In this document: positions 1 to 64,000 of the stretch, piece after piece
How positions within the stretch are numbered: the stretch's first letter is position 1
Layout: the number at the start of each line of letters is the position of its first letter
DNA from: Raineyella sp. W15-4
Lineage (GTDB): Bacteria; Actinomycetota; Actinomycetes; Propionibacteriales; Propionibacteriaceae
Reading direction: 5' to 3'
Length of the DNA stretch: 64,000 nucleotides
Assembly: GCF_033170155.1 (NCBI RefSeq)
Contig: NZ_CP137079.1
Location: forward strand, 2,170,001-2,234,000
Notes under the pieces: generated by a model
Told to the model about the DNA's origin: nothing
Databases searched by the model: none
The model's input: only the letters and a program-made list of their open reading frames with translations
Position numbers and translations under genes: made by a program

Positions 1-308
1 AGTTCGTCGGCCAGTCGGGCGTCCTCGGCCTTCGCGGCGGTGATCTTGTCCTGAGTGGCCTGGAGCGCGGCCTGGGCGGTGGCGAGGTCACCCTGGGACG
101 ATTTCAGTGTCGCGATGGCGTCTTCCAGCGCCTTGCTCGATTCCCCGACGGCATCGTCGGCGGAGGAGACCTGGCTGGTCAGCTGCTGCTTGCGGTCGTC
201 GAGCTGATCGGCGGAGGCCGGGATCGCACAGCCCAGCCCCAGGGCGACGGCCAGGCCGGTGGCCGCAAAACGGAGGCCCCATCGGCGGGCCGGTGAAGGC
301 GTGGTCAC
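1..308 (-). CDS. N-terminus of a secreted coiled-coil protein, probable FtsX-associated peptidoglycan hydrolase (cut by window edge)
   Basis: Only the first 102 codons are visible. The GTG start at 308-306 follows a GGAGG about a dozen bases upstream. The protein opens with a basic stretch (residues 8-13), a hydrophobic segment ending in an A-S-A signal-peptidase-like site near residue 33, then a charged Ala/Gln/Lys/Glu-rich coiled coil running to the edge. In actinobacteria the gene directly after ftsX often encodes a secreted coiled-coil M23 or NlpC/P60 hydrolase that FtsEX activates; the coiled coil and position fit, but the catalytic domain lies outside the window, so the class is inferred. 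Confidence 0.6.
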   Translation of the reverse strand, partial: MTTPSPARRWGLRFAATGLAVALGLGCAIPASADQLDDRKQQLTSQVSSADDAVGESSKALEDAIATLKSSQGDLATAQAALQATQDKITAAKAEDARLADE

Positions 309-343
309 TGTCAGTCCCCTGTCCTCCGCACGCGGTGCCCCAT

Positions 344-1252
344 TCACACGCGCAGATACTTGGTGGTTGCGATCAACGTGGGAATGATAGAGAGCAGAAT
401 CGCGACAATGGCAAGTCCCGATACTGCGAAAGCCGTTTCCTGCCATCCGATCCAGGGCAAAGTCTGGATCGAGACTTCAGCTTTTCGGATGATCAGGGAA
501 TAGACCCCGGCCACCAATGTCCCGCCCGCCAGGACTGCCCCGACGAGACCGGCGATCAGTGTTTCCAGGACGAACGGCAAGGTGATGTAGGAGTTGGAGG
601 CACCGACCAGGCGCATGATGCCGATCTCCCGGCGCCGGGCGAAGACGGCCAGCCGAATGGTGTTGCCGATCTGCAGTCCGGCGGCCAGCAGCAACAGGGC
701 GCTGGTCCCGAGGGCGACCCACTGCGCCGTTCGCAGCCACTGGAACAGCGGGTCGAAGATCTCTCGTAGGTCCTGGACGTTCTGCACCCCGGGCATCCCT
801 GCCACCGCGGTCACCACGGTGCGGTACTGCTCGGGATCGACCAGCTTGATCCGGAACGATTCCTGCATCTGGTCCGCGGTCAACGACCCCTTGAGCGGGC
901 TGTTGCGGTAGGAGGCGATGAAATCGTCGTACGCCTGCTGCTTGGTCTCGTGGAAGACCTCTTTGACCTCCGGGTCGGAGCGGAGGGTCTGCTCGATCGT
1001 GGCGACCTGTTGCGGGGTGACGTCCTGGCCGGGCGTGCAGTTGCTGCCGGTGGTGTCCTTGGTGCAGAGGAAGATGGAGATCTCGACCTTGTCGTACCAG
1101 CGACCTTTCATCAGCTGGATCTGCTGGGCGGCGAGCAGGCTGCCCCCGAAGAGGGTCAGCGACACCCACATGGTGACGATGATCGCGACCATCATCGAGG
1201 CGTTGTGGCGGACACCCGAGAAGGTCTCCGACAGGATGTGGCGCAGGCGCAT
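344..1252 (-). CDS. ftsX: Cell division ABC-type protein FtsX
   Basis: 302 aa, the usual FtsX length. A short cytoplasmic N-terminus is followed by TM1 (about residues 20-45), a large extracytoplasmic loop with two cysteines (about 63 and 72), and three more membrane segments in the C-terminal half, ending Y-L-R-V. FtsX couples the FtsE ATPase in the cytoplasm to a septal peptidoglycan hydrolase outside. It lies 11 bp after ftsE, with a GGAGGG ribosome site in the gap, so the pair is co-transcribed. The secreted coiled-coil gene that follows is the probable partner. The loop cysteines could form a disulfide; that is inference. Confidence 0.95.
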   Translation of the reverse strand: MRLRHILSETFSGVRHNASMMVAIIVTMWVSLTLFGGSLLAAQQIQLMKGRWYDKVEISIFLCTKDTTGSNCTPGQDVTPQQVATIEQTLRSDPEVKEVFHETKQQAYDDFIASYRNSPLKGSLTADQMQESFRIKLVDPEQYRTVVTAVAGMPGVQNVQDLREIFDPLFQWLRTAQWVALGTSALLLLAAGLQIGNTIRLAVFARRREIGIMRLVGASNSYITLPFVLETLIAGLVGAVLAGGTLVAGVYSLIIRKAEVSIQTLPWIGWQETAFAVSGLAIVAILLSIIPTLIATTKYLRV

Positions 1253-1263
1253 GGTTTCCCTCC

Positions 1264-1953
1264 TCAGGCCTGGTATCCGTAGGTGCCCTTGCCCTGGTCG
1301 CGGACCAGGTCGCCGTCGTCGAGCTCGATCACCCGCTTGCGCATCTGGTCGACGATGGTGGAGTCGTGGGTGGCCATCACCACGGTCGTCCCGAGCCGGT
1401 TGATCCGGTCGAGGACCTTCATGATCCCGACGCTGGTGGCCGGGTCCAGGTTGCCGGTCGGCTCGTCGGCGATCAGGATGTCGGGCTTGTTGACCACGGC
1501 CCGGGCGATCGCGACGCGCTGCTGCTCCCCGCCGGAGAGCTCGTCGGTGAGCCGGTCCCCCTTGTCGGCGAGGCCGACCATCTCCAGCGACTCGGGGACC
1601 AGTGTCCGGATGTCGCGTCGGGAGTACCCGGTCACCTGCAGGGCGAAGGCGACGTTCTCCCGGACCGTCTTGCCCGGCAGCAGCCGGAAGTCCTGGAAGA
1701 CCGTGCCGATCCGCCGCCGCAGCCGCGGCACCCGCCAGGCCGGCAACCCCGAGGTGTCCCGGCCGTCGACGCAGACCGTTCCCCGGGTCGGGCGCAGCTC
1801 GCGCAGCACCAGCCGGACGAAGGTCGACTTCCCGGAGCCGGACCGGCCGACCAGGAAGACGAACTCGCCGGAGTCGATGTCGAGGGTGATGTTCCGCAGG
1901 GCCGCACGTGTCTGGCCCGGGTACTTCTTGCTGACGTTGTCAAAGCGAATCAT
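1264..1953 (-). CDS. ftsE: Cell division ATP-binding protein FtsE
   Basis: 229 aa from the ATG at 1953; a longer reading to 2040 would add a Pro/Arg-rich extension unlike the family, so it is not used. Walker A spans residues 36-44 (GRSGSGKST), and the ABC signature [14 protein letters not shown] is followed by Walker [13 protein letters not shown]. It powers the FtsEX complex that controls peptidoglycan hydrolysis at the division site. It lies between prfB and ftsX, the standard actinobacterial order. Confidence 0.95.
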
Positions 1954-2071
1954 TGCATCAGTGGCGGGCCGGGCTGGAGGACAGGGGGAAGGTCGGCCCG
2001 GGCCAGAGTCTAGGCCCACCGCGCCGCTCCTCCCCGGCAACCGTCGCCGCCGGGCGCGTCACGTCCGGGGG

Positions 2072-3190
2072 TCAGGCGGTGAGCTGCTGCTCCTGCTGCT
2101 TGCGCCACCGGATGCCGGCGTCGATGAAGCCGTCGATGTCACCGTCGAAGACCGCGTCGGGGTTGCCGACCTCGTGGTCGGTCCGCAGATCCTTGACCAT
2201 CTGGTAGGGATGCAGGACGTACGACCGCATCTGCGAGCCCCAGGAGTTGCCGCCGTCGCCCTTCAGCGCGTTCAGCTCGGCCTCGCGGTCCTTGCGGGCC
2301 TTCTCCAGCAGCCGGGCCTGCAGCACCCGCAGCGCGGCCGCCTTGTTCTGGATCTGCGACTTCTCGTTCTGGCAGGAGACGACCAGGCCGGTCGGCAGGT
2401 GGGTGATCCGCACCGCGGAGTCGGTGGTGTTGACCGACTGCCCGCCGGGGCCGGAGGAACGGAAGACGTCGACCCGGATGTCCTGTTCGGGGATGTCGAT
2501 GTGGTCGGTCTCCTCCACCACCGGCAGCACCTCGACGCCGGCGAAGGAGGTCTGCCGCCGCCCTTGGTTGTCGAACGGGGAGATCCGCACCAGCCGGTGG
2601 GTGCCCTGCTCGACCGACAGGGTGCCGTACGCGTACGGCGCCCGGACCTGGAAGGTGGCCGACTTGATCCCGGCCTCCTCGGCGTACGAGACGTCGTAGA
2701 CCTCTGTCGGGTAGCCGTGCCGCTCACACCAGCGCAGGTACATCCGGAGCAGCATCTCGGCGAAGTCCGCGGCGTCCACGCCACCGGCCTCCGACCGGAT
2801 CGTCACCCAGGCGTCCCGCTCGTCGTACTCGCCGGACAGCAGCGTCCGCACCTCGAGCGCGTCGAGCGTCGTCCGCAGCGCCTCGGCCTCCTGGCGAGCG
2901 TCGTCGAGCACCGAGGCGTCGTTCTCCTCCACAGCGAGCTCGACCATCACCTGGAGGTCCTCCAGCCGCTGGCGCAGCCCACTGAGCCGCTTCACCTCGG
3001 CCTGCAGCGCCGACAGCCGGGAGGTCACCCGCTGGGCGTTGTCCTGGTCGTCCCACAGGTCGGGGGCGGACACCTGCTTCTCCAGGTCGGCGATCTCGAC
3101 CTTCATGGCAGCCGGATCGGACACCGCCTCGATCTGCCCGAGGGCATGCTCGAGGTCGGCGATGGTCTCGTTGATATCTTCGGCAGCCAC
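2072..3190 (-). CDS. prfB: Peptide chain release factor 2
   Basis: 372 aa from a GTG at 3190. The stop-codon recognition motif SPF is at residues 204-206 and the peptidyl-hydrolysis motif GGQ at 249-251. Release factor 2 ends translation at UGA and UAA. The frame is continuous through the N-terminal 40 codons, with no internal TGA, so the autoregulatory +1 frameshift known from E. coli prfB is absent. No Shine-Dalgarno lies upstream; a TACACT hexamer on the minus strand ends 8 bases before the GTG, which would suit a leaderless transcript. The start abuts one copy of a 37-bp repeat (3191-3227). Confidence 0.95.
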
Positions 3191-3227
3191 GAATGTGAAG
3201 TGTATAACGGCGGCACGACGAATGCCC
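3191..3227. repeat. 37-bp repeat, copy 1 (between prfB and cstA)
   Basis: Matches 5942-5978 in the same orientation at 32 of 37 positions, with a shared 17-bp core TAACGGCGGCACGACGA. The copy begins at the base next to the prfB start codon. Function unknown; the two copies bracket cstA and its small partner gene. Confidence 0.75.
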
Positions 3228-3353
3228 CTGTCGGGCCGGGACACCGACGGACGCCCCGGCGGGCGGTGCTCCGGGCGGCCCCGAAGCAGCGGACGGCCGC
3301 CCGCCCCGTCACTAGGCTGACGCCCGCAGACCCGACGAAAGCAGGCGACAACG

Positions 3354-5726
3354 ATGTCGACACCGACGGAGACCAGGCCGGACTACACGACCGAGGAAGA
3401 GTCCTTCATCATCCGGAACAGCAACGGGGTCCCGGTGGGGACCCGTCCGCACCCCCGGTGGACCTGGCAGAAGGTCGTGCTGTGGGTCCTCGTCGCGGTG
3501 GTGGGCGCCGTCGGCTGGACGATGCTCGCCATCGTCCGTGGCGAGCAGGTCAACACCATCTGGTTCGTCGTCGCCGCGGTGGCGACCTACGCCATCGCCT
3601 ACCGGTACTACGCGTTGTACATCGAGAAGAAGATCATGCGGCCGGACGACTCGAACGCCACCCCGGCCGAGCGGATCAACAACGGGAAGGACTTCGACCC
3701 GACGAACCGGGTGGTGCTCTACGGCCACCACTTCGCGGCCATCGCCGGCGCCGGCCCACTGGTCGGCCCCGTCCTCGCCGCCCAGATGGGCTACCTGCCC
3801 GGAACACTGTGGATCATCCTCGGGGTGGTGGTCGCCGGCGCGGTCCAGGACATGCTGGTGCTGTTCTTCTCGATGCGTCGCGGCGGCCGCTCCCTCGGCC
3901 AGATGGCCACCGACGAGATCGGCAAGGTCGGCGGCGCGATCGCCACCGTGGTCGTCTTCGTGATGCTGATGATCGTCCTGGCCGTGCTGGCGATGGTGTG
4001 CGTCAACGCGCTCGCCGACAGCCCGTGGGGTGTCTTCTCGGTGGCCTGCACGATCCCGCTGGCCATCGCCATGGGGTTGTGGCTGCGGTACGTCCAACCC
4101 GGCCGGATCACCACCGTCTCGCTGGTCGGGTTCGCGCTGCTGATCGGCGCGATCGTCTCGGGGCGGTGGATCTCGACCGGCCCGCTGGCCGGCTTCTTCC
4201 ACCTGTCGCCGACGACGCTGGTGGTGTGGATGGTGATCTACGGCTTCTTCGCCGCGGTGTTGCCGGTCTGGGTGTTGCTCACCCCGCGTGACTACCTGTC
4301 GACCTTCATGAAGATCGGCACCATCGTGGTGCTCGCCGTCGGGATCATCATCGTCCGGCCGATCGTCCAGATGCCGGCGGTCACCGAGTTCGCCTCCAAC
4401 ACCAAGGGCCCGGTGTTCGCGGGCACTCTCTTCCCGTTCCTGTTCATCACCATCGCCTGCGGGGCGCTCTCCGGCATGCACGCGATGGTGTCCTCGGGCA
4501 CCAGCCCGAAGATGATCCAGAAGGAGTCCCAGGTCCGGATGATCGGCTACGCCGGCATGCTGATGGAGTCCTTCGTGGCCATCATGGCGCTGGCGGCCGC
4601 GGTCTCCCTCAACCAGGGGGTCTACTTCGCCATGAACACCTCGGCCGCCACGATCAACAACCTGGCCGGCCCGGCAATCGTCGCGACCCCCGGGATCAGC
4701 CGTGAGGACATCGCCGCCGAGGCGATGCGGAACCTGCCGGTCACCGACGCATCCGGTGCTCCGATCGAGGCGCGCTGGGTCTCCCTCGACCCGAGCGGCA
4801 AGGAGGTCACCTACACCGGTGGCGACGCGCTCAGGCAGGTGGCCAAGGACGTCGGCGAGCCGTCGATCGTCTCCCGCACCGGCGGCGCCCCGACCCTGGC
4901 CGTCGGGATCGCCAACATCACCCACCAGTTCGCCGGCGGCAAGACGATGATGGGCTTCTGGTACCACTTCGCCATCATGTTCGAAGCGCTGTTCATCCTG
5001 TCCGCCGTGGACGCCGTCACCCGGGTGGCGCGCTTCCAGCTCTCCGACGCCATCGGCAACCTGGTGCCCCGGTTCCGCGATCCGTCCTGGCGGCCCGGGG
5101 CGTGGCTGTCCACCGCGGTCGTCGTCGCCGCCTGGGGTTCCCTGCTGCTGATGGGGGTCACCGATCCACGGGGCGGCATCCAGACCCTCTATCCGCTGTT
5201 CGGGATCGCCAACCAGTTGATCGCCGCGGTGGCGCTCACCGTGGTGACGGTCATGGTGGTGCGCAAGGGATACCTGAAGTACGTGTGGATCCCCCTGGTC
5301 CCGTTGGCCTTCGACGTGGCGGTCACCTTCACCGCGTCCTGGCAGAAGATCTTCTCCACCGACCCGGCGCTCGGCTACTGGACCCAGTGGAGCAGTGCCC
5401 GGGTCGCCCGCGATGCCGCGCTGGCGGCGGGCCAGGCCGACGCCGCCAAGGTCCAGGGCGAGATCGTCCGCAACACCTTCATCCAAGGGACCCTGTCGAT
5501 CGCCTTCCTGCTGGCGGTGGCCGCGGTGATCGTCTTCGCCGTGCTCCGGGTGGTACGTACGCTGCGGACCGGTGACACCACCACCTCGGAGGACCCGCAC
5601 CAGGAGTCGAACTTCTACGCGCCCAGCGGTCTGGTCGCCGGCCCGCTGGAGAAGAAGCTGGTCACCGAGTACGCGATCGTCGGCGACCCCGACCTGATCC
5701 CGGGACGCAGGCATGGCGGGCACTGA
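3354..5726 (+). CDS. cstA: Carbon starvation protein CstA-type pyruvate/peptide transporter
   Basis: 790 aa with many membrane segments. The CstA core starts after a hydrophilic N-terminus of about 38 residues, with the conserved stretch NGKDFDPT followed by [15 protein letters not shown] and [10 protein letters not shown]. CstA-family proteins take up pyruvate or small peptides when carbon is scarce. The ATG is preceded by GAAAGCAGG. The gene overlaps the following ybdD-like gene by 14 bp, the standard pairing for this family. Substrate cannot be read from sequence. Confidence 0.93.
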
Positions 5727-5934
5727 TCCTGCCCTCGCCCTCACCGCCGTGCTGCGCGAGAAGCTCGCCGCGGCACGGTGGTGGGTGCGCGAGTTCTCCG
5801 GGGAGTCGGCCTACGACAAGTACCTGGAGCGGCACCGGCGCGACCACGGCGACCACCCGCCGATGACCGAGCGGGAGTTCTGGCGGTCCCGGGATCGTTT
5901 CCACGAGCACAACGTGTCGTCCGGGTGCTGCTGA
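5713..5934 (+). CDS. YbdD/DUF466-type small partner of CstA
   Basis: 73 aa with the family pattern: aromatic-rich N-terminus (ARWWVREFSGESAYDKYLER), then H-x-D-H-P-P-M-T-E-R-E-F-W-R-R-D-like helix and a C-terminal Cys-Cys. DUF466 proteins are encoded directly after cstA and are required for or modulate uptake in the studied cases. It overlaps cstA by 14 bp, so translation is probably coupled. Confidence 0.85.
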   Translation: MAGTDPALALTAVLREKLAAARWWVREFSGESAYDKYLERHRRDHGDHPPMTEREFWRSRDRFHEHNVSSGCC

Positions 5935-5941
5935 TGGACCG

Positions 5942-5978
5942 GAACGTGAAGTGCGTAACGGCGGCACGACGATTCCCC
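5942..5978. repeat. 37-bp repeat, copy 2 (after the cstA unit)
   Basis: Second copy of the element at 3191-3227, same orientation, 5 mismatches in 37 bp. It lies 7 bp after the ybdD-like stop codon and 32 bp before the next start codon. Confidence 0.75.
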
Positions 5979-6010
5979 CGGCCGAGCCGGGTGCATGAGA
6001 AACTGACCCC

Positions 6011-6727
6011 ATGACGACTCACATCGTGACCATGGGGGGCGGGGGCTTCTCCACTTCGCCCACCGGTGCAGCAACGAAGCTGGACAAGTACGTGGTGGAC
6101 CTGGCCGGCAAGCCCAATCCGGTGGTCTGCTTCCTGCCGACCGCCTCGGCCGACGACCCGCGCTACATCAACCGGTTCCTGACGGCGTACGGCGCCCTCG
6201 GGATCCGGCCGATCGTGGCCACGCTCTGGCACGACGCCGCACGGTCGGTGTCCCGGCTGGACGAGGCCGACGTGATCGTGGTGGGCGGCGGCCTGACAGT
6301 GAACCTGATCGCCCTGTGGGATGCGCACGGGGTGTCGGCCCGGCTGCGGCGGATCATCGCGTCGGGCCGTGATGTCGTCATCGCCGGCTACGCCGCCGGC
6401 GGCGGGGCGTTCTACGAGGGATCCACCACCGACTCCTTCGGCCCGATCATGGCCTGGAAGGGCGGTCTCGGCGTGCTGCCGGGGTCGTTCTGCTCGCACT
6501 ACCACTCGGAGGGTGAGCGGGCCCCGATCTTCGCCGAGGCGATCGGCGAAGGCACCCTGCCCAGCGGCTACGGCGTCGACGACGGTGCGGCGATCCACTG
6601 GGTCGACGGCAAGCCGAAGGCCTTCCTCGCCGAGGACACCGAGGCCAAGGTCTACCGCGTGGAGGGGACCGAGGAACCGACCTCCTCCGGGGTCTACATC
6701 AACGCCGAGCGGATGCGCGTGCTCTGA
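6011..6727 (+). CDS. Peptidase E (S51)-like protein lacking the catalytic serine
   Basis: 238 aa with the S51 fold signs: GGGGF near the N-terminus, FLPTASADD, V-V-G-G-G-L-T-V-N-L, the element T-T-D-S-F-G-P, and a conserved F-C-S-H-Y histidine region. In active dipeptidase E/cyanophycinase relatives the nucleophile lies in a G-x-S-A-G turn. Here that position reads G-Y-A-A-G (Ala128, codon GCC at 6392-6394), so the serine is missing although flanking conserved residues are kept. It probably does not cleave peptides by the usual route; binding or another chemistry is possible. A single base (T to G in the first codon position) separates Ser TCC from Ala GCC. Confidence 0.8.
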   Translation: MTTHIVTMGGGGFSTSPTGAATKLDKYVVDLAGKPNPVVCFLPTASADDPRYINRFLTAYGALGIRPIVATLWHDAARSVSRLDEADVIVVGGGLTVNLIALWDAHGVSARLRRIIASGRDVVIAGYAAGGGAFYEGSTTDSFGPIMAWKGGLGVLPGSFCSHYHSEGERAPIFAEAIGEGTLPSGYGVDDGAAIHWVDGKPKAFLAEDTEAKVYRVEGTEEPTSSGVYINAERMRVL

Positions 6728-6812
6728 CCCTCCCGGGAAACGACGGACGGCCGGTGGCCGGGGTGACGACGCTCCGCCGCCGGCCGTCCGTCGTCGCCAC
6801 ACGGGTCGCCGG

Positions 6813-7493
6813 TCAGCCGACCAGCCGGAGACCGGCCAGGAACGCCGCCACATCCGCCAGTTCCGCGGCGGAGATCGCGTGGCCGAGCCCGGGGTAACGA
6901 CGGATCGTCGCGGCGGTGTGGGCCTGCGCCCAGGCGACCGTACGGTCGAACGCCGCCGCCGGGATCATCGAGGCGTCCAGCTCCCCGCGCCCGAAGAACA
7001 GCGGCGGGCGACGCGCCGCCAGCCGCTCGTCACCGGCCGATGGCTCCGGGGCCACGAAGCCGGACAGCACCACACCGGCGGCGAACGTGTCCGGGCGGTG
7101 CCGCAACAGCTCGGTGACCATCATCCCGCCCTGGGAGAAGCCGACCGGGACCACCGGCTGGCCGTCGGTCGTGGCGTCGAGCCACGCCAGCAGCCCCGCC
7201 ACGGCCGCCTCCACCGGCCCGCGGGCCGGATGGCCGGGGACGCTGATCGGGAACCAGGCCGCCCCACCCCCGGGAATGTCGTACGGGCCGCGCAGGGACG
7301 CCCAGTCCCAGCCGTCCCCCAGCCGGGTCACGATCCCCGGCAGGTCGTTCTGGTCGGATCCGAAGCCGTGCAGCAGGAGCAGGAGTGGGCGGCCGTCCGG
7401 CCCCTCGGCCCGTGGGGCGACGGCGGTGCGGATCGGCGCGACGGACCCCTGGGCGCTGGCGCTGTTCGGCGAGATGAGGCTCATGGCGTCCAT
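6813..7493 (-). CDS. Alpha/beta hydrolase, phospholipase/carboxylesterase family
   Basis: 226 aa from the ATG at 7493, which has AAGGA eight bases upstream; an in-frame ATG at 7484 is an alternative. The oxyanion strand reads LLLLLHGFGSDQND, the nucleophile elbow is G-F-S-Q-G-G, an Asp region follows F-G-R-G-E-L-D, and the C-terminal His is in G-L-G-H. This is the layout of the YpfH/EstB-like serine esterases. Substrate unknown. The start codon abuts the truncated end of an IS3 relic, so the original promoter may have been replaced. Confidence 0.85.
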   Translation of the reverse strand: MDAMSLISPNSASAQGSVAPIRTAVAPRAEGPDGRPLLLLLHGFGSDQNDLPGIVTRLGDGWDWASLRGPYDIPGGGAAWFPISVPGHPARGPVEAAVAGLLAWLDATTDGQPVVPVGFSQGGMMVTELLRHRPDTFAAGVVLSGFVAPEPSAGDERLAARRPPLFFGRGELDASMIPAAAFDRTVAWAQAHTAATIRRYPGLGHAISAAELADVAAFLAGLRLVG

Positions 7494-7496
7494 TGT

Positions 7497-7945
7497 GGAC
7501 GTCCTTGGGTGGGTCTTCCCGGGCGATTCGCGAACACGCGTCCCGCGTTGAGAAGGGCGATCGAGTGGCCCACGATCCGGGCCGACCGGGTGTTCTTGAT
7601 CGCGCACAGGCAGAGCTTGCCCTCGCCCGTGTGGTGTTCGGTAGTGGCCACCAGCCACAGCCGGTTCGGCTCGGTGGCGCGGAACCGGCGCTGCACGAGG
7701 TCATCGAGCGCCGTCGGCCCGGCGCAGGATCTCGTTCTCCTGCTCCAACTCCCGCGTCCTCTTGCGCAACGCGCGCAACTCCGCGTCTTGAGCGGTCGCG
7801 GCGGCCGTCGTCGATGTCGGCCTGGGCCAGCCAGCGCTGCAACGCCGACTCCGAGACACCGAAATCGCAGGCGAGCTGCTCGGACCGGGGCATCCCAGGC
7901 GCGCACGACGTTGCGGCGGAACTTGTCGGGGTACTTCCTCGGCAT
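7497..7945 (-). pseudogene. IS3-family transposase relic (orfA/orfB fused by deletion)
   Basis: Begins like an IS3 orfA (MPRKYPDKFRRNVVRA). Homology then jumps among three reading frames: a helix-turn-helix part (A-C-D-F-G-V-S-E-S-A-L-Q-R-W) and a leucine-zipper part (LRKRTRELEQENEILRR) are each in a different frame. A deletion then joins it to the integrase core of orfB (VQRRFRATEPNRLW, then EHHTGEGKLCLCAIK). The first catalytic Asp of the DDE core is lost (L-W-L-V-A-T-T where D-I-T is usual) and the C-terminal half is missing. Inactive. Confidence 0.85.
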
Positions 7946-8078
7946 CGGATGATCCTCCATGGACCGGCTCCCACCAGCTCATATCGGGAATCAACCAAAC
8001 CTCCAGCAGTCCCGTTGTCCCCCTTGACCCGCTCCCGACACCCCTGCGGGCCCGAACAAGATTCCATGTCGATCTCCC

Positions 8079-8128
8079 TTGACAAAGTAACTGAGCATAC
8101 TCATAATTGATTACACTCGGGTCGAGTG
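8079..8128 (+). promoter_or_regulatory. Sigma-70-type promoter with a 15-bp palindromic operator
   Basis: TTGACA at 8079-8084, a 17-bp spacer, and CATAAT at 8102-8107 form a near-consensus promoter for the hydrolase/reductase genes that follow. The palindrome CACTCG-GGT-CGAGTG at 8114-8128 covers the expected start point. A smaller dyad, TGAG-CATA-CTCA (8092-8103), overlaps the spacer. The 15-bp operator resembles a dyad beside the TetR gene at 17007-17020. Confidence 0.7.
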
Positions 8129-8180
8129 GGGAAGGAACCCCGCCGCCGGGCCATCGACAGTCGAAGGAGTGGGAGCGGTC

Positions 8181-9047
8181 ATGACAGAGACGCAGCAGGG
8201 AACGGGCAACCGGCCGGCGTGCTTCATCGACGCGCCGACCAGAACGGTGACCGCTGCCGGTGCCACGTTCGTCTACCGCGAGTTCGGCTCCCACGACGGC
8301 GGTGTGCCGCTGGTGGCAATGACACACCTGGGCGCCAACCTGGACAGTTGGGACCCGGAGCTGGTCGATCCGTTCGCGCAGCACCGGCGAGTGATCCTCC
8401 TCGGCTACCGCGGAGTGGGGGCGTCCACCGGGACGGTGCGGGACCAGTTCGAGGACATGGCGGCCGATGTGATCGCCCCGATCCACGCGCTCGGGCTTTC
8501 CCGGGTGGACCTGTTCGGCCTGTCGATGGGTGGCATGGTCGCTCAGGAGATCCTCCGCCAAGCCCCGGACCTGGTGGAGCGCGTGATTCTCGCCGGAACC
8601 GGCCCGCAGGGCGGCCCTGGTCTGACCGCGATGACCGGGGTCACTGTGCGGACGATCCTGCGCGGTCTCGTGACGTTCACGAACCCTACGACCCTGTTGT
8701 TCTTCACCCGCACCCCCGCCGGCCGCCAGGCCGCGAAGACATATCAGGCGCGGCTGAATTTGCGCCGCACCGGTCGAGACAAGCCCGTCACCCCTGGGGT
8801 GTTCCACGCCCAACTGCGCGCGGTGAACCGATGGGGCCATCAAACACCGCCGGCGACGTCATTCAGGGGGCCGATGCTGATCCTGCACGGAGACCGGGAC
8901 CTCATGGTGCCGATCAGCAACGCCGACGCACTCCTGGACCGGTACCCGGACGCGGACGTGCGCGTCTTCGCCGACTCCGGCCACGGCACCGTGTTCCAGA
9001 ACCGTCGCAGCGTCACGGACACCGCCACCCGGTTCCTGCAGCGCTGA
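8181..9047 (+). CDS. Alpha/beta hydrolase
   Basis: 288 aa from the ATG at 8181, with GGGAG five bases upstream; a GTG at 8169 in the same frame is possible. Classic hydrolase layout: cap-free core with the nucleophile elbow G-L-S-M-G-G, then L-H-G-D-R-D for the acid and D-S-G-H-G-T for the histidine. These enzymes include esterases, haloperoxidase-like proteins and C-C hydrolases; the exact substrate is unknown. It is the first gene of a unit with a quinone-reductase-like gene 34 bp downstream. Confidence 0.85.
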   Translation: MTETQQGTGNRPACFIDAPTRTVTAAGATFVYREFGSHDGGVPLVAMTHLGANLDSWDPELVDPFAQHRRVILLGYRGVGASTGTVRDQFEDMAADVIAPIHALGLSRVDLFGLSMGGMVAQEILRQAPDLVERVILAGTGPQGGPGLTAMTGVTVRTILRGLVTFTNPTTLLFFTRTPAGRQAAKTYQARLNLRRTGRDKPVTPGVFHAQLRAVNRWGHQTPPATSFRGPMLILHGDRDLMVPISNADALLDRYPDADVRVFADSGHGTVFQNRRSVTDTATRFLQR

Positions 9048-9081
9048 CCGCGACCACCCAGATTCAAGGAGAAGGAGCACC

Positions 9082-10086
9082 ATGCAAGCGTTCGTGTTCG
9101 ACCAGTACAAGCGGCCCGTCCACGAAGCCAACATCCCTGAGCCAACGGTCGGCGACCGAGATGTCCTGATCCGAGTGGAGGCCGCGGGACTGAACCACCT
9201 CGACGAGCGGCTTCGAGCGGGAGAGTTCAAGGCGATCCTGCCCTACAGGACACCCCTCACCCTCGGCCACGACCTCGCCGGCACCGTCATCCGCACCGGA
9301 GCGAACGTCACCAGGTTCACCACTGGGGACCGGGTGTACGCCCGGCCGCGGGACTTCCGCATCGGCACCTTCGCCGAGCGCATCGCGGTCGACGAAACAG
9401 ACGTCGCCCCGGCCCCGACCTCGATCAGCACCGTGGAGGCAGCGTCCTTGCCGCTGGTCGCGCTCACCGCCTGGCAGGCCCTGGTGGAGAAGGGCAACGT
9501 CCAACCCGGGCAGAAGGTACTCATCCACGCCGGAGCGGGCGGGGTCGGCTCTATCGCGATCCAGCTCGCCAAGCACCTCGGTGCGCAGGTCGCGACCACC
9601 GTGTCAGGCAAGAACGCGGACTTCGTCCGCGAGCTCGGCGCGGACGTGGTCATCGACTACCGCACCCAGGACTTCGAGACCGAGCTCTCCGGCTACGACT
9701 TCGTCCTCGACCCCCTCGGCGGGGACAACCTCGCCAAGTCGCTCAAGGTCTTGAAGCGCGGCGGGAAGGCCGTCGGCATCTCCGGGCCGCCCACTCCCGA
9801 GTTCGCGAAGGCCGCCGGTCTGAACCCGGTGCTGCGCCTGGCTATCACGGCGCTCAGTCGCAAGACCCGCGCTCTGGCGAAGGGGCTCGGCGTGTCCTAC
9901 GAGTTCCTGCTCATGCACGCCTCCGGCGAGCAGCTGCGTCAGGTCGCCGAACTCGTCGACGGTGGCGTCATCCGCCCCGTCGTCGGCGCGACCTTCTCCT
10001 TCGACCAGACCGTGCAAGCCCTGGCGACCCTCGGTACGAGCAGCGTCCGCGGGAAGATCGTCGTTACCGGCCCCACCACCGCCTGA
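9082..10086 (+). CDS. NADPH:quinone reductase-like zinc-independent MDR oxidoreductase
   Basis: 334 aa medium-chain dehydrogenase/reductase. The N-terminal GroES-like domain carries G-H-D-L-A-G-T-V, and the Rossmann domain has the nucleotide motif H-A-G-A-G-G-V-G-S-I-A (about residues 151-161). Zinc-ligand cysteines are absent, as in the quinone oxidoreductase branch. Probable role: NADPH-dependent reduction of quinones or activated double bonds. A strong ribosome site (AAGGAGAAGGAG) precedes the ATG. Confidence 0.88.
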   Translation: MQAFVFDQYKRPVHEANIPEPTVGDRDVLIRVEAAGLNHLDERLRAGEFKAILPYRTPLTLGHDLAGTVIRTGANVTRFTTGDRVYARPRDFRIGTFAERIAVDETDVAPAPTSISTVEAASLPLVALTAWQALVEKGNVQPGQKVLIHAGAGGVGSIAIQLAKHLGAQVATTVSGKNADFVRELGADVVIDYRTQDFETELSGYDFVLDPLGGDNLAKSLKVLKRGGKAVGISGPPTPEFAKAAGLNPVLRLAITALSRKTRALAKGLGVSYEFLLMHASGEQLRQVAELVDGGVIRPVVGATFSFDQTVQALATLGTSSVRGKIVVTGPTTA

Positions 10087-10149
10087 TCACACGACCGCAA
10101 CCCGTCTCCGGCCACAGCTGGAAATGACGTCCCATTCAAGGAAACCATC

Positions 10150-10463
10150 ATGAGCACAAGCAACAGCGGGAGCACGGACGACTCTGTCATCACCTCCTAC
10201 GCGAAGGCTCCGGCCAAGACGATCACCGTCGGCGGCGACACCTTCGCCTACCGGTTCATCACCCAGGGCCTCGGCTACGACAGGTCCAGACCCAGCTGAA
10301 AGCCATTGCTCGGCACGGTCGGTCGGTCTCGTCAGATCTGTCGGTAATCACCCAGCGCATCACGGGGTCTGAGCTGATCATCTACCCGAGCTCCGGGCAC
10401 GGCGGCATCTTCCAGTACTGGAAGAAGTCCGCCCCCATTGCCGCGGAATTTCTTACCGCCTAA
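10150..10463 (+). pseudogene. Alpha/beta hydrolase gene with large internal deletion
   Basis: The first 41 codons match a hydrolase N-terminus (T-V-G-G-D-T-F-A-Y-R-F). The frame then shifts and stops at 10297-10299. In another frame the C-terminal end of a hydrolase continues to the TAA at 10461-10463, including E-L-I-I-Y-P-S-S-G-H-G-G-I-F-Q-Y with the catalytic histidine. About two thirds of the gene, including the nucleophile, is gone. Confidence 0.8.
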
Positions 10464-10506
10464 CTTCCCTACCCATCTCGTCCCTGTCCTGAAAGGAACC
10501 CTTGTA

Positions 10507-11490
10507 ATGCGTGCCATCGTCGCTCCAGCCCCCAACGAGCCCGCCATGCTCACCGAGATCGCCCCTCCCCGCGCCAGCGGGGACGGCGAGGTGCTAATCG
10601 AGGTAACGCACTCCAGTGTGAACTACAAGGACGGCAGCACGGTCCTCGGCCGCCCAGGATTCGTGCGCACCTGGCCACTGACGGTCGGAATCGACATCGT
10701 CGGCACCGTCATCGCGAGCACCACGGACGTCTTCGCGTCCGGCGACCGGGTCACCCTCAACGGCGCCGGCGCTGGGGAGAACCGGCCCGGCGGGTACGCC
10801 GAATACGCCACTGCGCCCGCCGCGTCACTGGTGAAGGTGCCCGAAAACCTCACCTCGGCGCAGGCCGCCGCGATCGGCACCGCCGGGTTCACCGCCGCCC
10901 TCGCCGCACTCGCCATCGAAGACCACGGCCTGACACCCGGAGACGGTGAGGTGCTCGTCACCGGCGCCGCCGGCGGGGTCGGATCGGTCGCGGTCAATCT
11001 CCTCGCCCGCCGCGGCTATTCCGTGACCGCGTCCACCGGCCGCAAGGCTCAGGAGCACGCCTACCTCACCGGGCTCGGCGCCTCACGGGTCATCGACCGC
11101 GAAATCCTGTCAGAACCCGCCTCTGCACCGTTGCAGGAGCAGCGGTGGGCGGCCGTGGTCGACGGGGTCGGCTCCCACACCCTCGCCAACGCGCTCGCGC
11201 AGACCCGGTATGGCGGGATCGCGGTTGCCTACGGGCTCGCCCAGGGACCGGACCTGCCCGCGACCGTGCTGCCGTTCATCCTGCGCGCGGTTACTCTCAC
11301 CGGTGCGAACTCCGTTGACGCCCCCCTGCCGCTACGGCAGCGCGCCTGGGACCTGTTGGGCGCCAATCTCGACCTGGACGCGCTCGATCGGATGAGCACC
11401 ACGATCGGCCTCGGTGACGTACTCGATATCGCCCCGCGCATCCTTGCCGGGCAGGTCCGCGGCCGCACCATCGTCGAAATAGCAAGATGA
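10507..11490 (+). CDS. MDR-family NADPH-dependent oxidoreductase (quinone/enoyl reductase-like)
   Basis: 327 aa from the ATG at 10507, preceded by GAAAGGAAC. The GroES-like N-terminus contains V-N-Y-K-D-G and G-I-D-I-V-G-T-V; the Rossmann motif is V-T-G-A-A-G-G-V-G-S-V-A. V-N-Y-K-D is typical of the YhdH/AcuI-type acryloyl-CoA or quinone reductase branch. Only about 30-35% similar by eye to the reductase at 9082, so it is not a recent duplicate. It probably reduces activated C=C bonds; the substrate is not evident. Confidence 0.83.
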   Translation: MRAIVAPAPNEPAMLTEIAPPRASGDGEVLIEVTHSSVNYKDGSTVLGRPGFVRTWPLTVGIDIVGTVIASTTDVFASGDRVTLNGAGAGENRPGGYAEYATAPAASLVKVPENLTSAQAAAIGTAGFTAALAALAIEDHGLTPGDGEVLVTGAAGGVGSVAVNLLARRGYSVTASTGRKAQEHAYLTGLGASRVIDREILSEPASAPLQEQRWAAVVDGVGSHTLANALAQTRYGGIAVAYGLAQGPDLPATVLPFILRAVTLTGANSVDAPLPLRQRAWDLLGANLDLDALDRMSTTIGLGDVLDIAPRILAGQVRGRTIVEIAR

Positions 11491-11639
11491 ACTCCGCCCA
11501 CCCCGACGATTCTTCGATCTGACTTGTGAAGCGCCTCAGAGACACCCCGGGCATCCCGGCTAGACGCCGTTTGCCACGGACGCGGGGACCTTTCCGGCGG
11601 ACAGTGTGAGGAACGCCCCCGCGCTCGTCTAGGTGTGCC

Positions 11640-11964
11640 CGACTTGATCACCCTGTCCACTTCTTTGGCCGCACCTCGAACGGCGACGCCGGCGAAGGCG
11701 GCCTGCTCGAATGGCCGGTTTCGGATGGTTCCTCGATTGTCCTCGTCATTGTTGGTCTGGAAAATGCTCTCGGGGTAGACCACGGCGACGACATCTCTCC
11801 GCACAGGAGGCGCGGCGCCGAACACGTACGGCCGGCCGACGATCTCCGCTGCGGAGTCGACGATTCCAGCCATCAGGAATGCGGTCAGGTTCGCCTGCTG
11901 CCAAACCCTGGAGATCATCCCTCAGGATCGCGACGATCTTGGTGTCCCACTTCGCATCTGTCAT
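11640..11964 (-). pseudogene. DUF2000-family gene, frameshifted and internally deleted
   Basis: Starts MTDAKWDTKIVAILRDDLQG, the DUF2000 opening. A single extra T then shifts the frame, after which W-Q-Q-A-N-L-T-A-F-L-M-A-G continues the family pattern. A central piece is missing, and Y-P-E-S-I-F-Q-T-N-N-D-E-D-N-R to V-D-R-V-I-K restores the C-terminal motif. It starts 8 bp after the MFS stop codon, so it was the last gene of that operon. Confidence 0.7.
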
Positions 11965-11972
11965 GCCCCACC

Positions 11973-13289
11973 TCACCTCTCGATATCTGCGACCGGTCCC
12001 CGCCGGATGGCGAAGGAGATCACCACCGCCACCCCGCACAGCGCTGCCGCCGCGAACCAGGCGAACGTGTACTGGCCGGTGACGTCGCGCACCACCCCGG
12101 CAGCGAGCGCGGCGATCGCCGCCCCGACCTGATGAGACGCGAAGGCCCAGCCGAACACGATCGGGCCCCGGTCGCCGAACGCCTCGTTGCACAGCGCCAC
12201 AGTGGGTGGGACAGTGGCGACCCAGTCGAGGCCGTACACGATGATGAACAGGATCATTGGGGGCTGTACGGAAGCGCCGAGGAGGAAGGGGAGCGCCGCC
12301 AATCCGACGCCGCGTCCGGCATAGTAGATGCCCAGCAGCACCCGCGGATCGAGCCGGTCCGTCAGCCATCCCGAGCCGATTGTCCCCAGTACGTCGAAGA
12401 TGCCGACGACGGCGAGCAGGCCGGCGGCAGTGGTCTGGGGCATGCCGTGATCGTGGGCGCTCGGAATGAAATGCGTGCCCACAATGCCGTTCGTGGTCGC
12501 GCCGCAGATGGCGAATCCCGCCATCAGCGACCAGAACGTCTTCGAGCGACTCGCGATCCTCAGTGTGTGGAGTGCCGCGGCCGCCGGATTCCCCCTGGGT
12601 CGAGGGGGTGTGTGCCATCCGGGCGGGGCTCCGAACGGCACCACGGCCAGCTGCTCGGGGTCTCCGCGGAGCCAGCGAACGGCGGAAAGCAGCACGAGGG
12701 CCGTCGCAGCCAGGACGAGTGTGGCCCACCGCCACCCGACGCTCTCCGTCAGGTTCGCCACGACCGGGAGGAACACGAGCTGCCCGGTGGACTGGCCCGC
12801 TGTGAGGATGCCCATCACAAGACCGCGCCGCCGCGCGAACCAGGTGTCTACGACCGCCGCAGCGAAGACCAGCGCGACGGCGCCGGTGCCCAGTCCGATC
12901 AGCAGGCCCCACGTGACCACCAGCATCCATGGCCGGACGGAAAGCACTGACAGGCCTGATCCGGCGCCGACGAGAGCCAGGGCGGCGAAGGTGATGCGCC
13001 GGATGCCGAACCGCTGGATGAGCGCCGCAACGAAGGGAGCGGTCAGTCCATAGCAGAGCAGATTGACGGTGATGGCCAGCGAAATCTGGGCCGTCGACCA
13101 TCCGAATTCGGTCTGCAGGGAGTCGATCAGGGCACTGGGGGCCGCCCGGGCTCCGGCCGCGACGGTGAGCACGAGGAAGGCGATCGCTGCCACCCCCCAA
13201 GCGGGGTGCAGGTGCCGGTGGTGCGCTGTATCGCACCTGGGGGCGGATTCGCGGTCCATCTCGCCGTGTGCCGGTGGCCTCGAACTCAC
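11973..13289 (-). CDS. MFS transporter (monocarboxylate/oxalate-formate-like)
   Basis: 438 aa, 12 predicted membrane helices, with a hydrophilic loop of about 45 residues between helices 6 and 7. The early motif F-G-W-S-T-A-Q-I-S and R-F-G-I-R-R after helix 2 are typical of the oxalate/formate antiporter-like MFS branch. The GTG start at 13289 overlaps the stop codon of the aldo/keto reductase gene (GTGA), which supports this start over the ATG at 13259. It is probably co-expressed with that reductase; the cargo is unknown. Confidence 0.87.
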   Translation of the reverse strand: MSSRPPAHGEMDRESAPRCDTAHHRHLHPAWGVAAIAFLVLTVAAGARAAPSALIDSLQTEFGWSTAQISLAITVNLLCYGLTAPFVAALIQRFGIRRITFAALALVGAGSGLSVLSVRPWMLVVTWGLLIGLGTGAVALVFAAAVVDTWFARRRGLVMGILTAGQSTGQLVFLPVVANLTESVGWRWATLVLAATALVLLSAVRWLRGDPEQLAVVPFGAPPGWHTPPRPRGNPAAAALHTLRIASRSKTFWSLMAGFAICGATTNGIVGTHFIPSAHDHGMPQTTAAGLLAVVGIFDVLGTIGSGWLTDRLDPRVLLGIYYAGRGVGLAALPFLLGASVQPPMILFIIVYGLDWVATVPPTVALCNEAFGDRGPIVFGWAFASHQVGAAIAALAAGVVRDVTGQYTFAWFAAAALCGVAVVISFAIRRGPVADIER

Positions 13290-14341
13290 ACCACCGGGAC
13301 GCGCGGGGCCTCGAACGCGGCCGCCGTACCTCCCTGGAGGCCATCCAGGGAGCGGGCATTCGCCACGTGGGGGATGCCGAGATCAATGGCGCTGACGTCC
13401 GTCAACCGGTCGTATTGGGCATCGGTGAGCTCGACGTCGAGGGCGGCGAGGTAGTCGTCGAGCTGGGCAACGTGCCGCGGGCCAACGATGGGGAGCGCGG
13501 GGGTCGCCAGCCGTCGTGCCCGTTCACTCACCCATGCGGTGGCGACCTGCGCCGGCGGGCAACCGATCTCCTGCGCGACCTCGAGGACGGCGTCGACGAT
13601 CGCCGTCGTCTGCGCAGTCGACTCGCTATGCACAAGTCGGTTCCAGTCGCTCAGACGTCCTTCTCTGCCGTGCCGGTACTTGCCGGTCAGCAGACCGCCG
13701 CCGAGAGGAGACCAGAAGGTCGCGCCCAGCCCCAAAGCCTCGGCCATGGGCAGCAGCTCGCGGTCGGCGCTCCGCTCGACCAGGCTGTACTCGATCTGGA
13801 TCCCGACGATCGGCGACCACCCGGACACCTCGGCCAGCAGCGCGGCCCGGGAGACTCGCCAGGCGGGGAAGTTCGACAGACCGATGTAGAGGATCTTGCC
13901 CTGGTGGACGAGATCGTCCAGGCCCCTGAGAATCTCGTCGACGGGGGTGAGGGCGTCGGGATAGTGCACCCACAGGACGTCAATGTAATCGGTACCGAGT
14001 CGCGAAAGGCTCTCCTCGACGGAGATGCGCAGATTCTTCCTGGCATTCCCGGTGCGCAGGAGCTTGGGCTGGGGACTGGCCCCGACGGTGAACTTCGTCG
14101 CCAACACCAGGTCGTCACGCTCGGCCCGGACGAATTCGCCTACCAGTTGCTCCGATTGCCCGGCCTGATAGGTGTCAGCAGTGTCGATGAAGTTCCCGCC
14201 CGCCTCCACGAACCGGTCGAAGATCGCCTTTGCCTCGTCCCGCTCTGTCCCGGCACCCCACCCGGTGCCGAAGTTCCCCGTGCCCAGGGCGTACTCGCTG
14301 ACCCGCAACCCGCTGCGGCGTCCGAACGTCGTGTATCGCAT
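13286..14341 (-). CDS. Aldo/keto reductase
   Basis: 351 aa TIM-barrel oxidoreductase. The tetrad is visible: Asp and Tyr in F-I-D-T-A-D-T-Y, Lys in L-A-T-K-F, and His in W-V-H-Y-P-D. The NADPH-binding C-terminal part contains P-I-V-G-P-R. Such enzymes reduce aldehydes and ketones with NADPH. It is transcribed divergently from the Old Yellow Enzyme gene across a 155-bp region that holds an inverted repeat, and it overlaps the MFS gene by 4 bp. Confidence 0.92.
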   Translation of the reverse strand: MRYTTFGRRSGLRVSEYALGTGNFGTGWGAGTERDEAKAIFDRFVEAGGNFIDTADTYQAGQSEQLVGEFVRAERDDLVLATKFTVGASPQPKLLRTGNARKNLRISVEESLSRLGTDYIDVLWVHYPDALTPVDEILRGLDDLVHQGKILYIGLSNFPAWRVSRAALLAEVSGWSPIVGIQIEYSLVERSADRELLPMAEALGLGATFWSPLGGGLLTGKYRHGREGRLSDWNRLVHSESTAQTTAIVDAVLEVAQEIGCPPAQVATAWVSERARRLATPALPIVGPRHVAQLDDYLAALDVELTDAQYDRLTDVSAIDLGIPHVANARSLDGLQGGTAAAFEAPRVPVV

Positions 14342-14408
14342 GCCTGTTCCTGTCCGTCGTGGGCGAGCAGCCGCCCGGAGCCTCTGGCCCCTTCAAGCGT
14401 ACCGATGC

Positions 14409-14429
14409 TAAGTTGGTTATCACAACTCA
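14409..14429. promoter_or_regulatory. Inverted repeat between divergent reductase genes
   Basis: TAAGTTG-N7-CAACTCA, arms matching at 6 of 7 positions, lies midway between the aldo/keto reductase and Old Yellow Enzyme starts. A related sequence (GGTTGTGCGAAGTCA) lies upstream of the HxlR gene at about 15671-15688. It is a candidate HxlR operator; this is inference. Confidence 0.5.
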
Positions 14430-14496
14430 GCTTCCGGGTGCTGTCACCGGGCGTCATCTGAGGAACGACAACTACCGCGTTGCGGTCGGAGGAGAC

Positions 14497-15639
14497 ATGA
14501 TGCACACCACCACGACTCACGCCCCGCTCACCTCGACCCTGCTCGATGGTGCTGACCCAGCCCCGCTGTTCACCCCGTTCACCCACTCCGGGGTGGAGCT
14601 TGCGAACCGGTTCGTGATGGCGCCGATGACGCGCAGCTTCTCACCCGGCGGAGTCCCCGGACAGGACGTGGTGGACTACTACCGGCGCCGAGCCGCTCAC
14701 CTGGGCCTGATCGTGACCGAGGGCACTTACATCGACCACCCCTCCGCGGGCAGCAGCGACCGAGTACCCCGCATCTACGGGGACGACGCCACCGCCGGAT
14801 GGCAGCGGGTCGTCGATGCCGTCCATGCTGAGGACGGCCGAATCTTCCCCCAGCTATGGCACCTGGGCCTCCGCCGCCACGAAGGCACCGCCCCGCACCC
14901 GGAGGCCCCCGTGGTGGGGCCATCTGGCATCGGCTTCGACGGATCACCCCACGGTACCGAGGCATCGCCGGCGGACATCGATGCGATCATCGCCTCCTTC
15001 GCCAGGGCTGCGGCGACCGCGAAGAACATCGGCTTCGACGGGGTCGAGCTGCACGGAGCGCACGGATACCTCCTGGACGCATTCCTGTGGTCCACGACCA
15101 ACCGGCGCACCGACCCCTACGGCGGCAGCCCGGCCTCCCGCGCCCGCCTGAGCGCCGAGGTCGTCGCCGCGGTACGGGACGCCGTGGGCCCGGACTACCC
15201 GGTGGTGTTCCGGTATTCGCAGTGGAAAGGCACCGACTTCGACGCCCGCATCGCGTCGACTCCCGCGGAGCTCGACACCATCCTCGCCCCGCTCGCCGCC
15301 GCCGGGGTATCCGGATTCCACGTCTCCACCCGCCGCTACTGGCTCCCCGCCTTCGACGGCGAGGAGCGCACCCTGGCCGGATGGACCAAGCACCTCACCG
15401 GACTACCGACCATCGCGCTGGGCTCGATCGGTGTCGCCTCCCCGTTCCTGCAAGACGACACCGCCGCCGGGTCGCTGAGTCTGGCGCACCTGCTGGAGCT
15501 GTTCGAGCGCGGCGAGTTCGACCTCGTCGGCCTCGGCCGAGCCGTGCTCTCCGAGCCTGAATGGACCAGCAAGCTTCGCGACGGCCGCCTCGACGAGATC
15601 CGCCCGTACACCAAAGACGACGAGAAGCACCTCCTGTAG
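14497..15639 (+). CDS. Old Yellow Enzyme-family NADH:flavin oxidoreductase
   Basis: 380 aa from the ATG at 14497 with GGAGGAG upstream. FMN barrel features include N-R-F-V-M-A-P-M-T-R near the N-terminus, Q-L-W-H-L-G, the substrate-binding pair H-G-A-H, and the family signature from D-A-F-L to T-D-P-Y-G-G-S. These flavoenzymes reduce alpha/beta-unsaturated carbonyls, nitro compounds or quinones. It is followed by its probable regulator, HxlR-type, 64 bp downstream. Confidence 0.92.
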   Translation: MMHTTTTHAPLTSTLLDGADPAPLFTPFTHSGVELANRFVMAPMTRSFSPGGVPGQDVVDYYRRRAAHLGLIVTEGTYIDHPSAGSSDRVPRIYGDDATAGWQRVVDAVHAEDGRIFPQLWHLGLRRHEGTAPHPEAPVVGPSGIGFDGSPHGTEASPADIDAIIASFARAAATAKNIGFDGVELHGAHGYLLDAFLWSTTNRRTDPYGGSPASRARLSAEVVAAVRDAVGPDYPVVFRYSQWKGTDFDARIASTPAELDTILAPLAAAGVSGFHVSTRRYWLPAFDGEERTLAGWTKHLTGLPTIALGSIGVASPFLQDDTAAGSLSLAHLLELFERGEFDLVGLGRAVLSEPEWTSKLRDGRLDEIRPYTKDDEKHLL

Positions 15640-15703
15640 CGACACCAGAGCGAGCGAGCCGACCTCTGGATTGGTTGTGCGAAGTCAGGCTAGAGTTGAG
15701 AGT

Positions 15704-16189
15704 ATGCCTCGTCCGTCGCCGATTCTTGCCCACGCGATCGAGAACCCGTGCGCGATCATCCGTAGCCTCGGTGTGCTCACCGACACGTGGAGTTTCCTCC
15801 TGGTCCGAGAAGCACTGTTGGGGGCGCGGACGTTCGCGCAGTTCCGTGACGCGCTCGGCATCGCCTCCGACGTCCTGACCGCTCGGCTGGCCTCGCTCGT
15901 GGAGCACGGTGTCATGGTGAAGACGCCCTACCGGGTGCCCGGCCAGCGCACCCGCGACGCCTACGACCTGACCCCTGCAGGCGAGGAGTTGAAGACGGTG
16001 CTCGTGGCGATGCAGCAGTGGGGCCACACCCATGTTCCCCAGGAGCCGGAGCTGCGGGTCGTGCCGCTGACCACCGAGGGACGCCAGCGTGTGCACGCCG
16101 AGCTCGTCGACCCTGCCGGGCGGACTGTTGCCCCGGAGGCGGTGCAGTTCGTCCGTACTGCATCGCGGCCGGCCCCGGTGGACGGGTGA
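15704..16189 (+). CDS. HxlR/MarR-like winged-helix regulator
   Basis: 161 aa from the ATG at 15704. The HxlR pattern is clear: C-A-I-I-R-S-L-G-V-L-T-D-T-W-S, L-L-G-A-R-T-F-A-Q-F, L-T-A-R-L-A-S-L-V and Y-D-L-T-P-A-G. The Cys near residue 16 is at the position used for thiol or aldehyde sensing in some HxlR proteins. No Shine-Dalgarno is present; TAGAGT ends 8 bases before the ATG, which fits leaderless transcription. It probably controls the Old Yellow Enzyme gene and the divergent reductase. Confidence 0.85.
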   Translation: MPRPSPILAHAIENPCAIIRSLGVLTDTWSFLLVREALLGARTFAQFRDALGIASDVLTARLASLVEHGVMVKTPYRVPGQRTRDAYDLTPAGEELKTVLVAMQQWGHTHVPQEPELRVVPLTTEGRQRVHAELVDPAGRTVAPEAVQFVRTASRPAPVDG

Positions 16190-16375
16190 TGGCTGCACCC
16201 GACCGGCGAGCACCCGCTCGCTTGGTTCGGTGCGGCAAGGCTCTGCGTCGTCGCCGCGGTCATCGCCATCACCATCCCGCCGCCCCCGCGCCGCAATCCC
16301 GCAGGTGTGCGCATGCGCGCGCTTACTCCGGCTGTAGTGAGGATGGCACGGACGACCGGGAGGGCGCGGTCGGGG

Positions 16376-16975
16376 TCAGCGGGGAAGGATCGCGGAGATC
16401 TGGGTGCGGATCGCGTCGACGATCTGCTCGACACTGCTGTCGACGTGCTCGCTGGAGGCCATGGTCAGGAACAGGATCGCGGAGATCACCCGAGCCAATG
16501 TCGCCGCCCCCGCCTCATCCAGCCGGAGATGCTGGAGGAGGCCTGCGGTGGCGTCTTCAGTCTGCCCGACGATCGCGAGGGCTTCGGCGTGGCGAGGTTC
16601 GGCGGGGTCGCCGAAGACCATCTCGCGCAGGTAGGTGCGGCCGTTGTCGACCTGCACCCGGTTGCATGCCACCACCGGCGTCAGCAGCGCCACCACCGCG
16701 TCCAGCGCGGTCGGCTCCTCGGCTGCGGCCGCACATCCACGCTCCAGAGCGGTGGCGTAGTGGGCGTTCTGCACGAGCAGCAGCAGTTCGCCCTTGGTCT
16801 TGGCGTACAGGAACAAGGTCCCGGTGCCGATGTCAGCCGCATCGGCGATCTGCTGGGTGGTGACCTCGTCGACACCGTGCTCGGCGAACAGCGCGCTGGC
16901 GACTGCGGTGATGCGCTCGAGCTTGGCCTGCTTGTTCCGCTCGCGTCGCCCGAGCGGCTCAGGCGCCACTGGCAT
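16376..16975 (-). CDS. TetR-family transcriptional regulator
   Basis: 199 aa. The N-terminal HTH domain is typical (I-T-A-V-A-S-A-L-F-A-E-H-G then T-T-Q-Q-I-A-D-A-A-D-I-G-T-G-T-L-F-L-Y), followed by a variable all-helical ligand domain. It is divergent from the SDR gene, with a dyad (17007-17020) in the shared region, so it probably represses itself and that gene. A similar dyad is present at the promoter at 8079-8128. Confidence 0.9.
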   Translation of the reverse strand: MPVAPEPLGRRERNKQAKLERITAVASALFAEHGVDEVTTQQIADAADIGTGTLFLYAKTKGELLLLVQNAHYATALERGCAAAAEEPTALDAVVALLTPVVACNRVQVDNGRTYLREMVFGDPAEPRHAEALAIVGQTEDATAGLLQHLRLDEAGAATLARVISAILFLTMASSEHVDSSVEQIVDAIRTQISAILPR

Positions 16976-17006
16976 GGATCGTCCTCCTGGAATAAACTAT
17001 GACTCC

Positions 17007-17020
17007 ACTCAGGTTTGAGT
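17007..17020. promoter_or_regulatory. Palindromic operator in the TetR/SDR intergenic region
   Basis: ACTCA-GGTT-TGAGT. Directly beside it lies TATAGT on the plus strand, whose complement gives TATACT-like hexamers on the minus strand, so the dyad overlaps both candidate promoters. It resembles the 8114-8128 site (ACTCG-GGT-CGAGT core). Confidence 0.6.
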
Positions 17021-17184
17021 ATAGTCACTGTTGTGTGGGCTCGAATGCGGTTCCCCTCATTCTCCCACGTCCGGCCAGGCGCCCTTTGCCGGGCCGGAGG
17101 CGACGTGACACCAGGCGAACCCGACGCCCACACCGGCCACCCTTTTCGACCATCCGAAGATCACACATCAAGGAGTTTCATTCC

Positions 17185-17898
17185 ATGACTTCCCTCAACG
17201 GCGCTGTCGTCCTCGTCACCGGCGCGAATGGCGGCATCGGCGGTCCCTTCGTCCGCGAAGCCCTCTCCCGGGGAGCGGCCAAGGTGTACGCCACCGCCCG
17301 CAACCCTCGCCAGTGGGACGACGAGCGCATCGTGCCCCTCACCCTTGACGTCACCGACCCGGCCTCCATTCAGGCCGTCGCGGAGCAGGCCTCCGACGTG
17401 ACCGTGCTGATCAACAACGCCGGCGCCTCGGTCTCCACTCCGGGCATCCTCACCCACACCGATGAAGAGATCCGCCAGAACGTGGAGACCAACTTCCTCG
17501 GCCCGTTGTTCCTTGCCCGCGCGTTCGCCCCGATCCTCTCCGCGAAGGGCGGCAACACCGCCATCATCGACATCCACTCGGCGCTGTCCTGGTGGGCCGT
17601 TGCGGGGATCTACTCGGCCACCAAGGCGGCCCTGTGGTCGGCGACGAACTCCCTGCGCCTGGAGCTGCAGCCCGCGGGCGTGCAGGTGGTCGGCGTGCAT
17701 GTCGGCTACGTCGACACCGCGATGGCTGCCCACGCCGAAGGCCCCAAGCTCGCCCCGGCCGACCTCGTCACACAGGTGTTCGACACCGTCGAGGCCGGCG
17801 GCTACGAGGTCCTCGCCGACGAGAGCTCGGTCCACCTCAAGGCCGGTCTGTCCGCACCGCTCGAGACCGTCTACCCGCAGCTCGCCGCCGACAAGTGA
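17185..17898 (+). CDS. Short-chain dehydrogenase/reductase
   Basis: 237 aa from the ATG at 17185 with AAGGAG ten bases upstream. Cofactor motif T-G-A-N-G-G-I-G, structural N-N-A-G, and the catalytic Tyr-Lys in Y-S-A-T-K are present; the catalytic Ser lies in D-I-H-S-A-L-S. The pattern is that of NADP-dependent classical SDRs. It probably works with the other reductases of the island under TetR control; the substrate is unknown. Confidence 0.9.
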   Translation: MTSLNGAVVLVTGANGGIGGPFVREALSRGAAKVYATARNPRQWDDERIVPLTLDVTDPASIQAVAEQASDVTVLINNAGASVSTPGILTHTDEEIRQNVETNFLGPLFLARAFAPILSAKGGNTAIIDIHSALSWWAVAGIYSATKAALWSATNSLRLELQPAGVQVVGVHVGYVDTAMAAHAEGPKLAPADLVTQVFDTVEAGGYEVLADESSVHLKAGLSAPLETVYPQLAADK

Positions 17899-17984
17899 CC
17901 CCGGCCGGGGAGGCCACCGAAGCGCTCCGCTCGGCGGGAGGCTGCGCCTGGGACTCCTTCACCATCCCGCATCTCGTCCCGGCT

Positions 17985-18250
17985 CACACTCCGTGCTCGT
18001 CGCCACCACCTGCCCCGCCTGATCCCGGACCCCGACCGTGCCGCGCTGGTGCGGCGGGCGTTCGAGGACAAGCTACGTGAGGGTCGACGGAGCCTGCTCC
18101 ACACCCGCCACGCCGGAGCCGTGCCGCTGGACCTGCTGAAAGCAGGAATAGGACCGCATTGCGCGCAGGCTTGCGTTCTCGCTCGCGCATCGACGCCGGC
18201 CAGATCAAGTACAACCGAGAGGACATGAAGCCCGCCGACGTCGCGGGTTT
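17985..18250 (+). pseudogene. C-terminal relic of a serine site-specific recombinase
   Basis: Short stretches match the region after the zinc ribbon of actinobacterial serine recombinases (A-G-A-V-P-L-D-L-L-K-A, then D-R-I-A-R-R-L-A-F, then R-I-D-A-G-Q-I-K-Y). They lie in different frames, and a TAG stands where a CAG is expected. The recombination domain is absent. The relic ends about 15 bp from the 3' end of tRNA-Val, which suggests a former integration end. Confidence 0.6.
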
Positions 18251-18264
18251 GAACATCCAATCCA

Positions 18265-18340
18265 TGGTGGGCACAACCGGACTCGAACCGATGACACCCT
18301 GCTTGTAAGGCAGGTGCTCTACCAACTGAGCTATGCGCCC
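18265..18340 (-). tRNA. tRNA-Val (TAC anticodon)
   Basis: Read on the minus strand, the acceptor GGGCGCA pairs with TGTGCCC (one G-T), the D-arm has AGCTC...GAGC, the anticodon arm is CTGCC-TTTACAA-like with anticodon TAC, and the T-arm contains GGTTCGAGTCC. CCA is encoded (18265-18267). 76 nt in total. Confidence 0.95.
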
Positions 18341-18356
18341 TCAGGGCAGGCGACCA

Positions 18357-18830
18357 CTATAGCGGGAAGTGGTAGTGCACCGCCGCGAGGTGCTCGCCGA
18401 CATCCCGCGCCGTCGGCAGGTCGACCTGCTTGGACCAGGCCAGGACGCCGTCGGGTCCGATCAGGTAGGAGTGCCGCCGGTCGCAGCCGATCTTGTCGTC
18501 GAAGGCTCCGTACGCCCGGCCGATCGCCCCGTGCGGCCAGTGGTCGGAGACCAGGGTGAAGTCCAGGCCGAACTGGCGGTCCACCTCGCGCAGCACGAAC
18601 GTGGTGTCGGTCGACACCGCGACCAGCCGGCACCGGGCGGCGTCGAACAGGTACGCCATGTCGCGCAGGTTCTCCAGCTCGTCACGACAGACGGAGCTGA
18701 AGGAGAAGGCGAAGAAGAACAGCAGCACGGGTCCCCCGCGCCACGCCTGCAGGTCGAAGTCGCGGCCGTGCTGGTCGCGGCTGCGGAAGTCCGGGACCGT
18801 CCGTCCGACGACGGGGACCTGCTGTTCCAT
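18357..18830 (-). CDS. AhpE-type peroxiredoxin
   Basis: 157 aa. The peroxidatic cysteine is Cys48 in F-S-S-V-C-R-D-E-L, with Ser45 where Thr is usual in T-x-x-C. No second conserved Cys follows, consistent with a one-cysteine AhpE-like enzyme that reduces hydroperoxides. The start overlaps the DUF3052 stop codon by one base (TGATG). The order ahpE, DUF3052, aceE is the one seen in mycobacteria. Confidence 0.85.
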   Translation of the reverse strand: MEQQVPVVGRTVPDFRSRDQHGRDFDLQAWRGGPVLLFFFAFSFSSVCRDELENLRDMAYLFDAARCRLVAVSTDTTFVLREVDRQFGLDFTLVSDHWPHGAIGRAYGAFDDKIGCDRRHSYLIGPDGVLAWSKQVDLPTARDVGEHLAAVHYHFPL

Positions 18831-19234
18831 CAGCGCCGGCCGCCCCGGGGGCGGACGAGTTTGCTCGCACTCCAGTCGCCCGAGACGCTGCTCGTGGTGG
18901 AGGTCTGGGCCAGCCCGGAGGTGATCGCCGCCTCGGCGATGTCGGCGGGATCCACGTGCCCTTCCCGGCCGACCTTCGGTGTCAGCAACCAGATCACGCC
19001 GTCGTTCTTGAGGTCCGTGAGTGCATCGACGAGGCCGTCGGCGATGTCGCCGTCGTTCTCCCGCCACCACAACAACACGACATCGACCGCCTCGACGGCA
19101 TCCTCCACGAGTTCGCCGTCCACGGCGTCCTCGATGGTGATGCGCAACGTGTCGTCCACGTCCTCATCCCAGCCCAGCTCCTGGACGAGCTGGCCGGCGG
19201 CAAGGCCCAAACGGCCTGCGGCGTCGCTGGCCAC
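18830..19234 (-). CDS. DUF3052 family protein
   Basis: 134 aa from a GTG at 19234 with GAAAGGGGA upstream. Carries the family features Q-E-L-G-W-D-E-D-V-D, V-V-L-L-W-W-R and W-L-L-T-P-K-x-G-R-x-G-H-V-D-P-x-D-I. Conserved in actinobacteria, function unknown. Co-transcribed with the peroxiredoxin and divergent from aceE. Confidence 0.9.
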   Translation of the reverse strand: MASDAAGRLGLAAGQLVQELGWDEDVDDTLRITIEDAVDGELVEDAVEAVDVVLLWWRENDGDIADGLVDALTDLKNDGVIWLLTPKVGREGHVDPADIAEAAITSGLAQTSTTSSVSGDWSASKLVRPRGGRR

Positions 19235-19464
19235 GGAGGTGTCCCCTTTCGGTGGTGCGTCAACAGGTACACGAAGAAGTGTGGACACCACATTGCCAGA
19301 CCCCGGGCCCGACGTCACGTCCCCCGCACCGTCGGGGCGTCCACCCGGCCCGCACGCCGCCGGGCGTGGACCAGTAGGCTGGTACGGCCTGCGAAACCTC
19401 CTTAGTCTTTGCCTGATCACACAACGACGACGACCAAGGTCGGCACGAACGGATAGGACGATGC

Positions 19465-22224
19465 ATGGCCAATCGCGGTGACCGCCCGGCGCTGAGCGCC
19501 CAGGGCCTCCCGAACCAGTTGCCCGACGTGGACCCCGACGAGACCGAGGAATGGATCTCCTCCTTCGACGGGCTCCTCGAGGAGAAGGGCCCCCACCGAG
19601 CTCGCTACATCATGCTCGAGCTCCTCGCCCGTGCCCGCCAGCGCCAGATCGGCTTGCCGTCCCTGCGCTCCACGGACTACATCAACACGATCAGCACGGC
19701 TGACGAGCCGCTCTTCCCGGGCGACGAGGCGACGGAACGGGAGATCCGCCGGGCGCTGCGCTGGAACGCGGCGGTGATGGTGTCCAAGGCGAACCGCAAG
19801 GGCCTCGAGGTGGGCGGGCACATCGCCACCTATCAGAGCGCCGCGAGCCTGTACGAGGTGGGCTTCAACCACTTCTTCCGCGGCAAGGACCACCCGGGCG
19901 GTGGCGACCAGATCTACTTCCAGGGGCATGCCTCCCCCGGCATGTACGCCCGGGCGTTCCTCGAGGGCCGGCTCACCGAGTACGACCTGGACGGGTTCCG
20001 CCAGGAGGTGTCCCGCGGTCCGCACAACGGCCTGTCCTCCTATCCGCACCCGCGGCTGATGCCGGAGTTCTGGGAGTTCCCGACGGTGTCGATGGGCATC
20101 GGCCCGCTGAACGCGATCTACCAGGCCCGGTTCAACCGTTACCTGCAGAACCGCGGCATCAGGGACACCAGCCAGCAGCACGTCTGGGCCTTCCTCGGTG
20201 ACGGCGAGATGGGCGAGCCGGAGTCCCTCGGCGCGATCGGTCGGGCCGCCCGGGAGGAGCTGGACAACCTCACCTTCGTGATCAACTGCAACCTGCAGCA
20301 GCTCGACGGCCCGGTGGACGGCAACGGCAAGGTCGTCCAGGACCTGGAGTCCTTCTTCCGCGGCGCCGGCTGGAACGTGATCAAGGTGCTCTGGGCCCGC
20401 GACTGGGATCCGCTGCTGGCGGCCGACCACGACGGCTCGCTGCTGCACAAGATGAACAGCACCCCGGACGGCCAGTTCCAGACCTATTCGATCGCGGACG
20501 GCTCCTATATCCGGGAGAAGTTCTTCGACACCCCCGTCCTGAAGCGGATGGTCGAGGGCTACACGGACCAGCAGCTGCAGCGGCTCGGCCGCGGCGGCCA
20601 CGACTACCGCAAGGTGTACGCCGCCTACAAGGCCGCGACGGAACACGTCGGCCAGCCGACGGTGATCCTGGCGCAGACCGTGAAGGGCTGGACGATCGAC
20701 GCCCTCGAGGCGAAGAACGCCACTCACCAGATGAAGAAGCTCACCTCGGCCGACCTCAAGGCGTTCCGCGACCGGCTGCACCTGCCGATCCCGGACTCCG
20801 CCCTGGAGGACGCCTACCACCCGCCGTACTTCAAGCCGGCCGACGACTCGCCGGCGATGCAGTACATGCGCGAGCGCCGGGCGGCCCTGGGCGGTGCGGT
20901 GCCCGAACGCCGGGTGCACCCCCGGGCGCTCAAGCTGCCCGGCGACGAGGTCTACAAGGAGCTGATGGCACCCGGCAACCCGAAGGCCAAGGTCGCCACC
21001 ACCCAGGCCTTCGTCCGGCTGCTCCGGGACCTGATGCGCGATCCCGAGATCGGCCGGCGGATCGTGCCGATCGCCCCCGACGAGTTCCGCACCTTCGGGA
21101 TGGACTCGATGTTCCCCACCGCCAAGCTCTACGACCCGCACGGGCAGACGTACGAGTCGGTCGACCGCAAGCTGCTGCTGGCCTGGAAGTCCTCGGCCGA
21201 GGGCCAGCTGCTGCACGAGGGTATCTCCGAGGCCGGCGGCCTGGGGTCGTTCACCGCGGCGGGCAGCGCGTACGCCACCCACGGCGAGCCGATGATCCCG
21301 GTGTTCATCTTCTACTCGATGTTCGGCTTCCAGCGGGTCGGTGACTTCATCTGGGCCGCCAGCGACCAGATGGCGCGCGGCTTCCTGGTCGGCGCCACCG
21401 CGGGACGTACGACGCTGACCGGTGAGGGTCTGCAGCACGCCGACGGGCACTCCCCGCTGCTCGCGTCGACGAACCCGGCGGTGGTGCACTACGACCCGGC
21501 CTTCGGCTTCGAGATCGCACTGATCGTCCGGGACGGCCTGCGGCGGATGTACGGCCACGACGACCCGGAGCACCCGAACGGCGAGAACGTCATCTACTAC
21601 CTGACGATGTACAACGAGCCGGTGCAGCAGCCCGGCCCGGAGGCCGATCTCGACGTCGAGGGCGTGCTCCGCGGCCTGCACCTGTTCCGGCCGGCCGAGG
21701 ACCACGGGTACGCCCGGGTCCGGCTGCTCGCCTCCGGCGTCTCGGTGCCCCAGGCCGTGGCGGCCCAGCAGATCCTGCGCGACGAGTGGCACGTCGACGC
21801 CGACGTCTGGTCGGTCACCTCGTGGAACGAGCTCAACCGCGACGCGCTGACCTGCGCCAAGTGGAACCTGGGTCACCCGGCGGCCGAGCGGCGGATCCCG
21901 TACGTCACCCAGAAGCTGTCCACGACGACCGGGCCGGTGGTCGCGGTCAGCGACTACATGCGTGCCGTGCAGGAGCAGATCCGCCCGTACGTCCCGGGTC
22001 CGTTCACCTCGCTCGGGGCCGACGGGTTCGGCTTCGCCGACACCCGGGCCGCCGCCCGCCGGTTCTTCCAGATCGACGACCGGTCGATGGTGGTCGCGGC
22101 GCTGGAGGCGTTGGAGTCCCAGGGGGCGTACCGCGCCGGGGCCGCGGCCGAGGCGTTCGCCCGTTACCGGATCGACGACCCGACCGCGGTGGCGAACGTC
22201 GCCCAGGAAGGCGCCGGCGCCTGA
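19465..22224 (+). CDS. aceE: Pyruvate dehydrogenase E1 component, homodimeric type
   Basis: 919 aa, the length of AceE. The thiamine-diphosphate motif begins [10 protein letters not shown] and ends N-C-N-L-Q; the N-terminal half includes [16 protein letters not shown]. It decarboxylates pyruvate and passes the acetyl group to the E2 lipoyl domain, giving acetyl-CoA. It lies directly upstream of the fatty-acid synthesis regulator and operon, a pairing conserved in actinobacteria. Confidence 0.97.
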
Positions 22225-22226
22225 TC

Positions 22227-23423
22227 ATGGCCCTGACCTGGATCCAGCTCCCCTCGACCCGTTCCCGCGCCTCGATCGCCCGCCGGCTGCGCCAGGTGGC
22301 GGCGAAGATGACCACCGCGGCGATCGCCGCGGTGGATGCGCGCTACGAGTGGTTCGGGCGGCTCAGTCCGGAACACCGGGCCTCGGTGACCCTGGTCGCC
22401 CGCGCGGGCGTCGACGGGTTCATCGACTGGTTCGGCGAGGGGGGCTCGGACCGGCAGGTGCAGATCTTCGACCGGGCGCCACGGGAGCTGTCCCGGCACG
22501 TGTCACTCAAGCAGACGGTCGACCTGACCCGCAGCATCATCGACACCGTCGACGCCCAGATCGACGAACTGATGCCGCGGGCCGACCGGCCCTACCTGCA
22601 CGCCGCGCTGAACGAGTACAGCCGCGACGTCGCCTTCGCCGCCGCCGAGGTGTACGCGGCCGCGGCGGAGGTGCGTGGGGCCTGGGACGTCCGCCAGGAG
22701 GCGACCGTCGTCGACGCGGTGATGCGCGGCGAGGTGGACGACACGGTGATGTCGCGGGTAGCCACCCTCGGCTGGCGGTCCACCACCGGGGCCCTGGTGA
22801 TGGTCGGTGCCGCCCCCGGCACGGAGGCCGAGGCGAAGATCGAGGACACCCGGCGGATGGCCCGCACCCGTCATCTGGACTGTCTCGCCGCGGTGCACAG
22901 TGACCGTCTCGTCGTGGTCCTCGGCGGCCCGGCGCTGGCGGCCGACACCGACCCGCTGCCGATCGTCACCCCGCTGGCCGAGCGGTTCGGCGCGGGCCCG
23001 GTGGTGGTGGGGCCGCTGGTGGACCGGCTGTCCCAGGCCGGTGGCAGTGCCCGGGCCGCGATGTCTGGCCTGCGGGCCGCCCCGGGCTGGCCGGCGGCCC
23101 CGCGACCGGTGCACGCCGACGACCTGCTGCCGGAGCGGGCGCTGTCCGGCGACGGGCACGCCCGGCGGGCGCTGGCCCGTGACGTGTACGGTCCGCTGGT
23201 CGAGTCCGGCGGCGGTCTGTTGGAGACCCTCACCTGCTTCCTGGACGAGGGGCTGTCGATCGAGGCCTCGGCCCGGGCCCTGTTCGTCCATGCCAACACG
23301 GTCCGCTACCGGCTCAAACGCATCCACGAGGTGACCGGCTACTCGCCCACCGATCCCCGGGACTCGTACACGTTGCGGCTGGCTCTCACCCTCGGCCGGC
23401 TGCTGGGGGAGCACAGCGCCTGA
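22227..23423 (+). CDS. fasR: FasR-type activator of fatty acid synthesis (PucR/CdaR-like HTH)
   Basis: 398 aa, starting 2 bp after the aceE stop. The C-terminal PucR-type HTH is clear (L-F-V-H-A-N-T-V-R-Y-R-L-K-R-I-H-E-V-T-G), with a GGDEF-like/CdaR middle region and a helical N-terminus. The Streptomyces (SCO2386) and Mycobacterium (Rv2242) proteins at the same place, between aceE and fabD, bind upstream of and activate the fab operon. A TTGT...ACAA palindrome between this gene and fabD is a candidate site. Confidence 0.88.
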   Translation: MALTWIQLPSTRSRASIARRLRQVAAKMTTAAIAAVDARYEWFGRLSPEHRASVTLVARAGVDGFIDWFGEGGSDRQVQIFDRAPRELSRHVSLKQTVDLTRSIIDTVDAQIDELMPRADRPYLHAALNEYSRDVAFAAAEVYAAAAEVRGAWDVRQEATVVDAVMRGEVDDTVMSRVATLGWRSTTGALVMVGAAPGTEAEAKIEDTRRMARTRHLDCLAAVHSDRLVVVLGGPALAADTDPLPIVTPLAERFGAGPVVVGPLVDRLSQAGGSARAAMSGLRAAPGWPAAPRPVHADDLLPERALSGDGHARRALARDVYGPLVESGGGLLETLTCFLDEGLSIEASARALFVHANTVRYRLKRIHEVTGYSPTDPRDSYTLRLALTLGRLLGEHSA

Positions 23424-23449
23424 CCGGGGCGGTCCGGGACGCCGGTGAC

Positions 23450-23466
23450 TTGTGGGATTCCGACAA
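23450..23466. promoter_or_regulatory. Candidate FasR-binding palindrome upstream of fabD
   Basis: TTGTGGG-ATT-CCGACAA, arms matching at 6 of 7 positions, 68 bp upstream of the fabD start and just after the fasR stop. Position fits an activator site for the fab operon; assignment to FasR is inference. Confidence 0.5.
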
Positions 23467-23533
23467 ACTTGGGACGCCCGATTTCGTGCGCCCCGTCCGG
23501 CGGCCGGCCCGACCGAGGCGCGAGAGTGGGATC

Positions 23534-24517
23534 GTGCTCGCAGTCGTCGCGCCCGGACAAGGCGCTCAAAAACCAGGATTCCTCCAACCATGGCTGACGG
23601 ACCCCGCCGTCGCCGATCGACTGAACTGGCTCTCGGCGGTCTCCGGCCTCGACCTCGAGTACTACGGGACCGAAGCCGACGAGGACACCATCCGGGACAC
23701 CGCCGTCGCCCAGCCGCTGCTGGTGGCGGCGGGTCTGGTGTCCCTGTCAGTCCTCTTCCCCACCCCCGATGCTGTCGAGCGGATCGGCGCGGTGGCCGGC
23801 CACTCGGTCGGTGAGATCACCGCCGCGGCCGCCGTCGGCGTGCTGTCCGCCGAGCAGGCGATGGTGTTCGTCCGGGAGCGCGGCAAGGGCATGGCCGAGG
23901 CCTCCGCCGTCCGCCCCACCTCGATGGCGGCGGTGATCGGCGGCAAGGAGGACGAGGTGCTGGCGGCGATCGCGGCCGCCGGCCTCACCCCGGCCAACCA
24001 CAACGGCTCCGGTCAGATCGTCGCGGCCGGCACCGTCGAGGAGCTGGAGGCCCTCACGGCGAACGCCCCGCAGCGCACCCGGATCATCCCGCTCAGCGTC
24101 GCCGGCGCCTTCCACACCCGGCACATGGCCCCGGCCACTGCCCGACTGGAGCGGCTGGCCCGGGCCGTCACCCCGCACGACCCGAGCACCCGGCTGCTGC
24201 AGAACCGCGACGGCCGTCTCGTCCGGTCCGGTCAGGAGATGCTGCAGCGACTGGTCGGTCAGGTGGAGGCACCGGTCCGGTGGGACCTGTGCATGAGCAC
24301 CCTGCGCGATCTCGGCGTCACCGGCCTGCTCGAACTGCCACCGGCGGGTACCCTCACCGGCATCGCCAAGCGCAACCTCAAGGGCGTCGAGGTCTTCGCC
24401 CTCAACACCCCCGACGAGCTGCCCGCGGCCCGGGCCTTCGTCGCCGAGCACACTGACCAGGCCGAGCACACCGACCAGACCACTGACCACACCGACGCCA
24501 CGGAGGTGACCCGATGA
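23534..24517 (+). CDS. fabD: Malonyl-CoA:ACP transacylase
   Basis: 327 aa from the GTG at 23534 (V-L-A-V-V-A-P-G-Q-G-A-Q), with GAGAG upstream; a longer reading from 23450 would run over the palindrome and gives non-family sequence. Nucleophile Ser91 is in G-H-S-V-G-E. It moves malonyl groups from CoA to ACP. The last 25 residues are rich in Thr, Asp and His (a short E-H-T-D-Q repeat), a local extension. It overlaps fabH by 4 bp. Confidence 0.96.
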   Translation: MLAVVAPGQGAQKPGFLQPWLTDPAVADRLNWLSAVSGLDLEYYGTEADEDTIRDTAVAQPLLVAAGLVSLSVLFPTPDAVERIGAVAGHSVGEITAAAAVGVLSAEQAMVFVRERGKGMAEASAVRPTSMAAVIGGKEDEVLAAIAAAGLTPANHNGSGQIVAAGTVEELEALTANAPQRTRIIPLSVAGAFHTRHMAPATARLERLARAVTPHDPSTRLLQNRDGRLVRSGQEMLQRLVGQVEAPVRWDLCMSTLRDLGVTGLLELPPAGTLTGIAKRNLKGVEVFALNTPDELPAARAFVAEHTDQAEHTDQTTDHTDATEVTR

Positions 24518-25521
24518 GCTTCTCCCCCCGCCACCCGATCAAGGCATCCGAGGGCGTACCGTTCTCCCGGATCTACGGAATGTCCGGCTACACCCCCTCA
24601 CGGGTCGTCACCAACGACGAGGTGATCACCTGGATCGACTCCTCCGACGAGTGGATCCGCACCCGCTCCGGGATCTCGCGGCGGCACTGGGCCACCGGCG
24701 AGGAGACCGTCGAGTACATGTCCGCCGAGGCGGCCAAGAAGGCGATCGAGCGCTCCGGTGTCCCGGTCGAGGAGATCGGCGCGATCGTCGTGTCCACCGT
24801 CGGGTGGTTCACCCAGACCCCGAGCCTGGCCTGCGTCATCGCCGGTGACCTCGGCAGCACCGCCGCCGCGTACGACATCTCCGCCGCCTGTGCCGGCTTC
24901 TCGTACGCCATCGCCCAGGCCGACGCCCTGGTCCGGTCCGGCGCGGCCCGCTACGTCCTCGCGATCGGCGTCGAGCGGCTCTCCGACCTGACCAACAAGA
25001 GCGACCGGTCCACCGCGTTCATCTTCGGTGACGGCGCCGGCGCCGCGGTGGTCGGCCCGTCCGACCAGCCGGGGATCGGCCCGGTGGTGTGGGGCTCCGA
25101 CCCGGAGAACGGGCACCTGATCCAGCAGGAGCCGCACTGGCCGGAGGCGGTCGCGAAGGGGGAGATGCCGGTCCTGGTGATGGACGGCAACCCGGTCTTC
25201 AAGTGGGCCGCCTTCACCGTCAGCCACTACGCCGAGCAGGCCCTCGCCGCGGCCGGCCTGGCCCCCGAGGAACTCGACGTCTTCGTCCCGCACCAGGCCA
25301 ACGACCGGATCACCCAGGCGATGGTCCGCACCCTCAAGCTGCCCGAGTCGGTGCTGGTGTCCCACAACATCGAGAACACCGGCAACTCGTCGGCCGCGTC
25401 CATCCCGATGGCGATCGAGGCCCTCTACGAAGGCGGCCAGGTGCACTCGGGTGAGACCTGTCTCATCATCGGCTTCGGCGCGGGGCTGGTCTATTCGGGC
25501 CAGGTCATCGTCCTGCCCTGA
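24514..25521 (+). CDS. fabH: Beta-ketoacyl-ACP synthase III
   Basis: 335 aa. The Cys-His-Asn triad is visible: Cys126 in S-A-A-C-A-G-F, His in V-P-H-Q-A-N, Asn in E-N-T-G-N-S-S-A. It starts fatty-acid synthesis by condensing an acyl-CoA primer with malonyl-ACP. The start overlaps the fabD stop (ATGA). Primer choice (acetyl or branched) cannot be told by eye. Confidence 0.97.
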   Translation: MSFSPRHPIKASEGVPFSRIYGMSGYTPSRVVTNDEVITWIDSSDEWIRTRSGISRRHWATGEETVEYMSAEAAKKAIERSGVPVEEIGAIVVSTVGWFTQTPSLACVIAGDLGSTAAAYDISAACAGFSYAIAQADALVRSGAARYVLAIGVERLSDLTNKSDRSTAFIFGDGAGAAVVGPSDQPGIGPVVWGSDPENGHLIQQEPHWPEAVAKGEMPVLVMDGNPVFKWAAFTVSHYAEQALAAAGLAPEELDVFVPHQANDRITQAMVRTLKLPESVLVSHNIENTGNSSAASIPMAIEALYEGGQVHSGETCLIIGFGAGLVYSGQVIVLP

Positions 25522-25564
25522 TACCTTCCAACCTGACCAAGCCACCCACCACAAGGAGAGAAAT

Positions 25565-25810
25565 ATGGCTACCACTGAAGAGATCACCGTTGCCATGGGC
25601 GAGATCGTCAACGAGGTCGCGGGCATCCCGGTCGAGGACGTCCAGCTCGACAAGTCCTTCACCGACGACCTGGACATCGACTCGCTGTCGATGGTCGAGA
25701 TCATCTATGCCGCCGAGGAGAAGTTCGGCGTGTCCATCCCGGACGAGGAGTCGAAGAACCTCAAGACGGTCGGTGACGCCGTCGCCTACATCGAGCGCGC
25801 GTCCAACTGA
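25565..25810 (+). CDS. acpP: Acyl carrier protein
   Basis: 81 aa from the ATG at 25565 with AGGAGAG upstream. The phosphopantetheine site is Ser40 in the D-S-L motif, within an acidic four-helix protein. It carries growing acyl chains among the Fab enzymes. It is followed by tandem 22-bp repeats and a strong hairpin before fabF. Confidence 0.97.
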   Translation: MATTEEITVAMGEIVNEVAGIPVEDVQLDKSFTDDLDIDSLSMVEIIYAAEEKFGVSIPDEESKNLKTVGDAVAYIERASN

Positions 25811-25811
25811 C

Positions 25812-25893
25812 GTACACCCCCGGCGTGCTTCCGGTACGCCCCTGGCGTGCTTCCGGTACGCCCCTGGCGTGCTTCTCGTACGCCCCTGGCGTG
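25812..25893 (+). repeat. Tandem 22-bp repeats between acpP and fabF
   Basis: Units at 25812-25833, 25834-25855 and 25856-25877, with a fourth partial unit from 25878. Each begins GTACGCCCCTGGCGTGCTTC or a near variant. The run starts one base after the acpP stop codon and reaches into the hairpin at 25889-25919. Confidence 0.9.
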
Positions 25894-25919
25894 GGGCCGG
25901 CCCCCGGTCGGCCCCACGC
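25889..25919 (+). terminator. Strong hairpin in the acpP-fabF spacer (attenuator or mRNA stabiliser)
   Basis: GCGTGGGGCCG (25889-25899) pairs perfectly with CGGCCCCACGC (25909-25919) around a 9-base loop. No T-run follows, so partial termination, processing or 3'-end protection of acpP mRNA are all possible. acpP protein is usually needed in excess over the synthases. Confidence 0.6.
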
Positions 25920-25958
25920 GAGCAGAACACTCCCCGCGATCCTAGGAGACCCTGAACC

Positions 25959-27218
25959 ATGTCCTCCACCGTTGTCGTCACCGGGTTCGGTGCCACGACC
26001 CCTCTGGGCGGAGACGCCGCCACCACGTGGGCCAATGTCGTCAAGGGCACCTCGGGTGTCCACGCACTGTCGTACGACTGGGCACAGGACCTGCCGACCC
26101 GGATCGCCGCGGAGGCCGCCGTCGACCCGGCGGGGCTGATCGACCGGGTCGAGGCGCGCAAGATGGACCGCTCCACCCAGCTCGGCGTCGTCGCCGCCCT
26201 TGCCGGCTGGCAGCACGCCGGCTTCGGATTGGGCGAGGAGAACACCGTCGATCCGACCCGCCTGGCGGTGTCGATCGGCACCGGCATCGGCGGCCTGCAC
26301 ACCCTGATCGGCCAGTGGGACATCCAGCGGGACAAGGGCTTCCGCCGGATGAGCCCGTTCACCATCCCGAAGCTGATGGCCAACGCCCCGGCCGCGACCG
26401 TCGGGCTGCGGCTGCGGGCCCGGGCCGGCATCCACACCCCGGTCTCCGCCTGCGCCTCGGGCAACGAGGCCCTCGCCCAGGGCCTGGACATCATCCGGCT
26501 GGGCCGCGCCGATGTGGTCGTCGCCGGTGGCGCCGAGGGCGTCATCCACCCGCTGCCGGTCGCCGCCTTCGGCCAGATGCAGGCCCTCTCCCGCCGCAAC
26601 GACGAGCCGGAGAAGGCCTCCCGCCCGTGGGACAAGGGCCGTGACGGTTTCGTCCTCGGCGAGGGCGCCGCCGTGCTGGTGCTGGAGTCGCTGGAGCACG
26701 CGCTGGCCCGCGGGGCCACCATCTACGCCACTTTCGCCGGTGCCGGCGTCACCTCCGACGCGTACGACATGGTCGCCCCCGATCCGGACGGCTTCGGCCA
26801 GTCCGAGGCGGTCCGGCTGGCCGTGCTGGACGGCGGGCTGCAGCCCACCGACGTCAAGCACGTCAACGCGCACGCCACCTCGACCCCGGCCGGTGACCTC
26901 ACCGAGGTGCGGTCGGTCCGCGCCGCCCTCGGCGCCGCGACCGACGACGTCGTCTTCACCGCCACGAAGTCGCAGACCGGCCACCTGCTCGGCGCCGCCG
27001 GCGCGATGGAGTCGATGTTCACCGTGCTGGCGCTGAAGAACCGCCTGGTGCCGCCGACGATCAACCTGGACGACCCGGAGGACTCCCTCGACATCGACGT
27101 GGCCACCACGGCCCGTGAGCTGCCGCAGGGCGACATCGCCGCGGTGAACAACTCGTTCGGCTTCGGCGGCCACAACGTGGCCCTGACCTTCACCACCGCC
27201 AACATCACCGAGGGCTGA
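25959..27218 (+). CDS. fabF: Beta-ketoacyl-ACP synthase II
   Basis: 419 aa. Catalytic Cys165 in S-A-C-A-S-G, His in N-A-H-A-T-S-T-P, Lys in T-K-S-Q-T-G-H-L-L-G-A-A-G, second His in F-G-F-G-G-H-N. It extends acyl-ACP chains. Last gene of the fabD-fabH-acpP-fabF operon; a TAGGAG ribosome site precedes the ATG after the repeat/hairpin spacer. Confidence 0.97.
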   Translation: MSSTVVVTGFGATTPLGGDAATTWANVVKGTSGVHALSYDWAQDLPTRIAAEAAVDPAGLIDRVEARKMDRSTQLGVVAALAGWQHAGFGLGEENTVDPTRLAVSIGTGIGGLHTLIGQWDIQRDKGFRRMSPFTIPKLMANAPAATVGLRLRARAGIHTPVSACASGNEALAQGLDIIRLGRADVVVAGGAEGVIHPLPVAAFGQMQALSRRNDEPEKASRPWDKGRDGFVLGEGAAVLVLESLEHALARGATIYATFAGAGVTSDAYDMVAPDPDGFGQSEAVRLAVLDGGLQPTDVKHVNAHATSTPAGDLTEVRSVRAALGAATDDVVFTATKSQTGHLLGAAGAMESMFTVLALKNRLVPPTINLDDPEDSLDIDVATTARELPQGDIAAVNNSFGFGGHNVALTFTTANITEG

Positions 27219-27255
27219 CCCTGGCCCGACCCGGCCCGCCCTCGCGGCGGGCCGG

Positions 27256-27738
27256 TCAGACCGCGCGGTGCAGCCAGCGTACCGGCGCGCCCTCCCCCGC
27301 CCAACGGAACACCTCCAGCTCGGCGTCCCAGGGCTCGCCGAGCAGTTCGGTCATCGTCGCGGTCGGGTCGTCCTGGGCCAGCGCCCAGCGGATCCGTTCC
27401 TCGGGCACCACGATGTCCCCGCTGATGCCCACCTGGCCGCGGAACATCCCCAACCGCGGTGTCCACATCCAGCGCTGGCCGTCACTGACCGCGGTGGGCT
27501 CCTCGGTCAGCTCGAACCGCAGGTGGTCCCAGCCGCGCAGCGCGGAGGTCACCTTCGCCCCGAGCCCCACCGGTCCGACCCAGGAGTACTCCGTACGCTG
27601 CAGGCCCGGCTCGGCCGGTTGCGGCCGCCAGCCCAGGTGGACGGGTACGCCAAAGGCACCGCCGACGGCCCACTCGAGATGCGGGCGCAGTGCGGACGGC
27701 GCGGAGTGGACGTACAGGACGCCCCTGGTGTTCGTCAT
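27256..27738 (-). CDS. DUF3145 family protein
   Basis: 160 aa, starting T-R-G-V-L-Y-V-H-S-A-P-S-A-L-x-P-H-x-E-W, with L-R-F-E-L-T-E-E-P and W-T-P-R-L-G-M-F-R in the middle. A conserved actinobacterial protein that lies next to the fab operon in several genera; function unknown. Convergent with fabF, 37 bp apart. Confidence 0.9.
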   Translation of the reverse strand: MTNTRGVLYVHSAPSALRPHLEWAVGGAFGVPVHLGWRPQPAEPGLQRTEYSWVGPVGLGAKVTSALRGWDHLRFELTEEPTAVSDGQRWMWTPRLGMFRGQVGISGDIVVPEERIRWALAQDDPTATMTELLGEPWDAELEVFRWAGEGAPVRWLHRAV

Positions 27739-27857
27739 GTTCGTTCCTCCCTGGTACGAGATACGCCTTCCCCAGCAACCTCGTGTCCACGTCGGAACAG
27801 CCTCTATTCTGGCCGACCGGGGGTCCCCGCGCCAGTCGGGTCACCACCGCCGGCCCG

Positions 27858-28559
27858 CTATCGGGACATCCGCTCCCCGAAGATCGCCCGGCCGACCCGG
27901 ACGCAGGTGGCGCCGTGGGCGATCGCCAGCTCGAAGTCGCCCGACATGCCCATCGACAGCTCGTGGTAGCTGCCGGCCGCCCGGTCGTCCTGCCGGAGGT
28001 GCTCCCGCAGCGTCCGCATCGCCTCGAAACAGCCGGCGACCCTGGCCGGGTCGGGCGACAGCACGGCGACCGTCATCAGCCCCCGGACCCGCAGCGCGTC
28101 GTACGCCCGCAGCTCCGCGGCCAACGCCGGGGCGTCCGCGGGGGCGACACCGGACTTCTGCGACTCGCCGGAGGAGTTCACCTCGATCAGCACGTCCAGG
28201 GCGCGGCCCTCCGCCTGCAGCCGACGGTCCAGTTCGCGGGCCAGCCGGAGCGAGTCGAGGGCCTGGAACTCGGCGGCGAACCTGGCCACATCGCGGGCCT
28301 TGTTCGTCTGCAGGTGGCCGATGATCGCCCACTCCACGCTCGGCCAGTCCCGGCTGCCCTCCCACTTGGCGAGCGCCTCCTGGACCCGGTTCTCGCCCAG
28401 CCGGTGGTAGCCGGCGTCGTACGCCTGGCGGATGACGTCCAGTCCGCGGGTCTTGCTGACCGGCAGCAGCCGCACCTCGCCGGGATCGCGTCCCACCGCA
28501 CGGCAGGCCGTGTCGATCCGGGCCCGCACCTCCGCCAGGTTGCTGCGTACGTCCACCAT
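27858..28559 (-). CDS. YggS/PROSC-type pyridoxal phosphate homeostasis protein
   Basis: 233 aa from the ATG at 28559. PLP lysine in L-L-P-V-S-K-T, then G-E-N-R-V-Q-E and W-x-I-I-G-H-L-Q-x-N-K, and C-terminal L-S-M-G-M-S-G-D-F. A fold-type III PLP-binding protein with no known reaction that keeps free PLP in balance. It is often next to division genes, but not here; it precedes DUF3145 and follows the VWA cluster. Confidence 0.92.
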   Translation of the reverse strand: MVDVRSNLAEVRARIDTACRAVGRDPGEVRLLPVSKTRGLDVIRQAYDAGYHRLGENRVQEALAKWEGSRDWPSVEWAIIGHLQTNKARDVARFAAEFQALDSLRLARELDRRLQAEGRALDVLIEVNSSGESQKSGVAPADAPALAAELRAYDALRVRGLMTVAVLSPDPARVAGCFEAMRTLREHLRQDDRAAGSYHELSMGMSGDFELAIAHGATCVRVGRAIFGERMSR

Positions 28560-28573
28560 GGCAGGCACCCTAC

Positions 28574-29530
28574 TCAGGGCCACCGGGCGGCCAGGGACAC
28601 CACCCCGAGACAGGCCAGCAGTGCGAACGCCGCGGCGACGCCGACGTAGCGGTTGGAGACGTCCACGGCGACCGCCTCCTTGCCGACCGAGGAGCCGATG
28701 TCGCGGTAGACGTCCTTGAGCTGCCCGGCGGTCTGGGCGCGGTAGGCCTTGCCGCCGGAGATCCGGGCCACCGTGGCCAGCTCGTTGTAGTCGACCGGGA
28801 CCGGCTGACGGCTGCCCTCGATCACGATCGACCCGTTGAGGGTGCCGTACGCGATGGTGTAGATCGGCACCGACTGGCTGCGCGCCTGCTCGGCCGCCTG
28901 GGCGGCGGGACGGCCGATGGTGGTGAAGCCGTCGGAGAGCAGCACGATCCGGGCCGGCGGCGGGTCGTCAGGGTGTTGCGGGTCGGGGGGGACCTGGTTG
29001 AGCGCGGACAGCGAGGCGTAGATGCCGTCGCCGATCGCGGTGGACGGTTGCAGGCGCAGTCCGTCGATGGCCGCGGTGACCACCCCGCGGTCCTGGGTCG
29101 GCGGCACGACGACGGTCGCCGTCCCGGCGAAGGACACCAGTGACACGTTGAAGGTGGCGGGCAGCGAGCGGACGAACTCGGTGGCGGCGTCCTTCGCCGC
29201 GGCCAGCCGGGTCGGCGACACGTCATCGGCCTGCATCGACAGCGACACGTCGATCGCCACGACGATGGTGGCGCGCTCCCGGGGGACCAGGACGTCCTGT
29301 TTCGGCCGGGCGAAGGCGACGGTGAGGGCGACCAGGCTGAGCGCCGAGAGGATCACCGCAAGGTGGACCTGCCAGCCGCGTTCGACCCGCAGCGCGGCGA
29401 GCAGCGGGTCGTGCCGCCCCCGTCCCCCGGCGGCCCGGCGCGAGACGACCAGGTGGATGACGAGCAGCAGCGGGATCAGCAGCAGCCACCACAGCCGGCC
29501 CGGGGACAGGAATTGGATCAACGGGATCAT
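28574..29530 (-). CDS. VWA-domain membrane protein (BatA-like), second copy
   Basis: 318 aa. Two N-terminal membrane segments (about residues 8-28 and 55-75), a von Willebrand A domain with a D-V-S-L-S-M metal-binding motif and a later L-L-S-D-G, and a C-terminal membrane helix. The domain faces outside the cell. Last gene of the MoxR/DUF58/VWA cluster; it overlaps its paralogue by 4 bp. Such clusters are thought to act as MoxR-driven chaperone or cofactor-insertion systems. Confidence 0.9.
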   Translation of the reverse strand: MIPLIQFLSPGRLWWLLLIPLLLVIHLVVSRRAAGGRGRHDPLLAALRVERGWQVHLAVILSALSLVALTVAFARPKQDVLVPRERATIVVAIDVSLSMQADDVSPTRLAAAKDAATEFVRSLPATFNVSLVSFAGTATVVVPPTQDRGVVTAAIDGLRLQPSTAIGDGIYASLSALNQVPPDPQHPDDPPPARIVLLSDGFTTIGRPAAQAAEQARSQSVPIYTIAYGTLNGSIVIEGSRQPVPVDYNELATVARISGGKAYRAQTAGQLKDVYRDIGSSVGKEAVAVDVSNRYVGVAAAFALLACLGVVSLAARWP

Positions 29531-30510
29531 CGTCGCCGCGCCCCCAGGGTGATCGCCGCCAGGGTCGCCAGCACGGCCGCGATGATGGCGTAGCCGGCGA
29601 ACGTCGAGCTGACGTCGGTGGACTTCTTCTCCACCCCGACCTCGGAGCGGATGTCCTGGTAGACCTGCTCGAGACGGCGGGTGTTGTCTGCGGTGAAGGT
29701 CTGGCCGCCGGTGATCCGGGAGACCTCCGCGAGCGTCGCCGGATCCGGTGGGACGGACTCCCGCCGGCCGTCGACGTCGACATAGCCGTTCTCGGTGCCG
29801 AACGCGATGGTGTGCACCGGCACCTTCGCCTCGGCCGCCTTCTGGGCCCCCTGGACAGCGCTGGTCCCGGCGGTGTTGTCCCCGTCGGAGAGCAGCACGA
29901 TGGCCCCTGGGGCGAGCTTGTCGGGCTGGGCCGGGTCCCGGGGGGCCTGTTCCAGAGCCCGCAGTCCGGCGAGGATGGCGTCGCCGATCGCGGTGGACTC
30001 CTGCGGCTTGAGCCCGGCCAGCGCCCGGGTGACGGCGGCATGGTCGAGGGTCGGCGGGACGACGACGGCCGGGTTGCCGGAGAGGGTGACCAGGGCGACG
30101 TTGTAGCCGGCCGGGATCTTGTCGACGAAGCCGGTGGCGGCGGTGACCGCCGCAGCGAGCCGGGTCGGCTCGACGTCGGTGGCCTCCATCGACAGCGAGA
30201 CGTCCATCACCAGCACCACGGTGGCGCGTTCCCGGGGGACGCCGGCGACGGTGGTCGGCTGGGCCCAGCCGGCGACGCCGGCGCCCAGCGCCAGCAGCGA
30301 CAGGGCCACCGCCAGATGCCGGCGCCACTGGGAGCGCCGACCGCCGACCAGGTCGAGCAGGGCGGTGGTGGTGAAGCGTACGCCGCGCCGCCCGGGTCGC
30401 CGGGAGGCCCAGAGGTAGAGCCCGACCAGCAGCGGGATCAGCAGCAGGAACAGCAGCCGCCACGGCTGGCCGAAGCTGAGGTTGCGGAAGAAGTCCGCCA
30501 CGCCGCTCAC
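29527..30510 (-). CDS. VWA-domain membrane protein (BatA-like), first copy
   Basis: 327 aa from a GTG at 30510 (another GTG lies at 30501). Same layout as the next gene: two N-terminal helices, VWA domain with D-V-S-L-S-M and L-L-S-D-G-D-N-T, one C-terminal helix. The two are clear tandem paralogues (for example V-P-R-E-R-A-T-x-V-x-x-x-D-V-S-L-S-M in both). It starts 19 bp after the DUF58 gene. Confidence 0.88.
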   Translation of the reverse strand: MSGVADFFRNLSFGQPWRLLFLLLIPLLVGLYLWASRRPGRRGVRFTTTALLDLVGGRRSQWRRHLAVALSLLALGAGVAGWAQPTTVAGVPRERATVVLVMDVSLSMEATDVEPTRLAAAVTAATGFVDKIPAGYNVALVTLSGNPAVVVPPTLDHAAVTRALAGLKPQESTAIGDAILAGLRALEQAPRDPAQPDKLAPGAIVLLSDGDNTAGTSAVQGAQKAAEAKVPVHTIAFGTENGYVDVDGRRESVPPDPATLAEVSRITGGQTFTADNTRRLEQVYQDIRSEVGVEKKSTDVSSTFAGYAIIAAVLATLAAITLGARRR

Positions 30511-30529
30511 CGTCCCGTCCGCCTCGTCC

Positions 30530-31546
30530 TCATCGGGCCACCCCGCGGGGCGGGCGGTGCAGCACCGCGGCGGTGCGCCGATAGCCGAGCACGAACCGGG
30601 CGATCTCGGCGACCCAGTCACCGTCGGTGCGCAGCACGATGTGGCCCACCCCGGAGCGGCGCAGCGCCAGCCGGGTGCGCTCGCGCTGCCGGGCCGCGGC
30701 CTCGTCCATGGCCCGGCGGAGGCGTACGTCACCGGTGTTGACGTAGCGCTCGAACGGGGTCTCCGGGGACCGGACGAGGATGTCGCCGAGATCGGGGAAC
30801 TCGATCTCCCGTCGGTCGATCACCTCGACGGCGAGCACCTGGTTGCGGACCGACAGCCGGCGCAGCGCCCGCTCCCACTCCGGTGGCACCTCGGGGTCGA
30901 GCTCGGTGTCACCGGGGGTGAGGAAGTCGGAGACGATGATCCGCAGCCCCCGGCGCCGCTGCGCCCGGCCCAGCTCGTCGATGGCGTGGGACAGCGGCAG
31001 ACCGGGGTCGGTGTCGTCGGGGACGATGGGCTCCTCCAGCAGGGAGCGGAGCAGCCCATACAGGGCCGTCCGGCCGGACCGGGCAGGGATCAAACGGACG
31101 CCCGCGGGGCGCATCACCATCCCGCCGAACCGGTCCCCCATCCGCTGTGAGAGGAAGCCGAAGGTGGCCATCGCGGCGATCCCGAGATCGCGCTTGGTGA
31201 CCCCCGCGGTGCCCCAGTTCATCGACGGCGTCACGTCGAGCAGCGACCACACCTCGAGCTCGCGGTCGGCGATGGTGTCACGGACGTGGGTGATCCGGGT
31301 CCGGGCGGTGACCGGCCAGTCGATCTTGCGGACGTCGTCCTCCCCCGGCAGGTACGGCCGCGCGTCGTTCGGGTCGCTGCCCGGGCCGGGCAGCACCCCC
31401 AGGTGGTCGCCCTGCAGGAACCCCTCCAGGCGGCGGACGACGGTGAGCTCGAGCCGCCGCAGGGCCGCCTCCGGCGCCAGCCGGTCCAGCGGCAGCGTCG
31501 GACGGTCCGGCGGGCGGACCAGGGATGAGGCGGGCCCGTCAGCCAT
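30530..31546 (-). CDS. DUF58 domain protein
   Basis: 338 aa. The DUF58 core motif is present: D-D-V-R-K-I-D-W, followed by a VWA-like D-V-T-P-S-M-N and R-G-L-R-I-I-V-S-D-F. No membrane segment. It overlaps moxR by 8 bp. In clusters of this type DUF58 proteins link the MoxR ATPase to the membrane VWA proteins. Confidence 0.92.
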   Translation of the reverse strand: MADGPASSLVRPPDRPTLPLDRLAPEAALRRLELTVVRRLEGFLQGDHLGVLPGPGSDPNDARPYLPGEDDVRKIDWPVTARTRITHVRDTIADRELEVWSLLDVTPSMNWGTAGVTKRDLGIAAMATFGFLSQRMGDRFGGMVMRPAGVRLIPARSGRTALYGLLRSLLEEPIVPDDTDPGLPLSHAIDELGRAQRRRGLRIIVSDFLTPGDTELDPEVPPEWERALRRLSVRNQVLAVEVIDRREIEFPDLGDILVRSPETPFERYVNTGDVRLRRAMDEAAARQRERTRLALRRSGVGHIVLRTDGDWVAEIARFVLGYRRTAAVLHRPPRGVAR

Positions 31547-32597
31547 GGAACTCCGGCTGCGGGAAGGCCGCAGCCCGCGGGTCGGGGGCGGGGACGGCAG
31601 CGGCGGGGACCGGCGCCGGCTGCTGGTTCCAGACCGGGGTCGGTGCGGGCACCATCGCCACCACCCGGTCGATCACCTCGGCGGGGTCGATGTTGTCGGC
31701 GACCGCGTCGAAGCCGAGCTGGAGGCGGTGCGACATCACGTCGCGGGCGACCGCCTGGACGTCGGTCGGCAGGACGTAGTCACGGCCGTGGATCAGCGCC
31801 AGGGCGCGGGACGCGCCCACCAGACCCAGCGTGGCCCGCGGCGAGCAGCCGATCGCGATCACGTCGGCCAGGTCGGGCATCCCGAAGTCGGCCGGGGACC
31901 GGGTGGCCAGCACCAGCCGGACGATGTACTCGGCAACCAGCTGGTGGACGAAGACGTGGTTGGTCCGGTCCTGGAGGGCGAGCACGGACTCGTTGTCGAG
32001 CACCGGCCGGGGCACCGGGGCGTCGACGCTCATCCGCCGCAGGATCTCGAACTCCTCGTCGCCGTGCGGGTAGGGGACGTCCACCTTGAGCAGGAACCGG
32101 TCCCGCTGGGCCTCCGGCAGCGGGTAGACGCCCTCGGACTCGATCGGGTTCTGGGTGGCGATGACGATGTAGGGCCGGGGGGCGGGGAAGGTGGTGCCGC
32201 CGATGGACACCTGCCGCTCCGCCATCACCTCGAGCATCGCCGACTGCACCTTGGCGGGCGCCCGGTTGATCTCGTCGGCGAGCAGGAAGTTCACGAAGAT
32301 CGGCCCCAGCTCGACGTCGAAGCCCTCCTGGGACGACTTGTAGATGCGGGTGCCGACGATGTCGGAGGGCACCAGGTCGGGGGTGAACTGGACCCGAGCG
32401 AAGTCGCCGCCGACGACGGTGGCGAAGGTCCGCACGGCCAGCGTCTTGGCCGTGCCTGGCACCCCCTCGAGGAGACAGTGACCGCGCGCGAGCAGAGCGA
32501 CCATCAGTCGCTCCACCATGTGCTCCTGGCCGACGATGACCCGCCGCACCTGCGTCAGCGCCTCGTCGATCAGTCGGGCCGCCTCCTGGTTGTCCAC
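31539..32597 (-). CDS. MoxR-family AAA+ ATPase
   Basis: 352 aa. Walker A in G-V-P-G-T-A-K-T, the MoxR signature F-T-P-D-L-x-P-S-D-I-V-G-T, Walker B L-L-A-D-E-I-N-R-A, sensor 1 in A-T-Q-N-P-I-E, and a C-terminal lid domain. It ends in a Pro/Ala-rich tail. First gene of the cluster; it drives remodelling of target proteins with DUF58 and the VWA proteins. Confidence 0.95.
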   Translation of the reverse strand: MDNQEAARLIDEALTQVRRVIVGQEHMVERLMVALLARGHCLLEGVPGTAKTLAVRTFATVVGGDFARVQFTPDLVPSDIVGTRIYKSSQEGFDVELGPIFVNFLLADEINRAPAKVQSAMLEVMAERQVSIGGTTFPAPRPYIVIATQNPIESEGVYPLPEAQRDRFLLKVDVPYPHGDEEFEILRRMSVDAPVPRPVLDNESVLALQDRTNHVFVHQLVAEYIVRLVLATRSPADFGMPDLADVIAIGCSPRATLGLVGASRALALIHGRDYVLPTDVQAVARDVMSHRLQLGFDAVADNIDPAEVIDRVVAMVPAPTPVWNQQPAPVPAAAVPAPDPRAAAFPQPEFHG

Positions 32598-32707
32598 CTC
32601 TGTCTCCCGTCCTCAGGTCCGGACCATCCTTGCAGACCGCATGTCCATCATCGGCCACCACACAAGCGGCCCCGCCGGCCTTGGACGGGTGTGATGAGAT
32701 GGGAACG

Positions 32708-33550
32708 ATGACTGCACCCGCCGCCCCCGCCGCGCCCGAGCCGATCGCCCGGCCGCTGCGGCCCGAGGACCCACCGCGCGTCGGCGGGTTCTGGCTGGAC
32801 GCACGCCTGGTGTCGGGCCCGGCGGGGGTGGCCTACCGTGCCCACGCCGGGGACGCGGACGGCTCCGGCGGCGCCCGTGAGGTGGTACTGGTGCTGCTGT
32901 CCCACGGCGCGGCCGCCGACCGGGTGGCCCGGGACCGGTTCACCGGGCGGATCGATCCGCTGCACGTGGATCTGGTGGTCGCGCGCGGCGGCCGGGGGCA
33001 GGACACCGGCCGGCTCAGCTCCCGGCTGAGGCCGACGGAGGCCCCGGTCGACGACGTCGAGCCGGATGCGCCGTGGGTGGCGCTGACCGCGGACCAGGCC
33101 CCGCTCGCCGCGTCGATCCTGGCGGAGGTCGCCCTGGCCCTGCCCCCGGCGGTGCTGCTGTCGGCCGGGCCGGACTACCGCCTGCCGTGGGCCGACGACA
33201 CCACCCCGGGGCGTACGTCGCAGTGGCCGCTGCCGTGGCCGGGTCGCCACGACCGGGCGGGCTGGCTGTCGTTGTTCGTCTCCTGGCTGCTGATGGTGCT
33301 GGTCGCGGCGGTCGCGGTGCTGGTCGCGATCCTGCTGTTCCGCAACGAGCCGCCGCAGAGCCCCCCGCCGCCGCAGCCCCAGTCCGCCTCCCCCTCGCCG
33401 GGCTCACCGTCCGCGTCACCGTCCCCGTCGTCGGCCTCGCCCTCCCCCACCCCGTCGCCCCGGTCGGCATCGCCGTCACCGTCCTCGGCCTCGCCCGGAC
33501 CGTCACCGACCGCCTCCGGGTCAGGCATCCCCGAAAGGTCGAAACTGTGA
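32708..33550 (+). CDS. Single-pass membrane protein with Ser/Pro-rich tail, function unknown
   Basis: 280 aa. A soluble N-terminal domain of about 175 residues with no recognised motif, one strong membrane helix (W-L-S-L-F-V-S-W-L-L-M to I-L-L-F, about residues 198-222), then about 55 residues of S-P repeats like a cell-wall spacer. It is divergent from moxR and overlaps the next gene by GTGA. An ATG 9 bases upstream is also possible. Confidence 0.75.
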   Translation: MTAPAAPAAPEPIARPLRPEDPPRVGGFWLDARLVSGPAGVAYRAHAGDADGSGGAREVVLVLLSHGAAADRVARDRFTGRIDPLHVDLVVARGGRGQDTGRLSSRLRPTEAPVDDVEPDAPWVALTADQAPLAASILAEVALALPPAVLLSAGPDYRLPWADDTTPGRTSQWPLPWPGRHDRAGWLSLFVSWLLMVLVAAVAVLVAILLFRNEPPQSPPPPQPQSASPSPGSPSASPSPSSASPSPTPSPRSASPSPSSASPGPSPTASGSGIPERSKL

Positions 33551-34416
33551 TCCCCCGCCTCATCGCGACCGACCTCGACGGCACCTTCCTGCATCCGGGC
33601 GGTACGGTCTCGGACACCAATGCCCGCGCCGTCCGAACGGCCCTCGACGAGGGGGTCCGGGTGGTCTTCGCCACCGGACGACCGCCCACCTGGATGCAGC
33701 CGATCGTCGACCTCGGCCTGCCCCACGCCCCGGTGATCGGCTGCAACGGGGCGATCCGCTACGACGCCGCGACCGGTGAGATCGCCGAGGTGGTCGACAT
33801 CGCCCCGGACCTGATCGCCGCGCTGGGCGCGCACGTCCGGGAGGTGCTGCCCGGGGCGACGCTGGGGCTGCAACGGGCCGACTCGTTCGGGTACGAGCCG
33901 GGCTATCTGGAGTCCCCGCCGAAGGCCCCCGGCTACCGGTGCGCACCACTGGAGGACCTGTTGCCCGGCGGGCCGGTGCTGAAGGTGCTGGTGCAGACGT
34001 ACGACACACCGCTGGACGTCCTGCTCACCGCGCTGCGCGAGGTGTCCGCCGACGACCTGACGCTGACCTGGTCGACCGCCGGGGTGGCGGCCGGGGACCG
34101 GGTGCTGGTGGAGGTCGGCGCCCGCGGCGTGGACAAGTCGGCGATGCTCGCCCGCTACTGCGCCACGCTCGGGCTCGGGCGGGAGGACGTGGCCGCCTTC
34201 GGGGACATGCCGAACGACCTGGCGATGCTGAGCTGGGCCGGCCGAGCGTACGTGATGCCACCACCCCATCCGCTGCTGGCCGACGTCGGGGAGGCGGTCG
34301 ACCGGCCCTGCGCGGAGGACGGCGTGGGACGGACCATCCTGCAGTGGTTCACGCGGCGTGTGAAGGATGGCACAAGCGGGGCATCCGACGCGGAGTTCCG
34401 GGCAGGCCGTCCCTAG
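33547..34416 (+). CDS. Cof-type HAD-superfamily phosphatase
   Basis: 289 aa from a GTG at 33547. Motif I A-T-D-L-D-G-T, motif II F-A-T-G-R, the cap region with I-G-C-N-G-A, motif III Lys in V-D-K-S, motif IV A-F-G-D-M-P-N-D. A cytoplasmic phosphatase for sugar or cofactor phosphates; substrate unknown. A broken paralogue-like fragment lies at about 40.3 kb. Confidence 0.9.
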   Translation: MIPRLIATDLDGTFLHPGGTVSDTNARAVRTALDEGVRVVFATGRPPTWMQPIVDLGLPHAPVIGCNGAIRYDAATGEIAEVVDIAPDLIAALGAHVREVLPGATLGLQRADSFGYEPGYLESPPKAPGYRCAPLEDLLPGGPVLKVLVQTYDTPLDVLLTALREVSADDLTLTWSTAGVAAGDRVLVEVGARGVDKSAMLARYCATLGLGREDVAAFGDMPNDLAMLSWAGRAYVMPPPHPLLADVGEAVDRPCAEDGVGRTILQWFTRRVKDGTSGASDAEFRAGRP

Positions 34417-34426
34417 ACTGAGGGCC

Positions 34427-34912
34427 ATGGACGAGCCGCGGATGCGTTATCACTCCAGGATGTGGGTCAGACCCGAGAACCTGAATGCGAACGGGACCCT
34501 CTTCGGGGGGCATCTGCTCTCCTGGATCGACGAGCAGGTCGCGCTCTATTCGATCGTCCAGCTCGGCAACGAGCGCGTGGTCACCAAGTACATGTCCGAG
34601 ATCAACTTCGTGTCCTCGGCCTGGCAGGGCGACATCATCGAGCTCGGGATCTTCCCGGTGAAGTTCGGCCGGACCTCGCTGACCCTGCGGTGCAACGTGC
34701 GCAACATGGTGACCCGCGAGTCGATCATCACCGTCGACCGGATCGTGATGGTGTCCCTGGACGAGAACGGCCGGCCGATGGAGCACGGCTACCACGACAT
34801 CACCTACGCCCGCGACCGGATCCCGCACCGGATGAAGCCCATCCCCCGCCCCGAACCGCACCTGCCGGAGGCCACCGCCGAGCACGAACCGCTGCACGAC
34901 CTGGACGGCTGA
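34427..34912 (+). CDS. Acyl-CoA thioesterase (YciA-like hot-dog fold)
   Basis: 161 aa. Hot-dog features: P-E-N-L-N-A-N-G-T-L-F-G-G-H-L-L-S-W-I-D-E, with the catalytic Asp, then a V-T-K-Y-M-S-E-I-N-F strand. Related to YciA/acyl-CoA hydrolases that release fatty acids from CoA. A TAGACT hexamer ends 7 bases before GGGCC-ATG, so a short or absent leader is likely. Confidence 0.88.
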   Translation: MDEPRMRYHSRMWVRPENLNANGTLFGGHLLSWIDEQVALYSIVQLGNERVVTKYMSEINFVSSAWQGDIIELGIFPVKFGRTSLTLRCNVRNMVTRESIITVDRIVMVSLDENGRPMEHGYHDITYARDRIPHRMKPIPRPEPHLPEATAEHEPLHDLDG

Positions 34913-34999
34913 CACCGGCAGGTCACATCGTGCCACAGGGCGCACCGAACGCCGCACCAGCACGTACGGCGTTCCGCGTACTACCTGTACCGTAGGGCC

Positions 35000-36193
35000 A
35001 TGTCCATGCACACGGCCGCGCATCCGGGAGTCGTCCGCACGCTGCACCACGATGCCGGGGAGCGCCCCCACGTCCTGGTCTGGGAAGTGACCCGCGCCTG
35101 CCAACTGGCCTGTCGGCACTGCCGGGCGGACGCCTTCACCCGTCCGGACCCGCGACAGCTGACCACGGCCGAGGGGAAGGCGCTGCTGGACGACATCGCG
35201 AGCTACGGCACGCCGCGGCCGATCGTCATCCTGTCCGGTGGTGACGCCTTCGAACGTCCCGACCTGGAGGAGCTGATCGCGTACGGCACCTCGGTCGGCC
35301 TGCCGATCGCACTGTCCCCGTCGGTGACGCCGCTGCTGACCGACGAGCGGCTGGCGTCCGTACGGGCGGCCGGGGTCAAGGCGTTCTCGCTGTCGCTGGA
35401 CGGCGCGACGGCGGCGACCCACGACGCGTTCCGGGGCATCGACGGCACCTTCGAGGCGACCCTGGAGGCGGCGAAGCTGGTGGTCAAGCACGGTTTCCGG
35501 TTCCAGGTGAACACCACCATCTGCCGCAACAACCTGCACGAGCTGCCGGAGATCGTCCGCACCGTGATGGACATGGGGGCCCACCTCTGGTATCTGCTCT
35601 TCCTGGTGCCGATGGGCCGCGGCTCGAACCTCGAGGGGCTCTCCCCCGAGGAGATGGAGGACGTCATGCACTGGCTGCACGACATCTCCGACCGGATCGC
35701 CATCAAGACCACCGAGGGGCAGACCTACCGGCGGGTCGCCATCCAGCGCGACGACGCACTCGAGGCCGGACTCCCACTGCCGCAGACCGGCCCGCTGCAC
35801 GCCCGACTGATGGCGCGCACCATCGAACTGCTCGGCGAGGGCGGCCACCGCCGGCCACCGCGACCGGCCATCGGTGTCAACTCCGGCAACGGCTTCGCCT
35901 TCATCGACCACATCGGCGACGTCTACCCGAGCGGCTTCCTCCCCTTCGACTGCGGCAACGTCCGGGACCGGCCGTTCCACGAGATCTACGCCGAGGCCCC
36001 GATGATGCAGGCACTGCGGAAGCCGTCGGAGTACACCGGCAAGTGCGGCGTCTGTGAGTTCAACTGGATCTGCGGCGGCTCGCGGGCGCGCGCCTACGCG
36101 ATGCTGGGCGACCCACTCGCCTCCGACCCGACCTGCGGCTACGTTCCGGCCGCCTGGGCCGCCGGTGAGGGCGCGGGCGCGGACCAGCCGTAA
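35000..36193 (+). CDS. Radical SAM/SPASM protein
   Basis: 397 aa. The SAM [4Fe-4S] site is Cys34-x3-Cys38-x2-Cys41. The C-terminal SPASM-type cluster region has C-G-V-C-E-F-N-W-I-C-G-G-S and a final Cys in D-P-T-C-G-Y. The closest described relatives are AhbD/NirJ-like haem-pathway enzymes and peptide-modifying maturases. No small precursor peptide or haem gene is adjacent, so the target is unclear. TACCGT lies 6 bases before the ATG with no Shine-Dalgarno, suggesting a leaderless message. Its end overlaps the convergent HNH gene by 134 bp. Confidence 0.85.
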   Translation: MSMHTAAHPGVVRTLHHDAGERPHVLVWEVTRACQLACRHCRADAFTRPDPRQLTTAEGKALLDDIASYGTPRPIVILSGGDAFERPDLEELIAYGTSVGLPIALSPSVTPLLTDERLASVRAAGVKAFSLSLDGATAATHDAFRGIDGTFEATLEAAKLVVKHGFRFQVNTTICRNNLHELPEIVRTVMDMGAHLWYLLFLVPMGRGSNLEGLSPEEMEDVMHWLHDISDRIAIKTTEGQTYRRVAIQRDDALEAGLPLPQTGPLHARLMARTIELLGEGGHRRPPRPAIGVNSGNGFAFIDHIGDVYPSGFLPFDCGNVRDRPFHEIYAEAPMMQALRKPSEYTGKCGVCEFNWICGGSRARAYAMLGDPLASDPTCGYVPAAWAAGEGAGADQP

Positions 36194-37769
36194 CCTGCCC
36201 CCGCCGAGCCATCCCCGGTGCTGCGCGCTGCCGCCCGGGTGGGGCGGTGAGGTGGTGGATGGCGTCGAGTTCGAGGTCTGAGGGTCCAGGGGCGGCGGGT
36301 TGGTCGGGGGTGTGGGTGCCCCAGTTGTCGACCAGATACTCGCGGCCGTAGGGGGTGCGCCACAGCCAATGGCCAGGGGCGGTCTGGCGGCAGCGCCAGC
36401 CGGCGTGGGTCTTGGCACGGTGGGCGGTCCGCGACAGCGGGCCGAGGTTGTCGATCCGGGTCTGACCCGGCGGTGCACCTCGGCCTGTCGGGTCTGGCGG
36501 TGTGGCCCGGTAGGGCTCGGTGTGGTCGAGGTCGGTGTAGCGGGAGCGGTGGCTGCCGAAGGGGAAGATTTCGTAGGGCTGGGCGAGGATGAGTTGTTCG
36601 CGGAGCCGTTCGGGGATCTCGTAGGCGTCGATCGGCTCCGAGGTCCGGTGGTCGATCACCCCGGTCACCCGGACGATGGAGTCCGCGAGTAGTGCTCGGA
36701 GGGCGGCGACGGGAACCGCGCCCTCGCCCTCCAGCCGGGCGACACCCTGGTCGTCGAGGCGCTCGGCGTTGACGTGGACATACAACCGGACCGGCGGCTT
36801 GTGCCGGTCGGCGGCCACGGTATCGCCGGCGAGCAGGGCCGCGGCCCGCTCCGGGGTGGCGAGCAGGCCCAGGGCGCGGGAGCGGCGCACGTCCAGACTC
36901 TCCCCCTCCCCGTCCCCGGTCAGGGTGCCGGCGAGACGGCTGAGAGTCGCGTCGAGTTGGACCGCCTCGGGGGTGGCGAGGCGGGCGATCAACGTGCGGA
37001 CTCCGGCCTGACCGATCTCGTCACGAGTCACTCGGGCGAAGCGACCGGTCCGGGCCCGTTGTTCGGCCTCGGCGGCCCGGGCCGGGTCGGCGGTGACGAT
37101 CTCGCCCTCCACCAGGGCTTCCAGCCGAGTCCAGGACACCGCCCCCAGTGCCGGCGCGAGACGCCGGTCGATCTGCAGGGCCTGGGGACGCGTCAGACCG
37201 GCCCACCGCACCGCCTGGGCGATCCTGCGGGCCTGCCACACCGGCAGCCGCCCGGCCATCACCGCCGCCCACATCCGCGGGTGACGCCACTGGGCCGACA
37301 GGGCGTCGGCGATCAGGCCACGGGCCGCGGTGTGGGTGGTGTGCAGCAGGGCGGCGATCTCCACCACGATGAACTCCGCCACCAGCGGGCAGCCGTCCCC
37401 GCCCAGGTCGACCAGCCGCTCCCCACCGGCAAGCTTGTGTTGGGCCGGTGGTGGGGCGATCGTGGCCGTGTGTCCGATCAAGGCGAACTCGCGGGCCTCG
37501 GCCGCGGCGCGCAGGGTCCGTAACGCGTCGATCTCGTCCAGCCCGTCACCGACCTCGGTCGGCAGCACCCGGCCAGGGTCCAACGCGACCGGCATCACCA
37601 CATCGGCGGCCGTGGCCTCCACCTCACCGTCCGCGAGCAGGCCCCCACCCCGCCGTTCGGCCCCACCCCGACCAGCCGGGCCGGGCCGGCCGAGTGGGCG
37701 GCCCTGTCCCGGCTCGTCATCACCCGGATCATCACTCCGATCCGGGACCTCGAACAATGTCCCATCCAT
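36060..37769 (-). CDS. DUF222 / HNH endonuclease domain protein
   Basis: 569 aa from the ATG at 37769. A long DUF222-type helical region is followed by an HNH motif: D-L-D-H-T-E-P-Y, then I-D-N-L-G-P-L-S-R-T-A-H-R-A-K-T. Such proteins are multi-copy in many actinobacteria and linked to mobile sequence. The last 45 or so residues, rich in Arg and Pro, are encoded across the end of the radical SAM gene on the opposite strand, so the original stop was probably lost. Confidence 0.82.
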   Translation of the reverse strand: MDGTLFEVPDRSDDPGDDEPGQGRPLGRPGPAGRGGAERRGGGLLADGEVEATAADVVMPVALDPGRVLPTEVGDGLDEIDALRTLRAAAEAREFALIGHTATIAPPPAQHKLAGGERLVDLGGDGCPLVAEFIVVEIAALLHTTHTAARGLIADALSAQWRHPRMWAAVMAGRLPVWQARRIAQAVRWAGLTRPQALQIDRRLAPALGAVSWTRLEALVEGEIVTADPARAAEAEQRARTGRFARVTRDEIGQAGVRTLIARLATPEAVQLDATLSRLAGTLTGDGEGESLDVRRSRALGLLATPERAAALLAGDTVAADRHKPPVRLYVHVNAERLDDQGVARLEGEGAVPVAALRALLADSIVRVTGVIDHRTSEPIDAYEIPERLREQLILAQPYEIFPFGSHRSRYTDLDHTEPYRATPPDPTGRGAPPGQTRIDNLGPLSRTAHRAKTHAGWRCRQTAPGHWLWRTPYGREYLVDNWGTHTPDQPAAPGPSDLELDAIHHLTAPPGRQRAAPGMARRGQVTAGPRPRPHRRPRRPERSRRSGRRRVGRPASRRRAPASRRRSS

Positions 37770-37837
37770 GACACCAACGCTACGGGACACCACTGACATT
37801 CAAACTCACGTTCGAACAGCGCCAAGGGTGCGAGGGG

Positions 37838-37851
37838 TCCAGGACCCTGGA
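37838..37851. promoter_or_regulatory. Palindrome upstream of the NRAMP gene
   Basis: TCCAGG-AC-CCTGGA, perfect 6-bp arms, 39 bp before the proposed start of the metal transporter. Possible operator for a metal-responsive regulator; not a recognisable MntR or DtxR site. Confidence 0.35.
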
Positions 37852-37889
37852 GGGGCATAGAGTCTGAGCTGTCCACCACCGCTGAACCA

Positions 37890-39176
37890 TTGGACGGTTT
37901 TCCCACGACCCTGTCCTCGTCGTCCTCACCACCCCCCGAACAGCTCAGATCCGACCGCCCCGCACCGGCCGCCCATCTCGCTACACTCTTCGGACCCGCC
38001 TTCGTCGCCTCGATCGCGTACGTCGACCCCGGCAACGTCGCCGCCAATCTGTCGGCAGGCGCCCGCCACGGCTACCTGTTGGTGTGGGTGCTCGTCCTCG
38101 CCAACACCATGGCAGTCCTCGTGCAGTACCTGTCCGCCAAGCTCGGGCTCGTCACCGGTCGCAGCCTGCCCCAGGTGCTCGGCAGCCGGATGTCACGCTG
38201 GCCCCGCGTGGCCTTCTGGGTCCAGGCCGAGATCGTCGCCGCGGCCACTGACCTGGCAGAAGTGATCGGTGGTGCGCTCGCCCTCGCCATCCTCTTCGGC
38301 ATCCCGCTGCTGCTCGGGGGAGTCATCATCGGCACGGTGTCCATGCTGCTGCTGATCCTGCAGTCCCGCGGACAGCAGCGGATCTTCGAGTTCGTGGTGA
38401 TGGGGCTGCTGGGAATCATCACCTGCGGCTTCATGGCCGGCCTGTTCGTCAGCCCGGTCGACTGGGACGGAGCCGCCAGGGGCCTGCTCCCCCGCTTCGA
38501 CGGCGCAGAGTCCGTGCTGCTCGCCGCGAGCATGCTGGGGGCCACCGTGATGCCGCACGCGATCTACCTGCACTCGGCGCTGGTCAGTGACCGGCACGGC
38601 ACGGAGCACACCGGCACAGGGCTGCGTCGGCTGCTCAGCGCCACCCGCTGGGATGTCGTGTCCGGGCTGGCGGTGGCCGGCACCGTCAACATCGCCATGC
38701 TGCTGATCGCCGCCGCGTCCCTTCAGGGCGTCACCGGGACGGACTCGATCGAGGGAGCCGCCGCGGCGATCTCCACCCACCTGGGGCCGGCGATCGGCCT
38801 GGTCTTCGGCATCGGACTGCTGGCTTCCGGCCTGGCCTCCACCTCCGTCGGAACGTACGCCGGCGACACCATCATGAAGGGATTGCTACACGCACGCATC
38901 CCATTGGTAGTGCGACGGGCCGTCACGCTGGTGCCGGCCCTGCTCATCGTCGGCGGGGGCGCCGACCCGACCTGGTCGCTCGTCCTCAGCCAGGTGCTGC
39001 TGTCGGCCGGGATCCCGTTCGCCGTCGTCCCACTGGTGTGGCTGACGAGCCGACGCTCGGTGATGGGTGAGCTGACCAACAGTTGGTGGCTCCGGGTGGC
39101 TGCCGTCGTCACCGTGGTGGTCATCGTCGCCCTCAATGCTGCGCTGCTCGTGCTCACCGTGCTGGGCATCGAGTGA
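37890..39176 (+). CDS. mntH: NRAMP-family Mn/Fe transporter
   Basis: 428 aa, 11 membrane helices. The metal-site motif D-P-G-N in helix 1 (Y-V-D-P-G-N-V-A-A-N) and M-P-H-A-I-Y-L-H-S in helix 6 are intact. Proton-coupled uptake of Mn(II) or Fe(II). The only start in frame before helix 1 is a TTG at 37890, with no good ribosome site, so the true start is uncertain. Confidence 0.88.
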   Translation: MDGFPTTLSSSSSPPPEQLRSDRPAPAAHLATLFGPAFVASIAYVDPGNVAANLSAGARHGYLLVWVLVLANTMAVLVQYLSAKLGLVTGRSLPQVLGSRMSRWPRVAFWVQAEIVAAATDLAEVIGGALALAILFGIPLLLGGVIIGTVSMLLLILQSRGQQRIFEFVVMGLLGIITCGFMAGLFVSPVDWDGAARGLLPRFDGAESVLLAASMLGATVMPHAIYLHSALVSDRHGTEHTGTGLRRLLSATRWDVVSGLAVAGTVNIAMLLIAAASLQGVTGTDSIEGAAAAISTHLGPAIGLVFGIGLLASGLASTSVGTYAGDTIMKGLLHARIPLVVRRAVTLVPALLIVGGGADPTWSLVLSQVLLSAGIPFAVVPLVWLTSRRSVMGELTNSWWLRVAAVVTVVVIVALNAALLVLTVLGIE

Positions 39177-39313
39177 CCAGCACGCTCCTCGAAACCAGTC
39201 TGGGTCCGTCCCCGGCTTCCAGTCCACATCGGTGGCCGCCACCCTCGCCAAGGCGACCACGATCGACCGGGGCCATAGTCTTTCTTCGGAGAGGTAGGAG
39301 AGGTAGGCCCGTG

Positions 39314-40096
39314 ATGACGACCCAGGACGAGTACCCCATCGACCCCCGGCGGTTCACCCGGACTCTGCTCGAACAGCGCCGGACCCGGATGAAAGGCGGG
39401 TTGTACCACCTCAACCAGGTGCTGATGGCCTACAACTCCAACCGCATCGAGGGCAGTCAGCTCGACCAGGACCAGACCCGCTACATCTACGAAACACGCA
39501 CCGTCGCCGGCGACAACATCCGGGTCGACGACGTCATCGAAACCGTCAACAGCTTCGAACTGTTCGACGAGATGCTCGACCGACTCGACGAGCCCATCTC
39601 TGCTCAGAGGATGAAGGACTACCACCGGATCCTGAAGCGGGGCACTGCCGATGCTCGGAGGCCCTCCTTCGCCGTCGGCGACTGGAAACACGTCGCCAAC
39701 GTCGTCGGTGGTAGAGATACCGTCGCTCCTGAGCACGTCGACGCGGCGATCGGCGAGCTGATCGAGCACACCCCGGCAGGTATGGCGTTCGACGACATCG
39801 TCGACTTCCACCACCGTTTCGAGAGCATTCACCTGTTCCAGGACGGCAACGGCAGAGTCGGCCGGATGCTGATGTTCCAGCAGTGCCTCCAGAACAGCAT
39901 CATGCCGTTCATCGTCCTTGATTCGATGAAGCTTTACTACTACCGCGGGCTCAGTGAGTACGAGCGGGAGCCGGGGTTCCTGCGCGGCACTTTCCGCTCG
40001 GCGCAGGATGACTACTACGCGCGGTTCGCCAAGTTCGTCGAGATGTCTGCCCCGGAAGCCTCCGGACTCGGTCCCGACGACGAATCCTCGCTCTGA
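39314..40096 (+). CDS. Fic-domain AMP-transferase with N-terminal self-inhibitory motif
   Basis: 260 aa from the ATG at 39314. Fic core H-L-F-Q-D-G-N-G-R-V-G-R at residues 173-184 has the catalytic His173. The inhibitory motif S-x3-E-G is present within the same protein (Ser42, Glu46, Gly47), which makes this a class II Fic kept inactive by its own helix. Such enzymes usually transfer AMP to a hydroxyl of a target protein. The rich AGGTAGGAGAGGTAGG stretch upstream holds the ribosome site. Confidence 0.88.
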   Translation: MTTQDEYPIDPRRFTRTLLEQRRTRMKGGLYHLNQVLMAYNSNRIEGSQLDQDQTRYIYETRTVAGDNIRVDDVIETVNSFELFDEMLDRLDEPISAQRMKDYHRILKRGTADARRPSFAVGDWKHVANVVGGRDTVAPEHVDAAIGELIEHTPAGMAFDDIVDFHHRFESIHLFQDGNGRVGRMLMFQQCLQNSIMPFIVLDSMKLYYYRGLSEYEREPGFLRGTFRSAQDDYYARFAKFVEMSAPEASGLGPDDESSL

Positions 40097-40112
40097 AAGC
40101 AGAGGGACCGAG

Positions 40113-40163
40113 ATGGCCAGAACGGTGGACGAGTTCCTCGGCGAGCATCCCGTGGACCGATGA
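40113..40163 (+). pseudogene. N-terminal relic of an XRE/HTH antitoxin-type gene
   Basis: Sixteen codons (MARTVDEFLGEHPVDR) followed by TGA. In the next frame E-R-L-Q-K-R continues the family-like start seen in small HTH antitoxins, but the HTH is missing. It lies 16 bp after the Fic gene. Confidence 0.45.
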
Positions 40164-40229
40164 ACGACTGCAGAAGCGACAACACCAGCCGACGGTGTCC
40201 ACCGAGCGGCGAGAACGCGGGCTGGATGG

Positions 40230-40590
40230 CCGAACGCTCCTGGCGAAATGCTCCGCGCCCGAAGCACATCGCGCTGGTGGCCTCGGGACACGATGCAACA
40301 GCGAGGCATCGAGTTCGTGCCCGCCAGTGGCAACCCCTACCCGACACTTGCCCGGCTCTTCCCGCCCGGCCGTCCCAACGTCTCCTATATCGCCGAGAAT
40401 GGTGCCCTGATCATCCATCGGGGCCAGGTACTTTCCCGTTTCGACGTCGACGCGCCCAGCGTGCACCATGTGATCGGACTCGTCAGGCAGAGCTCCCCGG
40501 GTGATGACGTCGGTCTGATCATCTGCCACCCGGACACCGCTTATGTCGAACGGCGGGACTCCGCCTTCCTGACCGGAGCATGCCGATTTA
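40230..40590 (+). pseudogene. Cof-type HAD phosphatase relic
   Basis: K-H-I-A-L-V-A-S in one frame recalls the first HAD strand. A frame change and deletion remove the D-x-D site; then R-G-I-E-F-V-P-A-S-G-N and Y-I-A-E-N-G-A-L-I continue a cap-containing HAD protein until about 40590. No core motifs III or IV. It ends just before the element boundary at 40648. Confidence 0.6.
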
Positions 40591-40647
40591 TGGGCAAGCA
40601 GAAGGGCCTGCGACTAGGCGTCCCACCTAGTCAGAGGCTGTTTTTAT

Positions 40648-40691
40648 GTGCGCCAGGTGGGGCTTGAACCCACGACCGACGGATTATGAGT
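40648..40691. repeat. attL: displaced 3' half of the tRNA
   Basis: Identical over 44 bp to 51183-51226; begins GTGCGCCAGGTGGGGCTTGA and ends GGATTATGAGT, after which the sequence leaves the tRNA. Confidence 0.95.
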
Positions 40692-40700
40692 GCAATGCCA

Positions 40701-40719
40701 ATAAGCGCTGTGCGCTTAT
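40701..40719. promoter_or_regulatory. Palindromic arm site beside attL
   Basis: ATAAGCGC-TGT-GCGCTTAT, perfect 8-bp arms. Its first 13 bases recur at 51141-51153 beside attR. Likely bound by integrase or an excision factor. Confidence 0.65.
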
Positions 40720-40856
40720 ACGTCGGGCGGTGATCTAGGCGGGTACAGCCGGAAGCGTTATGCGCGGTGTACTTCCCTATTGGGAAGGCGGGCCCTGGGA
40801 GCGTCGGAAGCGCCCACCAAGGGCCCTAGGACCAGCACGTGGAAGGTGCCCATCCC

Positions 40857-41045
40857 ATGTCCGCAACCCTACCCACCGACGGCCGCGACTGGGCCCGTAT
40901 CGAGGCGGGCTACCGGGCGGTCGACGCCCTCCAGCAGATCATCCGCGAGCTGCTCGACGGTATCGACGTCGCCGGCCATGATCCCGAGGCGCCCGCCATC
41001 CTCGCATCCAACGTCGCGACCGTCCTCGGCGAGGCCGGGCAATGA
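40857..41045 (+). CDS. Small protein of unknown function
   Basis: 62 aa from the ATG at 40857 with GGAAGGTG upstream. Helical, acidic, no known motif. First of three overlapping small genes; its stop overlaps the next start (ATGA). Confidence 0.6.
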   Translation: MSATLPTDGRDWARIEAGYRAVDALQQIIRELLDGIDVAGHDPEAPAILASNVATVLGEAGQ

Positions 41046-41266
41046 CCACGACCGTGTACGAGGCGCCCGACCTGGTCACCACGACCGTCGAGCCCGGCGA
41101 TGGCGGCCTGATTCACATCCGGCAGGTCTGGGCCCCGCACGAATCTGACGGCTGTCCGGTCCCCGAACGGATCGAGTGCGTCACCCTGTTCCCGGCCGAG
41201 GCGGCGGCCGTCGCCGCGGCCCTCATGGACGCCGTCCATGCCAAGACGGGCGCGTTGACGAGATGA
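41042..41266 (+). CDS. Small protein of unknown function
   Basis: 74 aa. A beta-rich first half (I-H-I-R-Q-V-W) and a helical end with an Ala-rich stretch. Overlaps the genes before and after by 4 bp, which supports real translation. No relative recognised. Confidence 0.6.
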   Translation: MTTTVYEAPDLVTTTVEPGDGGLIHIRQVWAPHESDGCPVPERIECVTLFPAEAAAVAAALMDAVHAKTGALTR

Positions 41267-41439
41267 GCCGCTGGCACGTCACCGGCCGGATCACCGCCGG
41301 CCTCATGGGCATCCGCGTCGAACGATCCGACACGGGTGTGACCGCGATCCTCCAGGACTGGGGCGACGGTGACGTGCAGCGGATCCTCATCCTCGCACCC
41401 GACCTCCGGGCCCTCATCGACGCCCTCACCCACCCCTAG
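41263..41439 (+). CDS. Small protein of unknown function
   Basis: 58 aa from an ATG overlapping the previous stop. Starts S-R-W-H-V-T-G-R-I and ends in a helix L-R-A-L-I-D-A-L. Third gene of the coupled trio. Confidence 0.55.
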   Translation: MSRWHVTGRITAGLMGIRVERSDTGVTAILQDWGDGDVQRILILAPDLRALIDALTHP

Positions 41440-41535
41440 AACCAACCACGGCGGCCTGACAGGACTCCCCGCCCGCTCCCCGGACCACCCCCCACGGGTC
41501 GAGCACCACAAGGAAGTTCCCGGGATTGCTCCCCT

Positions 41536-41630
41536 GGGCGTCGAACCGGCGACGCCCGCCCCACCCCCTGCGTGGCCACGCGACGGGTAGGGCCAGACGT
41601 ATGAGCCTGCTCACCCTCCGGTGAGCGGGC
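41536..41630 (+). terminator. Two hairpins in the 303-bp gap after the small-gene trio
   Basis: GGGCGTCG-N6-CGACGCCC at 41536-41557, and an 11-bp stem around CTCC at 41605-41630 (core GCTCACC/GGTGAGC). No T-run follows either, so they are weak candidates for termination or leader structure of the next gene. The rest of 41440-41742 shows no gene. Confidence 0.45.
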
Positions 41631-41742
41631 CTTCGGGCGTGGGTCGACAACGCGGGAGCGGCAAACGGGGAAACCCACTGGGGGGGTCGAGGACAAGCCA
41701 GCCGGACCCGCCAGGGTTCGACCACACCGACAGGAGAACACC

Positions 41743-42258
41743 ATGACCACCAGCCACACCCGCGACGACGCCACCCGCTACGTCACCACCGCCCTCGGCG
41801 ACTACGCCTACCAGTACGACCTGCAAGCCATCACCGACGACCTGCACGACCAGGCCGGGCACTGGAACATGGCCCTGCTGGACGACGAGACATGCACCAT
41901 CGACTTCTGGGCTGTCTGCCGGGCCCACGAACTCCCGATCAGTACCGCGGCGGTCCCGGCATGCCCGGCATGGTGCACCCTCAACCGGGGCCACGAATAC
42001 GAGATCGAGGAACCCGACGGCCGCGTCTCCGGCGTCCACGAGGGCCAGATCGCGGCGGTCGACTCCGGCGCCGGGAGCATCACCCTGACGATGGTTCAGC
42101 GCGTCCTACGCCACCCCGACCAGACCGTCACCATCGACCCGGCCTACGTCACGGTCACCGGCCCCGAGGGCGGCGCGGACTTCACCAACCCGCACACCCT
42201 GGCCGCCCTCGGCGACGCGATCCGCACCGCAGCCCACCGACTCGAACAACTCGGCTAA
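41743..42258 (+). CDS. Hypothetical protein, DUF6907-like
   Basis: 171 aa with AGGAGA upstream of the ATG. Middle part A-C-P-A-W-C-T-L-N-R-G-H resembles the Cys/His-rich motif of DUF6907, common on actinobacterial mobile elements; the second half is beta-rich (G-S-I-T-L-T-M-V-Q-R). Function unknown. It reads toward the CRISPR-like array, 35 bp away. Confidence 0.65.
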   Translation: MTTSHTRDDATRYVTTALGDYAYQYDLQAITDDLHDQAGHWNMALLDDETCTIDFWAVCRAHELPISTAAVPACPAWCTLNRGHEYEIEEPDGRVSGVHEGQIAAVDSGAGSITLTMVQRVLRHPDQTVTIDPAYVTVTGPEGGADFTNPHTLAALGDAIRTAAHRLEQLG

Positions 42259-42292
42259 CGGCCACCGGAGGGGGTACCCACCAGACGAGTGC

Positions 42293-42624
42293 CCCCTCCC
42301 CGCGCACGCACGGGACCCGACCAGGTGAAACGTGATGTTTCACATGACTCGGCCTCGCGCCCGCGCACGCACGGGGGCCGGCAGCCGGAGCAGGTGTCCC
42401 GCTGTGGGACACCTCTCGCGCCCGCGCACGCACGGGGGCCGGCCAGGTGTTACCCGAGGTAACACCTGCGACTGCCTCGCGCCCGCGCACGCACGGGACC
42501 CGGATGGTCTGGAAATCGGAGGCGGAACCGGAGGACCTCGCGCCCGCGCACGCACGGGACCCGGTCTTCGCGATCGCTTCCCGGAGCCGGGAAACGCCCG
42601 CGCCCGCGCACGCACGGGACCCGG
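42293..42624 (-). CRISPR. CRISPR-like mini-array: six 28-bp repeats, five 32-33-bp spacers
   Basis: Repeats at 42293, 42354, 42415, 42476, 42537 and 42597, steps of 61, 61, 61, 61 and 60 bp. The plus-strand core CCGCGCACGCACGGG is shared by all six; the 42293 copy is degenerate at its outer 7 bases, as a trailer-end repeat would be. On the minus strand each repeat folds as CCCGTG-CGTG-CGCGGG (6-bp stem with one G-U, 4-base loop), the geometry of type I-E repeats. Spacers are 42321-42353, 42382-42414, 42443-42475, 42504-42536 and 42565-42596, all different. No cas genes are in the window. Four spacers contain strong palindromes, which is not normal for spacers, so a non-CRISPR repeat array remains possible. 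Confidence 0.6.
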
Positions 42625-43099
42625 AGGTATTTCGGAGATCACCGGAAATCTTCCCGGCTCCGGGAAGATCTTTGCGGGATCCCGCAAGATGGTGGGGGCA
42701 CGCACCAGACGCGTACCCCTCCTCGTTGGCCTCGATCGCGGCGAGAGCATCGGTTGCGGACGCCCAGGCGCCCTCCAGCAGATCTGGCTCCGAAGCCGAG
42801 TCGGGGTCAGGTGAGGTGTCCACTCGGTGGACACCCGCGCTCAGGTGTGCAGCCGTTGCACACCTCACCTGCCTCGGTGCCGGTTGCCGATCCCTCGCCT
42901 GACTCGACTGGATTGCGGGATCCCGCAACGAGGGTGGGCATCGGACGCCCAGCCTTCCCGGCGCCGGGAACCTTCCGGCTCATCGTCCAGGTCGTCGGCC
43001 TCGATCGCGGCGAGGGCATCAGTTGCCGAGGTCCAGGGCGACGGGGCCGGATCGGCCACCGGAGTTGGGGCGGGTGAGGTGAGTACTTGGTACTCACCT
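42323..43099. repeat. Cluster of eleven palindromes in two families
   Basis: Family 1, 23 bp, outer AGGTG/CACCT: 42323-42345 (inner AAAC), 42392-42414 (TCCC), 42445-42467 (TTACC), 42814-42836 (TCCAC), 42843-42865 (TGCA), 43077-43099 (AGTAC). The inner arms differ in every copy yet stay self-complementary. Family 2, 16 bp: TTCCCGG-NN-CCGGGAA at 42578-42593, 42651-42666 and 42955-42970, and TTGCGGGATCCCGCAA at 42672-42687 and 42913-42928. Three family-1 copies and one family-2 copy fall inside spacers of the array; the others lie outside it. Confidence 0.85.
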
Positions 43100-43257
43100 G
43101 CGGCCTGCTGGTCGTTGCGCACCTGCTTCTGGCTGACGCCGATGATGGGTGCGATCGCCCGCGTCGACATCCCCGCCGCCGACAGCTCCGCCACCAACTC
43201 CGCCACCAACTCCCGACAAGCATCCTTGTACCGCCGGCTATCCGGCGTCACCATCAT
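42865..43257 (-). CDS. Small HTH DNA-binding protein with a palindrome inside its gene
   Basis: 130 aa from the ATG at 43257. A homeodomain-like HTH at about residues 24-50 (G-M-S-T-R-A-I-A-P-I-I-G-V-S-Q-K-Q-V-R-N-D) is of the type used by ParB-like or replication-control proteins on actinobacterial phages and plasmids. Right after it, codons for G-E-Y-Q-V-L-T form the perfect 23-bp palindrome 43077-43099. The tail (S-A-T-D-A-L-A-A-I-E) recurs as a decayed copy at 42725-42835. The dyad TGTGTC-AAGA-GACACA (43270-43285) just upstream suggests self-regulation. Confidence 0.65.
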   Translation of the reverse strand: MMVTPDSRRYKDACRELVAELVAELSAAGMSTRAIAPIIGVSQKQVRNDQQAAGEYQVLTSPAPTPVADPAPSPWTSATDALAAIEADDLDDEPEGSRRREGWASDAHPRCGIPQSSRVRRGIGNRHRGR

Positions 43258-43269
43258 GATCAATATCAC

Positions 43270-43391
43270 TGTGTCAAGAGACACACGCCATACCGACAGG
43301 GCTGGACACCCACACTCGAACTCTGGTCGTCAACAGTCCCGACAGTGGCATCCGTCATACCACCACATGTCACACGTCACGTGATGTGACA
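43270..43391. promoter_or_regulatory. Upstream operator dyads of the HTH gene
   Basis: TGTGTC-AAGA-GACACA at 43270-43285 contains a minus-strand TTGACA. A 24-bp dyad at 43368-43391 has TGTCACA and TGTGACA arms around CGTCACGTGA, itself nearly palindromic. Both sit in the gene-free stretch upstream of the HTH gene. Possible operators or a replication/partition site. Confidence 0.55.
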
Positions 43392-43737
43392 CACCCCTGT
43401 CACGACACGCAACCGCCGCTCACCCCCACATCCAGGTCCCCGACGCCACCGGCGCGAGTCGGCAGGCGGTGCTGCTGCATGGGGTCGGCCATCAGCCGGG
43501 CCCGCGTATGGGGTGACTCCGTGCGCCAGCCACAGGTACCCCGTCGATGACCTTTTTGCCGGAGCCGTCAAAAGGCTCAATGACCAGTAGCGTCTCGGGT
43601 ACAGAACATCCCCGGCGGGCCGCGCAGGTGGGGGCCGCCGGGGTGTCTGCTGGAACAGGCTCCCCCGGAAAGGGAACGGGATCCTGGCCTGCCCATCCGC
43701 GTCCCCGTGGCTACCACGAGCGGGGGACGCGTGGTCC
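43392..43737. other. Gene-free stretch
   Basis: About 350 bp between the palindromic region and the end of the small-gene operon. No reading frame here has convincing protein character. I see a minor dyad (GAGCC-N7-GGCTC near 43565-43590) without a T-run, and nothing else. Confidence 0.5.
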
Positions 43738-44469
43738 TCAGTAGAGCGGGTAGACCCCGCCGGGCTGGAGTTCTGTGGGCAGTGACCCGCGGGAGACCAT
43801 TGCAGCCCTCGCCGTACCCCGCGCAACATCGAGGGCGGTGTCGCCCGCGTACCCGCCGAGCAGGGACCGGAGGATGTTCTGGGCGGAGGTGCTGGACTGT
43901 GCGGCGTCGACCGCGGCGAGGAGGCCGGGCCCGTCGGCGTGGGCGGCCCGGCACAGGTGGGCGGCCCGGTGTGCGTTGAACGCGGCGGTCTCCAGCCGGC
44001 GCGCTTCGGGGAACGGCCGGTCAGGATTCCGCAGCTGGGCCTCGTCGGTCCCGGTCATCGCCTCGATCTTGTCGATGAGGGCGAGGTACTGGGCCCGGAA
44101 TGCGGCCAGGTCGGCCTCGGCCCGGGCGGCCTGCTCCTCGTACCGGGCGGTGGCGAACGGCAGCAGGGCGCGGCCGGCTTCCGTTTCCGCGGCGCGGGCG
44201 CGGGCCAGGACGTCGACGGCCACAGCGGCCTGTTCGCGGGCTGTGGCCCGGGCGGCGGCGATCTCCTCCAGCGTGCCGGTGGTGGGGTCGGCGAGGATGT
44301 CGAAGATGTTGCCGGTCGTGGTCGTGTCGGCGGCCACGGCGGCGGCCTGGGCAGTGTCGTGGCGGGTCTGCCAGTCGGCGGCCTGTTCACGGGCCTGGTC
44401 GTAGACGGCCTGCGCCTGCTCCTCGGTCAGCTCGACCGGGGTGGTGTTGGTGGTGGTGTTGGTGGTCAT
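43738..44469 (-). CDS. Hypothetical helical protein, Thr-rich start
   Basis: 243 aa. Starts with a run of Thr/Asn, then long Ala/Glu/Arg-rich helices likely to form coiled coil (about residues 20-130), and a C-terminal part ending G-G-V-Y-P-L-Y. No recognised domain. Begins 16 bp after the zinc-finger gene with AAGGAG in the gap; last gene of the minus-strand operon. Confidence 0.7.
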   Translation of the reverse strand: MTTNTTTNTTPVELTEEQAQAVYDQAREQAADWQTRHDTAQAAAVAADTTTTGNIFDILADPTTGTLEEIAAARATAREQAAVAVDVLARARAAETEAGRALLPFATARYEEQAARAEADLAAFRAQYLALIDKIEAMTGTDEAQLRNPDRPFPEARRLETAAFNAHRAAHLCRAAHADGPGLLAAVDAAQSSTSAQNILRSLLGGYAGDTALDVARGTARAAMVSRGSLPTELQPGGVYPLY

Positions 44470-44485
44470 GGGTGTGCTCCTTCGG

Positions 44486-45055
44486 TCAGAGAGTGGTGAT
44501 GGTTTGGGGTGCGGGATCGCCGGCTTCGGTGTCGATCGCGGCGGCGATGATGGTGTTGGTCTGGTCGGCGGGGAGGGTCGCGTCGGCCGCGGCGAGGATG
44601 TCGGTGACCGCCCGGTTGATCACCCGGATCAGGACCTCGCCCTGGGCGTCGTCAAGGCGGGCTTGGCGCTGGTCGAGGAACTTGGTGTCGATCCCGAGGC
44701 GGGCCATCCGGTCGGCGGCATCCAACGCCCGACCCAAGGCCCGCTCGTACAGCCGGATCAACGCGTCGGACTCCTCCACGTCGGTCGCCTTGGCGAGCTC
44801 GGCGCGGCACAGGGCGAGCCACTGATCGACCTCCCCGCCAACGTCCTGCAGCCACCTGACCGGGTCCTCGATCGGGCGGCCGGCCCGCACCGCGATCTGC
44901 GCGGTCAGCTTCGCCTCGGCCGCCCGCTCCGCCGCCTTCCGCAGCGCCTGCGGACTCTTCCCGCCGTGGAGCCGGCAACGGGCCTGTCCCTTCATCGGGA
45001 GACGGCGGCAAGGATGCCCGTCGCGGCACGTCGCCCCACACGTCCGGCCGGTCAC
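44486..45055 (-). CDS. Zinc-finger HGG protein (phage/mobile element type)
   Basis: 189 aa. N-terminal C-G-A-T-C-R-D-G-x-P-C-R-R and C-R-L-H-G-G-K-S-P form the Cys/His cluster seen in many phage and integrative-element proteins that sit near terminase or HNH genes. The rest is helical with a coiled-coil look. A role in packaging or DNA binding is possible (terminase-small-subunit-like), but that is inference. Overlaps the gene before it by 4 bp. Confidence 0.7.
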   Translation of the reverse strand: MTGRTCGATCRDGHPCRRLPMKGQARCRLHGGKSPQALRKAAERAAEAKLTAQIAVRAGRPIEDPVRWLQDVGGEVDQWLALCRAELAKATDVEESDALIRLYERALGRALDAADRMARLGIDTKFLDQRQARLDDAQGEVLIRVINRAVTDILAAADATLPADQTNTIIAAAIDTEAGDPAPQTITTL

Positions 45056-45327
45056 CGGGACTCGCCGTGGATGAATCGGTCCAGCGGGCTGTCGGCGGGC
45101 TGGAACGCGACCTCGACACCGGTGCGGGCGGTGGAGCGGAGGTAGGCGTCCCAGTCGGCGTCCCCGGCGGGCTGGGCGGTGGGCGAGGCGGGGGCGTCCG
45201 TACCCCCGGCGATCGGCATGCCGGGCTCGGGCGGCACGTGCGTGGCCGGGGTCCGGACGGGCGGCGTGCCGAACAGCACCTCGTACAGGGCGTCGGCCGC
45301 GGCAGGAATGTTGGTCTCGTGGCTCAT
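45052..45327 (-). CDS. Hypothetical protein
   Basis: 91 aa, Pro/Ala/Thr-rich middle and ending D-S-P-L-D-R-F-I-H-G-E-S-R. Overlaps both neighbours by 4 bp. No known domain. Confidence 0.6.
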   Translation of the reverse strand: MSHETNIPAAADALYEVLFGTPPVRTPATHVPPEPGMPIAGGTDAPASPTAQPAGDADWDAYLRSTARTGVEVAFQPADSPLDRFIHGESR

Positions 45328-45527
45328 CGGTGGGGTCCGTTCTGGGGAGGTGAGGTGGTGCTGACAGGTTCGGCCCGGGCGGCGGTCAGGGCAGCCAGCG
45401 CGCCCCGTCGGAGGGCCGCCAGCATCCCGGCCGGCAGCGGCGCTACGGGGGCCTCCAACGGCTGCTCATGGGCTACCAGGCGGCGGGCGTGCGTCCACGG
45501 ATCGAACGGGGACGTAGGCCGGGTCAT
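45324..45527 (-). CDS. Hypothetical protein
   Basis: 67 aa from the ATG at 45527, which overlaps the previous stop (ATGA); a start at 45542 is less likely for that reason. Starts T-R-P-T-S-P-F-D-P-W-T-H-A-R-R. Function unknown. Confidence 0.55.
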   Translation of the reverse strand: MTRPTSPFDPWTHARRLVAHEQPLEAPVAPLPAGMLAALRRGALAALTAARAEPVSTTSPPQNGPHR

Positions 45528-45691
45528 CGCCGCACCCGCCACGCTCGCGGCTCACGGCCGAGATTCCGGCGCCGGGCCCTCTGCCGGCAGGCCTTCGCCC
45601 GATGCGACGGCCACTCGTTCGCGGTGCGGCGGGCATGGCCGGACGAGCGCCACCGGCCAAGACGATCCTCAAGGCCGAGGTGGTCAATCAT
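45524..45691 (-). CDS. Small basic protein
   Basis: 55 aa, strongly basic, ending R-E-P-R-A-W-R-V-R-R. The start overlaps the stop of the gene before, and its stop overlaps the next start. GGGGGA lies six bases upstream. Possible nucleic-acid binder from its charge only. Confidence 0.5.
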   Translation of the reverse strand: MIDHLGLEDRLGRWRSSGHARRTANEWPSHRAKACRQRARRRNLGREPRAWRVRR

Positions 45692-45777
45692 CGGATCCCC
45701 CGATCAGAACGGGTGTTTCTTGAGGTCCGCACCGCAGCGGCGGTTCCCGTGGGGTCTCCCTGGTGCTGCGGGGTCAT
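45688..45777 (-). CDS. Very small reading frame in the coupled chain
   Basis: 29 aa (M-T-P-Q-H-Q-G-D-P-T-G-T start). Supported only by exact ATGA overlaps on both sides, keeping the chain of coupled genes unbroken. May be a leader-like or spacer ORF. Confidence 0.4.
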   Translation of the reverse strand: MTPQHQGDPTGTAAAVRTSRNTRSDRGIR

Positions 45778-45950
45778 CGGGCGCCGCCTCGTGCTGCTGT
45801 CCGGGTGGCTGCGGTGCGGATCGCGGCGGGGATGGGTGTGCCGTCGTGTGTCAGCCATTGGGTGTATGGCGGCAATGGGTGTCCGTCGGGGCCGACTCTG
45901 CGGGGAGTTTCGGCGAGGTCGGCCGGGATGTTGGGTTGGGTGGGGGTCAT
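45774..45950 (-). CDS. Hypothetical small protein
   Basis: 58 aa, including R-V-G-P-D-G-H-P-L-P-P-Y-T-Q-W-L. ATGA overlaps on both sides. No relative recognised. Confidence 0.5.
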   Translation of the reverse strand: MTPTQPNIPADLAETPRRVGPDGHPLPPYTQWLTHDGTPIPAAIRTAATRTAARGGAR

Positions 45951-46186
45951 GCTGCCTCCTGGTCGGTGGGATGGACGGGGCTGGGCTGGCGGGAGGTGCG
46001 GGGCGCGGCCGGGCGTTGGGGGTCGGCTTGCAGGACGAGGGCGAGCAGGCTCGCGGCGATGGCGATGGTCGCGTGGGGTGTGGGTGCTTGGCCGTTGATC
46101 GCGGCAGCGAGGTGCTGCTCCGCGATCGCGGCCAGGTCGAGGTCGGGATGGTCAGTCACTGGGGCTCCTTCGAGGGGTTGGGTCAT
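45947..46186 (-). CDS. Hypothetical small protein
   Basis: 79 aa from the ATG at 46186, which overlaps the stop of the interrupted gene; a GTG at 46159 with a good GAAGGAG site is a strong alternative (70 aa). Helical core with A-T-I-A-I-A-A-S-L-L-A-L-V-L. Confidence 0.5.
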   Translation of the reverse strand: MTQPLEGAPVTDHPDLDLAAIAEQHLAAAINGQAPTPHATIAIAASLLALVLQADPQRPAAPRTSRQPSPVHPTDQEAA

Positions 46187-46322
46187 GCTGCGGTGAACAG
46201 GTCTGGGCCGGGGTCGGCGGGCTGGTCGGGCCAAGACACCACAAGACCGCGGAGGGCCTGGCGGAGTTGCCGCTCCGAGGCCGACGGCACCAGCCAATAG
46301 CCGAACCTGCCGCCGTGGCCCC

Positions 46323-47775
46323 GAGGGTGTCAGATGGTTTGTGTGAGGGAGGGTGCCCTCGTCTGAAGGAGACGACACTATGACTATGGCTATTAGCCCG
46401 GAACGTGCTGAGCGGCGTCGGGCTCAGAAGGAGCTCGCTGACCAGTTGAAGGCGTCCGGGGCGATGGATGAGATCTTCGCCAAGATCGATGCTGGTGAGC
46501 CGTTGACCGGTGAGGGTGGCCTGTTGGGCAGCATGCTGAAGGCCACCTTGGAGCGGGGCTTGGAGGTCGAGCTGACCGACCACCTGGGCTACGAACGTGG
46601 GGACCCGGCGGCGGCGATGTTCGACAACTCCCGCAACGGCACCAGCTCCAAGACCGTGACGACCGAGGTCGGAGACATCGAGTTGGCCGTGCCGCGGGAC
46701 CGGCAGGGCTCGTTCACCCCGATGCTGGTCGCGAAGGGCCAGCGCCGCCTGGACGGCATCGATGGGATGATCATCAGCTTGTACGCCGGCGGGATGACGA
46801 TCCGTGACATCCAGCACCACCTGGCCTCGACGCTGGGTACCGAGTTGTCGCACGAGACGATCAGCAAGATCACCGATCAGATCGCCGAGGAAGTCCTGGC
46901 CTGGCAAACCCGGCCGCTGGAAGCGTTGTACCCGGTGATCTACCTCGACGCGATCGTGGTGAAGGTCCGCGACGGCGGGCACGTGCGGAACAAGGCCGCT
47001 CACATCGCGGTCGGCGTCGACCTCGATGGCGTCAAGCACGTCCTGGGGATCTGGGTCCAAACCACCGAAGGGGCGAAGTTCTGGGCGTCGGTGTGCGCCG
47101 AGCTCGCCAACCGCGGGGTGCGTGACGTGCTGATCGTGTGCTGCGACGGGCTGACCGGGTTCCCCGACGCGATCGCGGCAACCTGGCCGTACGCGACCGT
47201 GCAAACCTGCGTGGTGCACCTCATCCGCGCGTCGATGCGGTTCGTCGCCTACGGCGACCGCAAAGCCGTTGCCGCAGCGTTGAAGCCGATCTACACCGCC
47301 GCGAACGACGACGCCGCGCTGGAAGCCCTGGCCGCGTTCGAGGACAGCAGCCTGGGCCGTAAGTACCCGGCGACCGTGAAGACGTTCACCGACGCGTGGG
47401 AACGGTTCACACCGTTCCTGGCGTTCCCGCCCGAACTGCGCCGGGTCATCTACACCACGAACGCGATCGAGTCGCTGAACTACCAGCTCCGCAAGGTCAC
47501 CAAGAACCGCGGACACTTCCCCAACGACGCCGCCGTGGTCAAGCTGCTCTGGCTGGCGATCTGCAACATCGAGGACAAACGCGCCCGCGACCGCGCCAAA
47601 GAGAAAGGCCTACCCGCCGGCAGGCGCAAAGCATCCGGCAGGCTCGTCGAAGGCCAGATCGTCACCAACTGGAAAGCCGCCCTCGGCCAACTCGCCATCG
47701 CCTACCCCGACCGCATCAACCCCTACCTGTAACCACCAATCGGAAACCGCCTTACACAAACAACTTGACAAGCTC
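46323..47775 (+). mobile_element. IS256-family insertion sequence, complete
   Basis: 1453 bp. Ends are GAGGGTGTCA...(left) and the complement of GAGCTTGTCA...(right); the terminal 26 bp match as inverted repeats at about 20 positions. It is flanked by the perfect 8-bp direct repeat GTGGCCCC (46315-46322 and 47776-47783), the duplication size typical of this family. The insertion is recent enough that both ends and the transposase are intact. Confidence 0.92.
46380..47732 (+). CDS. IS256-family transposase
   Basis: 450 aa from the ATG at 46380 with AAGGAGA upstream. DDE residues are visible: Asp in Y-L-D-A-I-V-V-K, Asp in C-C-D-G-L-T-G-F-P-D-A-I, and Glu in T-N-A-I-E-S-L-N-Y-Q. Full length, apparently functional. 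It is encoded on the strand opposite to the operon it interrupts. Confidence 0.95.
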   Translation: MTMAISPERAERRRAQKELADQLKASGAMDEIFAKIDAGEPLTGEGGLLGSMLKATLERGLEVELTDHLGYERGDPAAAMFDNSRNGTSSKTVTTEVGDIELAVPRDRQGSFTPMLVAKGQRRLDGIDGMIISLYAGGMTIRDIQHHLASTLGTELSHETISKITDQIAEEVLAWQTRPLEALYPVIYLDAIVVKVRDGGHVRNKAAHIAVGVDLDGVKHVLGIWVQTTEGAKFWASVCAELANRGVRDVLIVCCDGLTGFPDAIAATWPYATVQTCVVHLIRASMRFVAYGDRKAVAAALKPIYTAANDDAALEALAAFEDSSLGRKYPATVKTFTDAWERFTPFLAFPPELRRVIYTTNAIESLNYQLRKVTKNRGHFPNDAAVVKLLWLAICNIEDKRARDRAKEKGLPAGRRKASGRLVEGQIVTNWKAALGQLAIAYPDRINPYL

Positions 47776-47909
47776 GTGGCCCCGGTGCTGCCGGGCACCC
47801 GTGACCCGTGCGACCACCGGCCACGCCCGGGGCGGCAAGCCATAGACCCGCAGCTCCCACGGCCTCACCGAGTGACGCAACACGAGCACCCGCTCCACAG
47901 TCGGCAGCC

Positions 47910-48161
47910 TCACCGGACGCCCCGCCGCGGACCGGCACCACCGGACTGCTGACGACGATCACGACGCTCCGCGAGATCTGTAACCGGAGCCATCGCCGCC
48001 AGCTCAGCAAGCACCTGACGGGCCTCATCGAAGACGTCCTCCACCGCCGAGACGTCCTCCAGGGAGAGCTGCGCGCCGAAGATCAGCCGCTCCAGATCGG
48101 GTAGCCACATCACGACGGCACCCTGATCGGTAACCGTGTGCGGAATCCTGGGTCGAGTCAT
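47910..48161 (-). CDS. Hypothetical protein
   Basis: 83 aa, acidic helical middle (E-D-V-S-A-V-E-D-V-F-D-E-A-R-Q-V-L-A-E-L) and a basic tail. Overlaps neighbours on both sides by 3-4 bp. Confidence 0.6.
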   Translation of the reverse strand: MTRPRIPHTVTDQGAVVMWLPDLERLIFGAQLSLEDVSAVEDVFDEARQVLAELAAMAPVTDLAERRDRRQQSGGAGPRRGVR

Positions 48162-49054
48162 GACACGCTCCGTTCGTCATTGAGTTGTTCGCATTCGTCT
48201 GTGGACTGACCCGAACGATCAAGCAGGGGCACGGCTGTTGAGCGACCGCGGGAACCCTGATCCTGAGGTGCTGTCGGATCGGCAGCAACGGGGAAGGTGT
48301 CCCGGGAGGTCGAACCGGCCACCCGGTCACCCGATCCGCCGTTGTCGCCCTGCCCGAGCACCCCGGCGGCACTGTCGGCCTGTTGGTCGTCGGGCGTGCC
48401 GCTGGTGTCGGCCCGGTCTTCCGGGAACGTCTCTTCGTCCTCCGGACTCGGCGGGGGGTCCAGCTCGTCCGCCGGCCCGGTGATCACGGTCTCGGCAACC
48501 GGCCGTTCGGCGCTCTCTCTGGTACTGATCTGGTGGGGTGCATCAGGGTGCACCCTTTCGGTACGTCCTGGTGCACCCTTTCCGGGTGGATTGGGTGCAT
48601 CGGGGTGCACCCTTTCTTCGTCGGAATCGAGCCATCGCGCTGTGCTTAGGAGGGGAAGCCTCGCTTGCCTCAACGCGTCATTGATCCGGCGGAACTGACG
48701 AGCACCGAAGCGTGGAGTCTGCTCGGTCGGAGTCGTCGCCGACGGCAACGGCAGGACCACGTACACCGACGCGTGACCTCGGTAGCCGCCCCCGGTCTTG
48801 ACGATCGCGCCCTTCTCTTCCAAAGCTCTGAGCGCATACTGAACCGCCCGCCGCTTCGCCCGCGCCTCAGTCATCAGCACGTCGAGGCCGGGCCTCGCAT
48901 TGCACCCGTCCTTGTCGGCATACGACAGCAGGACGTGCCAGACCCGGAACTCCAGATCGGTCACGTCGGCGCCGAGGTGGTGCTCGCCCTGGGCCGCGTT
49001 CCGGTAGGTCAATATCTTGTTGCGGACCTTGCCGCCCATGACCGGGTTTCCCAT
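48158..49054 (-). CDS. Winged-helix protein, probable replication initiator
   Basis: 298 aa from the ATG at 49054, which overlaps the previous stop by one base. The N-terminal 120 residues form a winged-helix pattern (F-R-V-W-H-V-L-L-S-Y-A-D, A-R-P-G-L-D-V-L-M, R-A-V-Q-Y-A-L-R-A-L-E-E-K-G) as in phage or plasmid replication proteins. The C-terminal half is low-complexity, acidic, Pro/Asp/Ser-rich. Candidate for element replication; initiator function is inferred. Confidence 0.65.
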   Translation of the reverse strand: MGNPVMGGKVRNKILTYRNAAQGEHHLGADVTDLEFRVWHVLLSYADKDGCNARPGLDVLMTEARAKRRAVQYALRALEEKGAIVKTGGGYRGHASVYVVLPLPSATTPTEQTPRFGARQFRRINDALRQARLPLLSTARWLDSDEERVHPDAPNPPGKGAPGRTERVHPDAPHQISTRESAERPVAETVITGPADELDPPPSPEDEETFPEDRADTSGTPDDQQADSAAGVLGQGDNGGSGDRVAGSTSRDTFPVAADPTAPQDQGSRGRSTAVPLLDRSGQSTDECEQLNDERSVS

Positions 49055-49380
49055 CACGCCACCAGCTCGACGCCGAGGAACGCGGCCCGCCACCGGCGGA
49101 GCGTGACAGGATCCGCGGACTTGAGGGTCCACTGCAGGCCGGCGGGGAGGACGTCGGCCATGTGAGCGACGTCGGGGACGAGGGTCCCGGCCGGGATGGT
49201 GACCTCGACCTCGGCGCCGGCCGGCGCGCTGGTCAGCGGGTGCCACCAGGCCCGCCCGTTCGTCGCGGTCACGATCACGATGCACGTGACGGAGGTTGCG
49301 GGTATGCTGAGGGTGTCGGTCGAGACACTTTGAGCTGCCCGGGTCCCCCAACCTGGGCGGCTTTCTCGTTGAGTGCTCAC
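49054..49380 (-). CDS. Hypothetical protein
   Basis: 108 aa, beta-rich middle (T-S-V-T-C-I-V-I-V-T-A) and a C-terminal helix with W-R-A-A-F-L-G. Overlaps both neighbours. Confidence 0.6.
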   Translation of the reverse strand: MSTQRESRPGWGTRAAQSVSTDTLSIPATSVTCIVIVTATNGRAWWHPLTSAPAGAEVEVTIPAGTLVPDVAHMADVLPAGLQWTLKSADPVTLRRWRAAFLGVELVA

Positions 49381-49604
49381 TCGGCGCCGCCACCGACCAT
49401 GCGGACGATCCGGGCATGCACGTCGTCGGGCAGGTTCCCCCGGAGCGCGGCAAGCGCGCCCGGGACACCAAGCGGCGACGTCTTGACCAGCTCGGCGATC
49501 ATCGCCGCGTTGAGCACCTGCTCGGGCTGCCCGTCAACGATGGCAACGTCCCAGTCGGGCCGGTCGGATTCAGGCTTGCCAGGGACGAACACAGAGCGGA
49601 TCAC
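49377..49604 (-). CDS. Hypothetical protein
   Basis: 75 aa, starting I-R-S-V-F-V-P-G-K-P, helical C-terminal half. ATGA overlap with the genes on each side. Function unknown. Confidence 0.6.
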   Translation of the reverse strand: MIRSVFVPGKPESDRPDWDVAIVDGQPEQVLNAAMIAELVKTSPLGVPGALAALRGNLPDDVHARIVRMVGGGAE

Positions 49605-49888
49605 GCCGCGTCACCGCCGAACGCGTCGAGCTCGGACTCAACCGCGGCGATGTCTCGTTCGGCCTCACGCTTGCGGCGGCGAGCCTGGGCAGACTTCAAC
49701 GCCAGACGCTTGTAGTGCGCCTGGCGCAGGTGTTCGGCGCGGACGGGGTCACCGTCGGCTTGGTCGAGGAACTTCTGATCGAGGGCAGCTCGGGCCGGGG
49801 CGGTACGGGCGGCGCGATCCTCGGTGTTGGCCCAACTCTCGTGGGCGGCGATCTGTGCGCGTAGAACGCGCTCGGATGCGGTGATGGA
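49601..49888 (-). CDS. Hypothetical coiled-coil protein
   Basis: 95 aa from a GTG at 49888 with GGAG upstream (a start at 49930 is possible but would overlap the strong hairpin). Arg/Ala/Glu-rich helices (R-K-R-E-A-E-R-D-I-A-A-V-E-S-E-L). First gene of the long coupled operon. Confidence 0.6.
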   Translation of the reverse strand, partial: SITASERVLRAQIAAHESWANTEDRAARTAPARAALDQKFLDQADGDPVRAEHLRQAHYKRLALKSAQARRRKREAERDIAAVESELDAFGGDAA

Positions 49889-49925
49889 CACGGGTGCTCC
49901 AGATGGAACACGAACGCGGGCGGAC

Positions 49926-49950
49926 CCCACCCCTTGTCGGAAGGGGTGGG
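49926..49950. terminator. Strong hairpin between integrase and operon
   Basis: CCCACCCCTT-GTCGG-AAGGGGTGGG, perfect 10-bp stem. Could separate integrase transcription from the small-gene operon. A second dyad, TATTCTG-N9-CAGAATA on the minus strand, lies near 50136-50158, just after the integrase stop. The remaining sequence of 49889-50174 shows no gene. Confidence 0.6.
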
Positions 49951-50174
49951 CCCGCGGCTCCAGTCGAAGGTTCGCCGCGCTGTCAGTAGATCGTTATCCC
50001 GGTGCCGAGCACTGCTCGGGGCGTGTGTCCGCTACGCCTGCGGGGGAGCGTCTTGGCTGTTACCTCTCAGCTCCCGGTGATCGTCGAGTCGATTCGCGCC
50101 ATCCGTGTCGCGCCATTGCTGGCGTGAAACCCGTATTCTGTTTGCGCTCCAGAATAGCACAGGGTTTCGATACG

Positions 50175-51119
50175 TCACAGCTTGTCCCCGATCCCCATGC
50201 GCCGGTGAGCGTCGCGGGCTCGTTCGTCAGCGGCTGACGCGGCGTAGCGTCCGACCATCTCGCGGGTCTGCCAGCCGGCCAGGCGCATGAGGTCATTCTC
50301 CTGACCGCCCTCGGCGAGCCACATGTGCGCGAACGTGTGGCGGAACCGGTGCGGGTGGACATGCGGGACCCCGGCATCATCGGCACGACGGTCGAGCATC
50401 TGCGCGATACCGCCCTGCAACATCGGGCCCTTCTTCCCCAGCCACAACGCGTCCGATCCGGCAGCCTTCGGATGACTCCGGCGGGCACGGATGTAGCGGC
50501 GCAGCGCGTCGGCCGTCTTCGCTCCGAACGGGCATGCCCTGGGCCGGCGACCCTTCCCCATCACGTTCGCCACCTGCTGTTCGAAGTCCAGGTCCGGAAG
50601 GGTGAGGCCTGCCATCTCGCCGGCCCGCATGCCGGTATCGGTGAAGAGGCGGATGATGGCCAGGTCGCGGCGGTTCTCGAACGTGTTCCCCTTGCACGAG
50701 GCGAGCAACTTCTCCAGGTCGGCCACCGTCATTACGTCCACGGGCTTGACGGGCACCTTCGGTGCCTTCATCCGCTTCATTGGGGTCTCGGGGATCTCGC
50801 CGTCGTCCTCGAGCCACCGGAACAGTTGCTGGACCGACCGGTAGTTCTTCGTCACGGTCGCCGGCGCGGTCCGGGTGAGCAGGTCGGCGAGCCACGCCTC
50901 GAGGTGGTCGCGGCGGATCGCCTGGGCGCGGGTCGGCATCCCCTGGGCGGTGAGGTAGTCGAGCAGGTCGGAGCCGCACTTCACGTACGAGGAGATGGTG
51001 CGCGGGGACCGGTTCAGCGCCTTGAGGTGGATCTCCCAATCGGGGAGCAGCACGGCGAGTTCGTCGGGGTCGACGGACACCGTGGGAGCAGTCTTCGGAA
51101 CCGCTTGACGGATTGCCAT
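50175..51119 (-). CDS. int: Tyrosine integrase of the element
   Basis: 314 aa. An N-terminal SAM-like core-binding domain is followed by the catalytic domain: Arg165 in T-G-M-R-A-G-E, Lys189, His257 and Arg260 in H-P-H-R-F-R-H, Trp283, Tyr292 in G-R-Y-A-A-S. Its start is 63 bp from attR, the usual place. The arm repeat 51141-51153 overlaps its promoter region, so it may control its own expression. Confidence 0.96.
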
Positions 51120-51140
51120 GCAAGCAGTGTACTCTTCTTT

Positions 51141-51153
51141 ATAAGCGCTGTGC
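51141..51153. promoter_or_regulatory. 13-bp arm repeat beside attR
   Basis: ATAAGCGCTGTGC, identical to 40701-40713 next to attL. It lies 22 bp upstream of the integrase start. Confidence 0.65.
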
Positions 51154-51180
51154 AGGACAGCAACGGGATGTTTCCCCTAG

Positions 51181-51257
51181 TGGTGCGCCAGGTGGGGCTT
51201 GAACCCACGACCGACGGATTATGAGTCCGCTGCTCTGACCGGCTGAGCTACTGGCAC
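51181..51257 (-). tRNA. tRNA-Met (CAT anticodon; tRNA-Ile2 not excluded)
   Basis: Acceptor GTGCCAG pairs with CTGGCGC (one G-T). Anticodon arm GCGGA-CTCATAA-TCCGT carries CAT; T-arm contains GGTTCAAGCCC; CCA is encoded at 51181-51183. It lacks the mismatched first pair of initiator tRNA, so it is the elongator or the lysidine-modified Ile type. The element's right end restores its 3' half. Confidence 0.9.
51183..51226. repeat. attR: 3' half of the intact tRNA
   Basis: 44 bp identical to 40648-40691; covers the tRNA from the anticodon loop to its 3' end. Confidence 0.95.
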
Positions 51258-51269
51258 GTCCCGACGATT

Positions 51270-52094
51270 CTAGGAGGTCCGCGCCGTGCCGCCGGCGGCA
51301 TCCAGCGCATCGGCCAGCGCAGCCAACCAGGCGGCCATCCCGTCGGTGCCGGCCACGATGACGTCGGCACGCTCGGCCAGCGGGCTGTCCTCGCCGGGCA
51401 TCCGTGGGAAGACCAGCAGCGTCGTACGCCCCTGGTCCCGCAGCGCGGCCACGGCGTCGTACGCGGCGATGTCGCCGAGGTCGTCCCCGGCGTATACGAA
51501 CGTCGCCGGATCGAGCCGCGCCACCAGGGATCGGACGGCGTCGCCCTTGTCGAAGCCCCCGGCCCGGATCTCCAGCACGTTCTTGCCCGGCTCGACCCGC
51601 AGCGAATGCTCCGCCGCCACCGCCCGCACCGGTCCGGTGAGGTCGGTGAGCGCCCCCGCGGGATCGATCAACCGGCGGGTGTGCACGGCCACCGCCCGGC
51701 CCTTGTCCTCGATCCAGGCATCGGGATGACCCGCGGCCGCCACCAGCGCCGGCAGGGCCGCCCGCACCGCGATGATCGCCTCGGGCACTGGCGGCGCGAC
51801 CACCTCGCCGGTCGCCGCCTCCCACACCTCGACGCCGTACTGGCCCATCACGACCAGGTGCTCCAGGCCGGCGCCATCGGCCAGTCCGCCCAGTTCGACG
51901 GCCTGTGCGGCCGGTCGGCCGGTGATCACCGCCACCTGCAGCAGATGCGGCGCGATCCGGCGCAGCGCCGCGATCGAGGCCGGATGGGCGTACGCCCGTT
52001 CGGGGTCGGGAACGATCGGCGACAGGGTGCCGTCGAAGTCGAGCGCGAGAACCGTACGGTCCGGCGCGGCGAGCACGGCCTCGATCTTGTCCAT
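51270..52094 (-). CDS. otsB: Trehalose-6-phosphate phosphatase
   Basis: 274 aa from the ATG at 52094. HAD motif I L-D-F-D-G-T-L-S-P-I, motif II I-T-G-R, then E-D-K and Y-A-G-D-D motif IV. Removes phosphate from trehalose-6-phosphate. Divergent from otsA, 76 bp apart, so both steps share one control region. Confidence 0.93.
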   Translation of the reverse strand: MDKIEAVLAAPDRTVLALDFDGTLSPIVPDPERAYAHPASIAALRRIAPHLLQVAVITGRPAAQAVELGGLADGAGLEHLVVMGQYGVEVWEAATGEVVAPPVPEAIIAVRAALPALVAAAGHPDAWIEDKGRAVAVHTRRLIDPAGALTDLTGPVRAVAAEHSLRVEPGKNVLEIRAGGFDKGDAVRSLVARLDPATFVYAGDDLGDIAAYDAVAALRDQGRTTLLVFPRMPGEDSPLAERADVIVAGTDGMAAWLAALADALDAAGGTARTS

Positions 52095-52170
52095 GCCTCC
52101 ACTCTCGCACGGGATGGATCGCGGCTGCACAAGCTAGATTGGACGGCACAGACGGGAGGGATGATCGCGC

Positions 52171-53649
52171 ATGTCCGAGGCAGCACCCCAGCTCCAACCG
52201 GCCGATTTCGTCGTCGTGGCGAACCGGCTCCCAGTGGACCGCACGACCGACACCGGGGGCGCGGTCGCGTGGCGTACGTCGCCCGGCGGCCTGGTCACCG
52301 CGCTCGAACCCGTCATGCAGGAACGTCACGGCGCGTGGGTCGGCTGGCCCGGCGCGCCGGACGAGGCGCTCGACCCGTTCGACTACGACGGCTACCACCT
52401 CGTGCCGGTGCCGCTCAGCGGCCAGGAGATCGAGGACTACTACGAAGGGTTCTCCAACGGAACGCTGTGGCCGCTCTACCACGACGTGGTGGCCAAGCCG
52501 GAGTACCACCGGGAATGGTGGGACGCCTACCACGCCGTCAACGAACGGTTCGCCGAGGCGACGATGCGGGTGGCCGGTCCCGGGGCCACCGTCTGGGTGC
52601 AGGACTACCAGCTCCAACTGGTGCCGCAGATGCTCCGCCGGCGCCGCCCGGACCTGCGGATCGGGTTCTTCCTGCACATCCCGTTCCCCCCGATCGAGCT
52701 GTTCCAGCAGCTTCCCTGGCGCCGGCAGATCATCGAGGGGCTGCTGGGGGCCGACATCATCGGCTTCCAGACCCCCGGCGGGGCGCAGAACTTCACCCGG
52801 ATCACCCGCCAACGGCTCAAACTGGAGACCCACCGGGAGATGATCACCCTGCCCTCGGGGCGGTCGGCGCGGGCGAAGGCCTACCCGATCTCGATCGACG
52901 CGAAGGGCTTCGAGACACTGGCGCAGTCCCGGCCGGTGCAGGACCGGGCCCGCGAACTGCGCCACGAACTGGGTGACCCGGAGGTGCTCTTCCTCGGCGT
53001 GGACCGGCTGGACTACACCAAGGGCATCTACCACCGGCTCCGGGCGTACGGCGAGCTGGTCGCCGAGCGGGTCATCGACCCGAGGAAGGCGGCCTTCCTG
53101 CAGGTGGCCACTCCGTCGCGGGAGCGGGTCGAGGAATACAAGCGGCTGCGCGATGACGTGAACATGCTGGTCGGCCGGATCAACGGCGACCTGGGTGACC
53201 TGCGCCGCCCGGCGATCACCTACCTGCACGCTTCGTTCCCGCGCGCCGAGCTGGCGGCGATGTACACGGCCGCGGACGTGTGCGTGGTGACCCCGCTGCG
53301 GGACGGGATGAACCTGGTCTGCAAGGAGTACGTGGCCTGCCGCAGCGGTACCGACGGGGCGCTGGTGCTCAGCGAGTTCGCCGGGGCGGCCGGGGAGCTG
53401 CGACAGGCGTACATGATCAACCCGTACGACATCAACAGCATGAAACACGGGATGACCCTGGCGATGAACGACACCGTCCAGAACAAGCGCCGGCGGATGC
53501 GGGCCCTCCGCCGCCAGGTGTTCACCCACGACATCGAGGCCTGGGCGACCTCGTTCCTCGACGATCTGGCCGCGGTGCCCGCGACGACGGCCGGCGTGCC
53601 GAGACCGGGAGTCGGCGCGCCCGCGTCACGGACAGGTGCACAGGCATGA
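52171..53649 (+). CDS. otsA: Trehalose-6-phosphate synthase
   Basis: 492 aa GT20 glycosyltransferase. N-terminal V-V-V-A-N-R-L-P-V, W-V-G-W-P-G, V-W-V-Q-D-Y-Q-L-Q-L and H-I-P-F-P-P, then G-V-D-R-L-D-Y-T-K-G-I and D-G-M-N-L-V in the nucleotide-sugar site. Joins UDP- or other NDP-glucose to glucose-6-phosphate. Trehalose serves in stress protection and osmotic balance. Confidence 0.96.
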   Translation: MSEAAPQLQPADFVVVANRLPVDRTTDTGGAVAWRTSPGGLVTALEPVMQERHGAWVGWPGAPDEALDPFDYDGYHLVPVPLSGQEIEDYYEGFSNGTLWPLYHDVVAKPEYHREWWDAYHAVNERFAEATMRVAGPGATVWVQDYQLQLVPQMLRRRRPDLRIGFFLHIPFPPIELFQQLPWRRQIIEGLLGADIIGFQTPGGAQNFTRITRQRLKLETHREMITLPSGRSARAKAYPISIDAKGFETLAQSRPVQDRARELRHELGDPEVLFLGVDRLDYTKGIYHRLRAYGELVAERVIDPRKAAFLQVATPSRERVEEYKRLRDDVNMLVGRINGDLGDLRRPAITYLHASFPRAELAAMYTAADVCVVTPLRDGMNLVCKEYVACRSGTDGALVLSEFAGAAGELRQAYMINPYDINSMKHGMTLAMNDTVQNKRRRMRALRRQVFTHDIEAWATSFLDDLAAVPATTAGVPRPGVGAPASRTGAQA

Positions 53650-54179
53650 GGTGGCGACGGGCACCCCTCCCCGCCGACGTACGCCGCGCGGCGGGGGACG
53701 CGCTGGCCGAGGACACCTCCGGGGCGGTCGGTCCGGACAGGACCCGGTTGCTGGCCTGGGGCCGATCCAGCGAGCAGTACGCCCTCGGCTTCCCCGGGCA
53801 CCTGGTCTATGACGATGGGACCGGCTGGCAGGTGCTGGCCTGGCACCGGATCGTCCGCGGCGGCTGGGACAAGGACAGCCGCCGGCTGACCTGGATCGAC
53901 TACGACGGTCACCGCGGTGAGCTGCCCCTCGAAGAGCCTGGCAGTCTGCCGGAGCTGTTCAGGGAGCGGGTCGAGGCCAGCATCATGGTCCGCCGCCAGG
54001 TGTCCGTGCCGGGCACCAAGAACGGCGTCGTGGTGGTTGGACGCCGGGTCCTGGGAGCCGAGCCCGCCGTGCTGGAGTGGCACGCCTCACTGAACAAGGG
54101 CACCCGCTGGTCCGATCCGGGCGCCCGGGAGGCAGCGGAAGCAGCACTGGCCGAGCTGAAGTCGGACTACGACCCGTAA
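53646..54179 (+). CDS. Hypothetical protein coupled to otsA
   Basis: 177 aa; the ATG overlaps the otsA stop (ATGA). No signal peptide or membrane helix. Features: L-L-A-W-G-R, W-x-V-L-A-W-H-R-I and a C-terminal W-S-D-P-G-A-R. A conserved actinobacterial type of unknown function. Confidence 0.7.
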   Translation: MRWRRAPLPADVRRAAGDALAEDTSGAVGPDRTRLLAWGRSSEQYALGFPGHLVYDDGTGWQVLAWHRIVRGGWDKDSRRLTWIDYDGHRGELPLEEPGSLPELFRERVEASIMVRRQVSVPGTKNGVVVVGRRVLGAEPAVLEWHASLNKGTRWSDPGAREAAEAALAELKSDYDP

Positions 54180-54267
54180 CAGCTGACCGGACGGACGGCC
54201 CGCGATTTGGTGGGCCGACGATCCGATGCTAGTGTTTCTTCTCGGCGCCGGCGCGGCTGGCAGCTGA

Positions 54268-54343
54268 TCCTCCGTAGCTCAATTGGCAGAGCATTCGACT
54301 GTTAATCGAAGGGTTACTGGTTCGAGTCCAGTCGGGGGAGCCA
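54268..54343 (+). tRNA. tRNA-Asn (GTT anticodon)
   Basis: Acceptor TCCTCCG pairs with CGGGGGA, anticodon arm TTCGA-CTGTTAA-TCGAA, T-arm GGTTCGAGTCC, discriminator G and encoded CCA. Confidence 0.96.
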
Positions 54344-54368
54344 CCGAAAATACGCTCCGACAAGGGTG

Positions 54369-54390
54369 AACGCCCAGTCGGGGCGTTTTT
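54369..54390 (+). terminator. Rho-independent terminator after tRNA-Asn
   Basis: AACGCCC-AGTCG-GGGCGTT followed by TTT. It also overlaps the end of the convergent sigma-factor gene. Confidence 0.85.
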
Positions 54391-55142
54391 CATCGATGCG
54401 CCAGGCACACCTCCCGCAGCCGCTCCAGGGCGGCCGTCTCCACCGCCCGGACCGTCTTGACCGGGATCCCCAGCGCCGCCGCGGTGGCGGTCTGCGTGCC
54501 GGGGTCGCGTCCGGCCAGCCCGTAGCGATGCGTGAGCACCGCCCGCTCCTGCCGGGTCAGCTCCCGCCAGCCCGCCGCCAGCTCCGCCACCCCGGGCGCG
54601 TCGTCCGACTCGCCGACATCGTCGCGCCACCAGGTCGATTCCAGCTCCTCCACGCCATGGATCGAGGCGGTGGTCAGCACCTGCTCCCCCGCCGCGGCCG
54701 CCTCCCGGAGCCGCCGGGCCGGGATCCGGATACCGCCGCGGTCCAGTCGGCGGGCCTCGGCGATCCGGCCGCGGACGTACGGCACCGCCCAGGTGGAAAA
54801 TCGGGTCCCCCGGGCCCAGTCGAAGCCGGCCAGGGCCTCCGCCAGCCCGAGGCACCCCTCCTGGACCAGATCGTCGCGGTCCCGAGCGGCGGCGCCGGCA
54901 TCCCGGCGTACGACATGGATGACCAGACCCACATTGGCGGCCAGGAAACGCTCCCGGGCGCGGTCACCCAGCGCGGCGACCGCCCGCAGCTCGTCCCGGG
55001 TGCCGAGCGGGCAGGGCGTCCGCGTGTCGAGCAGGTGACGGGCGATCACCCCGGCCTCGATGGCCCGGGCCAGGTCGCGTTCCTCCTGCGGGGTGAGTCG
55101 GGCGGTACGGTGAGAGGATGCGGCGGTGCCGGCGTGGTTCAT
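54390..55142 (-). CDS. Sigma-70 family alternative sigma factor
   Basis: 250 aa. Region 2 has D-D-L-V-Q-E-G-C-L-G-L followed by F-S-T-W-A-V-P-Y-V-R-G; region 3 I-R-I-P-A-R-R; region 4 ends in an HTH (A-A-L-G-I-P-V-K-T-V-R-A-V-E). Region 1.1 is absent, so it is a group 2/3 type rather than the housekeeping factor. No anti-sigma gene adjoins. It lies 126 bp after dnaG, same strand. Confidence 0.85.
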   Translation of the reverse strand: MNHAGTAASSHRTARLTPQEERDLARAIEAGVIARHLLDTRTPCPLGTRDELRAVAALGDRARERFLAANVGLVIHVVRRDAGAAARDRDDLVQEGCLGLAEALAGFDWARGTRFSTWAVPYVRGRIAEARRLDRGGIRIPARRLREAAAAGEQVLTTASIHGVEELESTWWRDDVGESDDAPGVAELAAGWRELTRQERAVLTHRYGLAGRDPGTQTATAAALGIPVKTVRAVETAALERLREVCLAHR

Positions 55143-55268
55143 GTCCCCACCCTCGGGGCCGCTGCGGCGTGTCGCACCCGCCCGACCTCCCGCTGTGGAC
55201 GGTTGCCCTCCGGCCGGGCCGGCCTGTGGACGATCGGGTCCGGCGGGCGATCGGGCCGCCGGTCCCGG

Positions 55269-57239
55269 TCAGTCCGGTACGGCCACGGACCGGGCCTGCA
55301 GGTCCTTGCGCGCGGTCTCCCAGGCGAGCAGGTCGGTGAACATCCCGCGGTGCTCCTCGGCATGCTCGATCGGGTTCGTCCGCTGCATCCGGCCCTTCAG
55401 GGTGGCGATCGCCTCGTTGACCCGCTGCAGCTGCAGCCGGGCGGCGTACGCATCGGCGTAGCGGGGATCCGGGTCGCGCAGCAGCGGCTCCACCGACAGG
55501 GCGATCAGCAACTGTTCGGCGTTGGCGTCGTCACAGCCCTCCCGGAGCAGCTGCATCCAGGTCGTCGAGTCGAAGCCCTCGGGCACCGCCCCGCTCGGCT
55601 CCCCGTACATCGCGAACACCAGCCGAGCAGTCTGCGCGATCCGGCGATAGGCCGGGTGGACGAAGTCGTCCGACTCCAACCCGCCCCAGTCGGCGCTGAA
55701 CATCCACGGCACCTGGACGAGCAGTTGCGCCGCGCCCCGCTCGATCACCAGCCCCGGATCCCGCGGGTCGGGCAACGGCAGCAGCGGGGACACCCCGGCG
55801 GACAGCCCCTCGTCGGGGGCCGGGGCGGCAGGCTCGGGCGCGACGGCAGACTCGGCGACTGCGGAGCCGCGGGCCCCGCCGCGCGGCCCTTGACCGCGCC
55901 CGTCCCGCTCCCCCCGCCCGCCGCGCTCGGCCCGGGCCACCTCGCGCCGGACCTCCTCCAGGTCCATCCCCAGCAGGCCGGCCAGCTCATGGACGTACGC
56001 CGCCACCAGGGAACGGTCCCGGATCGAGGCGACCAGCGGGGCCGCGGCCCGCAGCGCCGTCACCCGCCCGTCGGCACGGTCGAGGTCGTACTCGGCGATG
56101 ACGTTGTCCATCACGAAGCGGTACAGCGGGACGCGCCGGCCGACCAGCTCGCGGACCGCCGCCTCGCCCTCCTTGATCCGCAGGTCGCAGGGATCCCAGC
56201 CGTGCGGCTCCACGGCGACGTAGGTCTGGGTGATGAAGTTCCGGTCGCCCCTGAAGACCTTCAGCGCGGCGGCCTGGCCGGCGGCGTCCCCGTCGAAGGT
56301 GAAGACCACCTCGCCCTGGGTGGCCGACGTCTGGCCGATCAGCCGCTGCAGGATCCGGGCATGGTCGTCGCCGAACGCGGTCCCGCAGGAGGCGACGGCG
56401 GTGTCCACCCCGGACAGGTGGGCGGCCATCACGTCGGTGTAGCCCTCCACCACCACCGCCTGCGACTTCTTCGCGATCGGTTGGCGGGCGAGGTCCAGCC
56501 CGTAGAGCACGTGCGACTTCTTGTAGACCGTGGTCTCCGGGGTGTTGATGTACTTGGCCGGCAGCCGGTCGTCGTCGAACAGCCGGCGCCCGCCGAAGCC
56601 GAGCACCACCCCACCGGCGTCCCGGATCGGCCAGATCAGCCGGCCCTGGAAGAAGTCCCAGCCGCCGTTCTCCCGGATCAGCCCGGCCCGGACGAGCTCC
56701 TCGTCGCGGAACCCGCGCTGGCGCAGGTAGCCGTGCAGGTCGCGCCCGCCGCGCGGGGCGAAGCCGATGCCGAAGTGCTCGGCCGCCTGCCGGTCGAAGC
56801 CGCGCCCGTCGAGGAAGCGCCGACCGACCAGCGCGTCGGCGGTGGTCAGCCGCTCGGCGAAGAACTCCGCGGCCAGCCGGTTCGCCTCGGTGAGGCGTCG
56901 GCGGTTGCCCGCATCGGAGGTCCGTCCCCCGTCGTCGACGTAGCGCAGCTGGACGCCGAACTGGTCGGCCAGCCGCTCGACCGCCTCGACGAAGGACAGG
57001 TTCTCCTTCTTCTGCAGGAAGGTGATGGCGTCGCCGCCCTCGCCGCAGCCGAAGCAGTAGTAGAGCCCCCGGGCGGGGGTGACCTGGAAGCTGGGCGTCT
57101 TCTCGTCGTGGAACGGACACAGCCCCTTGAGCGACCCCGCGCCCGCCCGGCGCAGCGTCACGTACGGACTCACCACGTCGTCGATCCGGGCGCGTTCCCG
57201 CACCAGGGCGATATCCTCCTCATTGATCCGGCCTGCCAC
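55269..57239 (-). CDS. dnaG: DNA primase
   Basis: 656 aa from a GTG at 57239. N-terminal zinc-binding CHC2 motif (C-P-F-H ... Y-C-F-G-C-G), central TOPRIM domain with V-V-E-G-Y-T-D and D-G-D-A-A-G, and a C-terminal helicase-interaction region. An Ala/Pro/Arg-rich linker of about 55 residues separates the last two. Makes RNA primers for replication. Confidence 0.97.
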   Translation of the reverse strand: MAGRINEEDIALVRERARIDDVVSPYVTLRRAGAGSLKGLCPFHDEKTPSFQVTPARGLYYCFGCGEGGDAITFLQKKENLSFVEAVERLADQFGVQLRYVDDGGRTSDAGNRRRLTEANRLAAEFFAERLTTADALVGRRFLDGRGFDRQAAEHFGIGFAPRGGRDLHGYLRQRGFRDEELVRAGLIRENGGWDFFQGRLIWPIRDAGGVVLGFGGRRLFDDDRLPAKYINTPETTVYKKSHVLYGLDLARQPIAKKSQAVVVEGYTDVMAAHLSGVDTAVASCGTAFGDDHARILQRLIGQTSATQGEVVFTFDGDAAGQAAALKVFRGDRNFITQTYVAVEPHGWDPCDLRIKEGEAAVRELVGRRVPLYRFVMDNVIAEYDLDRADGRVTALRAAAPLVASIRDRSLVAAYVHELAGLLGMDLEEVRREVARAERGGRGERDGRGQGPRGGARGSAVAESAVAPEPAAPAPDEGLSAGVSPLLPLPDPRDPGLVIERGAAQLLVQVPWMFSADWGGLESDDFVHPAYRRIAQTARLVFAMYGEPSGAVPEGFDSTTWMQLLREGCDDANAEQLLIALSVEPLLRDPDPRYADAYAARLQLQRVNEAIATLKGRMQRTNPIEHAEEHRGMFTDLLAWETARKDLQARSVAVPD

Positions 57240-57368
57240 AAGGTGTCAGTGTACGTGGCCGGCCGCCGGCACCGGTTCTCAAGCAGGGCACAGGGAACGA
57301 TCAGCTTCCTTGAATCAGCGACGAACATGGTGGTCACCAGCAACGTTCTGCGATCTTGGAGGAGAGCA

Positions 57369-58745
57369 ATGTCGGAGCGTCCCGGTTCCCCGTCGTTCGA
57401 ACCACCGGCCGGTTCGTCGCCGTCGTCCGGTCAGCCCGGTCAGACCCCGGGTGACCAGCCCGCACAGGCGTCCCAGGGCCGGCCACAGGATCCGTACGGG
57501 CAGTCACAGCAGCCGCACGCCCAGCCACCACAGGCACCGTACGCCCAGCCGTGGCAGCCCGCCCCGCAGTGGCAGCCCGCGCCTGGCCAGGATCCCGGAC
57601 AGGTGCAGACCCGCCGGAAGCCCCGCAGTGGTTCGGGCCGGCTCGTCGCCCTGGTCCTCGTCGGCGCACTGCTCGGCGGCGGCGTCGGCTCGGCGGCCAC
57701 CCTGGCCGTCACCGGCACCGGCAGCCAGATCGTCCAGAGCGGCACCACCACCCCGGTGGTGCAGGGCAACGGCACCGCCGTCGACTGGGCGACCGTCGCG
57801 AAGGCGGTGGAACCGGCAGTAGTGTCCATCACCGTGACCAGCGGGTCCAGCAGTTCGGAGGGGTCGGGCGTCATCCTCGACACCCAGGGCCACATCGCCA
57901 CCAACAACCACGTGGTGAGCGGCGGCCAGAACGGCCAGATCCAGGTGACCCTGAACAACAACACGATCTACGACGCCACCATCGTCGGCACCGATGCCGG
58001 CACCGACCTGGCGGTGATCAAATTGACCGCTCCGCCGAGCGATCTGACCCCGATCGCCTTCGGTGACGTGTCGACGGTGGCGGTCGGCGACCCGGTGATG
58101 GCGATCGGCAACCCGCTCGGACTCTCCGGCAGCGTCACCACCGGTATCGTGTCCGCCCTGCACCGGCCGGTCCGGTCCTCCACCAGCGACCAGCAGCAGT
58201 CGCCGTTCGCCCAGGGCCAGAACCAGACCGCCGACACCACCGTCGTCACGGACGCGATCCAGACCTCGGCCGCGATCAACCCGGGCAACTCCGGCGGCGC
58301 CCTGGTCAACGCCTCCGGACAGCTGATCGGCCTGACCTCCTCGATCGCGACGCTGGGCAGCAGTTCGTCCAGCAGCCAGTCCGGCAACATCGGCATCGGG
58401 TTCGCGATCCGCGCCGACCAGGTGCAGTCGGTCACCCAGGAGCTGATCAGCAAGGGCAGCGCCACCACGCCGCTGCTCGGCGTCACCACTGCGGACGGCA
58501 TCGGCACGGTGAACGGCCAGCAGGTCGTCGGCGCCGAGGTCAAGTCTGTCTCCTCGGGCTCGCCGGCCGAAAAGGGCGGCATCAAGCAGGGCGACGTGAT
58601 CACCGCGATGGACGGAGTGCCGATCACCGGGTCGGTCAGCCTGGCGGCACGGATCCGCAGCCAGAAGGTCGGCGACACCGTCACCCTCGACGTCAGTCGC
58701 AACGGGAGCACCCAGCAGGTCAAGGCCACGCTCGTCGGCAAGTGA
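57369..58745 (+). CDS. HtrA/DegP-type membrane-anchored serine protease with PDZ domain
   Basis: 458 aa. A Pro/Gln-rich cytoplasmic start of about 80 residues, one membrane helix (about 90-115), a trypsin-like domain with His181, Asp213 and Ser308 (N-P-G-N-S-G-G), and a C-terminal PDZ domain with G-S-P-A-E-K-G-G-I-K-Q-G-D-V-I. It works outside the membrane in protein quality control, like mycobacterial PepD/HtrA. GGAGGAGAG precedes the ATG. Confidence 0.93.
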   Translation: MSERPGSPSFEPPAGSSPSSGQPGQTPGDQPAQASQGRPQDPYGQSQQPHAQPPQAPYAQPWQPAPQWQPAPGQDPGQVQTRRKPRSGSGRLVALVLVGALLGGGVGSAATLAVTGTGSQIVQSGTTTPVVQGNGTAVDWATVAKAVEPAVVSITVTSGSSSSEGSGVILDTQGHIATNNHVVSGGQNGQIQVTLNNNTIYDATIVGTDAGTDLAVIKLTAPPSDLTPIAFGDVSTVAVGDPVMAIGNPLGLSGSVTTGIVSALHRPVRSSTSDQQQSPFAQGQNQTADTTVVTDAIQTSAAINPGNSGGALVNASGQLIGLTSSIATLGSSSSSSQSGNIGIGFAIRADQVQSVTQELISKGSATTPLLGVTTADGIGTVNGQQVVGAEVKSVSSGSPAEKGGIKQGDVITAMDGVPITGSVSLAARIRSQKVGDTVTLDVSRNGSTQQVKATLVGK

Positions 58746-58798
58746 CCGCCCCGCCGCGGTGGGCGAGCCCGGCCCACCGCGGTGAGTAGGGTGACAGC

Positions 58799-59557
58799 GT
58801 GACTGTCGATCTCGGCTGGGGACTGGCCATCGCGCTGGTGGTCCTGGTCCTCCTGTCGGTGCTGCTGTCCCGCCTCGGCGAACTCGGCCTGGGACGTCAG
58901 CAGGTGGTCGCCTCGGTGCGTGCGGTCCTCCAGCTGGGGATCGTCTCGTTCATCATCGTCGGCGCGGTCCGCTTCGTCTGGTCGGCCCTGCTGTTCGTGC
59001 TGCTGATGTTCTGCATCGCCACCTGGACCGCGGCGACCCGGGCCGGCGTCCGCAACGCGATCCCCTGGGTGGCGCTGGCCATCGCCGGTGGCGTGGTGCC
59101 GGTGTCGGCGGTGATCTTCCTGTCCGGGGCATCCCCGTGGAACGGGGCCGCGATCATCCCGATCGTGAGCATCATCGTCGGCAACGCGATGAACTCCCAC
59201 ACCCTGGTGACCCGGCGCGCCTTCCCCGCCCTGCGCGAGCAGCGCGGGCAGTACGAGGCCGCGCTCGCGCTGGGCTTCGAGCGGCCCTGGGCGATCCGGC
59301 AGATCATCCACCCCGGGACGGCGGAGGCGCTGATGCCGAACATCGACACCACCCGTACGGTCGGGCTGGTCACCCTGCCGGGGGCGTTCATCGGCGTCCT
59401 GCTCGGTGGCGGCTCCCCGATCCAGGCCGGTGCCTCCCAGGTGCTGGTGCTGATCGGGATCATGGCCGCCAACGCCGGCGTGGCGGTGCTGGTCGAGCGG
59501 CTCGCCAGCGCCGGCCGACTGCTGCCACCCGACCTCCGGGCGATCCTGCGCCCCTGA
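58799..59557 (+). CDS. FetB/UPF0014-family ABC permease
   Basis: 252 aa, about seven membrane helices. Family signs are R-A-V-L-Q-L near helix 2, P-I-V-S-I-I-V-G-N-A-M-N and A-L-A-L-G-F. The E. coli relative FetB pairs with the ATPase FetA in iron export; no FetA is adjacent here. GTG start; TAGGGT six bases upstream suggests a leaderless message. Confidence 0.85.
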   Translation: MTVDLGWGLAIALVVLVLLSVLLSRLGELGLGRQQVVASVRAVLQLGIVSFIIVGAVRFVWSALLFVLLMFCIATWTAATRAGVRNAIPWVALAIAGGVVPVSAVIFLSGASPWNGAAIIPIVSIIVGNAMNSHTLVTRRAFPALREQRGQYEAALALGFERPWAIRQIIHPGTAEALMPNIDTTRTVGLVTLPGAFIGVLLGGGSPIQAGASQVLVLIGIMAANAGVAVLVERLASAGRLLPPDLRAILRP

Positions 59558-59630
59558 CGCACGAGGAGGGCGACCCCACCGCAGCAGGACCGCCCTCCGG
59601 GTGCCGCGGAACGGATCCGCGGTGCAGCAC

Positions 59631-61100
59631 TCAGATCTTGATGCAGACGTTCGAGATCTCGGTGTAGAACTCCAGCCCGTGCACGCCGCCCTCACGGCCG
59701 ATGCCGGAGTGCTTCATGCCGCCGAAGGAGGTGCGCAGGTCGCGGAGGAACCAGGAGTTCACCCAGACGATGCCGGCCTCGAGCTGCGGGGCCACCCGCA
59801 GGGCGCGGGACATGTCACGGGTGAAGAAGGTCGCGGACAGACCGTACTTGGTGTCGTTGGCCAGCTTGATCACCTCGTCCTCGTCGGAGAACGGGATCAG
59901 CGCCACGGCCGGGCCGAAGATCTCCTCGGTCGCCACCCGCGAGTGATGCGCCAGGCCGGTCCAGATCGTCGGCTGCACCCAGGAGCCGCCGTCCCGCTCG
60001 TCGCCGAAGGTCGGGGCGCCGCCACCGGTGACGACGGTGGCGCCCTCCTCCTCGGCGAGCTTGTAGTACGACAGCACCTTGTCGCGGTGCTCGTCGGAGA
60101 CGACCGGGCCGAAGTTCATCGCCTCGTCGTCCGGGTAGCCGTACGTCAGCTCGTTCTCGGCGTAGTCCTTCAACCGGTCGCGGACCTCGTCGAAGATCGA
60201 CTCGTGGACGTACACCCGCTCGGTGCCGAGGCAGACCTGACCGGTGTTGAGGAAGCAGGACCGGCCGAGCTCCTTGATCGCCAGATCCAGGTCGGCGTCC
60301 GGGAAGACGATGCCGGCGTTCTTGCCGCCCATCTCCATCGAGGTGGCCTTCAGGGTGTCAGCGGTCGCCTTGATGATGATCGAGCCGGTCACGGTCTCAC
60401 CGGTGAAGGTGATCCCGTCGACGTCGGGGTGCGAGGTGATCCTCGCGCCGGTCGCGCCGAAGCCGTTGACCACGTTGTAGACGCCGGCCGGAACGCCGAC
60501 CTCGTTCATCACCTCGCCGAGCAGCGAGGCGGTGGACGGGGTGACCTCGGAGGGCTTCACCACGACCGTGTTGCCCATCGCCAGCGCCGGTCCGGCCTTC
60601 CAGGTCATCAGCAGCAGCGGAAGGTTCCACGGCGAGATGATGCCGATCACGCCGCGAGGGCGGCGGACACCGAAGTTCCACGCCCCGTTGCCGTCCGGGG
60701 TGTCCATCCGGAAGGCCTCGGTGGCGTGCTCCTTGAGCGTGTGGGCGAAGGCCTTGAAGTTGGCCGCGCCGCGCGGGATGTCCACGTGGGAGGCGACCGA
60801 GTACGGCTTGCCGGTGTCGAGGACCTCGAGCTCGAGGAAGTCGTCGAACCGCTTGGTGATGCCGTTGGCGATGTCGAGGACGAGTTCGATCCGCTGGTCG
60901 GTGGTGAGCTGTCCCCACGGGCCGCACAGTGCGGCGCGGGCGGCGGCCACCGCCGCGTCGACCTCGGCCTGTCCGGCCGTGTGGACATGCGCGGTGACCT
61001 CGCCGGTCACCGGGTAGAGGACGTCGAAGGTGTCGCCGGTCTCGACGTACTGGCCGTTGATGAAGTTGGCGACGGTGCGCGGCGTGATGACCTTGTGCAT
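59631..61100 (-). CDS. 2-hydroxymuconic semialdehyde dehydrogenase
   Basis: 489 aa aldehyde dehydrogenase. Catalytic Cys290 in N-T-G-Q-V-C, Glu256 in M-E-M-G-G-K-N, NAD site with F-T-G-E-T. The family (DmpC/XylG/AmnC type) oxidises the ring-fission semialdehyde from catechol to 4-oxalocrotonate. Context supports this: the next three enzymes of the same branch follow upstream. Last gene of the visible operon. Confidence 0.9.
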   Translation of the reverse strand: MHKVITPRTVANFINGQYVETGDTFDVLYPVTGEVTAHVHTAGQAEVDAAVAAARAALCGPWGQLTTDQRIELVLDIANGITKRFDDFLELEVLDTGKPYSVASHVDIPRGAANFKAFAHTLKEHATEAFRMDTPDGNGAWNFGVRRPRGVIGIISPWNLPLLLMTWKAGPALAMGNTVVVKPSEVTPSTASLLGEVMNEVGVPAGVYNVVNGFGATGARITSHPDVDGITFTGETVTGSIIIKATADTLKATSMEMGGKNAGIVFPDADLDLAIKELGRSCFLNTGQVCLGTERVYVHESIFDEVRDRLKDYAENELTYGYPDDEAMNFGPVVSDEHRDKVLSYYKLAEEEGATVVTGGGAPTFGDERDGGSWVQPTIWTGLAHHSRVATEEIFGPAVALIPFSDEDEVIKLANDTKYGLSATFFTRDMSRALRVAPQLEAGIVWVNSWFLRDLRTSFGGMKHSGIGREGGVHGLEFYTEISNVCIKI

Positions 61101-61160
61101 GGGTGCCTGTTCCTGTCTGTACTGATCGGGGCTGATCGGGCCGGGGTGATCGGGGCGGAG

Positions 61161-61373
61161 TCAGCCCTGCGCGGCCGCCCGGCGGGCCTGGCGTTCGGCG
61201 ATGGTCTCGTCACCGGCGGCGAAGTGGGTCTTCGGGACCTCGCGGAGGACGACGCGGATGCTCTCCTTCGGGGCCCCGACCGCCGTCATCACCGCCTCGG
61301 TGAGTTCGGTGATCAGCGCCCGGAGCTGTTCGGGTGTACGACCCTCGACGAGGGTGCATTCGACGAGCGGCAT
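61161..61373 (-). CDS. 4-oxalocrotonate tautomerase
   Basis: 70 aa starting Met-Pro, so Pro1 after Met removal is the catalytic base; Arg in S-I-R-V-V-L-R-E-V is in the usual place. A GTG three bases further up would hide Pro1, so the ATG at 61373 is chosen. Interconverts enol and keto 4-oxalocrotonate. Overlaps the decarboxylase stop by one base. Confidence 0.92.
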   Translation of the reverse strand: MPLVECTLVEGRTPEQLRALITELTEAVMTAVGAPKESIRVVLREVPKTHFAAGDETIAERQARRAAAQG

Positions 61374-62164
61374 CACGCCTCACCCCCGTGGAAGTGGACC
61401 GAACCGAGGTTGGTGAAATGGAACGCGATGGAGCCCGCGGCGGTCGCGAAGTAGGCGTCGGTGATGCCGCCGGTCAGCACGATCCAGCCCGGCTCGATCG
61501 CCAGGCCGCGCTTGGCGAGGTCATTGGCGGCCAACGCCAGCGCCTCACCGGGGTGGCCCTGTACCGCGGCGCCGGTGGCGGAGTCGACGATCTCGCCGTC
61601 CACCTCGACCAGCACCGCCTCGGTGGACAGGTCGATGTCCTCGGGCCGGACCGCGATCGGACCGGTGGAGAACCGGCCGGAGGAGGCGTTGTCGGCGATG
61701 ACGTCGCCGGCGGTGAAGCGGAAGTTCTTGTACCGGGAGTCGATCACCTCGCCGCCGCCCTGCACCTGGCCGACCGCGGCCATTGCCTGGGCAGCGGTGA
61801 CACCGGGTCCCTCGAGCCGGTCCTCCATCACGAAGACCAGCTCGGGCTCGATCCGCGGATGGATCAGCCGGTCCAGCGGCACCGGGTCGCCGGCGGGCAG
61901 GATCATCGCGTCGGTCAGCCAGGCGACGAACGGCGTGTCGACACCCATCCGCTGCTGCTTGGCGCGGGAGGTCAATCCCAGCTTCACCCCGATGAGCTTC
62001 TCACCGCGGGCGAGCCGTTTGGCCAGGTTCGCGTCCTGGATGCCGTACGCTCCGGCGATGTCGCTCGCCAGTTCGGGCCACTCGTCGCTGATCGGCTCGC
62101 GGTCGCGGATCTCGTCCTCGCAGGCGAGCAGCTCCGCGGCGACGCTCTCGTAGTCCCAGGCCAT
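61373..62164 (-). CDS. 4-oxalocrotonate decarboxylase
   Basis: 263 aa of the hydratase/decarboxylase family. Metal-binding acids lie in P-R-I-E-P-E-L-V-F. The stretch I-D-S-R-Y-K-N-F-R-F-T-A-G-D-V-I-A-D-N is typical of the decarboxylase branch (DmpH/XylI). Forms 2-oxopent-4-enoate with CO2 release. It acts in complex with the hydratase encoded just upstream. Confidence 0.9.
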   Translation of the reverse strand: MAWDYESVAAELLACEDEIRDREPISDEWPELASDIAGAYGIQDANLAKRLARGEKLIGVKLGLTSRAKQQRMGVDTPFVAWLTDAMILPAGDPVPLDRLIHPRIEPELVFVMEDRLEGPGVTAAQAMAAVGQVQGGGEVIDSRYKNFRFTAGDVIADNASSGRFSTGPIAVRPEDIDLSTEAVLVEVDGEIVDSATGAAVQGHPGEALALAANDLAKRGLAIEPGWIVLTGGITDAYFATAAGSIAFHFTNLGSVHFHGGEA

Positions 62165-62167
62165 CGG

Positions 62168-62968
62168 TCAGTTCTCCTTCGAGGTGTTGGCGATCAGAGC
62201 GGTCACCGAGCCGAGCCCGCCGAAAGTGGCGGTCACCCGGTCGCCCGGGCCGACCGGGACCATCTTCGTCACCGAGCCGGGCAGCACGACCTTGCCCGCC
62301 TCGAGGGTGGTGCCCAGCGGGCCGACGGTGTTGGCGAGCCAGACCAGCGCGTTGATCGGTGAGCCGAGGACGGCACCGCCGGCGCCGGTGCCGACCACCA
62401 CACCGTTCTTGTGCATCGTGCAGCCGACCAGCCGCAGGTCGAGGTCACCGGGGTAGCTGGGGGTGGAGCCGAGCACGACGCCCCCGCCGGAGGCGTTGTC
62501 GGCGACGGTGTCACCGATCCGGATGTCCCAGTCGCGGACCCGGGAGTCGACCACTTCCAGCGCCGGCAGGACGAAATCGACCGCCCGCAGGGCGTCCACC
62601 AGGGTGACGCCGGGGCCACGGAGGTCCTCCTTGAGGACGAAGGCGATCTCCGGCTCGACCCGGGGCAGGATGTGCCCGCTCAGGTCCATCGGCATGTTCT
62701 CCAGGTAGAACTGGTCGGTGAAGATGTGGCCGAAGTCCGGCTGCGCGACACCGAGCTGCTTCTGCATCGCCGGGGAGGTCAGCCCCACCTTGTAGCCACC
62801 GATGCTGCGGCCCTCGGCCAGCCAGCTGCGTACGGTCAGCATCTGGATCTCGTAGGCGTCCTCGATGGTGAGGTCGGGGTAGGTCTCGCGCAACGGCGGG
62901 ATCGACACCCCACTGCGGTTGGCCTCGAGCAGCGCCTCCGCGGCACTGGTCCGGCTGATCGAATCCAC
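62168..62968 (-). CDS. 2-oxopent-4-enoate hydratase
   Basis: 266 aa from a GTG at 62968 with AAGGAG upstream. Paralogue of the next gene; P-R-V-E-P-E-I-A-F holds the metal site and D-S-R-V-R-D-W-D-I-R-I-G-D-T marks the hydratase branch (DmpE/XylJ). Adds water to 2-oxopent-4-enoate, giving 4-hydroxy-2-oxovalerate. The aldolase and acetaldehyde dehydrogenase that normally follow are not in the window. Confidence 0.9.
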   Translation of the reverse strand: MDSISRTSAAEALLEANRSGVSIPPLRETYPDLTIEDAYEIQMLTVRSWLAEGRSIGGYKVGLTSPAMQKQLGVAQPDFGHIFTDQFYLENMPMDLSGHILPRVEPEIAFVLKEDLRGPGVTLVDALRAVDFVLPALEVVDSRVRDWDIRIGDTVADNASGGGVVLGSTPSYPGDLDLRLVGCTMHKNGVVVGTGAGGAVLGSPINALVWLANTVGPLGTTLEAGKVVLPGSVTKMVPVGPGDRVTATFGGLGSVTALIANTSKEN

Positions 62969-63015
62969 GTTCGTCTCCTTCCGTCGGTTGTCGATGATGC
63001 AGGTGCGGGGGCGGA

Positions 63016-63849
63016 TCAGCGTCCGAGGGAGCGGCTGATCCGCTGAGCTGCGGTGTGCAGCAGCCTGGCCAGCGCCGGCACCTGGGGCGCCAGCCGCTCG
63101 GTCGGTCCGAGCAGGGACAGCGCGGCGTACGCGTGCTGTTGCAGGTCCAGCAGCGGCACCGCGACCGTCGAGATGCCCTCGTACGACTCGTTGTCGGCGT
63201 GGGCGTAGCCGAGTCGGCGCACCTCCTCGAGGGTCGACTCCCACTCGCTGAGGCTGCGGATGGTGTGGCTCACCCGGGGCGGGAACCCGGCCTCGCTGCG
63301 GGCCCGGGCGGCGTCCGGGTTGTAGGCGGCCATCACCTTCCCGGAGCTGGTGACATGGCTGGGCAGCCGACGCCCCGAGCTGGCCAGCACCTTGGCGCCG
63401 GCGCCGGTCTCGAGCCGCTCGATGAAAACGACGTCGGCGCCGTCGGGCACGGACAGGTTCACCACGTAGCTGGTCTGCCGGTTCAGCTCCAGCATGGTCG
63501 GCATCGCGACCTGTCGCAGGTCGAACCGTGCCTGGGCCAGGTGCCCGAGTTCGAACAGGTGGATGCCGAGTCGGTAGCGTCCGGTGCGTGGGTTGCGCTC
63601 GACGATCCGCCGCGATGCCATCGTGCTGAGCAGGCGGTGGGCGGTGCTCTTGGCGATGTCGAGACGACGGGCGATGTCGGAGACACCGAGTTCCCCGTCC
63701 ACGGAGAAGCACTCGAGGACGTCGAGGGCGGTGCCGACGGACTTGAGTTCGCCCTGACGGGCCTCCTCGCGATCGCCCCGGGACCGGGCCAGCGTCGTCA
63801 CCGGCCAGGTCCTGCTCTCGGCAGGTTGGTTCGGTGCCACGGTCGTCAT
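63016..63849 (-). CDS. IclR-family regulator
   Basis: 277 aa. N-terminal winged HTH (V-G-T-A-L-D-V-L-E-C-F, I-A-R-R-L-D-I-A-K-S-T-A-H-R-L-L) and the IclR effector domain (G-R-R-L-P-S-H-V-T-S-S-G-K, then I-S-T-V-A-V-P). It begins the catabolic gene group with the gene before it overlapping by ATGA, and probably controls the meta-cleavage genes. About 35 extra N-terminal residues precede the HTH. Confidence 0.92.
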   Translation of the reverse strand: MTTVAPNQPAESRTWPVTTLARSRGDREEARQGELKSVGTALDVLECFSVDGELGVSDIARRLDIAKSTAHRLLSTMASRRIVERNPRTGRYRLGIHLFELGHLAQARFDLRQVAMPTMLELNRQTSYVVNLSVPDGADVVFIERLETGAGAKVLASSGRRLPSHVTSSGKVMAAYNPDAARARSEAGFPPRVSHTIRSLSEWESTLEEVRRLGYAHADNESYEGISTVAVPLLDLQQHAYAALSLLGPTERLAPQVPALARLLHTAAQRISRSLGR

Positions 63850-64000
63850 CGGTCGAGAACGGCGGCGGCACCCGCCTCGGCGATCAGCCGGTCCTCCTCG
63901 GAGGAACCACCGGAGCAGCCCACGGCACCGACGAGCTCACCGTCGAGCACGATCGGGATGCCGCCGCCGAAGATCACCAGGCCCGGGCGGAGCGGGATGC
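63846..64000 (-). CDS. HbpS/GlcG-type (DUF336) protein, C-terminal end (cut by window edge)
   Basis: The last 51 codons are visible: P-L-R-P-G-L-V-I-F-G-G-G-I-P-I-V, then G-A-V-G-C-S-G-G-S-S-E-E-D. This G-G-G-x-P-I / G-A-x-G-x-S-G pattern is that of HbpS/GlcG proteins, some of which bind haem. They occur in aromatic catabolic clusters. Its stop overlaps the IclR start. Confidence 0.85.
   Translation of the reverse strand, partial: IPLRPGLVIFGGGIPIVLDGELVGAVGCSGGSSEEDRLIAEAGAAAVLDR

What the first reader, a model, noticed from the sequence alone, without database searches (positions are those of the whole stretch)
42323..43099. Palindromes that vary in sequence but keep their symmetry
Six 23-bp sites share the outer AGGTG/CACCT pair, but their inner arms (AAAC, TCCC, TTACC, TCCAC, TGCA, AGTAC) are unrelated and still pair perfectly or with one mismatch. 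Two mutations must be matched on both arms each time, so symmetry itself has been selected. Five 16-bp palindromes of a second design (TTCCCGG-NN-CCGGGAA, TTGCGGGATCCCGCAA) lie among them. Eleven such dyads in under 800 bp is far above chance. They could be binding sites for a family of HTH proteins with different specificities, RNA hairpins, or a repressor decoy array. I know of no named system that looks like this.
Basis: seen in the sequence. Interest (0 to 1): 0.88.

Follow-up and report, generated by a model that had tools for sequence, protein, structure and literature searches.

The report
Mobile island collecting phage self-recognition sites
A small mobile DNA island in an actinobacterium holds a dozen short palindromes that match the one palindrome many different phages carry inside the gene for an early DNA-binding protein, so the island looks like a collection of other phages' docking sites, perhaps to intercept or exploit them.

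Summary
The palindromes are real and far above chance (11 dyads observed, 0.6 expected; none of 500 shuffles reached 11). They lie in a 10.5-kb integrated element with a 44-bp att repeat at tRNA-Met, an integrase and its own replication initiator. Six AGGTG...CACCT sites belong to a phage HTH-protein family (PHROG 29861). In 36 of 50 phage or prophage genes of this family a dyad with perfect arms of at least 8 bp lies inside the gene, 60-100 nt after the HTH codons; synonymous shuffles give 1.4. Its inner arm covaries with the recognition helix (partial Mantel r=0.33, p=2e-4), not with the rest of the domain. Two near-identical phage genes differ mainly in a cassette holding helix plus site. 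The TTCCCGG/TTGCGGG sites belong to a second family, phage BRO-N antirepressor genes, which also carry an embedded, variable dyad (33 of 47). Five phage records hold one AGGTG-type site each; the island holds its own, five foreign HTH-type and six BRO-N-type sites, partly as 'spacers' of a CRISPR-like array. An Actinomyces urogenitalis island has five. Best reading: cognate sites of many different phages. Their use (decoy, sensor/hijack, relics) is inferred, not shown.

The parts
40648..40691 (.). att direct repeat, distal copy (44 bp, identical to the tRNA-Met 3' part)
51183..51226 (.). att direct repeat inside tRNA-Met (51181-51257)
50175..51119 (-). tyrosine integrase of the element (PF00589, E=1e-28)
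48158..49054 (-). own replication-initiator-like protein (PHROG 270, O-like) with repeats GGTGCACCCTTTC at 48547, 48570 and 48604 inside its gene
42865..43284 (-). HTH protein of the phage family PHROG 29861, motif STRAIAPIIGVSQKQVRND; C-terminal domain missing or replaced
43077..43099 (.). the element's own cognate site AGGTGAGTACTTGGTACTCACCT, directly after the HTH codons; same arm class as L061 (helix VSQSSIRDD, GGTGAGTAG)
42323..42345 (.). foreign HTH-type site, inner arm AAAC (class of L093, helix TSQMQVSRD), in spacer 1
42392..42414 (.). foreign HTH-type site, inner arm TCCC (class of L043 and L350, helix SKNT; 22/23 identical to a site in the HTH gene of L360), in spacer 2
42445..42467 (.). 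foreign HTH-type site, inner arm TTACC, in spacer 3
42814..42836 (.). foreign HTH-type site, inner arm TCCA(C) (class of SKS-type helices)
42843..42865 (.). foreign HTH-type site, inner arm TGCA
42578..42593 (.). BRO-N-type site TTCCCGGAGCCGGGAA, in spacer 5
42629..42649 (.). twelfth site, imperfect BRO-N-type ATTTCGGAGATCACCGGAAAT (compare L296 GGTTTTTCGGAGATCACCGAAAAACC)
42648..42669 (.). BRO-N-type site ATCTTCCCGGCTCCGGGAAGAT
42672..42687 (.). BRO-N-type site TTGCGGGATCCCGCAA (identical core in phage BRO-N genes, e.g. L034-L036, L258-L261)
42913..42928 (.). BRO-N-type site TTGCGGGATCCCGCAA, second copy
42955..42970 (.). BRO-N-type site TTCCCGGCGCCGGGAA (identical to the core in the antirepressor gene of Gordonia phage Sidious)
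42293..42624 (+). CRISPR-like array: six 28-nt repeats (CTCGCGCCCGCGCACGCACGGGACCCGG and variants), spacing 61/61/61/61/60, spacers of 32-33 nt
46353..47732 (+). Mutator (IS256-type) transposase inserted in the element

Best explanation
Shown: many actinobacterial phages carry one palindrome inside the gene of an early DNA-binding protein, either an HTH protein (PHROG 29861) or a BRO-N antirepressor. In the HTH family the palindrome follows the recognition-helix codons and covaries with that helix. Inferred from the covariation: the HTH protein binds its own embedded site, and helix and site are inherited or exchanged as one specificity cassette. For BRO-N, binding is inferred only by analogy. 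Shown: the window's 10.5-kb integrated element keeps one such HTH gene with its own site and adds about eleven sites of other specificities from both families. Inferred, and the least certain step: this set acts against or upon invading phages by offering ectopic docking sites to their early DNA-binding proteins, a multi-phage decoy or interference locus. Confidence by step: cognate sites of phage proteins with different specificities 0.85; set kept because it interacts with phage proteins 0.55; decoy/interference rather than sensing/hijack 0.4. The confidence figure is for the statement as a whole.
For: HTH family: perfect arms >=8 bp at 60-100 nt after STRAIAP in 36/50 genes; synonymous shuffles 1.4 (max 6); other positions in the same genes 0-2. 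Site-helix covariation: 43 of 51 genes with an extractable site, 31 distinct inner arms, partial Mantel r=0.33, p=2e-4; nearest-helix pairs share 3.5 of 5 inner bases, all pairs 1.66, pairs nearest by the rest of the domain 1.49. Phages L051 and L055: the HTH gene is about 92% identical outside, about 45-50% identical over ~75 bp holding helix and site. One AGGTG-type dyad per genome in five phage records read whole or nearly whole. BRO-N family: 33/47 genes with dyad score >=7 at a fixed place, synonymous shuffles 3.6 (max 8), shifted controls 1; 29 distinct dyads. Window sites match phage sites: TTGCGGGATCCCGCAA and TTCCCGGCGCCGGGAA exactly, 42392 22/23, own site with a VSQ-type helix. Two integrated elements without recognised phage structural genes hold clusters: the window and the A. 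urogenitalis island at tmRNA with five different dyads in the HTH gene; three of that island's four foreign inner arms (ATGCA, TCTCA, AGCAA) equal arms of other phages. Published precedent: ectopic copies of lambda ori, which lies inside gene O, arrest lambda (PMC4488673), and plasmids with part of ori-lambda exclude lambdoid phages (PMC3349717).
Against: No binding, expression or phage-challenge data exist here. One chromosomal copy per site may be too few to titrate a phage protein; the lambda precedent used a multicopy plasmid (the element's own initiator could raise copy number, but this is untested). Two foreign inner arms (TTACC, TGCA) match no sampled helix class. For BRO-N the site encodes part of the protein, so helix-site covariation could not be tested separately. 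L060 (50-kb viral contig) and L360 (12-kb contig) have two sites, so multiple sites are not limited to islands. The regular repeat array is not explained by a plain decoy.
Confidence: 0.5

Rival explanations
1. Helper-responsive satellite: the sites let DNA-binding proteins of several phages act on the island in its own favour (induction, excision or replication by a phage initiator). The cluster is a multi-helper docking region.
For: Satellite-like anatomy: integrase, att at tRNA-Met, own initiator, no recognised phage structural genes. Sites match phages rather than host genes. A second small island has the same habit.
Against: The cluster lies between convergent genes, downstream of the HTH gene, not upstream of a promoter. 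The island has its own initiator with repeats in that gene. GC skew and GC content near the phage sites do not point to an origin.
Confidence: 0.22
2. Relics of specificity changes: when an HTH gene takes up a new helix-plus-site cassette, old sites are left behind downstream; the cluster is a record without current function.
For: Cassette replacement is seen between L051 and L055. In both islands the own site comes first and the other sites follow downstream. The window HTH reading frame is interrupted and its C-terminal domain is missing.
Against: BRO-N-type sites come from an unrelated gene family and cannot be old specificities of this HTH gene. Most sites are still perfect dyads. The constant 61-bp repeat array is not explained.
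Confidence: 0.18
3. CRISPR mini-array: the 42293-42624 part is a cas-less array whose spacers were captured from phage HTH and BRO-N genes and target them.
For: Six near-identical 28-nt repeats, constant 61-bp period, spacers of constant length (32-33 nt) with the site at varying offsets, and site cores like those of phage genes.
Against: No cas genes among the identified element genes. The host array uses a different 36-nt repeat and the host has no Cse1. Rfam, which holds CRISPR repeat families, gives no hit. Dyads with arms >=7 are in 4/5 spacers here against 1/78 in the host's real array, so random capture does not explain the content. Half of the sites lie outside the array.
Confidence: 0.08
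4. RNA hairpins: the dyads act in the transcript.
For: Symmetry is kept while sequence varies, as in hairpins.
Against: Arm mismatches show no G.U preference (3 G.U-type, 4 A.C-type, 12 other). Inner arms follow the DNA-recognition helix. No Rfam hit.
Confidence: 0.03

Closest known systems
Phage lambda O protein and ori-lambda (iterons inside gene O) and lambdoid relatives
   Same: An early phage DNA-binding protein whose binding sites lie inside its own gene (PMC6022878, PMC4488673, PMC7466680).
   Different: Here one dyad per phage instead of four to six iterons, no AT-rich flank, unrelated protein families (HTH PHROG 29861, BRO-N), and the role in replication is unknown.
Ectopic lambda-ori interference (artificial) and the lambda inhibition phenotype
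   Same: Extra copies of a phage's initiator-binding region in the cell block that phage (PMC4488673, PMC3349717).
   Different: Those are laboratory plasmids aimed at one replication type; here a natural island holds sites of several specificities and two families.
CRISPR array (type I-E-like period)
   Same: Regular repeats and spacers of constant size with phage-like content.
   Different: No cas genes found, no match to the host repeat, spacers dominated by one kind of site, half of the sites outside the array.
Phage-inducible chromosomal islands and other integrative satellites
   Same: Small integrase-bearing element at a tRNA gene with its own initiator and no recognised structural genes.
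   Different: Helper dependence untested; a library of foreign phage protein sites is, to my knowledge, not a described satellite feature.

Membership tests
Lambda-O-type initiator with embedded origin (for the phage HTH family) | Sites for the protein lie inside its own gene | tested here: met
   Dyad position and helix-arm covariation; binding itself inferred
Lambda-O-type initiator with embedded origin (for the phage HTH family) | Several iterons plus an AT-rich unwinding region | tested here: not met
   One dyad per phage; flanks not AT-rich
Lambda-O-type initiator with embedded origin (for the phage HTH family) | Initiates replication and recruits the helicase | not testable with these tools
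   No experimental data; cumulative GC skew does not mark the site
CRISPR array | Repeats of constant length with unique spacers of constant length | tested here: met
CRISPR array | cas genes in cis, or a compatible system in the host | tested here: not met
   no cas among the identified element genes; host Cas1 sits with a different repeat; no Cse1. Other effector types were not searched
CRISPR array | Spacers drawn from various places of invading genomes | tested here: not met
   4/5 spacers hold the same kinds of dyad; host array 1/78
Integrative satellite / PICI-like element | Integrase, att repeats, small size, own initiator, no structural genes | tested here: met
   structural genes judged absent from the ORFs scanned
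Integrative satellite / PICI-like element | Induction and packaging by a helper phage | not testable with these tools
   No helper identified
Phage HTH family PHROG 29861 (window protein) | HTH with the STRAIAP motif and embedded dyad | tested here: met
Phage HTH family PHROG 29861 (window protein) | C-terminal domain with VTGxDGKxY and a helical tail | tested here: not met
   missing in the window protein
Known anti-phage defence protein (PADLOC) | Match to a PADLOC model | tested here: not met
   five element proteins, no match

The most novel reading that the evidence does not exclude
Small integrative elements of actinobacteria collect the gene-embedded self-recognition sites of many competing phages, from two unrelated protein families, and use this library as a natural multi-phage decoy or interference locus; phages escape by swapping a recognition-helix-plus-site cassette, which would explain why the inner arms differ so much between phages.
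Probability: 0.3. Interest if true: 0.93.

Novelty: categorically new. Interest (0 to 1): 0.84.

Why it matters
It gives a sequence-readable recognition code: for a phage HTH family, the target of each protein is written inside its own gene beside the recognition helix, so specificity can be predicted and tested from genome sequence alone. Two unrelated early phage gene families share this design, which suggests a common need (autoregulation, replication or self-marking) not described in the papers searched. The island adds a possible way for mobile elements to compete: holding rivals' docking sites rather than cutting their DNA. Each step can be tested with small purified proteins and reporter plasmids.

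Tried and rejected
Own-genome search for further AGGTG dyads: none beyond the locus, so not a dispersed repeat family. Blast of the region against phages and plasmids: no match; 97 related genomes gave only short chance-level matches. Second site of the array repeat in the genome (L009): chance match inside coding sequence. Scan for CAGGTGT...ACACCTG in viral contigs: many hits are terminators or unrelated palindromes in other phages, so AGGTG alone is not diagnostic. SSB genes L110 and L193 hold such dyads, but three annotated phage SSB genes do not; set aside. Related elements by the neighbouring HGG-motif protein: 11 loci, none with a site cluster. Origin test by GC skew and AT content: no support. 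Structure prediction of the HTH protein: mean pLDDT 82 but pTM 0.44; PDB matches all weak (best E 0.27; Spo0J/ParB at 0.57), so no fold-based function. PFR1 against PFR2: they differ in the HTH gene by a compensated frameshift, not in the site. A repeat-pattern scan of 346 genomes was too specific to be useful. Paper searches found no description of gene-embedded sites in these families.

Full report
Observation. The palindromes exist as described. Perfect dyads with arms of at least 7 and a loop up to 5 number 11 in 42323-43099; 500 dinucleotide shuffles average 0.60 with a maximum of 4. With arms of at least 8 it is 9 against 0.18 (max 2), and no other 777-bp stretch of the window exceeds 2. 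Exact AGGTG-N13-CACCT occurs only at this locus in the 3.96-Mb single-contig genome. Two of the six sites have imperfect outer ends (42323-42345 and 42814-42836).

Setting. A 44-bp direct repeat at 40648-40691 and 51183-51226, the second inside tRNA-Met, bounds a 10.5-kb element. It carries a tyrosine integrase (50175-51119), an IS256-type transposase, a replication-initiator-like protein (48158-49054; PHROG 270 and O-like families) with repeats inside its gene, and several small proteins without family. No phage structural genes were recognised in the ORFs scanned. The HTH gene at 43284-42865 (-) reads into the palindrome region.

Array. Within 42293-42624, six 28-nt repeats (CTCGCGCCCGCGCACGCACGGGACCCGG and close variants) follow each other with spacings of 61, 61, 61, 61 and 60 bp, leaving spacers of 33, 33, 33, 33 and 32 nt. 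Four of the five spacers hold a dyad at varying offsets. The host's own CRISPR array has 80 detected repeats of a different 36-nt unit near a Cas1 gene; only 1 of its 78 spacers has arms of 7 or more. The host has no Cse1, and Rfam gives no match in the region. So the layout is CRISPR-like but ordinary CRISPR function is not supported.

The HTH family. The window HTH protein belongs to PHROG 29861. Its relatives lie in phages and prophages of actinobacteria. In most, a palindrome sits about 60-70 nt downstream of the STRAIAP codons, right after the recognition helix and inside the gene. Arms of at least 8 perfect base pairs are found in 36 of 50 genes; synonymous-codon shuffles give 1.4 (max 6), and four other positions in the same genes give 0, 0, 1 and 2. 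Outer bases are mostly GGTG, sometimes ACTG; 31 different 5-nt inner arms occur among 43 sites. The five phage records read whole or nearly whole have one such site each.

Recognition code. Inner arms follow the recognition helix: SKS(T/Q) gives TCCAG, SKNT TCCCA, SKD TCTCA, SVGxV and SVATV TTCAG, DQK AGGAA, (D/N)Q(S/A) ATGC, TRQMVSKD GCAAC. Partial Mantel r is 0.33 (p=2e-4 by permutation) after removing similarity of the rest of the domain. Pairs with the nearest helix share 3.5 of 5 inner bases; all pairs share 1.66, and pairs nearest by the rest of the domain 1.49. The permutation is not a full phylogenetic correction. A natural swap supports the code: the HTH genes of contigs L051 and L055 are about 92% identical except for about 75 bp that hold both the helix and the dyad. 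Arm mismatches show no G.U excess, so a DNA dyad is favoured over an RNA hairpin. Protein-DNA binding itself remains inferred.

The second family. TTGCGGGATCCCGCAA occurs in phage BRO-N antirepressor genes, in codons for the HFAGSRK motif. Across 47 such genes, 33 have a dyad (score 7 or more) at a fixed place; synonymous shuffles give 3.6 (max 8) and shifted controls give 1. The 29 distinct dyads include TTTCCCGGCGCCGGGAAA in Gordonia phage Sidious, whose core equals the window site 42955-42970. A twelfth window site, 42629-42649, resembles the BRO-N site of L296/L297. Because this site encodes part of the protein, helix-site covariation could not be separated here, and binding by BRO-N is by analogy.

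What the element holds. Its own site (43077-43099; inner arm AGTAC with helix VSQKQVRND, as in L061 with VSQSSIRDD and AGTAG), five HTH-type sites of other specificities, and six BRO-N-type sites. In the paired inner bases three of the five foreign HTH-type sites equal a sampled class (AAAC with L093, TCCC with L043 and L350, TCCA with the SKS class), and 42392-42414 differs by one base from a site in the HTH gene of contig L360. Two (TTACC, TGCA) are unmatched. The habit is not unique: an island with integrase, excisionase-like protein and a putative replication protein next to the tmRNA gene of Actinomyces urogenitalis DSM 15434 has five different dyads inside its HTH gene. Three of the four foreign inner arms there (ATGCA, TCTCA, AGCAA) equal the arms of other phages (L042, L063, L055). 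L060 and L360 have two sites each.

Mechanism. The best-supported statement is that these are cognate sites of early phage DNA-binding proteins with many specificities. Why an element should keep them is inferred. A decoy or interference role has a direct precedent: lambda ori lies inside gene O, and ectopic copies of ori-lambda on a multicopy plasmid arrest lambda (PMC4488673); plasmids with part of ori-lambda exclude lambdoid phages (PMC3349717). Rivals are a helper-responsive region, relics of specificity changes, a CRISPR mini-array, and RNA hairpins. The cluster's place between convergent genes argues against promoter control; the presence of BRO-N sites argues against pure relics; the absence of a matching Cas effector argues against CRISPR. 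A replication role for the embedded phage sites is possible but not supported by GC skew or AT content.

Novelty. The embedded-site principle resembles lambda O and ori but in unrelated families and with a single site. A natural library of sites for several phages' proteins in a mobile element matches no system I know, and the paper searches found no description; the library lacks most subscription papers. I rate the anatomy as new and the function as open.

Noticed in passing
window 48158-49054, repeats at 48547, 48570, 48604: The element's own replication-initiator-like gene holds direct repeats GGTGCACCCTTTC inside its coding sequence, as lambda O does with its iterons.
   Followed up: partly
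window 46353-47732: A Mutator/IS256-type transposase has entered the element.
   Followed up: no
G000:C1:3259496-3266507 (L230, L231): The host carries a CRISPR array with about 80 detected repeats of 36 nt near a Cas1 gene; no 20-mer of its spacers occurs in the window.
   Followed up: partly
L150 13740-13916: A viral contig with an integrase has an intergenic cluster of several unlike long palindromes within 200 bp, one of them AGGTG-type; could be integrase arm sites or another site collection.
   Followed up: no
L193 285-308 and L110 3135-3158: Two ssDNA-binding-protein genes carry AGGTG-type dyads with different inner arms in their linker codons; no HTH gene of the family was found on those contigs.
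   Followed up: partly
L100 1317-1405: A phage HTH-like gene has two identical dyads CAGGTGTCGGATTCCGACACCTG 66 bp apart, apparently a tandem duplication.
   Followed up: no
L336, L363, L367, L368, L345: Viral contigs of lower G+C content carry repeated AGGTGTTAC...GTAACACCT dyads, some in a DNA-polymerase-like gene; probably a separate phenomenon.
   Followed up: no
PFR1 (L334) and PFR2 (L238), HTH gene: The two Propionibacterium phage genomes differ across the compared 17 kb only by a compensated frameshift in the conserved GLDGxTYP motif of the HTH gene; a sequencing error or a real change.
   Followed up: partly
   Followed up: partly
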